Below, one piece after another: positions 1 to 42,519 of a DNA stretch of 42,519 bases. Position 1 is the stretch's first letter. Every line of letters starts with the position of its first letter. The notes under the pieces are model-generated. The model saw only the letters and a list, made by a program, of their open reading frames with translations. It ran no database searches and was not told the DNA's origin. This DNA is from Actinomycetes bacterium (GTDB lineage: Bacteria > Actinomycetota > Coriobacteriia > Anaerosomatales > Anaerosomataceae), in assembly GCA_021372825.1 (NCBI GenBank), contig JAJFTR010000073.1, positions 1-42,519 on the forward strand. Reading direction: 5' to 3'. The translations under genes and the position numbers were made by a program.

Positions 1-1
1 T

Positions 2-721
2 GCTACCGACCAGCGTCTCGCCGTCGAGGTCGCGTTGACGCGGATGGCTCGGCCCGAGACGGACCTCACCTTGGAGGCTCTGGCCGAGCGGATCGCGGCG
101 CTGGAAACCGGCCAGACGGCCATGGCGGCATCTCGCGCTGCCGAGCCTGAGCGTGCTGAACGTCAGCGCAAGGTACGGCCAGCCGCGGAGCCATCGACCG
201 TCAGTCCCCCAGCGCCGAATCAGCCTGAAGCTGCGTTCGCAGCCGCGGTCAGTGGCGGAAGGCCCGACCTCGCCTCGATCCGCCGTGCGTGGCCCGCTAT
301 CGTCGCCGAGTTCAAGAAGCTCAAGCCATCCCGGTCGCACTTGTTCGACTCGACAGAGCTCGAAGTCGTCGCCGACACTGTGGTGATCGAATTCCCTAGA
401 GAGCAAGGATTCGCCATCGAGCTGGCGCGGAAGCCCGAGACGCTCGAAGTCTTGCGTCGCAGCATCTTCTCGGTGCTCAAGATCCAGCCGCCCATCGAGT
501 TCCGTCTCGGCAGGGAAGGCGTCTCGACACTGGACGCGACAGCGGCTGCCGATACGACGACCGCCGGTGCCGCCCCCGAAGCAGTACCCTCTGTTCCCAC
601 AGCCCCTCTAGATGCGAAGAGTACAGCGGCTTCGCAGACATCGGTGGATGTAGAAGCGCGTCTGATCAATGAGCTTGGCGCTCAGATCGTCGAGGAGCGC
701 GAGCACAACCAAGAAGACTGA
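2..721 (+). CDS. dnaX: DNA polymerase III subunit gamma/tau, C-terminal part (5' end outside window)
   Basis: The frame is open from the left edge to a TGA at 719-721, so only the last ~239 residues are present. The opening residues (DQRLAVEVALTRMARPE) match the end of the conserved clamp-loader domain III. A variable Ala/Pro/Glu-rich linker follows, then a folded tail around codons 85-165. DnaX loads the sliding clamp at the replication fork. The identification rests on the domain III tail and on the order dnaX-ybaB-recR, which is conserved across bacteria. The AAA+ ATPase motifs lie outside the window. Confidence 0.85.
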   Translation, partial: ATDQRLAVEVALTRMARPETDLTLEALAERIAALETGQTAMAASRAAEPERAERQRKVRPAAEPSTVSPPAPNQPEAAFAAAVSGGRPDLASIRRAWPAIVAEFKKLKPSRSHLFDSTELEVVADTVVIEFPREQGFAIELARKPETLEVLRRSIFSVLKIQPPIEFRLGREGVSTLDATAAADTTTAGAAPEAVPSVPTAPLDAKSTAASQTSVDVEARLINELGAQIVEEREHNQED

Positions 722-740
722 CCTACCGGAAGGAACCTGG

Positions 741-1058
741 ATGAAGCAACCGAACATGGCCGACATCATGAAACAGGCCAAGCGCATGCAGGCGGAGATG
801 CAACGCGTCCAAGACGAGCTCAAGGAAGAGCGCGTGCACGTCTCGGCCGGTGGGGGCGCCGTCAAAGTGACGATGACTGGCGAACTGGTGGTCGACTCGG
901 TCAGCATCGATCCTGAAGCGGTGGATATCGACGACATCGCCATGCTCGAGGATCTCATCACCGCGGCGATGAACGAGGCCATTCGCGAGGCTCAAGATCT
1001 TGCCAGCCGCAAGATGAGCGCCGTCACCGGCGGCATGGGAATACCGGGGCTCATGTAG
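741..1058 (+). CDS. YbaB/EbfC family nucleoid-associated protein
   Basis: A 105-residue protein, the usual family length. It starts with a Met-rich amphipathic helix ([19 protein letters not shown]), then the family beta core with [12 protein letters not shown] and a helical C-terminus ending in a Met/Gly-rich tail. YbaB proteins are small dimers that bind DNA and coat the nucleoid. The ATG at 741 is chosen because GGAAGG lies about 8 bases upstream; a longer in-frame reading from 669 would overlap dnaX. It sits 19 bases after dnaX and 2 bases before recR, so the three genes are probably co-transcribed. Confidence 0.9.
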
Positions 1059-1060
1059 CC

Positions 1061-1660
1061 ATGGCGATGTATGCGCCTCCCATCGCGCGCTTGCTCGATG
1101 AGCTCGAACGCCTCCCCGGCATCGGTCCCAAGTCCGCCCAGCGTCTCGCTTACTACATCCTGCGTTCCGATGCGGAGGTAGCGGAGAGGTTGGCCCAGGC
1201 GCTTGTGGAGGTCAAGCGGTCCATCCACTTCTGCTCACAGTGCTTCAACTTCGCCGAGGGTGAATTGTGCGAGATCTGCGCGGACGTGAAGCGTGATCCG
1301 TCGGTGATCTGCGTGGTGGAGGAACCGCGTGACGTCGTCGCGATCGAGCGGACGGGAGAGTTCCATGGGAGGTATCATGTGCTCCAAGGGGCCATCTCGC
1401 CGATAGACGGCATCGGACCTGACCAGTTGCGCATGCGCGAGCTCATTGAGCGGATCGGAACCGGCGGCATCGAGGAGCTCATCGTCGCCACGAACCCGAA
1501 CGTAGAAGGCGAGACGACGGCTCTTTACATCGCGCGTCTCGCTAAGCCCCTCGGCGTGAGAGTCACGCGTATCGCGTCCGGGCTTCCCGTCGGAGGCGAC
1601 CTTGAATACGCCGATGAGGTCACGCTCGGGAGAGCTCTCGAAGCACGCCGCGAGATGTAG
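1061..1660 (+). CDS. recR: Recombination mediator RecR
   Basis: A 199-residue protein, the standard RecR length. In order: an N-terminal helix-hairpin-helix ([13 protein letters not shown], residues ~18-30), a four-cysteine zinc finger (CSQC...CEIC, ~57-75), a Toprim domain containing VVEEPRDV and [13 protein letters not shown], and a C-terminal [16 protein letters not shown] segment. RecR works with RecO/RecF to load RecA on gapped DNA. The ATG at 1061 follows GGGG at 1046-1049; an alternative ATG is two codons later. It is the last gene of the dnaX-ybaB-recR unit; 179 bases without a gene follow. Confidence 0.95.
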
Positions 1661-1839
1661 GCGCTGGTATTTTCTGGGCTCCGTTCACCGATTGATGTCA
1701 ACCGCTCGCGGTGGTAGACCCGCCATCCACCGAGGAGAGCCTCGTATCCTGTTCTAACTACTCACACAGACCCCTACCGGAAAGTGGTTGGGGCGATACG
1801 GTATCGATTGCCGGACGGGTTCAAAGGAAGGGGAGTTCC

Positions 1840-2415
1840 ATGCAGCAGCTGACGGAGATCCGTTGGCATGCGCGTGCGGGCCAGGGAGCGGTGACAGCCG
1901 CGAAGGTCGTCGCTGAAACCGCGCTGGCCGCGGACCAGTACCCCCAGGCTATGCCGGAGTACGGTCCGGAGCGCATGGGTGCGCCGATCAAGGCGTTCAC
2001 ACGCATCAGTTCCGTGCCGATCGAGATCCACTGCAACATCGAGAACCCTGACATCGTCGTCGTGCTGGACGATTCGCTGCTCGATATCGTGGATGTCGCA
2101 GAGGGGCTTGCCGATGACGGGATCGTCATCGTCAACACGTGCACGCCGCCGGAGCAGGTAAGAGCGAAGCTCAAGATCCCTCAAGGGGCGCGGGTCGCGT
2201 GTGTCGACGCCTCCGGTATCGCTCTGGACACCATCAAGCGAGACATCCCGAACACCCCGATGGTCGGCGCGCTCATCAGACTCACCGGCGTCGTGGATAT
2301 GGATGCGTTCAAACAACTGCTGGCCAAGAACCTCTCCAAGAAGTTCGGCCAAGAGATGATAGATGCGAACTGGGCTTCGGTCGATCGAGCATACGAGGAG
2401 GTGACCGTGGCATGA
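1840..2415 (+). CDS. porG: Pyruvate:ferredoxin oxidoreductase, gamma subunit
   Basis: A 191-residue protein of the 2-oxoacid:acceptor oxidoreductase gamma family. The N-terminal IRWHARAGQGAVTAAKVVAE matches the family signature (usually HGRGGQGA; here HARAGQGA), followed by YGPERMGAP. The ATG at 1840 is selected because AAGGAAGGGG lies just upstream; the reading frame is open further 5' but has no family similarity there. It is the first gene of a tight gamma-delta-alpha-beta cluster for oxidative decarboxylation of a 2-oxoacid to acyl-CoA with reduction of ferredoxin. Pyruvate is the likely substrate, but 2-ketoisovalerate cannot be excluded from sequence alone. Confidence 0.85.
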   Translation: MQQLTEIRWHARAGQGAVTAAKVVAETALAADQYPQAMPEYGPERMGAPIKAFTRISSVPIEIHCNIENPDIVVVLDDSLLDIVDVAEGLADDGIVIVNTCTPPEQVRAKLKIPQGARVACVDASGIALDTIKRDIPNTPMVGALIRLTGVVDMDAFKQLLAKNLSKKFGQEMIDANWASVDRAYEEVTVA

Positions 2416-2732
2416 AGTGGGACATCTCCCAGATAGGGTCGTGGACGTACAAGGACTTCCCACCCGGCGCGGTGATCCCAGAAGCGGGAAACAGCGTCGC
2501 ATACGTGACAGGCGGCTGGCGGAGCGAGCGTCCATGGCGTGATGACGAGAAGTGCACCCAATGCCTCTTGTGCTGGATCGTGTGTCCTGACTCATCCATC
2601 AAGGTGGCGGACGAGAAGGTCACCACCTTCGACCTCGATCACTGCAAGGGTTGCGGTATCTGCTCCCAGGTTTGTCCTGTCGACGCGATCCAGATGGTGC
2701 CCGAAGGTTGCGACCTGCCGGAGGTGAAGTAG
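2412..2732 (+). CDS. porD: Pyruvate:ferredoxin oxidoreductase, delta subunit (2[4Fe-4S] ferredoxin)
   Basis: A 106-residue protein whose start overlaps the end of porG by four bases (ATGA), implying translational coupling. The C-terminal half carries two ferredoxin cluster motifs, CTQCLLCWIVCP and CKGCGICSQVCP, each CxxCxxCxxxCP. The N-terminal ~40 residues include the GSWTYKDFPPG and W-R-S-E-RPW segments typical of PorD. The subunit passes electrons from the TPP-containing alpha/beta core to external ferredoxin. Confidence 0.9.
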   Translation: MKWDISQIGSWTYKDFPPGAVIPEAGNSVAYVTGGWRSERPWRDDEKCTQCLLCWIVCPDSSIKVADEKVTTFDLDHCKGCGICSQVCPVDAIQMVPEGCDLPEVK

Positions 2733-3929
2733 ATGCCGACACACAAGACTCTTGCCGCTACCGGCAACCAGGTCGTCGCCGAGGCGATGCGTCAGTGTGC
2801 TCCGGACGTGATGGCTGCGTACCCGATAACTCCGCAGACCACTATCGTCGAAGAGTTCGCGGCGTTCGTCGCCAAAGGGAGAGTGCATACGGAATATGTG
2901 ACCGTGGAATCAGAGCATTCCGCCATGAGCGCCTGCATCGGCGCGTCCGCGGCGGGTGCCCGCGTGATGACCGCTACCTCTTCGCAAGGCCTTGCGCTTA
3001 TGTGGGAGGAGCTGCACATCGCGGCGGGCATGCGTCTGCCGATCGTGATGGCGAACGCCAACCGTGCTCTCTCGGCACCCATCAACATCCACTGCGATCA
3101 CAGTGACATCATGGGCGCGCGCGACACGGGGTGGGTCACGTACTTCGCCGAGAACGCTCAAGAAGCGTATGACAACACTCTCATGGCGGTGCGCGTGGCC
3201 GAGCACCCGGAGGTCATGCTGCCTGTGATGACCACGCTCGACGGGTTCATCACCACGCACTCGATCGACCGAGCCTCTGTGATGGACGACGAATCGGTGA
3301 AGGCTTTCGTCGGTGAGTACCAGCCGAGAAACCCGCTGCTGGATATGGAGCACGCTGTGATGCACGGGTCGTTTGCGGGGCTCGGCGGTCCGTACTTCGA
3401 GTTCAAGAAGCAGCAGAGGATCGCGATGGAGAACGCTCGAACCGTCATCAAGGATGTGGGAGCCGAGTACTCCATTCTGTCCGGAAGGCCGTTCGATGTC
3501 GTCGAAGGCTGGGGTATGGAGGACGCCGACGTCGCCATCGTGGTCATGGGCTCCACGGCGGGCAACGTCCGTCACGTCGCCCGCGGGCTTCGCGAGCAGG
3601 GCGCGAAGGTAGGCACCGTCAAAATCAGAGTGTGGCGGCCGTTCCCGTATGCGGAACTTGCACGCGCGCTCAAGGGCGTGAAGGCTGTCGCGGTGCTCGA
3701 CCGCGCCGAGTCTTTCGGAGCCGAGGGTGGACCGCTGTTCTGCGAAGTGAGAAGTGCGCTTTACGACGCGGTCGACCGTATGCCTGTGGTCGACTACATC
3801 TACGGACTCGGCGGTAGTGATGTGAAACTCGAACTCATCGAGCGTGTGTACGGTGACCTGGCGGATATCGCTGCGGGTAGCGCGGCGCCAGCGACGCTCA
3901 CGTATCTTGGCGCACGAGAGGAGGCGTGA
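2733..3929 (+). CDS. porA: Pyruvate:ferredoxin oxidoreductase, alpha subunit
   Basis: A 398-residue protein, the normal length for a separate alpha subunit. It opens with the family signature AAYPITPQTTIVEEFA and a conserved VTVESEHSAMSACIGA region that binds the cofactor/substrate. The C-terminal part contains a transketolase-C-like segment (VAIVVMGSTAGNVRHV, then VKIRVWRPFPYAEL). It begins directly after the porD stop with GGAGGTG upstream and is followed after three bases by porB. The alpha and beta subunits form the TPP-dependent catalytic core. Confidence 0.92.
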   Translation: MPTHKTLAATGNQVVAEAMRQCAPDVMAAYPITPQTTIVEEFAAFVAKGRVHTEYVTVESEHSAMSACIGASAAGARVMTATSSQGLALMWEELHIAAGMRLPIVMANANRALSAPINIHCDHSDIMGARDTGWVTYFAENAQEAYDNTLMAVRVAEHPEVMLPVMTTLDGFITTHSIDRASVMDDESVKAFVGEYQPRNPLLDMEHAVMHGSFAGLGGPYFEFKKQQRIAMENARTVIKDVGAEYSILSGRPFDVVEGWGMEDADVAIVVMGSTAGNVRHVARGLREQGAKVGTVKIRVWRPFPYAELARALKGVKAVAVLDRAESFGAEGGPLFCEVRSALYDAVDRMPVVDYIYGLGGSDVKLELIERVYGDLADIAAGSAAPATLTYLGAREEA

Positions 3930-3932
3930 CCG

Positions 3933-4865
3933 ATGGCCAATCTAAGGGAGCTCACCCACAGAGAAGACCGTCTTGCAGGAGGCCACCGGCTCTGCGCCGG
4001 GTGCGGGGCCTCGATCGCGGTCCGGCAAGTCCTTCTCGGCGCGGGGGAGGATCCCGTCGTCGTCGGATGCGCGACGGGTTGCCTGGAAGTGTCGACCACG
4101 ATGTATCCGTACTCCTCCTGGAAGACGCCGTTCATCCACAACGCGTTCGAGAACGCTGCGGCCACCATCTCCGGTGTCGAGTCTGCGTTCAAGGGTCTTG
4201 CGCGTGCGGGCAAGATCGACCCAGACAAGAAGGTACGCTTCGTCGCCTTCGGAGGTGACGGCGGGACCTACGACATCGGCCTCCAGGCTCTCTCGGGTGC
4301 GATGGAGCGCGGGCACGACATGGTGTACGTCTGCTATGACAACGGCGCATACATGAACACAGGCATCCAGCGTTCCTCGGCCACGCCGAAGGGCGCGTGG
4401 GCGACGACAGCCGAGGTAGGCGCGGCTCAGGCGGGCAAGCAGCAGCGTCGCAAAGACCTCACGCAGATCATGGCGGCGCACGGGATCCCGTACGCCGCCC
4501 AGGCGTCGATCTCGCATTGGAAGGACCTCACCAGCAAGGCCGAGAAGGCCTTCGCCACTCCTGGCCCGGCCTTCCTCAACGTGTTCGCGCCATGCCCCCG
4601 TGGCTGGCGTATCCCGTCCAACCAGACCGTGGAGATCGCGAAGATGGCAGTGCAGACGGGTTTCTGGCCGCTTTATGAGGTAGAGGACGGGGTCTGGCGC
4701 CAGACCGTGAAAGTGGTGAATCGCAAGCCTGTCGAGGAGTTCCTCAAGCCGCAGGGGCGGTTCAAGCACCTGTTCGCTCCGGGTAACGAAGAGCTGCTCG
4801 CCGAGATACAGTCCGACGTCGATAGCACATGGGACCAGCTGCAGGCACGTTTCGCTGGGGCGTAG
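3933..4865 (+). CDS. porB: Pyruvate:ferredoxin oxidoreductase, beta subunit
   Basis: A 310-residue TPP-binding subunit. The motifs seen are HRLCAGCGASIAVRQ, VVGCATGCLEV, the TPP/Mg region GGDGGTYDIGLQALSGAMER with YDNGAYMNTGIQRS, and TPKGAW. The cysteines near residues 24 and 27 plus C52 and one further conserved Cys are expected to bind the proximal [4Fe-4S] cluster. GAGGAGG precedes the ATG. It closes the por operon and is followed at 4891 by a strong hairpin. Such four-subunit enzymes supply or consume acetyl-CoA in anaerobes. Confidence 0.92.
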   Translation: MANLRELTHREDRLAGGHRLCAGCGASIAVRQVLLGAGEDPVVVGCATGCLEVSTTMYPYSSWKTPFIHNAFENAAATISGVESAFKGLARAGKIDPDKKVRFVAFGGDGGTYDIGLQALSGAMERGHDMVYVCYDNGAYMNTGIQRSSATPKGAWATTAEVGAAQAGKQQRRKDLTQIMAAHGIPYAAQASISHWKDLTSKAEKAFATPGPAFLNVFAPCPRGWRIPSNQTVEIAKMAVQTGFWPLYEVEDGVWRQTVKVVNRKPVEEFLKPQGRFKHLFAPGNEELLAEIQSDVDSTWDQLQARFAGA

Positions 4866-4890
4866 GCCGTCGTCGGAGAAGTGATCGGCC

Positions 4891-4920
4891 CGGGGGCTCC
4901 TGAGTGTTCAGGAGCCCCCG
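4891..4920 (+). terminator. Inverted repeat at the end of the por operon
   Basis: A perfect 13-bp inverted repeat (CGGGGGCTCCTGA / TCAGGAGCCCCCG) with a 4-base GTGT loop, 25 bases after the porB stop. There is no T-run on the 3' side, so it may act as a non-canonical terminator or an mRNA 3'-end stabiliser. Confidence 0.7.
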
Positions 4921-4921
4921 C

Positions 4922-4930
4922 ATGCTAGAA
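4922..4930 (+). promoter_or_regulatory. Putative extended -10 promoter for the binding-protein/HD-GYP pair
   Basis: TGCTAGAAT is a TGn extended -10 with hexamer TAGAAT (5 of 6 to consensus). It sits immediately downstream of the por terminator and 34 bases before the next start codon. No clear -35 is seen, because that position falls in the terminator stem. Confidence 0.45.
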
Positions 4931-4964
4931 TGGCGCGGTACCCGCCACGCACAGGGAAGCGACG

Positions 4965-5819
4965 ATGAAGGCAACACATTCCGCACGCATTCGTCTTGTC
5001 ATCGTTCTATCTATCGTGGCGCTCTTCATCTCCGGCTGTTCGGCCTCTGGTGGGCCTGGGAAGGGGAAACCAGCCGAGGAGCGAGAGCGCGTGCGGGTAT
5101 CCGGCTCCGGCACCTGCTTGCCGCTGCTCGAGATCCTTACCAAGGAGTACGGGAACGACAGGGTGGACTTCGTGTATCTTCCCGGTCTTCATTCAGGCGG
5201 AGGCATCAAAGGCGTCGCAAACGGCGACCTGGAGATCGGTGCGGTCTCACGAGAACTCACGGATGAGGAGAAGGCACTCGGTCTCGACTACACACTCATC
5301 TCGAACGATGGCCTCGTGGTGGCCGTTCATCCTTCTGTGACGATCGATGGACTGACGACTCAACAAGTCAAGGACATCTACTCGGGCAAGTACTCCAACT
5401 GGGCCCAGCTCGGTGGCCCGGACATCCCCATCACGATCCTCGATCGCAACGAGGATGAGTCGGCGAAGATCATCTTGCGGAAGTACGTGCTCGGTGCTGA
5501 TCTCAAGATCACACCGAAAGCGGTGAATCTCTACTATGAGCCGGACATGATCGAAGGCCTGCAATCCACGGTGGGAGCGATCGGATATTTCTCTCTCGGC
5601 TATGGCCTGTCGCAGGACGTGCCAGTCCGGTACCTCGCCCTCGACGGCGTCGAGGCGAGCGTCGAGAACATCAAGAGCGGAAAGTACAAGATAGTCCGCC
5701 CGTTAGGCATCGTCACGCGTTCGGATGTGAGTGCCGAGGTAAGACGCTTCCTCCAATGGGCGACCAGTGACGAGGCCCTTGCGCTGATCGAGAGCCAGGG
5801 TTATGCGGCGGCGCGGTAG
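4965..5819 (+). CDS. PstS-like substrate-binding lipoprotein
   Basis: A 284-residue exported protein. The N-terminus has a positive stretch, a hydrophobic core and a lipobox ending ISGC (Cys25), so it is predicted to be a lipoprotein on the outer face of the membrane. The mature part has phosphate-binding-protein-like features: SGSGTCLPLLEILTKEY near the start, GGGIKGVANGDLEIGAVSREL, then QQVKDIYSGKYSNWAQLGG. The family normally binds phosphate or molybdate/tungstate-like oxyanions. No permease or ATPase gene is adjacent. It ends 10 bases before a membrane HD-GYP protein, so a sensory rather than a transport role is possible (inference). Confidence 0.8.
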   Translation: MKATHSARIRLVIVLSIVALFISGCSASGGPGKGKPAEERERVRVSGSGTCLPLLEILTKEYGNDRVDFVYLPGLHSGGGIKGVANGDLEIGAVSRELTDEEKALGLDYTLISNDGLVVAVHPSVTIDGLTTQQVKDIYSGKYSNWAQLGGPDIPITILDRNEDESAKIILRKYVLGADLKITPKAVNLYYEPDMIEGLQSTVGAIGYFSLGYGLSQDVPVRYLALDGVEASVENIKSGKYKIVRPLGIVTRSDVSAEVRRFLQWATSDEALALIESQGYAAAR

Positions 5820-5829
5820 GCGGCGCTAG

Positions 5830-8385
5830 ATGGCCAATAACCTCTTCGGCAAGCATCTGCACAACCAGATCGTGTATCCGTTGCTCGCATCGCTCGTGAT
5901 GGTCGGCGTGATCGCGGTCGTGGTCGCGGTGAGCATGATCGGACAGGTCATCGAGCGCTGGATCGATGCGAACGCCGAGTCGACGATCGTCAACGTGGAG
6001 TCCCGCTTGAACGAGTCCAGCGACGACATCGAGCGCGCCCTCAAGCTCGTCGCCGAGGACCGCCGCTTCGAGCAGGCGGTGAACGCAGGTGATGTCCAGA
6101 CCATCTCGGCGATGCTTGTCGGTATGAACCAGTCGCTCGAGACCGACAACGTGATGCTACTCGATGACTCAGGTGCGGTGATCGCTTCGACAGGCAGGCT
6201 TGGACTTCGCGTAGGCGATCACCCGCTCGGCGCCGGAGACCGGGACTGGGTCACGATATCCATGAGCCATCCCATTCTTGCCGGGGTCGGGAAGTTCTAC
6301 ACGCTCACTGCTCTGCACCCCGTCAAAGGCCCGAACGATGGTGCGTACACCCTCGCGGTCTCGCGGGTCATAGATGACAGTTTCGTGGCCCAGATCTCTC
6401 AGGGAGCCGATGCCGGAGTGTGTATCCTCGACGCGGTCAAGCGGCCTGTGGCCGTCGCGATCTCGGGGAACGCGGGATCCACCGAACTGGCAGATGCCTT
6501 GCGTGAGTCCGACGAGGTGGTGCTTTCGGCGTTGGACGAAAGAGGCATCGAAAAGACATGGCCACTACGCGTCGGCGGTTCGCAGTACCGTGTCAAGGCG
6601 AAGCAGATCCGCTTCGGCAACGATCCTACCAGAAGCACGGCCTACCTGGCTGTCGCACTGCCGACGACCGTTGCAGACGATGCCCGCAGAACGACGACCA
6701 CTCTGATCACGGTCTGGTCGATCGTCGCTGTCGTCTTCTTAGTGGGTCTCAACTGGTACATCGCTCGTCGCGTGAGCGAGCCTTTGGGAAGATTGTCGGA
6801 GAGCGTCAGCAAGGTCGCGGATGGAGACTTCTCGGCCAAGGTCTCTTTCAGTGGCGCGAATGAGATCACACAGCTTGCCGATGACTTCAACGTCATGACC
6901 GACTCGCTGCGTGAACGCACTGAAAGCCTCACCAAGAAGGTGCTTGAGCTAGCGACCCTTTATGAGATGAGCCGCTCTTTGGGCTCCACCCTCGATCTCG
7001 ATATGCTGCTCGAATCGGTACTGGATTCAGCGATGCGGATCTTCGATGTGGAGCTGGGCTATGTGACCCTCCGCAATCATGAGACGGGGGCGCTCGAAGT
7101 CAGGTCCTACCATGGGGCAGGTATGGGGCGGACTGATGACGCAGCCATGCGTGCTTCGATGGCGGAATGGGTGATCAAGGAGAGCCGGCCGCTGATCTTC
7201 AATCCACCCCATGACGAAGCGGGCTCCACCGGGCGGGTCGACCCGGTAAGCGGCGCGCTTGCTGCGCTGTGTGTACCGCTCGTCTCCGCCGAGGGGACGA
7301 TCGGCGCTATCACGGTCGGCAGCACGAATGCGAGCACACGGTTCACAAGCGATGATGTGCGACTGCTTGCGACGATCGCCAACCATGTGACGATCGCCGT
7401 CGGCAACATCGACTTGTTCTCGAGCTTGCAGGAGGCCTACCTGGCGACGGTCCGTGCTCTTGCCGCGGCAGTGGATGCCAAGGACCCCTACACCCGCGGC
7501 CATTCGGACAAGGTGGCGCAGTACGCTTTGATCATCGGGCAGAGGCTGGACCTGTCGCCCGAGCAGCTCACCGCCCTTGAGATGGCAGCGTACCTGCACG
7601 ATATCGGCAAGATCGGCGTCGCCGAGGAGATACTCCTCAAGCCTGGCAAGCTTTCCGATGAGGAGATGGGGCAGATGCGGCACCATCCTCTTATCGGCGC
7701 CAACATCCTAAAGCCGATCGCGTTCCCGTGGCCGATCGCTCCTGTCGTGCGCCATCACCATGAGCACTACGATGGAGCAGGGTATCCGGCCGGGCTCAAG
7801 GCTGAAGAGATCCCGCTGCTCGCAAGGGTTCTCACCGTGGCAGACGCGTTCGAGGCGATGATCGCGGACCGTCCCTATCGGCGAGGCAGGTCCATCGAGG
7901 AAGCCATCCTGGAGCTGCGTCGCTGCTCAGGTACGCAGTTCGACCCGCGAGTGGTCGACGCGTTCATCCGGGCGCTCGAGGAATGTCCAGAGGCTCTTCA
8001 GCCCGCGGAGGCATCGCCCGCCAGCGATTTGGGACCGGAGGAGACCCGTGCGGTGTTCGTCGCCTTGTGTGACGGGATGTTCGCCAGCTTCAGGAAGCTC
8101 GGCGGACCGCGTCTTGCGGCCAACCTTGAGCAGGAGATCAACGCACGGTTTGCCGCTGATGGTCTCCCGTACTCGCTCAGTGCGGGGCACCTCGTCGCCG
8201 ATGATGACGGCCGAGACGTGCGTGTCGACGACCTGCGTGCGGCGATGAAGGCGATCTGCGCTTTCATCGAGCAGACGTCGGGGGTGAGCCTCGTCGCCCA
8301 GTTCTACAGCGAGGCGCTCGAGATCCTCCCTGAGCGGATGCGTAAGAGCGCTGAAGCACTTGGCTTGGGACCCTTGGAGTCCTAG
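5830..8385 (+). CDS. Membrane-bound HAMP-GAF-HD-GYP protein, putative c-di-GMP phosphodiesterase
   Basis: An 851-residue protein. Layout: TM1 (~residues 14-38), an extracytoplasmic sensor region (~40-285), TM2 (~293-312), HAMP (~313-370), GAF (~385-533), HD-GYP (~534-718) and a 130-residue C-terminal extension. The HD motif YLHDIGKIG is near residue 588, and HHEHYDGAGYP near 643-654 is an intact GYP signature, so the domain should be an active c-di-GMP phosphodiesterase. The C-terminal part (GMFASFRKLGGPRLAANLE...) is not a domain I recognise. It lies 10 bases after the binding lipoprotein, which suggests co-expression and perhaps ligand-dependent control. Confidence 0.88.
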   Translation: MANNLFGKHLHNQIVYPLLASLVMVGVIAVVVAVSMIGQVIERWIDANAESTIVNVESRLNESSDDIERALKLVAEDRRFEQAVNAGDVQTISAMLVGMNQSLETDNVMLLDDSGAVIASTGRLGLRVGDHPLGAGDRDWVTISMSHPILAGVGKFYTLTALHPVKGPNDGAYTLAVSRVIDDSFVAQISQGADAGVCILDAVKRPVAVAISGNAGSTELADALRESDEVVLSALDERGIEKTWPLRVGGSQYRVKAKQIRFGNDPTRSTAYLAVALPTTVADDARRTTTTLITVWSIVAVVFLVGLNWYIARRVSEPLGRLSESVSKVADGDFSAKVSFSGANEITQLADDFNVMTDSLRERTESLTKKVLELATLYEMSRSLGSTLDLDMLLESVLDSAMRIFDVELGYVTLRNHETGALEVRSYHGAGMGRTDDAAMRASMAEWVIKESRPLIFNPPHDEAGSTGRVDPVSGALAALCVPLVSAEGTIGAITVGSTNASTRFTSDDVRLLATIANHVTIAVGNIDLFSSLQEAYLATVRALAAAVDAKDPYTRGHSDKVAQYALIIGQRLDLSPEQLTALEMAAYLHDIGKIGVAEEILLKPGKLSDEEMGQMRHHPLIGANILKPIAFPWPIAPVVRHHHEHYDGAGYPAGLKAEEIPLLARVLTVADAFEAMIADRPYRRGRSIEEAILELRRCSGTQFDPRVVDAFIRALEECPEALQPAEASPASDLGPEETRAVFVALCDGMFASFRKLGGPRLAANLEQEINARFAADGLPYSLSAGHLVADDDGRDVRVDDLRAAMKAICAFIEQTSGVSLVAQFYSEALEILPERMRKSAEALGLGPLES

Positions 8386-8410
8386 CCTCCACCGGACCAT
8401 GGCCGTTTGC

Positions 8411-8419
8411 TGGTACACT
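8411..8419 (+). promoter_or_regulatory. Putative extended -10 promoter for lysC-asd
   Basis: TGGTACACT contains a TGn extended -10 with hexamer TACACT (4 of 6), in the 97-base gap before lysC. The -35 is not recognisable. No lysine-riboswitch-like structure would fit in this short leader. Confidence 0.35.
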
Positions 8420-8482
8420 ACGGGTTCCTGGTCCTCACGAATCGACTGTAGTGCAGTACGCGTTTCTGCGACGGGAGACAGG

Positions 8483-9742
8483 ATGACGCTCGTCGTTCAA
8501 AAATACGGGGGCACATCGATCGGCACGGTCGAGCGCATCCATGCGGTTGCAGGCAAACTCATCGCGCGCAGGCTGTCCGGGGACGACATCGTGGCGGTCG
8601 TCTCGGCAATGGGGCACGTCACTGACGAACTGGTGAGTCTCGCTTCGCAGATCTCGAGCGACCCACCGGATCGCGAGATGGACATGCTGCTGGCGACAGG
8701 CGAGCAGGTGTCCATAGCACTGCTTGCGATAGCCATCCACGAAAAAGGCCATGATGCAGTGTCGTTCACCGGTCCACAGGTGGGCATAGTGACCGACCCG
8801 GTCCACGGCAAGGCCAAGATACAGGCAGTGCGCGCCGATCGCGTCCGCGAGGCCTTGGCTCAGGGGAAGATCGTGATCGTCGCCGGGTTCCAAGGAGCGA
8901 CCGCCGATGGCCAGATCACTACACTCGGCAGAGGGGGTTCGGACACTACGGCGGTGGCTATCGCTGCGGGTCTTGGGGCTGATGTATGCGAGATCTACAC
9001 GGATGTGGACGGCGTATACACTGCCGATCCCCGCATCGTGCCCGCTGCTCGCAAGATCGACGTCATCAGCTACGAGGAGATGCTCGAGATGGCAGCAAGC
9101 GGGGCTGGGGTCCTGCAGCTGCGCAGCGTGGAGTTCGCTCGCAACCACGGCGTTGTCATCCACTGCCGCTCATCGTTCAATGACCATCCTGGCACCATCG
9201 TGAAGGAGGTCGACGAGACCATGGAACAGGCCATCATCTCGGGAGTCACCTACGACATCTCAGAGGCCAAGATCACCATCCGGGACGTGCCTGACCGGCC
9301 GGGTGTGGCGGCGACGGTGTTCACGCGCATGTCTGATGCGAATGTGAACGTCGACATGATCATCCAGAACGTCTCAGAAGACGGCTCGACGGACATCTCT
9401 TTCACCGCTCCAAAGACCGATCTTACGCGCGCCAAGCGTGCAGTCGAAGAGGTCGTGTCCGAATTGCACGCACGTACGTGGTCGGTCGACGAGTCGGTCG
9501 CTAAAGTGTCACTTGTCGGCGCGGGGATGAAGACCCACCCAGGTGTCGCGGCGCAGATGTTCCGTGCGCTTGCCGAGGCCGACGTGAACATCGACATGAT
9601 CTCCACCTCGTCGATCCGGATCTCGTGCGTGGTCGAGGGCGACAAGGTCGAACAAGCAGTGCGTGCGCTGCACACGAGTTTCGGCCTGGATGCCGACGAG
9701 CAGGCGTCGGACATGAGGACTCTGAGCGGGAGAGGTGAGTGA
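8483..9742 (+). CDS. lysC: Aspartate kinase (alpha subunit; includes beta region)
   Basis: A 419-residue protein matching Gram-positive lysine/threonine-sensitive aspartokinases. The N-terminal kinase domain starts VVQKYGGTSIG and includes GFQGATADGQITTLGRGGSDTTA and a TDVDGVYTADPRIV segment. Two ACT domains follow: ITIRDVPDRPGVAA at ~257 and VSLVGAGMKTHPGVA at ~342. It phosphorylates aspartate, the first step to lysine, methionine, threonine and diaminopimelate. The ATG at 8483 has GGGAGA upstream; the longer frame from 8360 lacks similarity. It overlaps asd if the GTG at 9735 is the asd start. An internal ribosome site at 9203 predicts a separate beta subunit. Confidence 0.95.
   Translation: MTLVVQKYGGTSIGTVERIHAVAGKLIARRLSGDDIVAVVSAMGHVTDELVSLASQISSDPPDREMDMLLATGEQVSIALLAIAIHEKGHDAVSFTGPQVGIVTDPVHGKAKIQAVRADRVREALAQGKIVIVAGFQGATADGQITTLGRGGSDTTAVAIAAGLGADVCEIYTDVDGVYTADPRIVPAARKIDVISYEEMLEMAASGAGVLQLRSVEFARNHGVVIHCRSSFNDHPGTIVKEVDETMEQAIISGVTYDISEAKITIRDVPDRPGVAATVFTRMSDANVNVDMIIQNVSEDGSTDISFTAPKTDLTRAKRAVEEVVSELHARTWSVDESVAKVSLVGAGMKTHPGVAAQMFRALAEADVNIDMISTSSIRISCVVEGDKVEQAVRALHTSFGLDADEQASDMRTLSGRGE
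9203..9223 (+). promoter_or_regulatory. Internal ribosome-binding site and in-frame ATG for the LysC beta subunit
   Basis: AAGGAGGT at 9203-9210, a near-perfect Shine-Dalgarno, is followed after 10 bases by an in-frame ATG at 9221 (Met247 of the full protein). Translation from here gives 173 residues, holding both ACT domains. Bacillus subtilis aspartokinase II and Corynebacterium glutamicum LysC are known to make such an alpha2beta2 enzyme from one gene, with beta starting at about the same residue. The signal is seen directly; its use is inferred. Confidence 0.8.
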
Positions 9743-9746
9743 CGGT

Positions 9747-10769
9747 ATGTGGTCCAAAGCCATGCCGGGAAGACCGGTGGTGGCCGTTGCGGGAGCGACT
9801 GGCGTCGTCGGACGTGAAATGCTCAAGGTGCTCGAGCAGCGCTCCTTCCCGGCGTCACAGGTGAGGGCGCTCGCATCCGCTCGTTCCGCGGGCCGCCGGC
9901 TGCCCTTCAGGGGGAGTGAGATCGTCGTCGAGGAGATGACGCCTGCCTCGTTTGAGGGCGTCGACATCGCCTTGTTCTCCGCGGGCGCGAGTGTGAGCCG
10001 GCAGTTCCGCGACGCTGTCACCAGCGCAGGCGCCGTGATGATAGACAACTCGTCGGCGTTCCGCATGGATGACGGAGTCCCGCTTGTCGTCCCCGAGGTG
10101 AACCCGGATGATGTGCACGATCACTCTGGTGTGATCGCGAACCCGAACTGCTCGACGATCCAAATGGTCGTCGCGCTCGCACCACTCTCGAAGCTCGCGC
10201 CGATCGAGAGGGTCGTCGTTGCCACCTACCAGGCGGCTAGCGGGGCAGGGCAGGCCGCCATGGACGAGCTGTATGAGCAGACCGGGCAGTTCCTGAGAGG
10301 CGAAGAACTCAGTGTTAGAAGCTTCGTGCACCGGATTTCCTTCAACTGCATACCCCAGATCGACGTCTTTTTGGAGGACGGCTCGACCAAAGAAGAGTGG
10401 AAGATGGTGGTCGAGACACAGAAGATCATGCATGCGCCGGATCTTCGGGTGGCGGCGACGTGTGTGAGGGTGCCGGTGCTGCGCTGCCATTCGGAAGCCG
10501 TTGCTGTGGAGTTCGGTGCGGCCATATCGATGGACGACGTTGCGCGCGTCTTGGCCATGTCTCCAGGGATCACGGTCATGGACGACCCGGCCCAAGGGCT
10601 CTATCCTATGCCCGCGCTGCTCGAGGGTAGTGACGATGTTCACGTCGGCAGGCTCCGAGTCGACCCCAGTGTCCCTTATGGCCTTCAGATGTGGGTAGTG
10701 GCGGACCAGTTGAGGAAGGGTGCCGCACTCAATGCTGTTCAGATAGCGGAGTCGCTCCTCCCGCGCTAA
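9747..10769 (+). CDS. asd: Aspartate-semialdehyde dehydrogenase
   Basis: About 340 residues. The NADP-binding N-terminus VAVAGATGVVGREMLKVLE is followed by FSAGASVSRQF, the PEVNPDD segment and the active-site cysteine motif ANPNCSTIQMV. VPVLRCHSEAVAVEF carries the second catalytic region. It reduces aspartyl phosphate, the product of the preceding lysC, to aspartate semialdehyde. The ATG at 9747 has GGGAGAGG 11 bases upstream; a GTG at 9735 that overlaps lysC is an alternative. Overlap or near-overlap implies a lysC-asd operon. Confidence 0.95.
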   Translation: MWSKAMPGRPVVAVAGATGVVGREMLKVLEQRSFPASQVRALASARSAGRRLPFRGSEIVVEEMTPASFEGVDIALFSAGASVSRQFRDAVTSAGAVMIDNSSAFRMDDGVPLVVPEVNPDDVHDHSGVIANPNCSTIQMVVALAPLSKLAPIERVVVATYQAASGAGQAAMDELYEQTGQFLRGEELSVRSFVHRISFNCIPQIDVFLEDGSTKEEWKMVVETQKIMHAPDLRVAATCVRVPVLRCHSEAVAVEFGAAISMDDVARVLAMSPGITVMDDPAQGLYPMPALLEGSDDVHVGRLRVDPSVPYGLQMWVVADQLRKGAALNAVQIAESLLPR

Positions 10770-10830
10770 CATCAATGGGGCGACACGGGTCGTGGTATGA
10801 GGGTGGACTGTGAAACGGCGGGAGAGCCGC

Positions 10831-11511
10831 ATGGCCGAGACGAACATAGTGATCATTGAAGACGACGAGACGATCGCTCGCTTCGTAGAGCTGGAGCTCG
10901 AGCACGCAGGCTACGGGGTGTTGCGTGCCAGCGACGGCGCCACGGGCATCGATCTGCTCGATTCGAACCCCGTCGACCTCTTGATCTTGGACCTGATGTT
11001 GCCCGGCGTGGATGGCCTTGATGTCGCCCGATACATCCGCAAGAAGGGAATGACCGTGCCCGTGCTCATGCTCACCGCTCGCGCTGAGACGCGCGACGTG
11101 GTGTCGGGCTTCGAGGCGGGAGCGGACGACTACTTGCGGAAGCCCTTTGAGATACCCGAGCTCTTGTCACGAGTGCGTGCTTTGCTCAAGCGTGCACGCC
11201 CATCCCTTGAGCAGACCCCCTACGAAGCCTCCGGGATCCGGATCGACCCTGAGAAGCGGCAAGCAACGCGCAACGGTGAGCCGCTGGACCTCACGGCACG
11301 GGAGTTCGATTTGCTCGCATACCTTGTGGGGAATGCCGGCAGAGTGATCTCCCGGGACGAGATCCTCGAGTCGGTGTGGAGCGGTCAGCATGCGACTGAC
11401 AGCAATGTCATCGAGGTCTTCGTGTGTCACCTCCGAAACAAGATCGGTGACAAGGAAGCGAAGGTCATCCAGACCATCAGGGGAGTCGGCTACTTCTTTG
11501 CACGAGGATAG
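10831..11511 (+). CDS. OmpR/PhoB-family response regulator
   Basis: 226 residues. The receiver domain has the acidic pair EDD (10-12), phosphoacceptor Asp54 in LLILDLMLPGVDG, Thr in LMLTARAE, and the KPF lysine. The C-terminal winged helix spans ~130-226 (LTAREFDLLAYL, VIEVFVCHLRNKIG, IRGVGYFF). The ATG at 10831 is preferred because GGGAG precedes it; a GTG at 10810 would add seven residues. It is three bases upstream of a histidine kinase gene, its probable partner. The signal sensed is unknown. Confidence 0.92.
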   Translation: MAETNIVIIEDDETIARFVELELEHAGYGVLRASDGATGIDLLDSNPVDLLILDLMLPGVDGLDVARYIRKKGMTVPVLMLTARAETRDVVSGFEAGADDYLRKPFEIPELLSRVRALLKRARPSLEQTPYEASGIRIDPEKRQATRNGEPLDLTAREFDLLAYLVGNAGRVISRDEILESVWSGQHATDSNVIEVFVCHLRNKIGDKEAKVIQTIRGVGYFFARG

Positions 11512-11514
11512 TGC

Positions 11515-13041
11515 GTGACGATGCGCCCGTATTCCATACGTGCGCGCGTTCTGTACCTGGCGATAGTCTTCGCGTTGGTACTTGTTGGAAGCGTGACGGT
11601 CGCGACGTACTTCTTCGTGGCCGACGGCATGACCAGGTCGGCGGAGGACACGTCCGTTCGTCTCGCGCACCATGCGAGCCGCGCGGTGTCGCGCGCCATC
11701 ACCGATGCCAAACTGAGTGCGGAAGCCGCAGGCCTAGAGGGAGAGGTCCGCGAGTCGGAGGCCCAGAGGCTCGTTCTTCGGGCGACGCGTGACCTTTTTT
11801 CAGTCACAGCAGGTGCTGACGAGGCGGCGTATGCCCTTTACATCCAGGACCTATCCAGTGGCGCGATGAGGTTGGCGTGGTTCAGCGACAAGAGCGCGGT
11901 CGTGGACTCGGATGCGGAACGGGCGCGAGCCGTAGCCGATCGACAGCCGATGCATGTGGAGCCCGCGGGGCCGAAACTGCTCACCGGTATGTTCTCAAGG
12001 GCCGACCTGGGTCTTTACATCGTTCACATACCGCTCGATCTGCCCGACCAGACCGCGGGTGTGCTCGATGTCGTCTACGATCCGGTAAGAGAAGAGTCCA
12101 TCTTAGACTCGGCTCGTCGTCCGATGCTCATCGTCGCGGTGTTCGCGCTGCTGCTCGCGATCATGACTATGCAGATAATCATGGGATGGGTGCTCTCGCT
12201 CGTCGAGAACGTGAAGACGGCAGCGGATTCCATCGACGCAGGGCAGCTCGATGTGCACCTGCCGGAGGAGGGCGAACACGAGATCTCCGAGCTGGCGCAT
12301 TCCATCAACCAGCTCATCGACCGATTACGTCGTCGTGCGGAGGTGCAGACAAGGTTCGTGGCCGACGCATCTCATGAACTTGCCACGCCGGTCGCTGGCA
12401 TTCGGGGATACGTCAACATCCTGAGAGACTGGGGAGCCGAGGACCCCGTCATGCGGGACGAAGCGATCTCCGCGATCGACCGCGAGTCGCGCCGGATGGC
12501 CCGCTTGTGCTCGGACCTCCTCTCGATGGTTCGCAGCGAGGAAGTCCTGGAGTTCAAGAGTGTGCGTTACGACATCAACGCGGTCAGCCGCGAGGTGTTG
12601 GCAGGGGCCGCCACCCGTTACCTCGACAAGGACCTGGAGTTCGTCGGTCCGGAGGAGGGACCGCTGTGGCTGTACGGCGACCCGGACCGTGTGGAGGAGG
12701 CTCTCGCGATTTTGGTCGACAACGCGTGCAAGTACACACCCGCCGCAGGACGGGTCGAGGTCTCCACGCGGCGGCACCGTGATCGCGTGATCATCGAGGT
12801 ATTGGACACGGGGGTGGGTATCCCCGAAGAGGACCTGCCGAACATCTTCGAGCGCTTCTACCGGAGTGATGCGTCTCGTTCCAAGGAGACGGGCGGTTTC
12901 GGGTTGGGACTCCCCATCGCCAAGCAGATCATCGACACGAGCGGCGGCATGATCTGGGTGAGGAGCAAGCCAGGCGCGGGAACTACGTTCACGATCTCCT
13001 TGCCGCGAAGCAAGCCACACGAGACGAAGGACTCCACATGA
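11515..13041 (+). CDS. Membrane sensor histidine kinase
   Basis: 508 residues with a GTG start just after the response regulator. Layout: TM1 (~10-32), an extracytoplasmic domain (~35-200), TM2 (~203-226), HAMP (~227-275), HisKA with phosphoacceptor His287 in DASHELATPVAGIRGY, then HATPase with N-box (LVDNACKYTP), G1 (DTGVGIPEEDLPNIFERFYR) and G2 (GGFGLGLPIAKQI). All catalytic boxes look intact. It overlaps the next gene by four bases, so it may be co-translated with the transporter gene. Confidence 0.92.
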   Translation: MTMRPYSIRARVLYLAIVFALVLVGSVTVATYFFVADGMTRSAEDTSVRLAHHASRAVSRAITDAKLSAEAAGLEGEVRESEAQRLVLRATRDLFSVTAGADEAAYALYIQDLSSGAMRLAWFSDKSAVVDSDAERARAVADRQPMHVEPAGPKLLTGMFSRADLGLYIVHIPLDLPDQTAGVLDVVYDPVREESILDSARRPMLIVAVFALLLAIMTMQIIMGWVLSLVENVKTAADSIDAGQLDVHLPEEGEHEISELAHSINQLIDRLRRRAEVQTRFVADASHELATPVAGIRGYVNILRDWGAEDPVMRDEAISAIDRESRRMARLCSDLLSMVRSEEVLEFKSVRYDINAVSREVLAGAATRYLDKDLEFVGPEEGPLWLYGDPDRVEEALAILVDNACKYTPAAGRVEVSTRRHRDRVIIEVLDTGVGIPEEDLPNIFERFYRSDASRSKETGGFGLGLPIAKQIIDTSGGMIWVRSKPGAGTTFTISLPRSKPHETKDST

Positions 13042-13601
13042 CGAGGACGCGGCGCATCGCCCAAGCCGGGATCATTGCGGCTGCGTACGCGGTCCTCACT
13101 CTCCTCGTGATCCAAAACCCCCTCGGGTTCGGGCCGGTCCAGTTCCGTGTCTCGGAGGCCTTGACGGTCGTCGCGCTCTTCACGCCTGCGGGAGCGCCGG
13201 GGCTGGCACTCGGGTGCGCTCTGGCGAACCTCGCGATGGTGGGCCGGTTCGGGCCGATGGCATTGCTCGATGTCGTGTTCGGGTCTCTCGCGACGTACAT
13301 CGGCGCCCGATGGACCTACAAGTGGCGAGCCCGCCCGCTCATCGCCTTCGCGGGGCCAGTGGTGGCGAACGCCGTCATCGTGCCGGCGTATCTGCCCCTT
13401 GTGCTCGGTGCGGCGGGCTTCTACGACGTGAATGTCCTCGGAGTCGATGTCGCCTCGTCGTGGCCGCTCATGTATGTCTTCGGCGTGGTCACAGTGGCCG
13501 CGGGCGAAGCTCTTGTCGTGTACGGACTCGGGATGCCGGTGGCGGCGATGTTGCGTTCGCTTGACCGAGCGGGTATGTTCGGCCACACGACACAGGACTG
13601 A
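13038..13601 (+). CDS. QueT-type queuosine-precursor ECF transporter S component
   Basis: A 187-residue integral membrane protein with about five or six hydrophobic segments. The N-terminal half (GPVQFRVSEALTVVALF, then PGLALGCALANLAMVG) is the hallmark of the QueT family, which delivers queuosine precursors (preQ0/preQ1) with a shared ECF energizing module. It overlaps the kinase stop by four bases (ATGA). No preQ1 riboswitch is possible directly upstream because there is no leader. The vitamin-like substrate is inferred from the family. The start is fixed by the overlap. Confidence 0.75.
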   Translation: MTRTRRIAQAGIIAAAYAVLTLLVIQNPLGFGPVQFRVSEALTVVALFTPAGAPGLALGCALANLAMVGRFGPMALLDVVFGSLATYIGARWTYKWRARPLIAFAGPVVANAVIVPAYLPLVLGAAGFYDVNVLGVDVASSWPLMYVFGVVTVAAGEALVVYGLGMPVAAMLRSLDRAGMFGHTTQD

Positions 13602-15429
13602 CGGGGAGGGGTCTCAGACGCAAGGAGAGAACGCGACTCACGCGGAAGTCGCCGGACATCGACGCGGACCGCTCATCCAGCACCAAAAGGATGTCTGTCG
13701 TGAGTGTTGGGGCTGTGTCCGCATCTGCCCAGTAAAGGCCATACGGGTCACCGAAGGCCGCTCGGAAGTCATTCCCGAGAAGTGCATCGCGTGCGGACTC
13801 TGTGTCAACGAGTGCGGTGCTAGCGGTCACGTCGTGCGCGACGACACGCCCGCGGTGCTCGATCTGCTCGAAAGCCGTCGCCCTGTCATCGCGCTGCTGG
13901 CGACCGAGTTCATCGCTGCGCTGCACCCGCTCACGGTCCCTCAGATCGAGCGCGCCGTAGCAGCCTTGGGGTTCTACTCAGTGGAGACCACGCTGCTTGG
14001 AGAGGAGATCGTCGCTCAGGAATACGAACGCCTGTACGCACGCGAGGGGATCCTGTTCGCGCTGCGTTCGACGTGTCCCGTGGCGGTGGATTTCGTCCGC
14101 AAATTCTACCCCGCGCTGACTCCGGCTCTCGCGCCGATAGTGCCGCCGTACGTTGCACAGGCCCGCCTCATCAAAGAGGTGTACCCCGGCGACGTCGCGA
14201 TCGTGTATGTGAGCCCGTGTTTCGCGCGTAAAGACGAGGTCTACGAGCCACAGTTCGAAGGACTCATCGATGCGGCCATCGACTTCATCGAACTCAAGAA
14301 GCTGATCGTCGAATCGGAGCGGCGGCCAGCGCACGGTCGCACAGCGGAGCCCGCCAGGCATCGTCCGGGCATCCTGAAGGAGCTCTCCCTTACCGACGGT
14401 TTCCCTAGGCGAACGCTTCTGGCGCGCAACATGACAGATCAAGACGTGATCACTGTGCGCGGCATCGATGCATTGGATCGGCTGATGAAGGCAGTGGTCT
14501 CTGGGGAGACTGCGCCGACGATCGTGGACATGCTGATGTGTGAGGGATGCATAGACGGTCCGGCCGTGAACCCGGGCCTATCGCTTTTTGCCAAGCGCAA
14601 CGTGGAGTCGGTCGCTCGTGAGATGCCAGGCGCCACCCGTGTCAGCACGCGAGCTCTACTGTCTGTCTTGCCATCGGTGGATCTTGTCCGGTCCTTCAGC
14701 CCGGATGCTGTCAAGGTGCCACGCCCTTCTAACGAGCAGGTGGCTGCCGTGCTCGCGGAAGGCGGGTTCGCAAGCCGTTCTGATGTTATCGACTGTGGTG
14801 CCTGCGGCTATCGCACGTGCGTTGCGCATGCCGAGGCGATCTTCCGCGGCGACTCCACGTGGGCCATGTGCTTCCCCTTGCAACGCCGCCGGCTTGAGAG
14901 AGCGGAAGAGGCCGCAGAGGCGTGTGTGACCCTCGATGAGACGACGGGCCTTTGGAACAGAAGAGCGTTCACGGACCGCCTGGAACTGGAGATGGACCGC
15001 CACGTGAGGTACCGGACTCCGCTGTGTTTGCTGCTTGTGGATGTCGACCACTTCTCGTCGGTGAACGACCTTCTCGGCGAAGAGGGCGGTGACGACGTCC
15101 TCGCGGCTCTGGGCAAGATGTTCACACAGAACCTTCGGACGACCGATATGGTGGCGCGTTTCCGTGGCGACCAGTTCGCGATCCTCCTGCCCGGTGTGCC
15201 GAAGACAGCGGCTTTCGCCGTGGCCGAGAAGCTGCGTGCCATGGCACGGCGAGCCCACTTCGACGTCGCAGAGGGGTATAGAACTGATGTGAGCCTCACC
15301 GTTTCAATCGGGGTTGCAAGCGCAGGTGATGCGATATCCGATCCGACGGCCTTGATCGAGGCAGCCGATGCGGTATTACGCCAAGCCGCACGGTCCGGGA
15401 GCGATCAGGTGGGTCTCGCTCCCGGCTAG
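13561..15429 (+). CDS. Ferredoxin / [FeFe]-hydrogenase-like / Fe-S / degenerate GGDEF fusion protein
   Basis: About 622 residues from a TTG at 13561. No ATG, GTG or TTG lies in frame between 13564 and the conserved start near 13680, although AAGGAGAG sits at 13622-13629, so the 5' end is uncertain. Layout: two [4Fe-4S] motifs (CRECWGCVRICP, CIACGLCVNEC), a hydrogenase large-subunit-like region with reduced H-cluster motifs (STCP with C172, SPCFARKDE with C220, MCEGCIDGP with C327/C330), a four-Cys Fe-S motif (CGACGYRTC, ~410) and a GGDEF domain (~457-620). In the last, GGDEF is RGDQF (535-539), while the I-site RxxD (526-529) remains. This suggests a redox or H2 sensor with a c-di-GMP-binding output, not an H2-producing enzyme (inference). 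Confidence 0.8.
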   Translation: MTERVCSATRHRTDGEGSQTQGENATHAEVAGHRRGPLIQHQKDVCRECWGCVRICPVKAIRVTEGRSEVIPEKCIACGLCVNECGASGHVVRDDTPAVLDLLESRRPVIALLATEFIAALHPLTVPQIERAVAALGFYSVETTLLGEEIVAQEYERLYAREGILFALRSTCPVAVDFVRKFYPALTPALAPIVPPYVAQARLIKEVYPGDVAIVYVSPCFARKDEVYEPQFEGLIDAAIDFIELKKLIVESERRPAHGRTAEPARHRPGILKELSLTDGFPRRTLLARNMTDQDVITVRGIDALDRLMKAVVSGETAPTIVDMLMCEGCIDGPAVNPGLSLFAKRNVESVAREMPGATRVSTRALLSVLPSVDLVRSFSPDAVKVPRPSNEQVAAVLAEGGFASRSDVIDCGACGYRTCVAHAEAIFRGDSTWAMCFPLQRRRLERAEEAAEACVTLDETTGLWNRRAFTDRLELEMDRHVRYRTPLCLLLVDVDHFSSVNDLLGEEGGDDVLAALGKMFTQNLRTTDMVARFRGDQFAILLPGVPKTAAFAVAEKLRAMARRAHFDVAEGYRTDVSLTVSIGVASAGDAISDPTALIEAADAVLRQAARSGSDQVGLAPG

Positions 15430-15442
15430 CCGAGGAGGGCGT

Positions 15443-16450
15443 ATGCACGACGCGGTTCTATGGGAGTCCGATGGCGAGCGCGTGCGCTGTCTACTGTGTC
15501 CCCATGACTGCCGGATCGCGCCGGGTCACCACGGCATCTGTGGCGTCCGGGAGAACGAGGGCGGCCGATTAATCGCGCTCACGTACGGAAAGGTCTCCTC
15601 AGTGGCGGTCGATCCGATAGAGAAGAAGCCGGTCTTCCACTATCGGCCGGGGACCAAGGCGCTCTCTTTGGGAAGTGTCGGCTGCACGATGAAGTGCGCA
15701 CATTGCCAGAACTGGCAGATAAGCCGAGCATCGCCCGCGGATGGCATCACAGGCGAGTTGCCACCCGACGAAGTCGCCGGTCTCGCGCGTACGAACGGGT
15801 GCGAGGGTGTCGCCTTCACATACAACGAGCCAGTGATCTGGATCGAGTACGTGATGGATACGGCCCGTGCCTGTCATGCCGCCGGGCTGTACACCGTGAT
15901 GGTCACCAATGGCTACATCACAGACGCGGGACTGGACAGTCTCGGCGGTCTTATCGATGTGTGGCGCGTAGACGTGAAGGCCTTCGACGATCGCGTATAC
16001 CGTCGATTGTGCAGAGTGCCCTCGGTCAAACCCGTTCTCGAGGCGACGTGTCGAGCGAAACGCACGTGGGGGATGCACGTAGAGGTCGTCACGAACGTCA
16101 TACCGACCATCAATGACGATGACGAGACGCTAGAGGGAATCGCTACCTGGATACATGATGAGCTTGGGGAGGACACGCCGTGGCATGTCACGCGGTTCTT
16201 CCCCTATCTGGAACTCGAGCACCTTCCGCCGACGCCGCGCGCGACACTCTTGCGTGCGCGTCAGATCGGTCATGAAGTGGGTCTTGCTTTCGTCTACCTT
16301 GGTAATGTAGATGAGCCTGGCGGTGAGAACACGGTGTGTCCGGCGTGCGGTTCGATTGCGGTGGCTCGCGACGGATACACGGTCACGGCCATGAACACGC
16401 GGGACGGAAGCTGCGGCGCATGCGGGAGGCCACTGGGCATCGTGGAGTAG
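15443..16450 (+). CDS. amrS: AmmeMemoRadiSam system radical SAM enzyme
   Basis: 335 residues. An N-terminal cysteine set (CLLCPHDC...GICGVREN) is followed by the radical-SAM cluster motif CTMKCAHCQNWQIS (Cys near 81, 85 and 88). Typical AmrS blocks follow: GVAFTYNEPVIWIEY, VMVTNGYI, DVWRVDVKAF, and a C-terminal CPACG...CGACG zinc-ribbon-like end. The ATG at 15443 has GAGGAGGG upstream; it lies 14 bases after the hydrogenase-like gene, so the two may be co-transcribed. The usual partners MEMO1 and AMMECR1 are not in the window. The substrate of this enzyme family is not established. Confidence 0.88.
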   Translation: MHDAVLWESDGERVRCLLCPHDCRIAPGHHGICGVRENEGGRLIALTYGKVSSVAVDPIEKKPVFHYRPGTKALSLGSVGCTMKCAHCQNWQISRASPADGITGELPPDEVAGLARTNGCEGVAFTYNEPVIWIEYVMDTARACHAAGLYTVMVTNGYITDAGLDSLGGLIDVWRVDVKAFDDRVYRRLCRVPSVKPVLEATCRAKRTWGMHVEVVTNVIPTINDDDETLEGIATWIHDELGEDTPWHVTRFFPYLELEHLPPTPRATLLRARQIGHEVGLAFVYLGNVDEPGGENTVCPACGSIAVARDGYTVTAMNTRDGSCGACGRPLGIVE

Positions 16451-16489
16451 TTGTGGTCACCACGGGGCGCGTCTGGCCCGCTCTCGCGG

Positions 16490-16495
16490 TATGAT
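16490..16495 (+). promoter_or_regulatory. Putative -10 element upstream of the glycosyltransferase operon
   Basis: TATGAT (5 of 6 to consensus) lies in the 103-base gap between amrS and the glycosyltransferase. No convincing -35 and no TGn extension are seen. Confidence 0.3.
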
Positions 16496-16553
16496 AGTGA
16501 GTCGCTGGTCCAGTTCGACCGTGTCAGCGCGGCTCACGAAAGAGGCATTCGGC

Positions 16554-17798
16554 GTGGAACCTTGTGTCATCATTCCGACGTTCTGGGCGAGGCGTCGTAC
16601 ACGTGGGGGGGATCGTCGGCCATCGCGTTTCGATCACCCCACCCCTGTCGATCAGACAGGCACGCTTCCGGCGTGTCTGAGCTCTCTGGAAGCGATCGAC
16701 GGTCTTGGACGCGTCGTGGTCATCATCGCCGCGGCTGACGCATCGACGATGCACGAGGCAGAGGACCGTGTGAGTGAGATAGTCGCCGACTTCCCGAGCA
16801 TCGACCCACTTGTCGTGGGGTCAGCCGAGATGGGCTCGTTGCATCGGAGGTTGGAGCAACTGGAGTTCGCCGATGTTTCTGGCGGCGTCGGCGTGAGCGG
16901 ATATGGCGCTGTCCGCAACGCGGGTCTTGTCATCTCGGCCATTCTCGGTCACGACACTGTCGTGTTCATCGATGACGATGAAGCGGTGACCGATCCCCGG
17001 TTCCTGACCACGGCAATGGAGGGCATCGGCGAGACGACGCAAGGCGGCAAGCGCATCCTCGCGAAGAGCGGATACTACGTGGACGCTCAGGGTAGATACC
17101 AAGCCGCCGTCGATGCGCCCTGGTATGACCTGTTCTGGCGGCAGGACATCGCATACAACGAGGCGCTTGGAGTCGTCGCAGCACCTCCGAGGATCCGCCC
17201 GAGTTCTATCGCGATGGGCGGCTGTCTCGCGTTGCACAGGGACATGTACTGCAACGTCTCGTTCGATCCGTGGGTCCTTCGAGGCGAAGACATGGACTAT
17301 GTGATCAACGCGCGCATGCACGGTGGTGACGTGTTCCTCGACGGGGAATGGTCGATCCTTCACACACCGCCTTCTACGGCCAGCGAAGCGACCGTGTTCA
17401 CACATGATGTCTACCGGTTCATCTACGAGCATCGCAAGCTGGAATTCGCAGAGTCTCAAGTAGACCTGCGTCAGGTCAAGCCGGAAGCCCTCATGCCCTA
17501 TCCGGGGCGTTTCGTCGACTCTTCGATCGGTTGGCGTTCACGCGTCACCGCTCTTCTGCGTGCGCTCGCCGGCCGCGAGTCCAAACAGTACCTGCATGTG
17601 GCCCGCAAAGTCGTGAGTGAGGCGTCGCAGTACGCTCGCGACAACTGTGAGAAGTACTTCGCTTTTCAGCGCCGTTGGCCGCTCGTCATGGACCGGATCT
17701 GGGAGGACGTCGCCCTGAAGTCGCTGTTCACGGGAGAACGCCAGCTCGACCGCAGCGCCATCACGGGCCGCTTCCCGGTGGTGCGGCCTGATCGATGA
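16554..17798 (+). CDS. Family 2-type glycosyltransferase-like protein
   Basis: About 414 residues from a GTG at 16554, with AGAGG 9 bases upstream; earlier in-frame starts (16491, 16519) lack a ribosome site. It begins VEPCVIIPTF, then has a Rossmann-like GT-A fold with the metal-binding triad VVFIDDDEAV (~residues 138-147) and a later GEDMDYVINARMHGG acceptor-site motif, as in galactosyl/mannosyl-type GT2 enzymes. No membrane segment is apparent. The donor and acceptor are unknown. It overlaps the next gene by four bases (ATGA). Confidence 0.7.
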   Translation: MEPCVIIPTFWARRRTRGGDRRPSRFDHPTPVDQTGTLPACLSSLEAIDGLGRVVVIIAAADASTMHEAEDRVSEIVADFPSIDPLVVGSAEMGSLHRRLEQLEFADVSGGVGVSGYGAVRNAGLVISAILGHDTVVFIDDDEAVTDPRFLTTAMEGIGETTQGGKRILAKSGYYVDAQGRYQAAVDAPWYDLFWRQDIAYNEALGVVAAPPRIRPSSIAMGGCLALHRDMYCNVSFDPWVLRGEDMDYVINARMHGGDVFLDGEWSILHTPPSTASEATVFTHDVYRFIYEHRKLEFAESQVDLRQVKPEALMPYPGRFVDSSIGWRSRVTALLRALAGRESKQYLHVARKVVSEASQYARDNCEKYFAFQRRWPLVMDRIWEDVALKSLFTGERQLDRSAITGRFPVVRPDR

Positions 17799-18589
17799 GC
17801 GCTGAGACGCTCTTGCTGTCCGTGGCGATCGGCCTGGTGTCTGGAGTGCTCTCTGGCCTCTTCGGCATAGGTGGCGGCGTGATAACGACGCCAGCGCTAC
17901 GGCTCTTGCTCCATGCTCCCGCCCTGGTCGCCGTGGGGACGCCATTGCCGGTGATCCTTCCGGGCTCGATCTCGGGAGCTCTGGCATACTCGAGGCGGAA
18001 TCTGAGCGACGTGCGCGCGGGGCTGACGGTGGGGGCGTTCGGTGTCCCCGCGTCTGTCGCCGGCGCGCTCGCAACACGAGCAGCCGGCGGCAAGGCAGTG
18101 TTGATCGTGACCGCCGTCGTGATCGGCTATACCGCTATCGACATGACGGTGCTCGCTTTCCGCGGACGGCCCGAGGAAGAGGCTGGTGTGCTGCCCGCCG
18201 AGCCCCGGATACCGACGCACCACACGAAGGCTGGTCTGGCGCTGCTCGGCATCCTGACGGGTTTGTACTCGGGCTTCCTCGGGTTGGGAGGCGGGTTCAT
18301 CGTCGTACCTGCGCTTGTGCGGTGGTTCGGCTTCGATGCGAAGCGCGCGATCGGGACGAGCCTCGTGGTGGTGGCCACGCTCGCCGTCCCAGGGAGTGTC
18401 ACACACTTCGTGCTCGGCAATATCGATCCTGCGTTGGCCGCGCTCCTCACGATCGGTGTGGTCCCAGGCGCGTTGATCGGCGCCAAGATCACGTCGATCG
18501 CTCGCGAGAAAACGATTCGCGTGGGCTTCGCGCTGCTCCTCCTGGGAGTCGGGGTGGTGCTGGGAGCGACGGAGGCTGGACTGTGGTGA
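17795..18589 (+). CDS. TauE/SafE family membrane transporter
   Basis: 264 residues with about eight hydrophobic segments in two repeated halves. Each half opens with the family motif: GLVSGVLSGLFGIGGGVITTP (first 20 residues of the half) and LTGLYSGFLGLGGGFIVVPAL. The family exports or imports small sulfur-containing or organic anions; the substrate here cannot be assigned. Both ends overlap neighbours by four bases, so the gene sits in a tightly coupled operon. Confidence 0.88.
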   Translation: MSAETLLLSVAIGLVSGVLSGLFGIGGGVITTPALRLLLHAPALVAVGTPLPVILPGSISGALAYSRRNLSDVRAGLTVGAFGVPASVAGALATRAAGGKAVLIVTAVVIGYTAIDMTVLAFRGRPEEEAGVLPAEPRIPTHHTKAGLALLGILTGLYSGFLGLGGGFIVVPALVRWFGFDAKRAIGTSLVVVATLAVPGSVTHFVLGNIDPALAALLTIGVVPGALIGAKITSIAREKTIRVGFALLLLGVGVVLGATEAGLW

Positions 18590-19419
18590 GGATCGGCGGT
18601 CACACCCTGCACGAGGCGACGGCCGAGGAACGCGAGGTCATCTGGCGGACGGCGGAGATCACGGGCACTTTCCGCTCTCGAGAGGAGTTCGACCGGTTCT
18701 GTTGTGAGGGATCGTGGCGCGTGCAAGTAAGCGCTCGCGAAGAAGGGGCGATTGTCGCGCAATGGCGTTCGCATCTGTCCGTGCTCTCGGTCAAGGGACT
18801 CTGGTGTGCGCAACGTGCGATAGCACCGATCATGGTCCAGTTGCGCGACCTTGCGAACGAGCACGGCTTTCAGGACCTCGTCGGGCCGATCACTCCCGCG
18901 GATCGTATCGGGCCGTACCTGGATGCCGGCATGCACATCGTGCACACCGGCATCGCCATGCGGCTCGACAAGACCCGCGACGCCGAGCGGACACGTATCA
19001 CGGGCGTGGAGCTGCGCCAGGCGACGGTGGACGACCTTAGCGACTTACTCGAGATCGACCGGGCGTGCTTTAGCGACTTCTGGCGCTACGATGCGCAGCT
19101 CATGCGGGAGTATCTCCTCTCGGAGAGCGCAGTACTCGCCACTGCGGAGGGGAGGGCCGTCGGATACACGATGGGCGCGGTCGAGCGCGGCGAGGGTATC
19201 CTGGGACGTATCGCGGTCGTGCCCTCTTGCCGTCGGCGGGGTGTCGGTTCCGCGCTCCTCGCCGACGCGATCACACGCATGGTTCGTCAAGGCGCGCGAG
19301 GCGTATCGTTGTACACGCAGGAAGACAATCATGTCGCACGATCGCTCTATGAGGAAGCTGGTTTCCGAGTGTCCGGAACGCCGCAACACCTCTGCGCGTT
19401 CGGCGACACCCGGACGTGA
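18586..19419 (+). CDS. Tandem GNAT-type N-acetyltransferase
   Basis: 277 residues from a GTG at 18586 whose GTGA overlaps the TauE/SafE stop, with GGAGG 10 bases upstream. The C-terminal domain (~145-277) is a clear GNAT: VELRQATVDDLSDLLEID, then the acetyl-CoA loop GRIAVVPSCRRRGVGSALL and YEEAGFRVSG. The N-terminal half resembles a degenerate GNAT lacking the R/Q-x-x-G-x-G/A loop, so the architecture is like two-domain acetyltransferases such as mycothiol synthase MshD. The substrate is unknown, and I do not claim mycothiol synthesis. Confidence 0.75.
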   Translation: MRIGGHTLHEATAEEREVIWRTAEITGTFRSREEFDRFCCEGSWRVQVSAREEGAIVAQWRSHLSVLSVKGLWCAQRAIAPIMVQLRDLANEHGFQDLVGPITPADRIGPYLDAGMHIVHTGIAMRLDKTRDAERTRITGVELRQATVDDLSDLLEIDRACFSDFWRYDAQLMREYLLSESAVLATAEGRAVGYTMGAVERGEGILGRIAVVPSCRRRGVGSALLADAITRMVRQGARGVSLYTQEDNHVARSLYEEAGFRVSGTPQHLCAFGDTRT

Positions 19420-19437
19420 TGGCAGGAGTGTGGGTGC

Positions 19438-20757
19438 GTGTCCAGTAGACGTATCCGCGTGATGGATGTGCTGCTGGTGATTGCGACGGCAATCGCCAGC
19501 ACGCTCGCGATCGTCTCACTTCTCGTCGAGGTCTCGCGTCCCGTTCACGACATCGTCGTCGCCGGGCTCGTCGTCATCGCGAGTGGCTCGGTGATCGCGC
19601 GAATGGTGACGCGTCCCGACCACCTTCGAGCTATGCAGTCACACCAGAGCCTGGAGATCGCGGAGGGCAGTCTCGGGTATCTGCGCCGAGGTCTGGATGA
19701 GGAGACGGCTCAGGCGGTGTGTCGTCTCGCGCTTGCCGAGAGTGAGGCTGCTGCCGTGGCGATCACCGATACCGAGCGTGTGCTGGGGTTCGCGGGTGTG
19801 GGCGAAGACCACCACTCGGTGGGCGGGCCGATCATGACGAGAGCGACGCGTGAGGTTCTCGAGCACAACGAGCACCGGATCCTCGCTAACCGCGAGGAGA
19901 TCGGCTGTCCGTACGAGGGGTGTCTTCTTCGGGCTGCGATAGTCGTGCCCCTGCAGATCCGTGACGTGCCAGTGGGAACGCTCAAGTTCTACTACACGAC
20001 ACCACGTCTTCTGAACGAGACGCAGGTCACGATGGTCGAGGGGCTGGGTAGGCTCCTCTCCACGCAACTCGAGCTCTCAGAACTCGAGCGCCAGACGGAG
20101 CTCGCAACGAGGATGGAACTCAAGGCTCTTCAGGCTCAGATCAACCCGCACTTCCTCTTCAACACCATCAACACCATCGCGAGCATGATCCGCACGGATC
20201 CCCCGCGTGCGCGTGATCTGTTGCGCGAATTCGCGCGTTTCTATCGCCGCACTCTCGAAGAGAGCGCGGAATTGGTGCCCCTCGAGCGTGAGCTGGAGTA
20301 TGCGAGAAGCTACCTCTTGTTCGAGCATGCGCGGTTCGGCGATCGTGTCCAGGTGTCTGAAGACGTGAGTGAGGACGTGCTGGAGGTTCTTGTGCCTGCC
20401 TTCATCGTGCAGCCGATCGTGGAGAACTGCGTGTTGCACGCCCTGGGACCTGACAAGCCGCTGCACATCGGGATCTCGGCCTTTCGTGAGGACGGTTTTG
20501 TCCGTATCATCGTGACCGATGATGGGGTGGGCATCGCCCCTGAGGACCTGCCAAAGGTACTGACGAGCGGTTTCGGCAAGGGTCTAGGCATTGCGCTCAA
20601 GAACGTGGACGATAGGCTCCGAGGTCATTTCGGCCCCGACAGTGGACTCGTCGTCACCAGCACGCAAGGCGTTGGGACCACCGTGACTGCGACGCTGGCA
20701 GTGCGAGACGAAGAATCCGGAGGAGGTGGCGATGCTCAAAGCACTTGTCGTGGATGA
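19438..20757 (+). CDS. LytS/YehU-type sensor histidine kinase with GAF domain
   Basis: 439 residues, GTG start with GGAG 9 bases upstream. Two N-terminal hydrophobic helices (~9-30, ~38-58) are followed by a GAF-like region (~85-215), a short coiled coil, the His_kinase domain with His238 in QAQINPHFLFNTINTIA, and an HATPase domain (IVENCVLHALGP, DDGVGIAPEDLP, GKGLGIALKNVDDRL). The extracytoplasmic loop is very short, so signal input is probably within or near the membrane or in the GAF pocket. It overlaps the LytTR regulator gene by 26 bases. Confidence 0.9.
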   Translation: MSSRRIRVMDVLLVIATAIASTLAIVSLLVEVSRPVHDIVVAGLVVIASGSVIARMVTRPDHLRAMQSHQSLEIAEGSLGYLRRGLDEETAQAVCRLALAESEAAAVAITDTERVLGFAGVGEDHHSVGGPIMTRATREVLEHNEHRILANREEIGCPYEGCLLRAAIVVPLQIRDVPVGTLKFYYTTPRLLNETQVTMVEGLGRLLSTQLELSELERQTELATRMELKALQAQINPHFLFNTINTIASMIRTDPPRARDLLREFARFYRRTLEESAELVPLERELEYARSYLLFEHARFGDRVQVSEDVSEDVLEVLVPAFIVQPIVENCVLHALGPDKPLHIGISAFREDGFVRIIVTDDGVGIAPEDLPKVLTSGFGKGLGIALKNVDDRLRGHFGPDSGLVVTSTQGVGTTVTATLAVRDEESGGGGDAQSTCRG

Positions 20758-21439
20758 TGAGGCGCCTGCGCGCTCAGAGCTCCGCTACCTGTTGGAAGAG
20801 GCCGGTGGGGTGGAGGTCGTCGGAGAGGCGTCGAATGCGGCCGAGGCGCTGCAACTCATACGGGCGATATCCTACGACGTCGTCTTCTTAGACGTGGACA
20901 TGCCAGGACTGTCGGGCGTTCAGTTGGCCGAGACCCTCGGCGCGCTGGAGCGACAGCCCTCCATCGTGTTCGTGACAGCGCACAGCGAGTACGCGGTCAA
21001 GGCGTTCGAAGTCGCCGCAGCGGATTACCTTGTGAAACCCGTGGAGGTCGCGCGTCTGAGGACTGCTATCGAGCGCCTGCAGCCGACCGAGGGAGTGGCG
21101 ACGAAGGTGGAGCGCATCCCTGTGGAGAAGGCCGGCAGGAAGCTTCTTCTTCAGGTGGATGACATCTACTACATCATGGCGAAAGACGACTACTCGTACA
21201 TCTACACCAATGAGGAGCGATATCTGTCTACCATATCGCTCGCGCAATTGGAGACGCGGCTGGAATCCCAAGGGTTCTTCAGGGTGCATCGCCGTTTCGT
21301 CGTGAATCTCTCACAGGTAAGAGAGATCGTCCCTATGTACGGTGGCACGATGCTGCTGACTCTCAAGGACAAGAATGCTACCCAGGTCCCGGCGTCGCGA
21401 CGCCGGGTGCCGACCCTCAAGCGTGCGTTAGGGTTGTGA
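20732..21439 (+). CDS. LytTR-family response regulator
   Basis: 235 residues. The receiver has VVDDEAPARSELRYLL and phosphoacceptor Asp54 in VVFLDVDMPG, then VFVTAHSEYAVKAFE and DYLVKP. The C-terminal LytTR DNA-binding domain spans ~135-232 (VDDIYYIMAKDDYSYIYT, FFRVHRRFVVNLSQVREI). The ATG at 20732 has GGAGG five bases upstream; a GTG at 20726 overlies the ribosome site. Paired with the overlapping LytS-type kinase. Confidence 0.93.
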   Translation: MLKALVVDDEAPARSELRYLLEEAGGVEVVGEASNAAEALQLIRAISYDVVFLDVDMPGLSGVQLAETLGALERQPSIVFVTAHSEYAVKAFEVAAADYLVKPVEVARLRTAIERLQPTEGVATKVERIPVEKAGRKLLLQVDDIYYIMAKDDYSYIYTNEERYLSTISLAQLETRLESQGFFRVHRRFVVNLSQVREIVPMYGGTMLLTLKDKNATQVPASRRRVPTLKRALGL

Positions 21440-21448
21440 CGATTGACG

Positions 21449-21901
21449 ATGCTGGTCGGGGTTCTGTCTGACACACACGGAGCACTCCCTCATGAGGTGT
21501 TCGACGTCTTTCGCGAAGTCGAGCACATCGTGCACGCCGGCGACGTCGGCGCGCAGCTCGTTCTCGACGAGCTCGAGACGATCGCGCCGGTCACTGCAGT
21601 CGCGGGGAACATGGACTTCGGAGAGCTTGCGCGTACCCTGCCCGCTGTCGCTTCGCTCAACTTGGACGGCACGGTCATCATGGTGGCGCATAAGGCTGCT
21701 GCCGTACTCAAGGCTGCGGAGTCGACTGATGCCGACCTCCTCATAAGTGGGCATACGCACGTCGCCTCGGTCCTACACTCGGGTCGGCTCACACTTCTCG
21801 ACCCAGGCTCCGTGACCCAGCCAAGAGGTGGAGGTCCTGGAACTGTGGCTCTTGTAGAGACGGGTGGTGAAGAACCCCTCGTCCGTCTCGTCACCTTGTG
21901 A
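21449..21901 (+). CDS. YfcE/MJ0936-type metallophosphoesterase
   Basis: 150 residues, the small calcineurin-like phosphodiesterase family. The metal-binding motifs are all present: LSDTHG, HAGDVG, AGNMDF and LISGHTHVA. These enzymes hydrolyse small phosphodiesters with divalent metals; the natural substrate is unsettled. The ATG at 21449 fits the family N-terminus (MLVGVLSDTHG); a TTG at 21443 has better spacing to a weak AGGG and is the alternative. It is the last + strand gene before a convergent region. Confidence 0.88.
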   Translation: MLVGVLSDTHGALPHEVFDVFREVEHIVHAGDVGAQLVLDELETIAPVTAVAGNMDFGELARTLPAVASLNLDGTVIMVAHKAAAVLKAAESTDADLLISGHTHVASVLHSGRLTLLDPGSVTQPRGGGPGTVALVETGGEEPLVRLVTL

Positions 21902-22003
21902 GTCGGCGCCTTTCACCGATTCCACGGTGCCGCAAGCCGTATCAGCACGCTTTTCGCTATACGCGGCGCGTAGTTCGTGTCATGATGCGGTCGTCGATTT
22001 CAC

Positions 22004-22027
22004 CGGGTCCTACCCCCAGGGGACCCG
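22004..22027. terminator. Hairpin in the convergent intergenic region
   Basis: CGGGTCC / GGACCCG, 7 bp with a 10-base loop, about 100 bases after the phosphoesterase stop. No T-run follows on the + strand. With the neighbouring hairpin it may end transcription of the two converging operons. Confidence 0.4.
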
Positions 22028-22037
22028 AGTGAGATAA

Positions 22038-22075
22038 GGTGCCGGTTTGCGGTTTGAGCGCCACAGGCCGGCACC
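22038..22075. terminator. Hairpin downstream of the glucose-6-phosphate isomerase gene
   Basis: A perfect 8-bp inverted repeat GGTGCCGG / CCGGCACC with a 22-base loop, 20 bases beyond the isomerase stop on the - strand. On that strand it is followed by TTATCTC, only weakly T-rich, so terminator function is plausible but not certain. Confidence 0.5.
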
Positions 22076-22094
22076 CGTTCTTGTCCTCGCCTTC

Positions 22095-23741
22095 CTATCC
22101 GGCTGCAGACCGTATGTCCTCGGCAAGAGAGGCGACATTCGCAGCGGACAAAGACGGTAGATCCACTCGCATGACGCGGCGCCCGTGTGCCGCTAGCGTC
22201 ACAAGGTCGCCTTCGGCTTGCGCGCGGTGCAGCGCTGCCAGTGTGTACTTCTCCCCGCTGATGGGGATGTCGGTGCGATCCCGTGCGGTGACGAGCATGA
22301 AGACGCCGGTGTCGGGTCCCCCTTTGTGCAGTTGGCCGGTCGAGTGCAAGTAGCGCGGCCCGAGTTCGAGCGTGGTGGCGATGCCCTTCGCAGACGAGAG
22401 CGTCTTGGCGGCACGTGTGAGCGGTGCGAGGAATGTATCGTCCTCAGGCATGAAGGCGAGGATCGCACAGTAGTCGCCAGGTCGAGCGCTCCTCAGCCAC
22501 CCTGCGAGCGCTTCGGACCGTGTCTGAGGCAGCGGTGAGGGCACGCTCAGCGCGCCAGCGTACGTGACCCACGTTCCCCCAAGGTCAGCGACCGCGGCGG
22601 GCACCGCGCGGGCTCCCGCAAGGATGTCAGCCGTCGCCTTCTTGGCTTCGGCTACGTTCGGCTCATCGAACGGATTGACCCCGAGCAGGAAGCCCACGAG
22701 CGCGATCGCATACTCCCAGCGGACGAACTCCGCACCGATGTCGAGCGCGTCGGCGAGGGCGAGCTCGAAGACGGGGTGCTCCGCAGCCGTCGTTCGTGAC
22801 CACGTCGCGAGATGCTCGTCGCTGTCAAGCCGCAGCACGACGACCGCGCGATCGGGTCCGTAGCCTGTGGGCTGTGTCGGCTCGTATTCGATCACGGGTA
22901 CGATGCCGATGCCATCCTTGCCCAGTGATTCAGCGACGAGTTGCTCGACCCACAGACCGAAGGCGGCCAGCCCAGGCGAGGTCACAAGAGTGAGCTTGTC
23001 TCGGCCAGCTTCATACGCGTCGGTGATCCATGCCGCGAGCACAGCGGCCGGGTTCTGCTCGGAGACCTTACCGCACGCGTTCTCCATGGTGATCGCTCGC
23101 GCGACGAGCTGTTCGACGTCGATGCCGATAAGGGCCGCTGGCGCGAGTCCAAAAAGAGTGAGGGCCGAGAAGCGGCCTCCGACGCTGGCGGGTGAGCTCA
23201 GCGTCACGCGCATGAGCTCGCGCTGACGCAGCTTCTCCAGAGGCGACCCCGGGTCGGTGATCACGATACAGTGCCGGCCGGCCTGAGGACGGGGCAGTCT
23301 CTCTTCGAGCCACGCTCGCACGATCGCATACAAGCTGAGGGGCTCTATCGTCGTGCCGGACTTGCTCGCCACGATCACGAACGTGTGCTCCTGCTGGAGC
23401 GTGTGAAGGACGCGCTGGACTGCGACAGGCGACGTGGTGTCCAAGACGTGCAGTGCCGGCATACCCGGCGCCGAACCGCAGACCCGTGCGAGGACGAGCG
23501 CGGCAAGCGAGGAGCCACCCATCCCGAGGAGCAGCACATCGCGCGCGCCCTCGCTTGCGAGCGCTGAGGCGAGGTTCGAGAGCAGGGGGAAACGCCCGCG
23601 GGCCTTGCTCGCCAGGTCCGTCCAACCTAGACGTTGGCCGATGGGGATGCGGCTGTCGATGTCTTGAGCGAACAGACTGGTGTCACGTTCCCGGAGCCTT
23701 GCGATCGCATCGGCCTCCTCGAGGCGCTTCAACGCCTGCAT
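22095..23741 (-). CDS. pgi: Glucose-6-phosphate isomerase (Tal-Pgi-type isomerase module)
   Basis: 548 residues. Two SIS-type sugar isomerase folds are visible: VLLLGMGGSSLAALVLARV, the phosphate-binding IVASKSGTTIEPLSLYAIV, ITDPGSPLEKL and GGRFSALTLFGLAPAAL. The sequence resembles the isomerase half of actinobacterial bifunctional transaldolase/glucose-6-phosphate isomerase proteins more than classical Pgi, but there is no transaldolase part. It interconverts glucose-6-P and fructose-6-P. The ATG at 23741 has AAGGGG upstream, 10 bases after the EamA stop; an ATG at 23765 would overlap that gene. Confidence 0.85.
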   Translation of the reverse strand: MQALKRLEEADAIARLRERDTSLFAQDIDSRIPIGQRLGWTDLASKARGRFPLLSNLASALASEGARDVLLLGMGGSSLAALVLARVCGSAPGMPALHVLDTTSPVAVQRVLHTLQQEHTFVIVASKSGTTIEPLSLYAIVRAWLEERLPRPQAGRHCIVITDPGSPLEKLRQRELMRVTLSSPASVGGRFSALTLFGLAPAALIGIDVEQLVARAITMENACGKVSEQNPAAVLAAWITDAYEAGRDKLTLVTSPGLAAFGLWVEQLVAESLGKDGIGIVPVIEYEPTQPTGYGPDRAVVVLRLDSDEHLATWSRTTAAEHPVFELALADALDIGAEFVRWEYAIALVGFLLGVNPFDEPNVAEAKKATADILAGARAVPAAVADLGGTWVTYAGALSVPSPLPQTRSEALAGWLRSARPGDYCAILAFMPEDDTFLAPLTRAAKTLSSAKGIATTLELGPRYLHSTGQLHKGGPDTGVFMLVTARDRTDIPISGEKYTLAALHRAQAEGDLVTLAAHGRRVMRVDLPSLSAANVASLAEDIRSAAG

Positions 23742-23751
23742 CTCACACCCC

Positions 23752-24678
23752 TTACGACGTCTCATCGGGCGCCAGGCCGGCCGCCTCGATCGATGGCTGC
23801 GGTCTCATTCTAGCGACTAGCACGCCGCCGGTGATCACGAGCGCGCTTCCGGCCACTGTCGCGAGCGAGACGCTCTCACCGAGCAGGAGCGCCGAGAAGA
23901 TGACCGCACTCACCGGCTCAGCGTAGGTGAGCATCGCTCCGTGATCCGCGCGAACCATCCTGAGTCCCGATAAGAACAGCAGTCCTGTCACCGCTGTATC
24001 GAGTATGCCCAAGGCGGCGAGTCCTGCCCATTCCTGCGCGTGCGCCGGGCCGGGGAGGAACAGCACGACGGGGAGCAGGAGAGCGGCGGCTCCTGCATAT
24101 TCGCCGAGCATGTAGGCTGCGACCGGGACGCCTGTGAGCAGGCGCTTCGAACTCAACACCAGCCCTGCGTATGTCAACGCCGAGGCGAGTGCCATGCCCG
24201 CGCCGAGCAACTCACGCCCGCTGCTGAGCGAGAGCTCCTGAGGCCCGACGATGGCGATGATACCGGTGAGCGCGAGTGCGAGGGGGAGCAAGAGCCTCTT
24301 GTCGAAGCGCTCCCGAGTGAGCGCCGGCGTGAGCGCCGCGACGAACACCGGGCCGCAATACGCGAGAAGCACCGCGACGGCGACCTTGGTGAGCTGGAGC
24401 GCTCCCAAGTAAAGGACCCAATTGATTCCCAGAAGGCATCCGACGCCCAGCACAGCGGCTGTTCGCCGAGCAGGGAGCGTGCGCAGGGCTCCGAACTGTC
24501 GCCGGAAGGCCAGCACGGCGACGGCGACGAGCGCCGCGAGGACCGCACGCCAGAACACGATGACGACGGCGGACGTGTGCACCATGCGCACGAACACCGG
24601 GATCGTCCCCCAGGTGGTGGCGGCGAGGGCGATGCGGAGGAGACCCGTGAGCGACTCCGAGCGGGGTTTTGTGGACAT
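23752..24678 (-). CDS. EamA/DMT family transporter
   Basis: 308 residues with ten hydrophobic helices in two EamA repeats (first ~10-140, second ~150-295). Features include PVFVRMVHTSAVVIVFWRAVLAALV near the N-terminus (20 or fewer conserved positions) and ALLLGESVSLATVAGSALVI at the end. The family exports amino acids, purines or other metabolites; the substrate is unknown. No Shine-Dalgarno precedes the ATG, but a TACAAT -10 lies eight bases upstream, so the message may be leaderless. The isomerase gene follows closely. Confidence 0.88.
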   Translation of the reverse strand: MSTKPRSESLTGLLRIALAATTWGTIPVFVRMVHTSAVVIVFWRAVLAALVAVAVLAFRRQFGALRTLPARRTAAVLGVGCLLGINWVLYLGALQLTKVAVAVLLAYCGPVFVAALTPALTRERFDKRLLLPLALALTGIIAIVGPQELSLSSGRELLGAGMALASALTYAGLVLSSKRLLTGVPVAAYMLGEYAGAAALLLPVVLFLPGPAHAQEWAGLAALGILDTAVTGLLFLSGLRMVRADHGAMLTYAEPVSAVIFSALLLGESVSLATVAGSALVITGGVLVARMRPQPSIEAAGLAPDETS

Positions 24679-24685
24679 GCGCCCG

Positions 24686-24691
24686 ATTGTA
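24686..24691 (-). promoter_or_regulatory. Putative -10 element giving a leaderless EamA transcript
   Basis: TACAAT on the - strand (5 of 6 to consensus), ending eight bases before the EamA ATG, so transcription would begin at or next to the start codon. It lies in the 44-base gap after hypE and suggests that the EamA-pgi pair is transcribed separately from the hyp genes. Confidence 0.5.
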
Positions 24692-24722
24692 GCCGAAGTA
24701 AGGCGGAGTCAGGCGCCCCGTC

Positions 24723-25733
24723 TCAGCAGATCCGGGGAAGTTGTTCTCCGACGAGCATGTCCATGATCCTCGTCGCGCCGAAAAGCGTCCGTACGTACAC
24801 CTTGCCCGCCGGTCCGTCAGCCACCTCGCCGATGATCGCGGCGTCAGCCCCGTACGGCGCCGACTTCATAGCTTCAAGCGCTGCCTGCGCCTGATCGGGA
24901 GGCACCACCGCAACCATCTTGCCCTCGTTGGCTACCTGGAACACGTCGTAGCCCAGCATCTCGCAGGCGCCTCGGACCTGTTCGCGCACGGGAACGCTCG
25001 CTTCATCGACGGTCATGGACACTCTCGAGGCGCTTGCCAGTTCGTTCAGGGTGCTTGCAAGGCCACCACGCGTGGGGTCGCGAAAACACCGCGTTGCGGG
25101 CGCAGCCGCGAGAACCGCCGCCACAAGGCGGTTGAGGGGGGCGGCGTCGCTTTGGATGTCTGTGGAAAACGACAGCCCCTCGCGTGTGGACACGACGGCG
25201 ATCCCGTGATCTCCCAGGGTGCCCGACAGAAGCACGACATCCCCCGGTCTGCACAGGGAACCCGAGAGATCCACGCCGTCGGGTACCACTCCCACGCCTG
25301 CGGTGTTGATGTACATCCCGTCGCCGTGGCCGTTCTCCACGACCTTCGTATCGCCTGTGATGATGCGGACGCCCGCTTCAGCGGCGGCCTCTCTCATCGA
25401 GACGAGCACTCGTCGCAGGACGTCGATCTCAAGCCCTTCTTCCAAGACGAACCCCACCGAGAGGTACAGCGGCGTCGCGCCGGAGGTCGCGATATCGTTC
25501 ACGGTCCCGCACACCGCAAGCCGCCCGATGTCCGCTCCTGGGAACTCCAACGGCCATACGACGTAGGTGTCGGTCGAAAGCGCGACCCGGGATCCGGGGA
25601 AAGCCACCACGCCCGCGTCGTCCATTCGCGAGAGCACGTCATCGCCAAAGCCGCTCACGAAGACGTTCTCCACGAGTTCGCGCATCATGGTCCCGCCACT
25701 TCCGTGTGCGAGCAGGATGCGGTCTTGGTCCAT
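24723..25733 (-). CDS. hypE: Hydrogenase expression/formation protein HypE
   Basis: 336 residues. It begins DRILLAHGSGGTMMRELV, has the AIR-synthase-like ATP-binding core (ALSTDTYVV, ATSGATPLYLSVGF, ITGDTKVVE, RDPTRGGLASTLNELA) and ends PRIC. The C-terminal Cys is the residue that receives the carbamoyl group and is dehydrated to thiocyanate, the source of the CN ligands of the [NiFe] site. GAGGAGG lies upstream of the ATG at 25733; the frame is open further 5' but that region overlaps hypD. It is the last hyp gene of the cluster. Confidence 0.97.
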   Translation of the reverse strand: MDQDRILLAHGSGGTMMRELVENVFVSGFGDDVLSRMDDAGVVAFPGSRVALSTDTYVVWPLEFPGADIGRLAVCGTVNDIATSGATPLYLSVGFVLEEGLEIDVLRRVLVSMREAAAEAGVRIITGDTKVVENGHGDGMYINTAGVGVVPDGVDLSGSLCRPGDVVLLSGTLGDHGIAVVSTREGLSFSTDIQSDAAPLNRLVAAVLAAAPATRCFRDPTRGGLASTLNELASASRVSMTVDEASVPVREQVRGACEMLGYDVFQVANEGKMVAVVPPDQAQAALEAMKSAPYGADAAIIGEVADGPAGKVYVRTLFGATRIMDMLVGEQLPRIC

Positions 25734-25764
25734 CGGGGCCTCCTCGAGCTGTCGCGAAGGAAGG

Positions 25765-26865
25765 TCAGACCTTCCCATGATCGGTGTAGCGGTAGTACGC
25801 GGCGCAGGAGCCCTCCGAAGAGACCATGCACGGGCCGATCGGATGCTCGGGTGTGCATGCGCGTCCGAAGAGTCTGCACTCGTAGGGAAGTACGGCGCCT
25901 CGCAATACGTCGCCACACTGGCAGCCGCGTATCTCTCGCGGCTCGGGCGGCGTCACAGGCACGCGCACGCGCGTATCGAAGTAGGCGAACTCCTCGCGGA
26001 TCGCAAGCCCCGTTCCGGGGATCACCCCGATCCCACGCCACTCGGCGTCGATCGGGGTGAAGACTTGCTCGATCGCGGCTATCGCGACGCGGTTTCCCTG
26101 CGGCATGACCGCACGCGTATAGGCGATCTCTATCTCGGCGCGACCTTCGGCGAGCTGCGAAGCGAGCATCCATATCCCCTGAAGGACGTCAAGCGGCTCG
26201 AACCCGGTGATCACGCCAGGGACGTGGTACTGCTCGGCGAGGAACTCATAGGGGCCTGAGCCGATGACGGTCGAGACATGTCCCGGGAGGATGAAGCCGC
26301 TTATGGCTACCTGCGGATCGTTCACGAGGGCTTCGAGCGCCCCGGGCACGGTCTTGTGAAGCGAGAGGACCGACCAGTTGGTGACAGAGCGGCGTCTCGC
26401 TTCGCGGATGGTGATAGCGATGGTGGGAGCCGTCGTCTCGAATCCGACGCCCAAGAAGACGACATGGCGGTCGGGCTCCTTCTCGGCAAGCGCGAGCGAG
26501 TCGAGCGGAGAGTACACCACGCGCACGTCACGCCCGTCGGCCTTCTCCCGTGCGAGAGAAGAGTACGATCCCGGGACCTTCATCATGTCGCCGAAGGTGG
26601 TGAGTATCACGCCGGGCTGCCGAGATATCTCGATCGCCGTGTCGATATCGGCGTTCGCGGTCACGCACACCGGGCAGCCCGGGCCCGAAAGCAGCTTCAC
26701 GGTATCTGGCATAAGCCCACGGATGCCGTTCTTGGCGATGGCCATCGTGTGAGTCCCGCAGACCTCCATCAAGGTGATCGGCTCGCGCGCCACGTCTGTG
26801 ATAGCGGCACTGAGCCGGCGTGCATGAGCGGGGTCGCGGAAGTCGGCGAACAGGTCACCGGTCAC
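25765..26865 (-). CDS. hypD: Hydrogenase formation protein HypD
   Basis: 366 residues, the usual length. Conserved blocks: LMEVCGTHTMAI (Cys near 36), LLSGPGCPVCVT, TFGDMMKVPGS, GFETTAPTIA, and the C-terminal [4Fe-4S] cysteines (CQCGDVL, YECRLFGRACTPEHPIGPC). HypD with HypC assembles Fe(CN)2CO for [NiFe]-hydrogenase. GTG start, overlapping the hypC stop (GTGA) with GGAG in the end of hypC. Confidence 0.97.
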   Translation of the reverse strand: MTGDLFADFRDPAHARRLSAAITDVAREPITLMEVCGTHTMAIAKNGIRGLMPDTVKLLSGPGCPVCVTANADIDTAIEISRQPGVILTTFGDMMKVPGSYSSLAREKADGRDVRVVYSPLDSLALAEKEPDRHVVFLGVGFETTAPTIAITIREARRRSVTNWSVLSLHKTVPGALEALVNDPQVAISGFILPGHVSTVIGSGPYEFLAEQYHVPGVITGFEPLDVLQGIWMLASQLAEGRAEIEIAYTRAVMPQGNRVAIAAIEQVFTPIDAEWRGIGVIPGTGLAIREEFAYFDTRVRVPVTPPEPREIRGCQCGDVLRGAVLPYECRLFGRACTPEHPIGPCMVSSEGSCAAYYRYTDHGKV

Positions 26866-27131
26866 GCGGTGGCTCCGAAGTCGACTTCCATCGGCTCGAG
26901 GTTCTCTGTGCCGGGCATCCCCATTTGACGGAAGAGCTCCAGGGTCTCAGCAGCGAACTCGTCGGAGATGACCTCCAACGCGAAACCCGCGTGCACGAGC
27001 ACATGGTCGCCGACCTTTGCCTGGGGGACCATATGTAGACTCACCCATCGCGTGACGCCCATGATCTCGACCTCGGCCATGCCGTTGTCGTTGGGTTCAG
27101 TGATGATCTTCGCTGGAATGCCCAAGCACAT
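26862..27131 (-). CDS. hypC: HypC/HybG/HupF family hydrogenase maturation chaperone
   Basis: 89 residues starting MCLGIPAKI, with the invariant Cys2 that carries the Fe(CN)2CO unit with HypD and docks on the hydrogenase large subunit. GDHVLVHAGFALEVI is the second family motif. GGGAGGTC precedes the ATG. It lies between hypF and hypD in the same orientation, with a four-base overlap with hypD. Confidence 0.97.
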   Translation of the reverse strand: MCLGIPAKIITEPNDNGMAEVEIMGVTRWVSLHMVPQAKVGDHVLVHAGFALEVISDEFAAETLELFRQMGMPGTENLEPMEVDFGATA

Positions 27132-27149
27132 ACGAACGACCTCCCGTTG

Positions 27150-29540
27150 TCACCGCGTCTCGTCCCGCCGGGACCAGGCCACGATCGCTTGCCCGAACGA
27201 GACTCCGCCATCATTGGCGGGGAGTCTCACCGGCGTGATGGGTGTGAGCCTTGCTGCGGTGAGTCCTTCGACCGTGTGAGCGAGTACGAGCCGGTTCATG
27301 AATACTCCGCCCGCTACCGCGACGGTGGACACACCGTGAGCTGCCGATGCCTTCACGCACGCCTCAACTATAGCCTCTGCCACGGCGCGGTGGAAGCGCA
27401 TCGAGATCGCCGACACGGGGGCGCCGGCAGCGAGGTCGTCGAGCACGGCTTCGAGTACGGGCGCGCTTTGGATGATAGCTGGCGCGGCATCGGTCACTCC
27501 GAAGTGGTAGGAGCCTTTCTCGGCAGTGTCAGCGATCGCTTCAAGCTCGACGGCAGGCTGTCCTTCGTAGAGGGCGTCGTCACGGACGCCCACAAGTGAA
27601 GCGACCGCGTCGAAGAGCCTTCCCGCCGAGGAAGTCCACGGAGTGTTGATACTCCGCTCGACCATGCGCAGCACCGTGGCTTTCTCGACATCGCCCAGAC
27701 GCGAAAGGAATCCTGCGGCACCAGGGTGGTCGAGAAGCGATGACGCCGCCAGTGCGCCGAGCGCCATCCGGGCAGGTCGCCTGATGGCGGCTGCTCCACC
27801 CGGAAGGGGCAGACAGCTGAGGTGCGCGATCCTCTCGAATCCGTCCCACGTAGCGAGAAGGACTTCGCCGCCCCAGATGGTGCCGTCCGGGCCATAGCCC
27901 GTCCCATCGAAGGCGACGCCGATGAACGGCCCACGCTCGTCATGCTCGGCTGCCACGCTCACGACATGCGCGTGATGGTGCTGGACGCCAACGGAAGGCA
28001 GCCCGAGCTGCGTGGCGTACTTGCTGGAGAGATACTCGGGGTGCAGGTCATAGGCGACGAGTTCCGGGTGCACGCGGAACAGCCGAGAGTAATCGTCGAT
28101 CAGGCGTTCGAAGGCCGCGAATGTCTCGGCGTTCTCCATATCGCCGATGTGCTGGGATACGAACGCATGGTCCTTGGAGAGCAGCGTCACTGTGTTCTTC
28201 TGCTCGGGCCCGCAGGCCAAGATGTCGATTGTGGAGGTCACCGGCGAGGGGATGGGGAAGGGAGCGTATCCCCGCGCCCGGCGCACGAACTCGGTGCCAG
28301 TGGGTCCGACGCGCACGACCGAGTCGTCATACCGCGAACGGATCGTTCGGTCATGCATCAGGAACGCGTCGGCGATACCCGACAAGCGCTGCAGAGCCTC
28401 GGAATTGTCGGTCGCGATCGGTTCATCGCTCAAGTTGCCCGATGTCATCACCAAGGGGATTCTCGCATCGCCGAGCAACAGGATGTGCAGCGGTGTGTAG
28501 GGCAGCATGACCCCGAGCTCCCGCAAGCCCGGCGCGAGCGAAGGCGCCAGAGGCGCGAGGTCGCGCGCAGGTTCGCTCGATGGCGATGCCGCGCTCTTGA
28601 GAGTGAGCAGCACGATCGGGGCGGCCGGGCTCTCGAGGAGCGCCGCTTCCGCGGCTGAAACGTCGCAGTACTCGCGCGTCATCTCAAGTGAGGGCATCAT
28701 GACCGCGAGGGGTTTGCCCCAGCGGTGCTTTCGGGCGCGGAGGCGCGCCACCGCCTCTTCATCGGTCGCGTCACACGCGAGTTGGAAGCCTCCGAGTCCT
28801 TTGACGGCGAGGATCCCGCCGCTGGCGAGCACCTCCACCGCGGCGGCCAGGATGGCGTCGCTACGCGCGCGTTCGCGCTCACGGTCACGATGCGGCCGCG
28901 GCACGACCTCGACGGCAGGGGTCCACTCGGCGTCGGCCCACGCCGCCGCCGACGGGGACGCATCTCTGCCCGCGTTGAGGTACAACCGCGGTCCGCACAC
29001 GAAGCACGCGTCAGGCTGGGCGTGGAAGCGCCGGTCCGACGGGTCGCGATATTCCTCGGCGCACTCGTCGCACATCGGGAAGTCCCGCATCGTGGTGCGC
29101 GCTCTATCGTAGGGCACGTCTTCGATCACGGTGAAACGAGGACCGCAGTTCGTGCAGTTGATGAAGGGGTACCGGTAACGCCTGTCGCCGGGGTCGGCAA
29201 GCTCGGCTCGGCAGGAGGGGCACGTGGCGATGTCGGGCGAGACAAGGGTCATAACGCCCTCTTCGGCCTGTGACATGTCGATCGTGAAGTCGCTGAAGCC
29301 CTCTTCAGGAACCTCGCGCGCCTCGACGGCGTTCACGATCGCCATCGGCGGCGCCTCGCATGTGAGTGCTGTCGTGAAGGCGAGGAGCGCCTCGGCGCTG
29401 CCCTCCGCATGAGCCCACACGCCGTCCGAGGCGTTACGGACCCATCCGTGCACGCCAAGGCGGTGCGCGAGGTTGTAGACGAAGGGGCGGTAGCCGACAC
29501 CTTGGACGACTCCGGTCACGTGCACCAATACCGCGGACAC
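27150..29540 (-). CDS. hypF: Carbamoyltransferase HypF
   Basis: 796 residues. Domains in order: acylphosphatase (VTGVVQGVGYRPFVYNLA, residues ~5-95), two zinc fingers (CPSC...CTNC and CDEC...CFVC, ~110-190), YrdC-like (LAVKGLGGFQLACDA onward, ~215-400) and Kae1-like C-terminal part (HHHAHVVSVAAEH, GVAFDGTGYGPDGTIWGGE, VAVAGGVFMN). HypF makes the carbamoyl group for HypE from carbamoyl phosphate. GTG at 29540 with GAGGA upstream, five bases after the HEPN gene stop; the open frame continues upstream only as overlap with that gene. Confidence 0.97.
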   Translation of the reverse strand: MSAVLVHVTGVVQGVGYRPFVYNLAHRLGVHGWVRNASDGVWAHAEGSAEALLAFTTALTCEAPPMAIVNAVEAREVPEEGFSDFTIDMSQAEEGVMTLVSPDIATCPSCRAELADPGDRRYRYPFINCTNCGPRFTVIEDVPYDRARTTMRDFPMCDECAEEYRDPSDRRFHAQPDACFVCGPRLYLNAGRDASPSAAAWADAEWTPAVEVVPRPHRDRERERARSDAILAAAVEVLASGGILAVKGLGGFQLACDATDEEAVARLRARKHRWGKPLAVMMPSLEMTREYCDVSAAEAALLESPAAPIVLLTLKSAASPSSEPARDLAPLAPSLAPGLRELGVMLPYTPLHILLLGDARIPLVMTSGNLSDEPIATDNSEALQRLSGIADAFLMHDRTIRSRYDDSVVRVGPTGTEFVRRARGYAPFPIPSPVTSTIDILACGPEQKNTVTLLSKDHAFVSQHIGDMENAETFAAFERLIDDYSRLFRVHPELVAYDLHPEYLSSKYATQLGLPSVGVQHHHAHVVSVAAEHDERGPFIGVAFDGTGYGPDGTIWGGEVLLATWDGFERIAHLSCLPLPGGAAAIRRPARMALGALAASSLLDHPGAAGFLSRLGDVEKATVLRMVERSINTPWTSSAGRLFDAVASLVGVRDDALYEGQPAVELEAIADTAEKGSYHFGVTDAAPAIIQSAPVLEAVLDDLAAGAPVSAISMRFHRAVAEAIVEACVKASAAHGVSTVAVAGGVFMNRLVLAHTVEGLTAARLTPITPVRLPANDGGVSFGQAIVAWSRRDETR

Positions 29541-29544
29541 CTGA

Positions 29545-30180
29545 TCAGGTCCTCGTGAAGCCGTCAGCGACGAACCGGTTGTTGAGAAGCACGAAGAGCC
29601 GGTACGCCTGGTCGAGTAGTTGCATGGCGTCCAAGCCCATCTGCTTATCCAGCCGCTCCCGCGGACCGTTGAAGGGGGAATCGTGGATGAAGGCGTTTCG
29701 CGCCTGACGCATCTGGCGCCAGCGGTAAGGGAAGTCGCGGTACCCGAGCTCGGCGGCGGCCTCCTCGAACTCCTCGTTGGCCAGAGCGGGGAAGATCTTA
29801 CCGATGCGCACCCCGATCGCACGTTGGCTGTCCATGATCATCTGCCGCACGCGCAGATCCGCGCCGTGTGCCGCGAGCATGCGGTCGAGGATGTCTTCGA
29901 GGATGGTCTCGAGGAGTGTCATCACCAAGATGACGACGATCTCATAGTCGCCGTCACGGTTGTACTGCCGTATGCGTTCGTCCAATCGCCGGACGCGGTC
30001 GGAGGGGAATCGCCGCCTCTCGGCGCCGGTGGCGCCGCACCCAGGACACGGCGTGCTGGGATCGCGCAAAGCAGGGTCACCCGAAAGGAATCCACAGGCG
30101 GGGCACTCCCAGTACTCTGGAGCGCGTCCGTCGGCATCCGCGAAGACGGTCTTATGCATCTTGGGCGGCTTCGGCTTCAT
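29545..30180 (-). CDS. Zinc-ribbon/HEPN-domain protein of unknown function
   Basis: 211 residues, not a family I can name. An N-terminal zinc ribbon has C26-x2-C29 and C45-x2-C48 (CPACGF, CPGCGA), followed by a charged linker (~53-75) and an all-helical domain (~76-205). That domain holds RNAFIH at 161-166, which fits the RNxxxH form of the Rx4-6H motif of HEPN ribonuclease and nucleotide-binding folds. HEPN proteins are often toxins or defence RNases, but no antitoxin is adjacent. It lies between cbiO and hypF. There is no Shine-Dalgarno; an extended -10 eight bases upstream suggests a leaderless message. The HEPN call is inference from motif and helix pattern. Confidence 0.7.
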   Translation of the reverse strand: MKPKPPKMHKTVFADADGRAPEYWECPACGFLSGDPALRDPSTPCPGCGATGAERRRFPSDRVRRLDERIRQYNRDGDYEIVVILVMTLLETILEDILDRMLAAHGADLRVRQMIMDSQRAIGVRIGKIFPALANEEFEEAAAELGYRDFPYRWRQMRQARNAFIHDSPFNGPRERLDKQMGLDAMQLLDQAYRLFVLLNNRFVADGFTRT

Positions 30181-30944
30181 GGTGTCTGATTGTAGCAGTC
30201 CGCGTTCGCAAGCCGGACAGCCCATGGGACTTCGAGTCCATGCTCGGCCATGAGTACCTCGTCTCTCAGGATCGCGTGCGCGGGTCCGTCTGCGACGACC
30301 GCGCCGTGGTCGATCACCACCGCACGGTCGCATAGGCTCCACGCGAGGTCCATGTCATGCGTCGCGACGACGAGCGTGCTCATGAGTGTGCTGAGAAGCT
30401 CCACCATGTGCCGTCGTGCGCGAGGGTCGAGGTTGGAGGTCGGTTCGTCGAGCACGAGCACGTCGGGCTGCATCGCGAGCACGGTCGCGAGCGCGATACG
30501 TTTCCGTTGGCCGAAGCTCAGATGGTGCCCCGACTTGCTCGCCACCTCGACGAGTCCCACCGCGTGGAGCGCCTGGTGCACGCGGTGGTCGGTCTCTTCG
30601 GGTGTGCATCCCGCGTTCATCGGACCGAACGCCACGTCGTCGTAGACGGTGGTCATGAACAGCTGGTCGTCGGGATCTTGGAACACGAGGCCCACTCGCT
30701 GTCGCGCCTCGCGCACGGTCTCATCGGCAAGTTCGAGGCCACAGACCCGCACGTGTCCCGCGGACGGTCGCAGAATGCCGTTGAGATGGAGCATCAGCGT
30801 CGACTTCCCCGCGCCGTTGGGACCGAGAAGGGCGACACGCTCCTCGGGTTGGATGACGAGAGAGACATCGACAAGCGCCTTGGTGCCGTCGGGATACGCA
30901 TACGCGACCTCATGCAGTTCGACGGCGGGGGTCTTCTCCGGCAT
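30177..30944 (-). CDS. cbiO: Energy-coupling factor ABC transporter ATP-binding protein (CbiO/NikO type)
   Basis: 255 residues. Walker A GPNGAGKS, Q-loop VFQDPDDQLF, signature LSFGQRKRIALA, Walker B VLVLDEPTSNLDP and switch His in VATHDMDL are all intact. The DPDDQLF form of the Q-loop is typical of cobalt/nickel ECF ATPases. The ATG at 30944 follows GGAGGA; the frame extends to 30980 without support. It completes the cbiMN-cbiQ-cbiO transporter, 16 bases after cbiQ. Nickel is the more likely cargo because hyp and cooT genes flank it (inference). Confidence 0.92.
   Translation of the reverse strand: MPEKTPAVELHEVAYAYPDGTKALVDVSLVIQPEERVALLGPNGAGKSTLMLHLNGILRPSAGHVRVCGLELADETVREARQRVGLVFQDPDDQLFMTTVYDDVAFGPMNAGCTPEETDHRVHQALHAVGLVEVASKSGHHLSFGQRKRIALATVLAMQPDVLVLDEPTSNLDPRARRHMVELLSTLMSTLVVATHDMDLAWSLCDRAVVIDHGAVVADGPAHAILRDEVLMAEHGLEVPWAVRLANADCYNQTP
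30189..30197 (-). promoter_or_regulatory. Putative extended -10 promoter of the HEPN gene
   Basis: On the - strand TGCTACAAT combines a TGn extension with TACAAT (5 of 6). It lies inside the last codons of cbiO and ends eight bases before the HEPN ATG at 30180, so the transcript would be leaderless or nearly so. Confidence 0.5.
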
Positions 30945-30960
30945 GATCTGAGTGTCCTCC

Positions 30961-31824
30961 CTAAGCGAGTACGACAGCACAGGCAGCGAGCACAGCGGTG
31001 ATCACGAGCAGGACATCGGCTGCGTCAGCGCGCCGGGCCGGCCGCGTGGGCAAGGTGCCATCGAAGCCGCGAGCCAGCATCGCCGCATGGATGCGCTCCC
31101 CTCTCTCGTAGGCGCGGATGAACATGCTGCCTGCCAGGTGGCCGTACAAGGTGAGTTGACGCCTTGCTGGCAAGCCGGGTGCCCGGCTTGCGATCGCGAC
31201 CCGCATGGCGCGGACCTCGTCGCCGAGAACCGCGACATACCGGTAGATGAAGGACAAGAGCAAGACGAGCACGGCGGGGACCTTGAGGCGTCTGAGCGCC
31301 GCGAGAAGCTCGGCGACAGGTGTCGTGGCCGACAGGAGCACCACGCAGAACACCGAGAGCCACGCCTTGGAGAGGACCCCGAAGACCTCGACCGGCCATG
31401 CGCTCATGGCGCCGCTCACGCCTCCCGCGTTGAGCGAACCTCCCGCTGCGGTGAGCGGAGCGAACACCGCGATAGCCCCCGCGAACGGCAAGACGAGAGC
31501 GGTGCGTGACACCACTGGCAGAAGGGGCAGCCGGGCGATCATCGTCACCATCACCAGCAAGGCGACGACGAGTGCGAACTCAAGCGGGCGCATCGGCGGC
31601 GTCGAGACGATGGCGACGATGAGCACGACCGCCGCGATCACCTTGGCTCGCGCATCGCGTGCGTGGATGGCCGAGGAAAGATACGTGAGCTGTTCGAATC
31701 CGGTGGCGTGCGCGTGCTCATGTGGCGGCTCTCCTGCCCGCCTCGTCGAATGGTGGTGCACATGCTGATGCGGGGGCTGCATCGGATGCGTGTGCACGTG
31801 GCGGTGGAACCCGGTTTCAGCCAC
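30961..31824 (-). CDS. cbiQ: Energy-coupling factor transmembrane protein CbiQ/NikQ with His-rich N-terminus
   Basis: 287 residues from a GTG at 31824, with GGAG upstream inside cbiM. The body (~45-285) has about five to six membrane helices and the coupling motif AMLARGFDG typical of ECF T components. The first ~40 residues hold twelve histidines between residues 7 and 39, in clusters such as HRHVHTH, HQHVHHH and HEHAH. This tail is absent from ordinary CbiQ proteins and could bind or store Ni/Co at the membrane (inference). Confidence 0.9.
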   Translation of the reverse strand: MAETGFHRHVHTHPMQPPHQHVHHHSTRRAGEPPHEHAHATGFEQLTYLSSAIHARDARAKVIAAVVLIVAIVSTPPMRPLEFALVVALLVMVTMIARLPLLPVVSRTALVLPFAGAIAVFAPLTAAGGSLNAGGVSGAMSAWPVEVFGVLSKAWLSVFCVVLLSATTPVAELLAALRRLKVPAVLVLLLSFIYRYVAVLGDEVRAMRVAIASRAPGLPARRQLTLYGHLAGSMFIRAYERGERIHAAMLARGFDGTLPTRPARRADAADVLLVITAVLAACAVVLA

Positions 31825-32761
31825 GTGACTTCTCCAAACGCGTGCGCGCGCGTACCGCACGCACGATCACGTAGGCGAGCGTCCCAGTGACGATGACGCC
31901 GACGATACCCGCCAACACGCCTGCAACAGTTGAGTTGGTTACGAACGGAACCGCGTAGCCCGCCATCGGGCTCGGCACGGCGTGGCCGCCCTGGAACGGA
32001 CGCCCCACCTGCTCGTACACGAACTCGAGCCCGTCTGGACGCGCGGACGCCAGAAACGAGAAACCGGCCGCTACCACGGCCAGGACGCCCAGGGAGACGG
32101 CCACGTCGCGCGCCGGCTTGATTCCCTGCGAGACCTCGTCCGCCAGCAAGTCGGGGCGCACGCTCGCGAGGTATGTCACGAGCCCTGCGGTGATCGCGCC
32201 TTCTCCCAGGCCGATGAGCACATGCCAGAACCCCATTGCCGCCAGGCCTGCTGCCAGTGGAACGCGGCCGCTGATCCACAGCAGGAGCGCTGCGCACAGT
32301 GCACCAGCCACACAAGCTATCCAGCCAGCCGCGAAGGCGGCCACCGGGCGTATCCGCGCGCTGGCAGCGACAGACCTGAACGCGCGATATACGAGCCATC
32401 CCACGAGAGGCCCCACGATCGCCATGTCGATCATGTTCGCGCCGAGTGCCGTGATGCCCCCGTCGGCGAACAACAGCGCTTGCACCACCAGCACGGCGGC
32501 CATGACCACCACCGCGGGCCACGGTCCGAGGATGATGGCCACGGCGGCACCGCCGGCGAAGTGCCCTGATGTGCCGCCCGCGACGGGGAAGTTGAGCATC
32601 TGCAGAGCGAAGACGAGCGCCGCCAACACGGCCATGAGCACGATCTTGTTGTCTTTCAGTTCTCGGCGTACGCGCGACACCGCATAAGCGAGCGCCCCGG
32701 CCGAGCCGACCCATGTGCTCACCCATGTCTTCGTATCAAGCATGCCGTCAGGGATGTGCAC
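31817..32761 (-). CDS. cbiM: Cobalt/nickel ECF S component, CbiM with fused CbiN/PDGLE domain
   Basis: 314 residues, GTG start with GGAGGGG upstream. The N-terminus MHIPDGMLD provides the His2 region that coordinates the metal in CbiM/NikM. Seven or so helices follow with LNFPVAGGTSGHFAGGA and ITALGANMIDMAI. The C-terminal ~90 residues contain RPDGLEFVYEQ, the PDGLE signature of CbiN/NikN, then a last membrane helix, so M and N are one chain. It overlaps cbiQ by eight bases. The leader upstream contains a strong stem. Confidence 0.92.
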   Translation of the reverse strand: MHIPDGMLDTKTWVSTWVGSAGALAYAVSRVRRELKDNKIVLMAVLAALVFALQMLNFPVAGGTSGHFAGGAAVAIILGPWPAVVVMAAVLVVQALLFADGGITALGANMIDMAIVGPLVGWLVYRAFRSVAASARIRPVAAFAAGWIACVAGALCAALLLWISGRVPLAAGLAAMGFWHVLIGLGEGAITAGLVTYLASVRPDLLADEVSQGIKPARDVAVSLGVLAVVAAGFSFLASARPDGLEFVYEQVGRPFQGGHAVPSPMAGYAVPFVTNSTVAGVLAGIVGVIVTGTLAYVIVRAVRARTRLEKSRG

Positions 32762-32789
32762 GATAACCCCTCCTCATCTCATGGAGATC

Positions 32790-32846
32790 GACAGGTTTCG
32801 TGCGACCCTTCGAGGGAACGCGCTTCGGCCCTTCGACGGACCTGTC
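32790..32846 (-). promoter_or_regulatory. Structured leader upstream of cbiM
   Basis: The 93-base gap between the 82-residue gene and cbiM contains a perfect 7-bp inverted repeat (GACAGGT / ACCTGTC) enclosing 43 bases with a CCCTCGAAGGG hairpin and two copies of TCGAAGGG. It ends 28 bases before the GTG start. A metal-sensing leader is conceivable, but I cannot match it to a known cobalamin or NiCo riboswitch consensus. Confidence 0.4.
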
Positions 32847-32854
32847 AGATACTG

Positions 32855-33103
32855 CTACAGCCGCTCGACCGTGACGTCGTCGTTCTCGACAACGCCGAGT
32901 TGCTCGACCGCGGTCTCGAGCTTCTCGCGAGCTTCCCCGAGCATCACGGTCACTTGCGCGAGTTCCGTACTTGTCAGCGAACGTCGCCCTTGGTCGGCCA
33001 AACGGTGCAGCTGCTCGAGCCATTGTTGAGCCAGCGCAAGCGAATCATCGACCATGGCAACGGCCATCTTCATCTGACCGGTGTTGACGCCGTTCTCACA
33101 CAT
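32855..33103 (-). CDS. Small unknown protein of the nickel locus
   Basis: 82 residues, unrecognised. It starts MCEN and is otherwise mostly helical, with heptad-like segments (ALAQQWLEQLHRLAD, LGEAREKLETAVEQL), so probably a small helical hairpin or coiled-coil dimer. AAGGAG lies 8 bases before the ATG. It follows the CooT-type gene by 27 bases and precedes cbiM. The Met-Cys start, shared with CooT and HypC here, hints at an N-terminal metal ligand, but this is inference. Confidence 0.7.
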   Translation of the reverse strand: MCENGVNTGQMKMAVAMVDDSLALAQQWLEQLHRLADQGRRSLTSTELAQVTVMLGEAREKLETAVEQLGVVENDDVTVERL

Positions 33104-33130
33104 GCGTGTTCTCCTTGTCTGCTCTTCGTG

Positions 33131-33325
33131 TCAGGAGCGGTTGGCCAGCACGACCGTGTGGTCGAGCAGCCGGACCTCCTTGAGCTGCGCCTCCACGACG
33201 CGATGCCCACCATAAAGATCGAACAGCTTCAGCCGTCCATCCTCGGGCACTATCGTCGTGATGTCATCGATCGCCTCGACTTCGTGTCCTTCGGCGTCTT
33301 GGATGATGACTCGTGCCTCGCACAT
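33131..33325 (-). CDS. cooT: CooT family nickel-binding protein
   Basis: 64 residues, the length of CooT. It starts MCEARVIIQDAEGHEVEAID and continues with PEDGRLKLFDLYGGHRVVEA and LKEVRLLDHTVVL, the family pattern of a small all-beta protein. In Rhodospirillum rubrum, CooT is a dimeric nickel chaperone for CO dehydrogenase that uses Cys2; that Cys is present. AAGGAGGTG precedes the ATG, and the DUF3842-like gene ends one base earlier. No CO dehydrogenase gene is in the window; here it may serve nickel supply to hydrogenase or to a CODH elsewhere. Confidence 0.82.
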   Translation of the reverse strand: MCEARVIIQDAEGHEVEAIDDITTIVPEDGRLKLFDLYGGHRVVEAQLKEVRLLDHTVVLANRS

Positions 33326-33326
33326 C

Positions 33327-33746
33327 TCACACCTCCTTGTCGAGTAACGAGGCCACCTTCGTCAGGGCCTCGTCCAGAAGATGGGGCAGCGGGGTCTTCG
33401 TGATCCCTACCAGGTCGATCCTGGGGTTCGTCAAAGGAAGCATCACTTTCTTCGCCGCCGACAGTGCCAACTCCTGCGCCATGCCAGGTGTGACTTCACC
33501 CATCATCGAGTCAGGAATGAGCACGGACAAGGGGCCGATGAGGACATCCGCCTCGCGTGCGGTCACCCGCACGGCGTTCTCACCGGTGGCGCCGCGATTC
33601 GCGCCAGCCTTCAGCATCGCGGTGGTTGCGGTCGAGTTCGTACCGACCGCGAGTATCTCGAGGTCCTCTCCGAAAGCGGCGCGCAGGCGGCTCACGATCT
33701 CTTGGCCGATGCGCCCACCCATGCCGTCGACGACGAGGATCCGCAT
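33327..33746 (-). CDS. DUF3842-like protein
   Basis: 139 residues. A Rossmann-like N-terminus (MRILVVDGMGGRIGQEIV) is followed by LEILAVGTNSTATTAMLKAG, GENAVRV and VLIGPLSVLIPDSMMGEVTPG, which I recognise as the uncharacterised DUF3842 family. The ATG at 33746 is taken because similarity begins there. It abuts the cooT gene and follows trxA by 16 bases. The gene pair suggests a shared job, but the biochemical role is unknown. Confidence 0.72.
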   Translation of the reverse strand: MRILVVDGMGGRIGQEIVSRLRAAFGEDLEILAVGTNSTATTAMLKAGANRGATGENAVRVTAREADVLIGPLSVLIPDSMMGEVTPGMAQELALSAAKKVMLPLTNPRIDLVGITKTPLPHLLDEALTKVASLLDKEV

Positions 33747-33762
33747 GAGCAAAGACGCTCCG

Positions 33763-34095
33763 TCACTGTCCGAGCCAGGGCGCCAGCTCTTCGACGAGCC
33801 TCTTTTTCGGCATCGCTCCGACAAGCTGATGAACCACCTGGCCGTCCTTGAAGACGAGGAGCGTGGGGATCGAGAGGATGTCGAAGCGGACGGCCGTGTT
33901 GGGATTCTCATCGACGTTCAGCTTGGCGATGACGACCGTTCCTTCATATTCAGCAGCGAGTTCTTCGAGGACCGGTTCCATCATGCGGCAGGGTCCACAC
34001 CAGGGAGCCCAGAAGTCGACCACGACAGGCTTGTCGCTCTTGAGGACGTCCGTCTCAAAAGAGTCGTCGGTGACGTGTGTGAGGTTCTCACTCAT
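33763..34095 (-). CDS. trxA: Thioredoxin
   Basis: 110 residues, classical thioredoxin fold. The active site is VDFWAPWCGPCRMMEPVL, with the cis-Pro loop SIPTLLVFKDGQ and C-terminal helix. AGGAGC precedes the ATG. It is reduced by the TrxB encoded 36 bases upstream, so the locus encodes a complete thioredoxin system. Confidence 0.96.
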   Translation of the reverse strand: MSENLTHVTDDSFETDVLKSDKPVVVDFWAPWCGPCRMMEPVLEELAAEYEGTVVIAKLNVDENPNTAVRFDILSIPTLLVFKDGQVVHQLVGAMPKKRLVEELAPWLGQ

Positions 34096-34131
34096 CTTGA
34101 AGCTCCTCTCGGCTGTCCCACAGAACGCCCC

Positions 34132-35079
34132 TCAGATAGAGCATAGCCTCTCGTCGATCCACTTCAGCGCTTCGAACGCAGCAACAGCTCCATCACCTGC
34201 GGCGGTGATGACCTGCTTGAGCTGTGAGTCGGTCACATCACCGGCCGCATACAGGCCAGGATACGATGTGAGCCCATTGCGGTCTACCTTCACATAGCCT
34301 GCGTCGTCCAGTTCGCACAGGTCTTTGACGAGCGAACTCTTCGGAGCGACACCGACGAAGACGAAGACCCCGTCGACAGGAAGCACCTCGTCGGGCTCAC
34401 CCTTGGTGGAGGCAAGCCGGACGGCGCTCACCCTACCGTCGGTACCGATGATCTCGGCGACCGTACGGCTCCACTTCATCTCGATCTTGTCGTTGGCGAA
34501 GCACTTCTCCTGGATGCACTTGGTCGCACGGAGCTGGTCTCGCCGATGGACGATGTAGACCTTGGACGCGAATTTCGTGAGGAACATCGCCTCTTCGACG
34601 GCTGCGTCGCCACCGCCGATCACCGCGACGGTCTTGTCTCGGAAGAAGGCGCCATCGCATGTCGCGCACCAGGAGACTCCACGGCCGGTGAACTCGGCCT
34701 CTCCGGGCACACCAAGCTTCGTGGGAACAGCCCCCGTTGCGAGGATCACTGCATGAGCCCGTACCGTCTCGTCCTCGGTGTTGGTAACCAGGAAGTCCGA
34801 GCCGTCCGGTTCGATGCGTGCGATACTCGCGAACGTCCTGAACTCAGCGCCGAACTTCTCGGCCTGCTGGTGCATGAGATCGCCGAGTTCTGTGCCCGAG
34901 ATGCCGTCCGGGAAGCCGGGATAGTTCTCGACATGATCGGTCGTCACTATCTGGCCGCCTGGAAGGTTCGACTCGAACACGACCGTCTTCGCGCGTGCGC
35001 GAGCTCCGTATAGCGCTGCGGTGAGTCCCGCGGGTCCACCACCTACGATGGCAAGGTCGATCGTCTCGATTTCGGGCAT
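34132..35079 (-). CDS. trxB: Thioredoxin-disulfide reductase
   Basis: 315 residues. The FAD-binding [16 protein letters not shown], the redox-active [10 protein letters not shown], the NADPH-binding [15 protein letters not shown] and the C-terminal [16 protein letters not shown] motifs are all present. The ATG directly follows the stop of the PIN-TPR gene, with GGAGGA spanning that junction. It transfers electrons from NADPH (or a related donor) to the TrxA encoded downstream. Confidence 0.96.
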
Positions 35080-36222
35080 CTAGATCGTTCCTCCGTCCAG
35101 TCCATCCAGTCCAAGAGCCTTGACGTCGAGCGGTTGGCCCGCGGCGTCGGCCTCCTTGATGATCGTTGCGATGTTGCTGCGCGCTTGGTCGTTGATGAGC
35201 TGGGTGTGTGAGTCACCGTTCTGCGTGAGCTCGACGACCTTCTTGAACTGCAACGCGGCAGCCTGATAGTCGTTGCGGCCACGCCAATAGAAGATGCCCA
35301 GATTGAAGTTCGCCTGCACGTGGTCGGGAGACGCTTCTATGACCTGCGTCGCCGTCTGGATGGCCCGGTCGGTCGCGCCAGCGTAGAAGTACATCGCCGC
35401 CAGATCAGTGCGGACGTCTTGATCGTCCGGCCGGAGTTTCAAGTAGCGCTCGTAGTACTCGATGGCTTTCTGCGCGTACTGGACGTTCCCAGTCTGATCA
35501 CGCAAGTTGTAGAAAGCGTTGGCGACATTCTTGAGGGCTTCGGGGTCGTTCGGGTCGGCTTCGAGCTTGACGAGGCCGTCGAGGAGCGTGCGTTGATCGG
35601 CGCTGAGGAGATCACGGAACTCCGTTGGCACACCCGTCGCGGTCGCCGAGGTCTCGTTGAGGTTGGTCGTGTAGAACCCCAAAGCGAACACACCCGCGAA
35701 CACCGCGATGGCGATTGCCAGGATGGTGAGGGGCACGCGGTAGCGCTGGAACGGACGGATGATGTACTTCCGAGCGAAGCCGGCATCGGTCTCTGCCCGG
35801 CGCTCCACTTTGATACCCAGGGTCTGGGCCTTGAGGAGCATGTTGAGGTCGTTGGTCACGAGCGTGAGGTCCTCGCACCCCTGGCTGCAGACCTGGTACG
35901 CCACAGCCAGGATACGGTCGTCGGCGTTGCGGGTGGCCAGACCCTCGGGAAGCTCGACATCAGAGTTGAGCGGAACGACTCTCAGGCGTCCTCCGGCGGG
36001 GAGGTCGACGCCATCTGCCAGGCTGCCCGTCTCCGAAAGCTCGAACAGTCTGCGGCTCACCTCACGCCCCTTGAAACGCAGTTCCGGGTCCACGCGCTGA
36101 GTCTTCAGCTTGTCGATCTCGCTGAGGACCGTATCCGGGATGATCACCTCGGCGTCCGGGTATGCCCCCAGTGAACCCGGGTCGCCGAGTAAGACGTTGG
36201 TATCGAGTACGACCGTGCGCAT
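35080..36222 (-). CDS. PIN nuclease-like domain, membrane helix and TPR fusion
   Basis: 380 residues. The N-terminal PIN domain (~1-150) is of the type found in front of PhoH ATPases, with acidic residues Asp7 (VVLDTNVLL), Glu35 (VLSEIDKLK), Asp101/Asp102 (NADDRILAV) and Asp125 (LVTNDLNML), so the nuclease site looks intact. A single membrane helix spans ~162-184. The rest (~200-365) is tetratricopeptide-like (AFYNL..., YYERYLKLRPDDQDVRTDLA, NLGIFYWRGRND). The PIN domain would be cytoplasmic and the TPRs outside (inference). The ATG at 36222 follows the preceding stop as TGATATG. No PhoH or antitoxin gene is adjacent. Confidence 0.82.
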   Translation of the reverse strand: MRTVVLDTNVLLGDPGSLGAYPDAEVIIPDTVLSEIDKLKTQRVDPELRFKGREVSRRLFELSETGSLADGVDLPAGGRLRVVPLNSDVELPEGLATRNADDRILAVAYQVCSQGCEDLTLVTNDLNMLLKAQTLGIKVERRAETDAGFARKYIIRPFQRYRVPLTILAIAIAVFAGVFALGFYTTNLNETSATATGVPTEFRDLLSADQRTLLDGLVKLEADPNDPEALKNVANAFYNLRDQTGNVQYAQKAIEYYERYLKLRPDDQDVRTDLAAMYFYAGATDRAIQTATQVIEASPDHVQANFNLGIFYWRGRNDYQAAALQFKKVVELTQNGDSHTQLINDQARSNIATIIKEADAAGQPLDVKALGLDGLDGGTI

Positions 36223-36223
36223 A

Positions 36224-38227
36224 TCAAGACTCCGCTTCGTCGCTTGTCGGCACACTCGCGGTGGCGCCGCCTTCGTTTTCAACCTCGTTGCCCGAAGTGA
36301 TGGCCTGACGCTCTCTTCGCCGTATGAAAGCCAGCAGGCCCAGCAAGAACAGGACCACCATGCCTACAGTCGCAAGCCGGTCCAGATACGACGCTCGTAT
36401 CCGGAAGCTCGTCTCGGCGATGGTCACGTCCCCCGCCGTTACCCGCACCCCTAAAGTGTCGGAGATCTCTGAACCCATGTTGACTGGAATCGTGACGACG
36501 TTCTCGCCGGGGTCGAGCGTGATCGTCCTCTCGCCGACAGGAAGTGACACCACGCGCGCGTTTGCCCGCACGACCACCTTGAGCGGTTTGCCCGAACCGT
36601 TGACGATCGACACAGGCGCGTCACCCTTCCGATTCGACAGGGTGACGTCCTGTCCCTCGATCGTCACGGTGGAGAACACGTCCTGGGCATAGCGAGTGGC
36701 CGATGCCGCGAACGCGCGGCCACGATCGGCAAGGCTGTATCGTCCGTCCGGGCCAGCCCAGCAGCGGCTTTCCGCGACAAGCACGGCGGACTGCGCCGCC
36801 AAGACATCAGTATCGTGGGGACCGAGCGCCGAAGTAAGAGCGCCGACAAACTGACGCGCGCGGGCGACCTCGGACCAGTAGCCTCGCGGGGCTCTCGGGG
36901 CTGGAGGCCGGTCCACGAGGGTGGCCTCGGAAGGCCGGGCATACTGAGCGGCGTCCCGGCCTGAGACCATGTGGACCCAAGGGACGTCTTCGATGAAGTC
37001 GAGTGCACGTTCCAATGCGGCGGGTGTGTACGATGTGCCCGGTCCGATGTCGAAGACCATCACAAGCGGTTCGTCTTTGCGACCCGAGGTGAGGCGATCG
37101 AACAGGATGTCGTAGAACCTCTCGGCATCATCATCCGAGGCGGCTGCCGCCAGCTGGGGTTCGATCACGACTGCGCGTATCCCGCTGGCGCCTAGGGTGT
37201 ACACACCCGAAGCGGGAGTCGCGTCGTTCGACTTCAGAGATGCTCGTGACAGTACCACGTAACCGGTCTTACGCTTCTTCAGTTGCTCAAGTGCTGAACG
37301 TGGAACAGCATCGCCTAGGAAGGCCGTCCCGCTCGTCACATGGGCGTCGAGTGTCGAGCGCAGAATGCTGTCGGTCGTACTCCATTGGACCGTCAGGTCG
37401 TCGAGGCCGTCGATCGCGGCCAGATTCGGCAGGTCCGGTTCTGCGTACGGCACATCAAGCAGTGAGGCGCCGCCCGACGATGTCAGCGCTCTCAAACGTT
37501 CGAGGACATGCTTGCTGGCTATCGCTGCGCTTCCTTGCTCGGGCACCTTGACGACACCTTCGGGACCGGAGACCTCATAGCCGTCCGAAGCCCGAAGCCA
37601 CTCCTCGATGAGGAAAGGCGGGATTGCGAGTGAGATGCTGGCATCTGGATGCCGTTCGATGATGTCGCAGACACGCTCTGCGTCTGTCCGTGGCCGGGTG
37701 TAGATCTCAGGATCGAGCACGAACCTTCCTGCGGGATCCATCGCTGGCGACGACGTGAGCCGGGTGATCACCGTCACGGGCACCCTCACACTCCCAGGGG
37801 CCACCACGAGGATGCGGCTCGTGACATCGGTGGCCGAAGCACCTGTCGCGAGCACGCGGACCTCCAGAGGATAGCGTCCCTGTGAGACTCCAAGGCTACG
37901 CAGGTCGTGCTGGAACGGCACCCGCACGCTCCCTTTCTTCACGTTGTGGCGCACCTCGGTCTTCTGGTACAAGAGACGCCCTGATGGTGACTTGATGCGG
38001 AGGCGCACCTCGAAGTACTCTGCTTGCGCGCTGAGCGTCGTCACGACGTCCGCTTGGAAAGTGTCTGTGGGGGCGAATGAGGGTCGGGGCTGTTCGATGC
38101 GCACATCCACGGACTGCGTGGCTGCCAAGGCGGACGGGGTCGCTACGAGGGGGCCTGCTGTGCATGAGAGGATCACAGCAAGGGCCACCCTCCTGACACG
38201 CAAGCGGATATTACTTTCTATGCGCAT
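36224..38227 (-). CDS. Large secreted, C-terminally anchored protein of unknown function
   Basis: 667 residues from the ATG at 38227 (GAGAG 9 bases upstream; a GTG at 38233 is the alternative). A signal peptide ends near ATPSALAA (~35). Two predicted beta-rich regions flank a central alpha/beta part (~165-430) with repeated SLAIPPFLIEEWL- and LLDVPYAEPDL-like segments; a C-terminal membrane helix (~620-640) and a charged tail follow. The overall plan resembles actinobacterial exported proteins of the DUF6049 kind, but I am not certain. It precedes the PIN-TPR gene with a one-base gap, so both are likely made together. Confidence 0.6.
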   Translation of the reverse strand: MRIESNIRLRVRRVALAVILSCTAGPLVATPSALAATQSVDVRIEQPRPSFAPTDTFQADVVTTLSAQAEYFEVRLRIKSPSGRLLYQKTEVRHNVKKGSVRVPFQHDLRSLGVSQGRYPLEVRVLATGASATDVTSRILVVAPGSVRVPVTVITRLTSSPAMDPAGRFVLDPEIYTRPRTDAERVCDIIERHPDASISLAIPPFLIEEWLRASDGYEVSGPEGVVKVPEQGSAAIASKHVLERLRALTSSGGASLLDVPYAEPDLPNLAAIDGLDDLTVQWSTTDSILRSTLDAHVTSGTAFLGDAVPRSALEQLKKRKTGYVVLSRASLKSNDATPASGVYTLGASGIRAVVIEPQLAAAASDDDAERFYDILFDRLTSGRKDEPLVMVFDIGPGTSYTPAALERALDFIEDVPWVHMVSGRDAAQYARPSEATLVDRPPAPRAPRGYWSEVARARQFVGALTSALGPHDTDVLAAQSAVLVAESRCWAGPDGRYSLADRGRAFAASATRYAQDVFSTVTIEGQDVTLSNRKGDAPVSIVNGSGKPLKVVVRANARVVSLPVGERTITLDPGENVVTIPVNMGSEISDTLGVRVTAGDVTIAETSFRIRASYLDRLATVGMVVLFLLGLLAFIRRRERQAITSGNEVENEGGATASVPTSDEAES

Positions 38228-38233
38228 GAACAC

Positions 38234-38368
38234 CGGCTCTCAGTTGCCTCGTAGCTGCCTCGTGCGACAGGGCAGGTGCAAGGGATGTCGCGTTCGGCGA
38301 AGAAATACTACTAGGACTAAGAGACGATTATCACACGACACACGCTTACCAACGAAGGGACGTTCGAA
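38234..38368. other. Divergent promoter region between the secreted-protein gene and lon
   Basis: 135 bases separate the two divergent starts and must hold both promoters. I see no convincing -35/-10 pair. A short TTCGGCGAA near 38298 is nearly palindromic but does not match a known regulator site closely, and no CIRCE or HAIR heat-shock element is visible. Confidence 0.4.
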
Positions 38369-40729
38369 ATGTCCACGGCCGATGAGCATACTCAGGTACC
38401 CGAGGTACTGCCTCTGATCCCTCTGCGTGACCTCGTCTTGTTCCCCAATCTCGTGGTACCGCTGTTCGTCGGCCGAGACCGGAGCATCACGGCACTAGAG
38501 GAGGCGATGCGGCGCGAGCACCTGGTGGCACTCGTCACACAAAAGGTCGCCGAGACGCAGGACCCCGGTCCTGCCGACATCTTCGATGTCGGTTGCGTGG
38601 TCACCGTCTTGCAGGAGCTCAAGCTGCCCGATGGCACAGCAAAGGCCCTTGTCGAGGGCGTGCAGCGGATGCGCATCATAGAGTTCGTGCGCACAGAGCC
38701 CTACCTGGAGGCCCGCATCGAGCCTCTCGAGGAGTCCGCCGAAGCCGACGTCGAGACCAAGGCGCTCATGCGCAACTTGATTGCCGACTTCGAAAGGGCT
38801 GCCCAGCTCGGCAAGCCCATCCCCCAGGAAGTGCTCATGGCTGCGGGCTCGATCGAGGAGCCTGGCAGGCTTGCCGACTTCGTGACTTTCCACCTGAGTC
38901 TCAAAGCTGATGAGAAGCAGATGATCCTGGAGGCAGTCGACCCGAAGGTTCGTCTCCAGAAGACGGCTGACTTCCTTCGCAAGGAGCTGGAGATCCTTGA
39001 GCTGGGCAGCAAGATTCAGAACCGCGTGAAAGAATCGATGACCAAGACACAGCGCGAGTACTTCTTGCGGGAGCAGCTCAAGGCGATCCAACAAGAGCTT
39101 GGTCAGTATGACGAGGTCCAGGCAGAGATCGATGAATACAAGGAGAAGATCGCCAAGGCAGGCATGCCCGAGGAGGTCGAAGAGAAGGCACTCAAGGAGC
39201 TTTCGCGCCTTGAGAAGATGCCGCAGGCAGCCGCGGAGACCAGCGTCATCCGTACCTACCTTGATTGGCTGACCGGACTGCCGTGGCAGGTCTCCGACGA
39301 GGAGAAGCTCGATCTGGTCGCGGCTCGGAAGATCCTTGACGAGGATCATTACGGACTTGAGACCGTCAAAGAGCGAGTGCTCGAGTATCTGGCGGTACAC
39401 AAGCTCACAGAGCACATGCGTGGCCCTATCCTATGTTTCGTGGGCCCTCCTGGCGTGGGCAAGACATCCATCGGCCGTTCGATCGCCCGCGCCTTGAATC
39501 GCAAGTTCATCCGGATGTCTTTGGGAGGAGTGCGGGACGAAGCGGAGATCCGCGGTCACCGGCGAACGTACGTCGGGGCGCTTCCAGGCCGCATCATCCA
39601 GTCGATCAATCAGGCCGGTACCAACAACCCGGTCTTCATGATGGACGAGATCGACAAAGTGGGCGCTGATTTTCGCGGCGATCCCACCTCGGCACTCCTC
39701 GAAGTGCTCGATCCCGAGCAGAACTACGCGTTCCAGGACCACTACCTCGAGGCGCCTTTCGACCTCTCCAACGTCATGTTCATCACGACGGCGAACCTCC
39801 TGGACACCATCCCGCCCGCGTTGCAGGACCGCATGGAGGTCATACACTTCCCCGGGTACACCGAAGATGAGAAGCTCCACATCGCCACGAAGTACCTCGT
39901 TCCGAAGCAATTGAAGGAGCACGGACTCGACCGCAGCATGCTCGTGTTCAGACAGTCCAGTTTGCGTGAGATCATCCGGCGCTACACACGTGAAGCCGGT
40001 GTGCGGAACCTGGAGCGCTCGATCGCCGCCATCTGTCGCCAGGTCGCACGCAAGGTAGTAGAAGGCCAGACGGGCAAGACCACGATAGGCGCAAAGGACG
40101 TGAGCACGTATCTCGGGCCACCCAAGTTCAGCTTCGGCATGGCCGAGAAGCGCGACGAGGTCGGAGTCGCCACTGGATTGGTGTGGACCGAGGTGGGAGG
40201 CGACGTGATCTTCATCGAGGCCACGACGATGAAGGGCAAGGGCAATCTCACTCTGACCGGGCAGCTCGGAGACGTCATGCGAGAGTCAGCGCAGGCCGCC
40301 GTGAGCTACATCCGTACGCGTGCGTCCGACCTTGGTATCGATCCTGACTTCTACGAGAAACTGGACGTCCATATCCACGTCCCTGCAGCTGCGATTCCCA
40401 AGGATGGACCTTCGGCGGGGATCACCATGGCCACCGCCCTGGCCTCCGTGCTCACGGGGGCCAGGGTACGTCGCGATGTCGCGATGACAGGGGAGATCAC
40501 ACTCCGCGGGCGCGTGCTCCCCATCGGAGGGCTCAAGGAGAAACTGCTCGCCGCACACCGTGCGGGGATCAAGAAGGTCCTGATCCCCAAGGAGAACCTG
40601 CGCGACCTTGAGCTTGTGCCGGACCACGTCCGGACCGAGATGGAGATCGTACCGGTCGAGACGATGGACGAGGTGTTGCAACAAGCACTGCAGGCACCGG
40701 TGCCTGGCTCCCAGAGGGCGAAGCGTTAG
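38369..40729 (+). CDS. lon: Endopeptidase La (Lon protease)
   Basis: 786 residues, typical for bacterial LonA. The N-terminal substrate-recognition domain begins [20 protein letters not shown]. The AAA+ module has Walker [10 protein letters not shown] and Walker [12 protein letters not shown]; the C-terminal protease domain contains the catalytic serine in [15 protein letters not shown] and the lysine in [17 protein letters not shown]. It degrades misfolded and regulatory proteins in the cytoplasm. AAGGGA precedes the ATG. It is monocistronic, with an intrinsic terminator at 40884. Confidence 0.97.
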
Positions 40730-40883
40730 GAACCTCGGGCCGGGGGAAGATGCTATGCAGAACTGAGAAGAAGAGGGGAATATAGCAGGGATTGAGAATC
40801 TAAGAGTAGCCGACAGGGAGACGCAGACACGCCGTAAGCATGATCGATACGGTCACCGATCGAATCGGCGTTGAGTCAATGGT

Positions 40884-40912
40884 GAGACCGGCCCCAGGAT
40901 AGGGCCGGTCTC
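40884..40912 (+). terminator. Intrinsic terminator downstream of lon
   Basis: A perfect 11-bp stem GAGACCGGCCC / GGGCCGGTCTC with a 7-base loop, followed by TGTGCGTTTTC. It is the strongest terminator-like hairpin in the window, 155 bases after the lon stop. Confidence 0.82.
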
Positions 40913-40919
40913 TGTGCGT

Positions 40920-40985
40920 TTTCAGCACCCCAGGACCGGTCCGGCATCGAGTTCGGGCCGCACGACCGACCCGGTCGTGCTGAAA
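40920..40985 (+). promoter_or_regulatory. Nested alternative stems in the leader of the surface-protein gene
   Basis: TTTCAGCAC (40920-40928) pairs perfectly with GTGCTGAAA (40977-40985). The right arm shares its bases with an 8-bp hairpin GCACGACC / GGTCGTGC (40960-40980), and the palindrome GGACCGGTCC lies at 40932-40941. The two main stems exclude each other and end just before the AAGGGG ribosome site, so they could gate translation (inference). Confidence 0.4.
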
Positions 40986-40997
40986 GGGGTGTCGGAG

Positions 40998-42519
40998 ATG
41001 ATGCGCTGGAAGAATGACGGAGGCGGCCTCGGCCGTGCCTTCGCCGCGTACGTCGCTTTGGCGCTGACGGTCGCTATTGTGAGCCCTGGGATCGCCGTCT
41101 ACGCCGACGAATCGCAGACCCCGAGTGGCAACATCGGGGGTCCTGAGGTGGTGTCGCCTGATGTGTCGGCGCCTTCCGAGGTTGCTACTCGTGTGGTGAA
41201 ACAAGGAACCTCACCGGCTGCCGAGATCGCGGGAAGGGCGCTTGCGCAGCCCCGTGTCACGGTGAGTCCGAGGGTTAAGGGTAGGGTGACGAAGGCGGCC
41301 ACAACGAAGGTCATTGGACCTTCAGCGTCGCCTGCCGCACCGGCTCCATCAGACCCGGCGACTCCCTACGCCCCCGTAGGAAGTGTGTCGCTCGACGGCT
41401 GGACGCGGCTACCTCATGCCAAGTGGACCAGCGGTGATGTGAAGGGTTACGTGGAGGGGGAGTGGATCCCCTTCAGGCTCACCATCGACAACAGGGGTGG
41501 CAGCGCAGTCACCGTACGCGTGCCTTCCATGGCCTACAAGGTCGACTACATCAACGGTGGTGCAATCGCGATCGATGAGACCGACGGCTGGAGGTGGCAG
41601 GTAGGGTCCGGGGCCGTCACCGCCTACACGCCGAGCGTGCAAGACGATGATACTGACCCCATGTACCTGGAAACCGACCTGCCCGAGGAGCCGGAGTTCA
41701 TCATCCCCGCCGGTCAGACGGGCTATATCTACTTCGAAGGCCATCTAGCGCTCACTCCCTACTGGATCGCCAGAACACCCTCGTACCTGGGCGCGTCGGG
41801 GTATCCCGGCTCCAGCGCGCAGGCGCGGCTCGTCGAGTGGGGTGGGATCGGTATCGGAGACAAGACAGTCCCGTTCCCCGTGGGCCGCGAGACGCAGCCG
41901 ACCGGTGTCTTCACCGGACTCAAGTTCTTCGACTTCAACGGCGATGGTGTGTATCGTGACGCAACTGGCACTCCGCAGCCGGGCGAATACCCACTCGCAG
42001 GATGGGTCTTCCATCTCACGTACCTCGATGCGGACTATGGGTTTTCGCTGACTGCGACCTCCGCCGCTGACGGAACGTTCTCGTTTACGGGTCTGCCCCC
42101 CGGCGATTATCAGCTCGTCGAGGTGCCGGAGTCCCCTTATCAGCTCACGACGGACCTTTCCGGCTCGTTCGCTGTCCTCACTGGCCAGACCACCGGTCCC
42201 ATCGAGGTCGGTAACCGGCCGCCTGACGTCACCAAGACCTTCGAACTCACCGTGACCGGCGAGGCGCCGGCCGCGGACGGTTACTTCGTCCGCTACACGG
42301 TGAGCTCCGTCACGACGGATCTGCCCCTGGCGGGGAGCGGAGGGGTGTACGCGGCCGACGCCGTGCTGCCCTTTGGCACCACCATAGCGAGCTGGCAGTT
42401 CTTCGCCCGGATCGGCGCCGCCGAGGTCGCCCTCTCCGAGGTCGAGGGTCCTGAGACCCTCGAAGGTCCTCTCACCAACCCCTTCGAGTTCGTGCCCGGC
42501 CAGATATCGGGCCACAAGT
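40998..42519 (+). CDS. Secreted surface protein with SdrD_B-type domain (3' end outside window)
   Basis: The frame is open from the ATG at 40998 to the right edge, 507 codons, with no stop. AAGGGG lies about 9 bases upstream; a second ATG follows directly. A signal peptide (hydrophobic ~14-33, cleavage near VYA-DES) is followed by a Pro/Ala/Ser-rich spacer (~37-130), a beta-rich domain (~135-300), and a prealbumin-like SdrD_B repeat (GLKFFDFNGDGVYRD ... GTFSFTGLPPGDYQLVEVP, ~315-395) containing a calcium-loop-like DFNGDGVYRD. A further beta domain starts at ~410. Such proteins are cell-wall or extracellular adhesins or structural proteins. The anchor, if any, is beyond the window. Confidence 0.85.
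   Translation, partial: MMRWKNDGGGLGRAFAAYVALALTVAIVSPGIAVYADESQTPSGNIGGPEVVSPDVSAPSEVATRVVKQGTSPAAEIAGRALAQPRVTVSPRVKGRVTKAATTKVIGPSASPAAPAPSDPATPYAPVGSVSLDGWTRLPHAKWTSGDVKGYVEGEWIPFRLTIDNRGGSAVTVRVPSMAYKVDYINGGAIAIDETDGWRWQVGSGAVTAYTPSVQDDDTDPMYLETDLPEEPEFIIPAGQTGYIYFEGHLALTPYWIARTPSYLGASGYPGSSAQARLVEWGGIGIGDKTVPFPVGRETQPTGVFTGLKFFDFNGDGVYRDATGTPQPGEYPLAGWVFHLTYLDADYGFSLTATSAADGTFSFTGLPPGDYQLVEVPESPYQLTTDLSGSFAVLTGQTTGPIEVGNRPPDVTKTFELTVTGEAPAADGYFVRYTVSSVTTDLPLAGSGGVYAADAVLPFGTTIASWQFFARIGAAEVALSEVEGPETLEGPLTNPFEFVPGQISGHK

Follow-up and report, generated by a model that had tools for sequence, protein, structure and literature searches.

Within the window, the 42,519-nucleotide stretch of Actinomycetes bacterium DNA analysed here, positions 13432..15429 of the forward strand form one uninterrupted open frame of 665 codons, which encodes ferredoxin motifs, an [FeFe]-hydrogenase-type fold, a further iron-sulfur motif and a degenerate GGDEF domain (Table 1). 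The start codon is not fixed because homology to relatives sets in only near 13669; the TTG at 13561, chosen as the start in the original prediction, is the last standard in-frame start ahead of that homology. Residues are counted here from the start of the frame at 13432, and the cysteines originally numbered C172, C220, C327 and C330 correspond to C215, C263, C370 and C373. All four domain types exceed their Pfam cut-offs: Fer4_10 at 29.7 bits, Fe_hyd_lg_C (residues 152-377) at 105 bits against a cut-off of 22.1, FeS PF04060 (residues 453-481) at 32 bits and GGDEF (residues 500-658) at 125 bits. An AlphaFold2 model of the fusion protein, built on 47 orthologues, has a mean pLDDT of 87.4 and a pTM of 0.70. 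Foldseek searches with this model return [FeFe]-hydrogenases as the best matches (E 2.6e-17) and also match GGDEF structures, including 3ign and WspR.

Table 1. Features of the fusion gene and its conserved neighbours, in window positions
Feature	Positions	Strand	Basis or remark
QueT-type transporter, conserved upstream neighbour	13038..13601	+	Pfam, synteny
Fer4 x2 - [FeFe]-hydrogenase-fold - FeS - degenerate GGDEF fusion gene	13561..15429	+	frame opens 13432, start uncertain
Two [4Fe-4S] ferredoxin motifs	13678..13815	+	Pfam; Cys 89, 92, 95, 99 and 118, 121, 124, 128 (P0001)
Fe_hyd_lg_C domain	13885..14562	+	cubane ligands C215 (STCP), C263 (SPC), C370 and C373 (CEGC)
Four-Cys FeS (PF04060) motif	14788..14874	+	C455/C458/C463/C480
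Short linker helix, Fe-S module to GGDEF	14875..14928	+	AlphaFold2 secondary structure, model residues 402-419
GGDEF domain without catalytic residues	14929..15405	+	Pfam, Foldseek, alignment
Second I-site arginine R526, upstream of RTTD	15007-15009	+	WspR R198 equivalent
I-site RTTD (R569, D572; residues 569-572)	15136..15147	+	alignment
Degenerate A-site RGDQF (residues 578-582)	15163..15177	+	sequence, alignment
AmrS, AmmeMemoRadiSam radical SAM enzyme, conserved downstream neighbour	15443..16450	+	TIGR04337, synteny

The original prediction of a hydrogenase-like protein and a GGDEF domain in a single chain is upheld by the one open frame, by the Pfam matches to both Fe_hyd_lg_C and GGDEF and by the conservation of the fusion across the order, and every motif residue it named is present, with RTTD exactly five residues ahead of RGDQF. 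A frameshift that merely joins two separate genes can be discarded in view of the single frame and the order-wide fusion. The same architecture is found at full length in nearly all of the 61 genomes of the window's family and order (Coriobacteriia, OPB41/Anaerosomatales-like), and these full-length relatives share 46-71% identity over the aligned part. With this recurrence and the prediction of both folds, the fusion is far beyond chance. In the open-access literature we found no description of an Fe_hyd/GGDEF fusion, in agreement with the original statement that no such protein was known.

Among the 298 genomes of the class that were searched, no strong match lies outside the order, and a search of 396 genomes of the phylum found relatives outside the class in 35, placing the fusion in other deep Actinomycetota families as well. 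Thirty of these phylum relatives were examined, with Pfam run on two of them; the same fusion, GGDEF included, occurs in 28, and the GGDEF domain is lacking in the other two (L193, L194). In a tree of the hydrogenase module, inferred like our other trees by a quick method with no bootstraps, all 48 Actinomycetota fusion sequences used form one clade (SH-aLRT 100). Two Bacillota proteins (L148 and L149, from genomes G526 and G382) that join a sensory [FeFe]-hydrogenase module to GGDEF and HD-GYP domains fall elsewhere in the tree. We therefore rejected a shared origin for every Fe_hyd-GGDEF fusion and consider the Bacillota one independent, because it forms a separate clade.

The hydrogenase module retains both the Fe_hyd_lg_C fold of [FeFe]-hydrogenases, as seen by Pfam and Foldseek, and the cysteines that bind its clusters. 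The cubane ligands C215, C263, C370 and C373 are invariant in the 47 orthologues, as are seven of the eight ferredoxin cysteines (C89 is present in at least 90%), and the four cysteines of the PF04060 motif are conserved across the same sequences. The canonical L2/L3 context of K358 and C-x3-C is missing. The position of CpI K358 is occupied by arginine in all order sequences, the third H-cluster motif is C-x2-C and thus one residue short, the M353 position is serine, and the proton-transfer cysteine is replaced by threonine. The C-x2-C spacing on its own was rejected as proof that the H-cluster is lost: it also occurs in Bacillota relatives from genomes with HydG.

The maturases tell more. 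Neither HydG nor HydF exceeds its curated cut-off in any of the 61 genomes of the order, a set that includes drafts in which genes may be missed; the search worked on its positive control, T. maritima. HydG is likewise below cut-off in all 28 examined fusion-bearing genomes elsewhere in the phylum. Across the 35 phylum genomes, the HydG cut-off is passed only in G866, with fragments in G947, and both of these genomes carry versions of the hydrogenase module without GGDEF. The fusion gene is the only Fe_hyd_lg_C gene in the window's genome, and order genomes with the gene contain Fe_hyd_lg_C solely in this form (the G022 copy is divided between two contigs). With HydG and HydF missing and no other [FeFe]-hydrogenase-like gene present, the 2Fe subcluster would therefore be unbuildable by known routes. 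The absence of the maturases is a stronger argument than the diiron-site motifs. The original prediction had also treated the module as hydrogenase-like in the sense of sensing H2; taken together, the missing maturases, the arginine at K358 and the short third motif do not bear this out, and that H2 role is probably wrong.

Other relatives of the module have different outputs. In Bacillota, L111, L145 and their relatives fuse sensory [FeFe]-hydrogenase modules to a sigma-54 activator AAA+ domain and a Fis-type helix-turn-helix, and L111 has a catalytic-type hydrogenase frame alongside. Within Coriobacteriia, family f18 contains canonical-looking Fer4 - Fe_hyd - FeS sensor genes (L094, L095 and L098), each followed by an ORF that by eye resembles a SpoIIE-type phosphatase. 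HydG over cut-off was not found in these f18 genomes, and their sensor genes are possibly another maturase-free group.

In the window's family, the GGDEF domain no longer has the residues of an active diguanylate cyclase. The glutamate at the fourth motif position is absent from all 26 family sequences (Gln in 16, Arg in 9 and Thr in 1), the FK lysine and the GH histidine occur in 0/26 and the first glycine in 3/26, and the C-terminal lysine (the YxAK lysine, equivalent to PleD K442) is also lost. Catalysis depends on the motif acids and on the K442/R446 pair, and the roles of PleD K442 and of the motif Asp and Glu in Mg coordination have been stated (PMC3509222). In the window's gene the motif reads RGDQF in place of GG(D/E)EF, and a sequencing artefact is ruled out because the glutamate is missing from every family sequence. 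Asp 537, 554 and 580, which aid metal or GTP binding in active cyclases, are kept in 26/26, so the former active site may still bind nucleotide.

The I-site has fared differently. R569, D572 and R526, which map to WspR R242, D245 and R198, are each conserved in 26/26 family sequences, and I-site binding in WspR requires both R242 and R198 (PMC2270323). The domain combines a degenerate A-site with an intact RxxD and second I-site arginine; the receptors PopA and SgmT show this pattern of an inactive A-site beside a functional I-site (PMC3509222). Both halves of the earlier description, a GGDEF domain that is cyclase-dead by sequence and an I-site that is kept, are thereby confirmed. Since the intact cyclases retain RxxD as well, constraints of the fold may account for part of its conservation.

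In the other families of the order (26 sequences), all of these GGDEF and I-site positions are canonical. A tree of the hydrogenase module, with the GGDEF columns left out, places the window's family as one clade inside the intact ones, and the active site decayed independently on 2 occasions within the order and on 3 across the phylum as a whole. The closest relatives elsewhere in the phylum have an intact GGDEF, and the receptor state is therefore derived rather than general. In the second decay (L052/L053) D537 and D580 are lost and RQSD is kept, while in the third (L200) the motif has become EGEDNF with RSSD kept; RxxD survives in every decay. In the window's family, selection on GGDEF is relaxed but still purifying: by a simple counting method, dN/dS in family pairs is about 0.13-0.32 for GGDEF and 0.04-0.17 for the hydrogenase module. 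The ratio of GGDEF to hydrogenase-module divergence is 1.33 in this family versus 1.02 elsewhere. One family member, L059 of G006, has altered ferredoxin cysteines and a GGDEF motif changed to GADGL, with RSTD kept; in this draft the gene lies in two frames and includes undetermined bases.

The window's genome also encodes two canonical GGEEF proteins, and the window itself contains an HD-GYP protein and a c-di-GMP-II-GAG riboswitch at 40808-40900 on the forward strand (49.5 bits against a cut-off of 40). c-di-GMP signalling in the same cell is therefore plausible. The riboswitch lies directly upstream of a GTG-start ORF (40914->42518) that runs off the window and looks secreted, with an SdrB/SpaA-like segment.

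The gene neighbourhood is conserved. A QueT gene lies upstream in 54/55 order loci, and AmrS, which scores 338 bits with TIGR04337 (cut-off 220), is the next gene downstream, in the same orientation, in 51/55, mostly at a spacing of 13-30 bp; some of the exceptions are contig ends. Several deep families (f56, f75, f83, f84 and f92) likewise have AmrS next to the gene. The QueT–gene–AmrS link is strong. It is not universal: f42 loci have no AmrS neighbour, L052, L053 and L054 have the gene with no AmrS beside it, and in L158 and L159, from two genomes without the gene, QueT and AmrS are direct neighbours at an empty site. In G029, G034, G036 and G048 the gene is absent and AmrS has no close match, two of these genomes being drafts of 86% and 65%. 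No established function of AmrS was found in the literature, and a promoter scan near the fusion gene found none. Beyond AmrS, at 16491-17798 on the forward strand, lies a gene for a 435-aa protein with no Pfam or NCBIfam match that appears glycosyltransferase-like by eye; its relatives also come after AmrS in L158 and L159.

We file the fusion gene as neither a functional [FeFe]-hydrogenase nor a diguanylate cyclase, and we lean towards the reading that its product is a redox/Fe-S sensory module tied to c-di-GMP, converted in the window's family from a writer into a probable reader. Under this model, an [FeFe]-hydrogenase-fold Fe-S module that presumably has no catalytic diiron site would be joined by a short helix to the GGDEF domain, and its conserved cysteines would suffice to ligate as many as four [4Fe-4S] clusters. 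Across most of the phylum, this module would tune diguanylate cyclase activity to the cell's redox or Fe-S state. The window's family would differ: c-di-GMP supplied by other enzymes would bind the I-sites of a GGDEF dimer and change how the Fe-S module assembles or works, with a physiological target probably tied to the neighbouring AmrS and QueT genes. Fe-S redox sensing, c-di-GMP binding and the coupling of both are what we infer from these features.

The alternative that deserves most weight, although we judge it unlikely, is that the decayed GGDEF domain serves as a mere dimerisation or folding module that does not bind c-di-GMP, leaving the Fe-S module to do the work. The faster divergence and higher dN/dS of the GGDEF domain fit this explanation, as does the further decay of L059, but it sits poorly with three I-site residues that are invariant in the whole family and in the second decay, and with an RxxD that outlasts even the changes in L059 and L200. 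Rather less probable is a role of the fusion protein as a c-di-GMP-gated electron-transfer or regulatory partner of AmrS and not primarily as a signalling sensor. Synteny within and beyond the order, together with the genomes in which both the gene and a close AmrS match are missing, speaks for such a partnership; the empty QueT-AmrS sites and the loci that have the gene with no AmrS beside it speak against it.

We give little credence to the two readings that would restore a catalytic or H2-sensing function. A true H2 sensor whose H-cluster is matured by an unknown route is very improbable: the four cubane ligands are all conserved and the related Bacillota modules mostly occur in genomes with HydG (21/25), but the order has neither maturase at cut-off, the diiron-site positions are altered, described isolates of the order use [NiFe] hydrogenases (PMC9686372), and HypD, HypE and HypF, for [NiFe]-hydrogenase maturation, are encoded in the window. 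Hardest to credit is a diguanylate cyclase that is active despite RGDQF. Some first-position variants (AGDEF and SGDEF) are active (PMC3974145) and the three aspartates are retained here, but arginine is absent from position one of the active variants of VCA0965, replacement of the fourth-position glutamate by alanine inactivated that enzyme (PMC3974145), and that glutamate and the catalytic lysines and histidine are lost family-wide.

A redox/Fe-S module that acts through c-di-GMP, as we propose, would resemble several known systems in part. Hemerythrin-GGDEF redox or oxygen sensors likewise place a GGDEF domain under the control of non-haem iron, through a diiron four-helix domain unrelated to the hydrogenase fold. 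An architectural parallel exists with the sensory [FeFe]-hydrogenases of Groups C and D (TmHydS and TamHydS; HydDB C1-C3), which share the Fer4 - Fe_hyd_lg_C - FeS module with a signalling output fused or encoded alongside, and which have also lost the proton-transfer cysteine. Characterised members of these groups carry an H-cluster, whereas no HydG or HydF was found here, and the HydDB Group C outputs are kinase, chemotaxis and phosphatase, with GGDEF not listed (PMC5037454). The Bacillota proteins L148 and L149 pair the same input module with c-di-GMP domains, but keep GGEEF/AGEEF and occur in genomes with HydG. In the putative [NiFe] Group 2c of HydDB, too, a hydrogenase-type sensor has been proposed to be coupled with c-di-GMP; this is an unrelated [NiFe] protein for which diguanylate cyclase is listed as linked (PMC5037454), unlike the Fe-S fusion described here. 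PopA and SgmT share the dead A-site and intact RxxD I-site (PMC3509222), but in them the GGDEF domain is joined to receiver, GAF or kinase modules rather than to an Fe-S hydrogenase fold.

Whether these genes represent an ancient Actinomycetota family that has permanently lost the diiron site and become an Fe-S redox sensor acting on c-di-GMP, with at least 3 switches from maker to reader, is in our estimate an even call. Annotations may present such genes as H2-sensing [FeFe]-hydrogenases, and the missing maturases argue for a phylum-wide group of them that is unconnected to H2. The sister families with an intact cyclase, set beside the dead cyclase and intact I-site here, form natural before-and-after pairs suited to testing the conversion of a c-di-GMP writer into a reader, and the fusion would represent an Fe-S input to c-di-GMP signalling in barely studied subsurface anaerobes.
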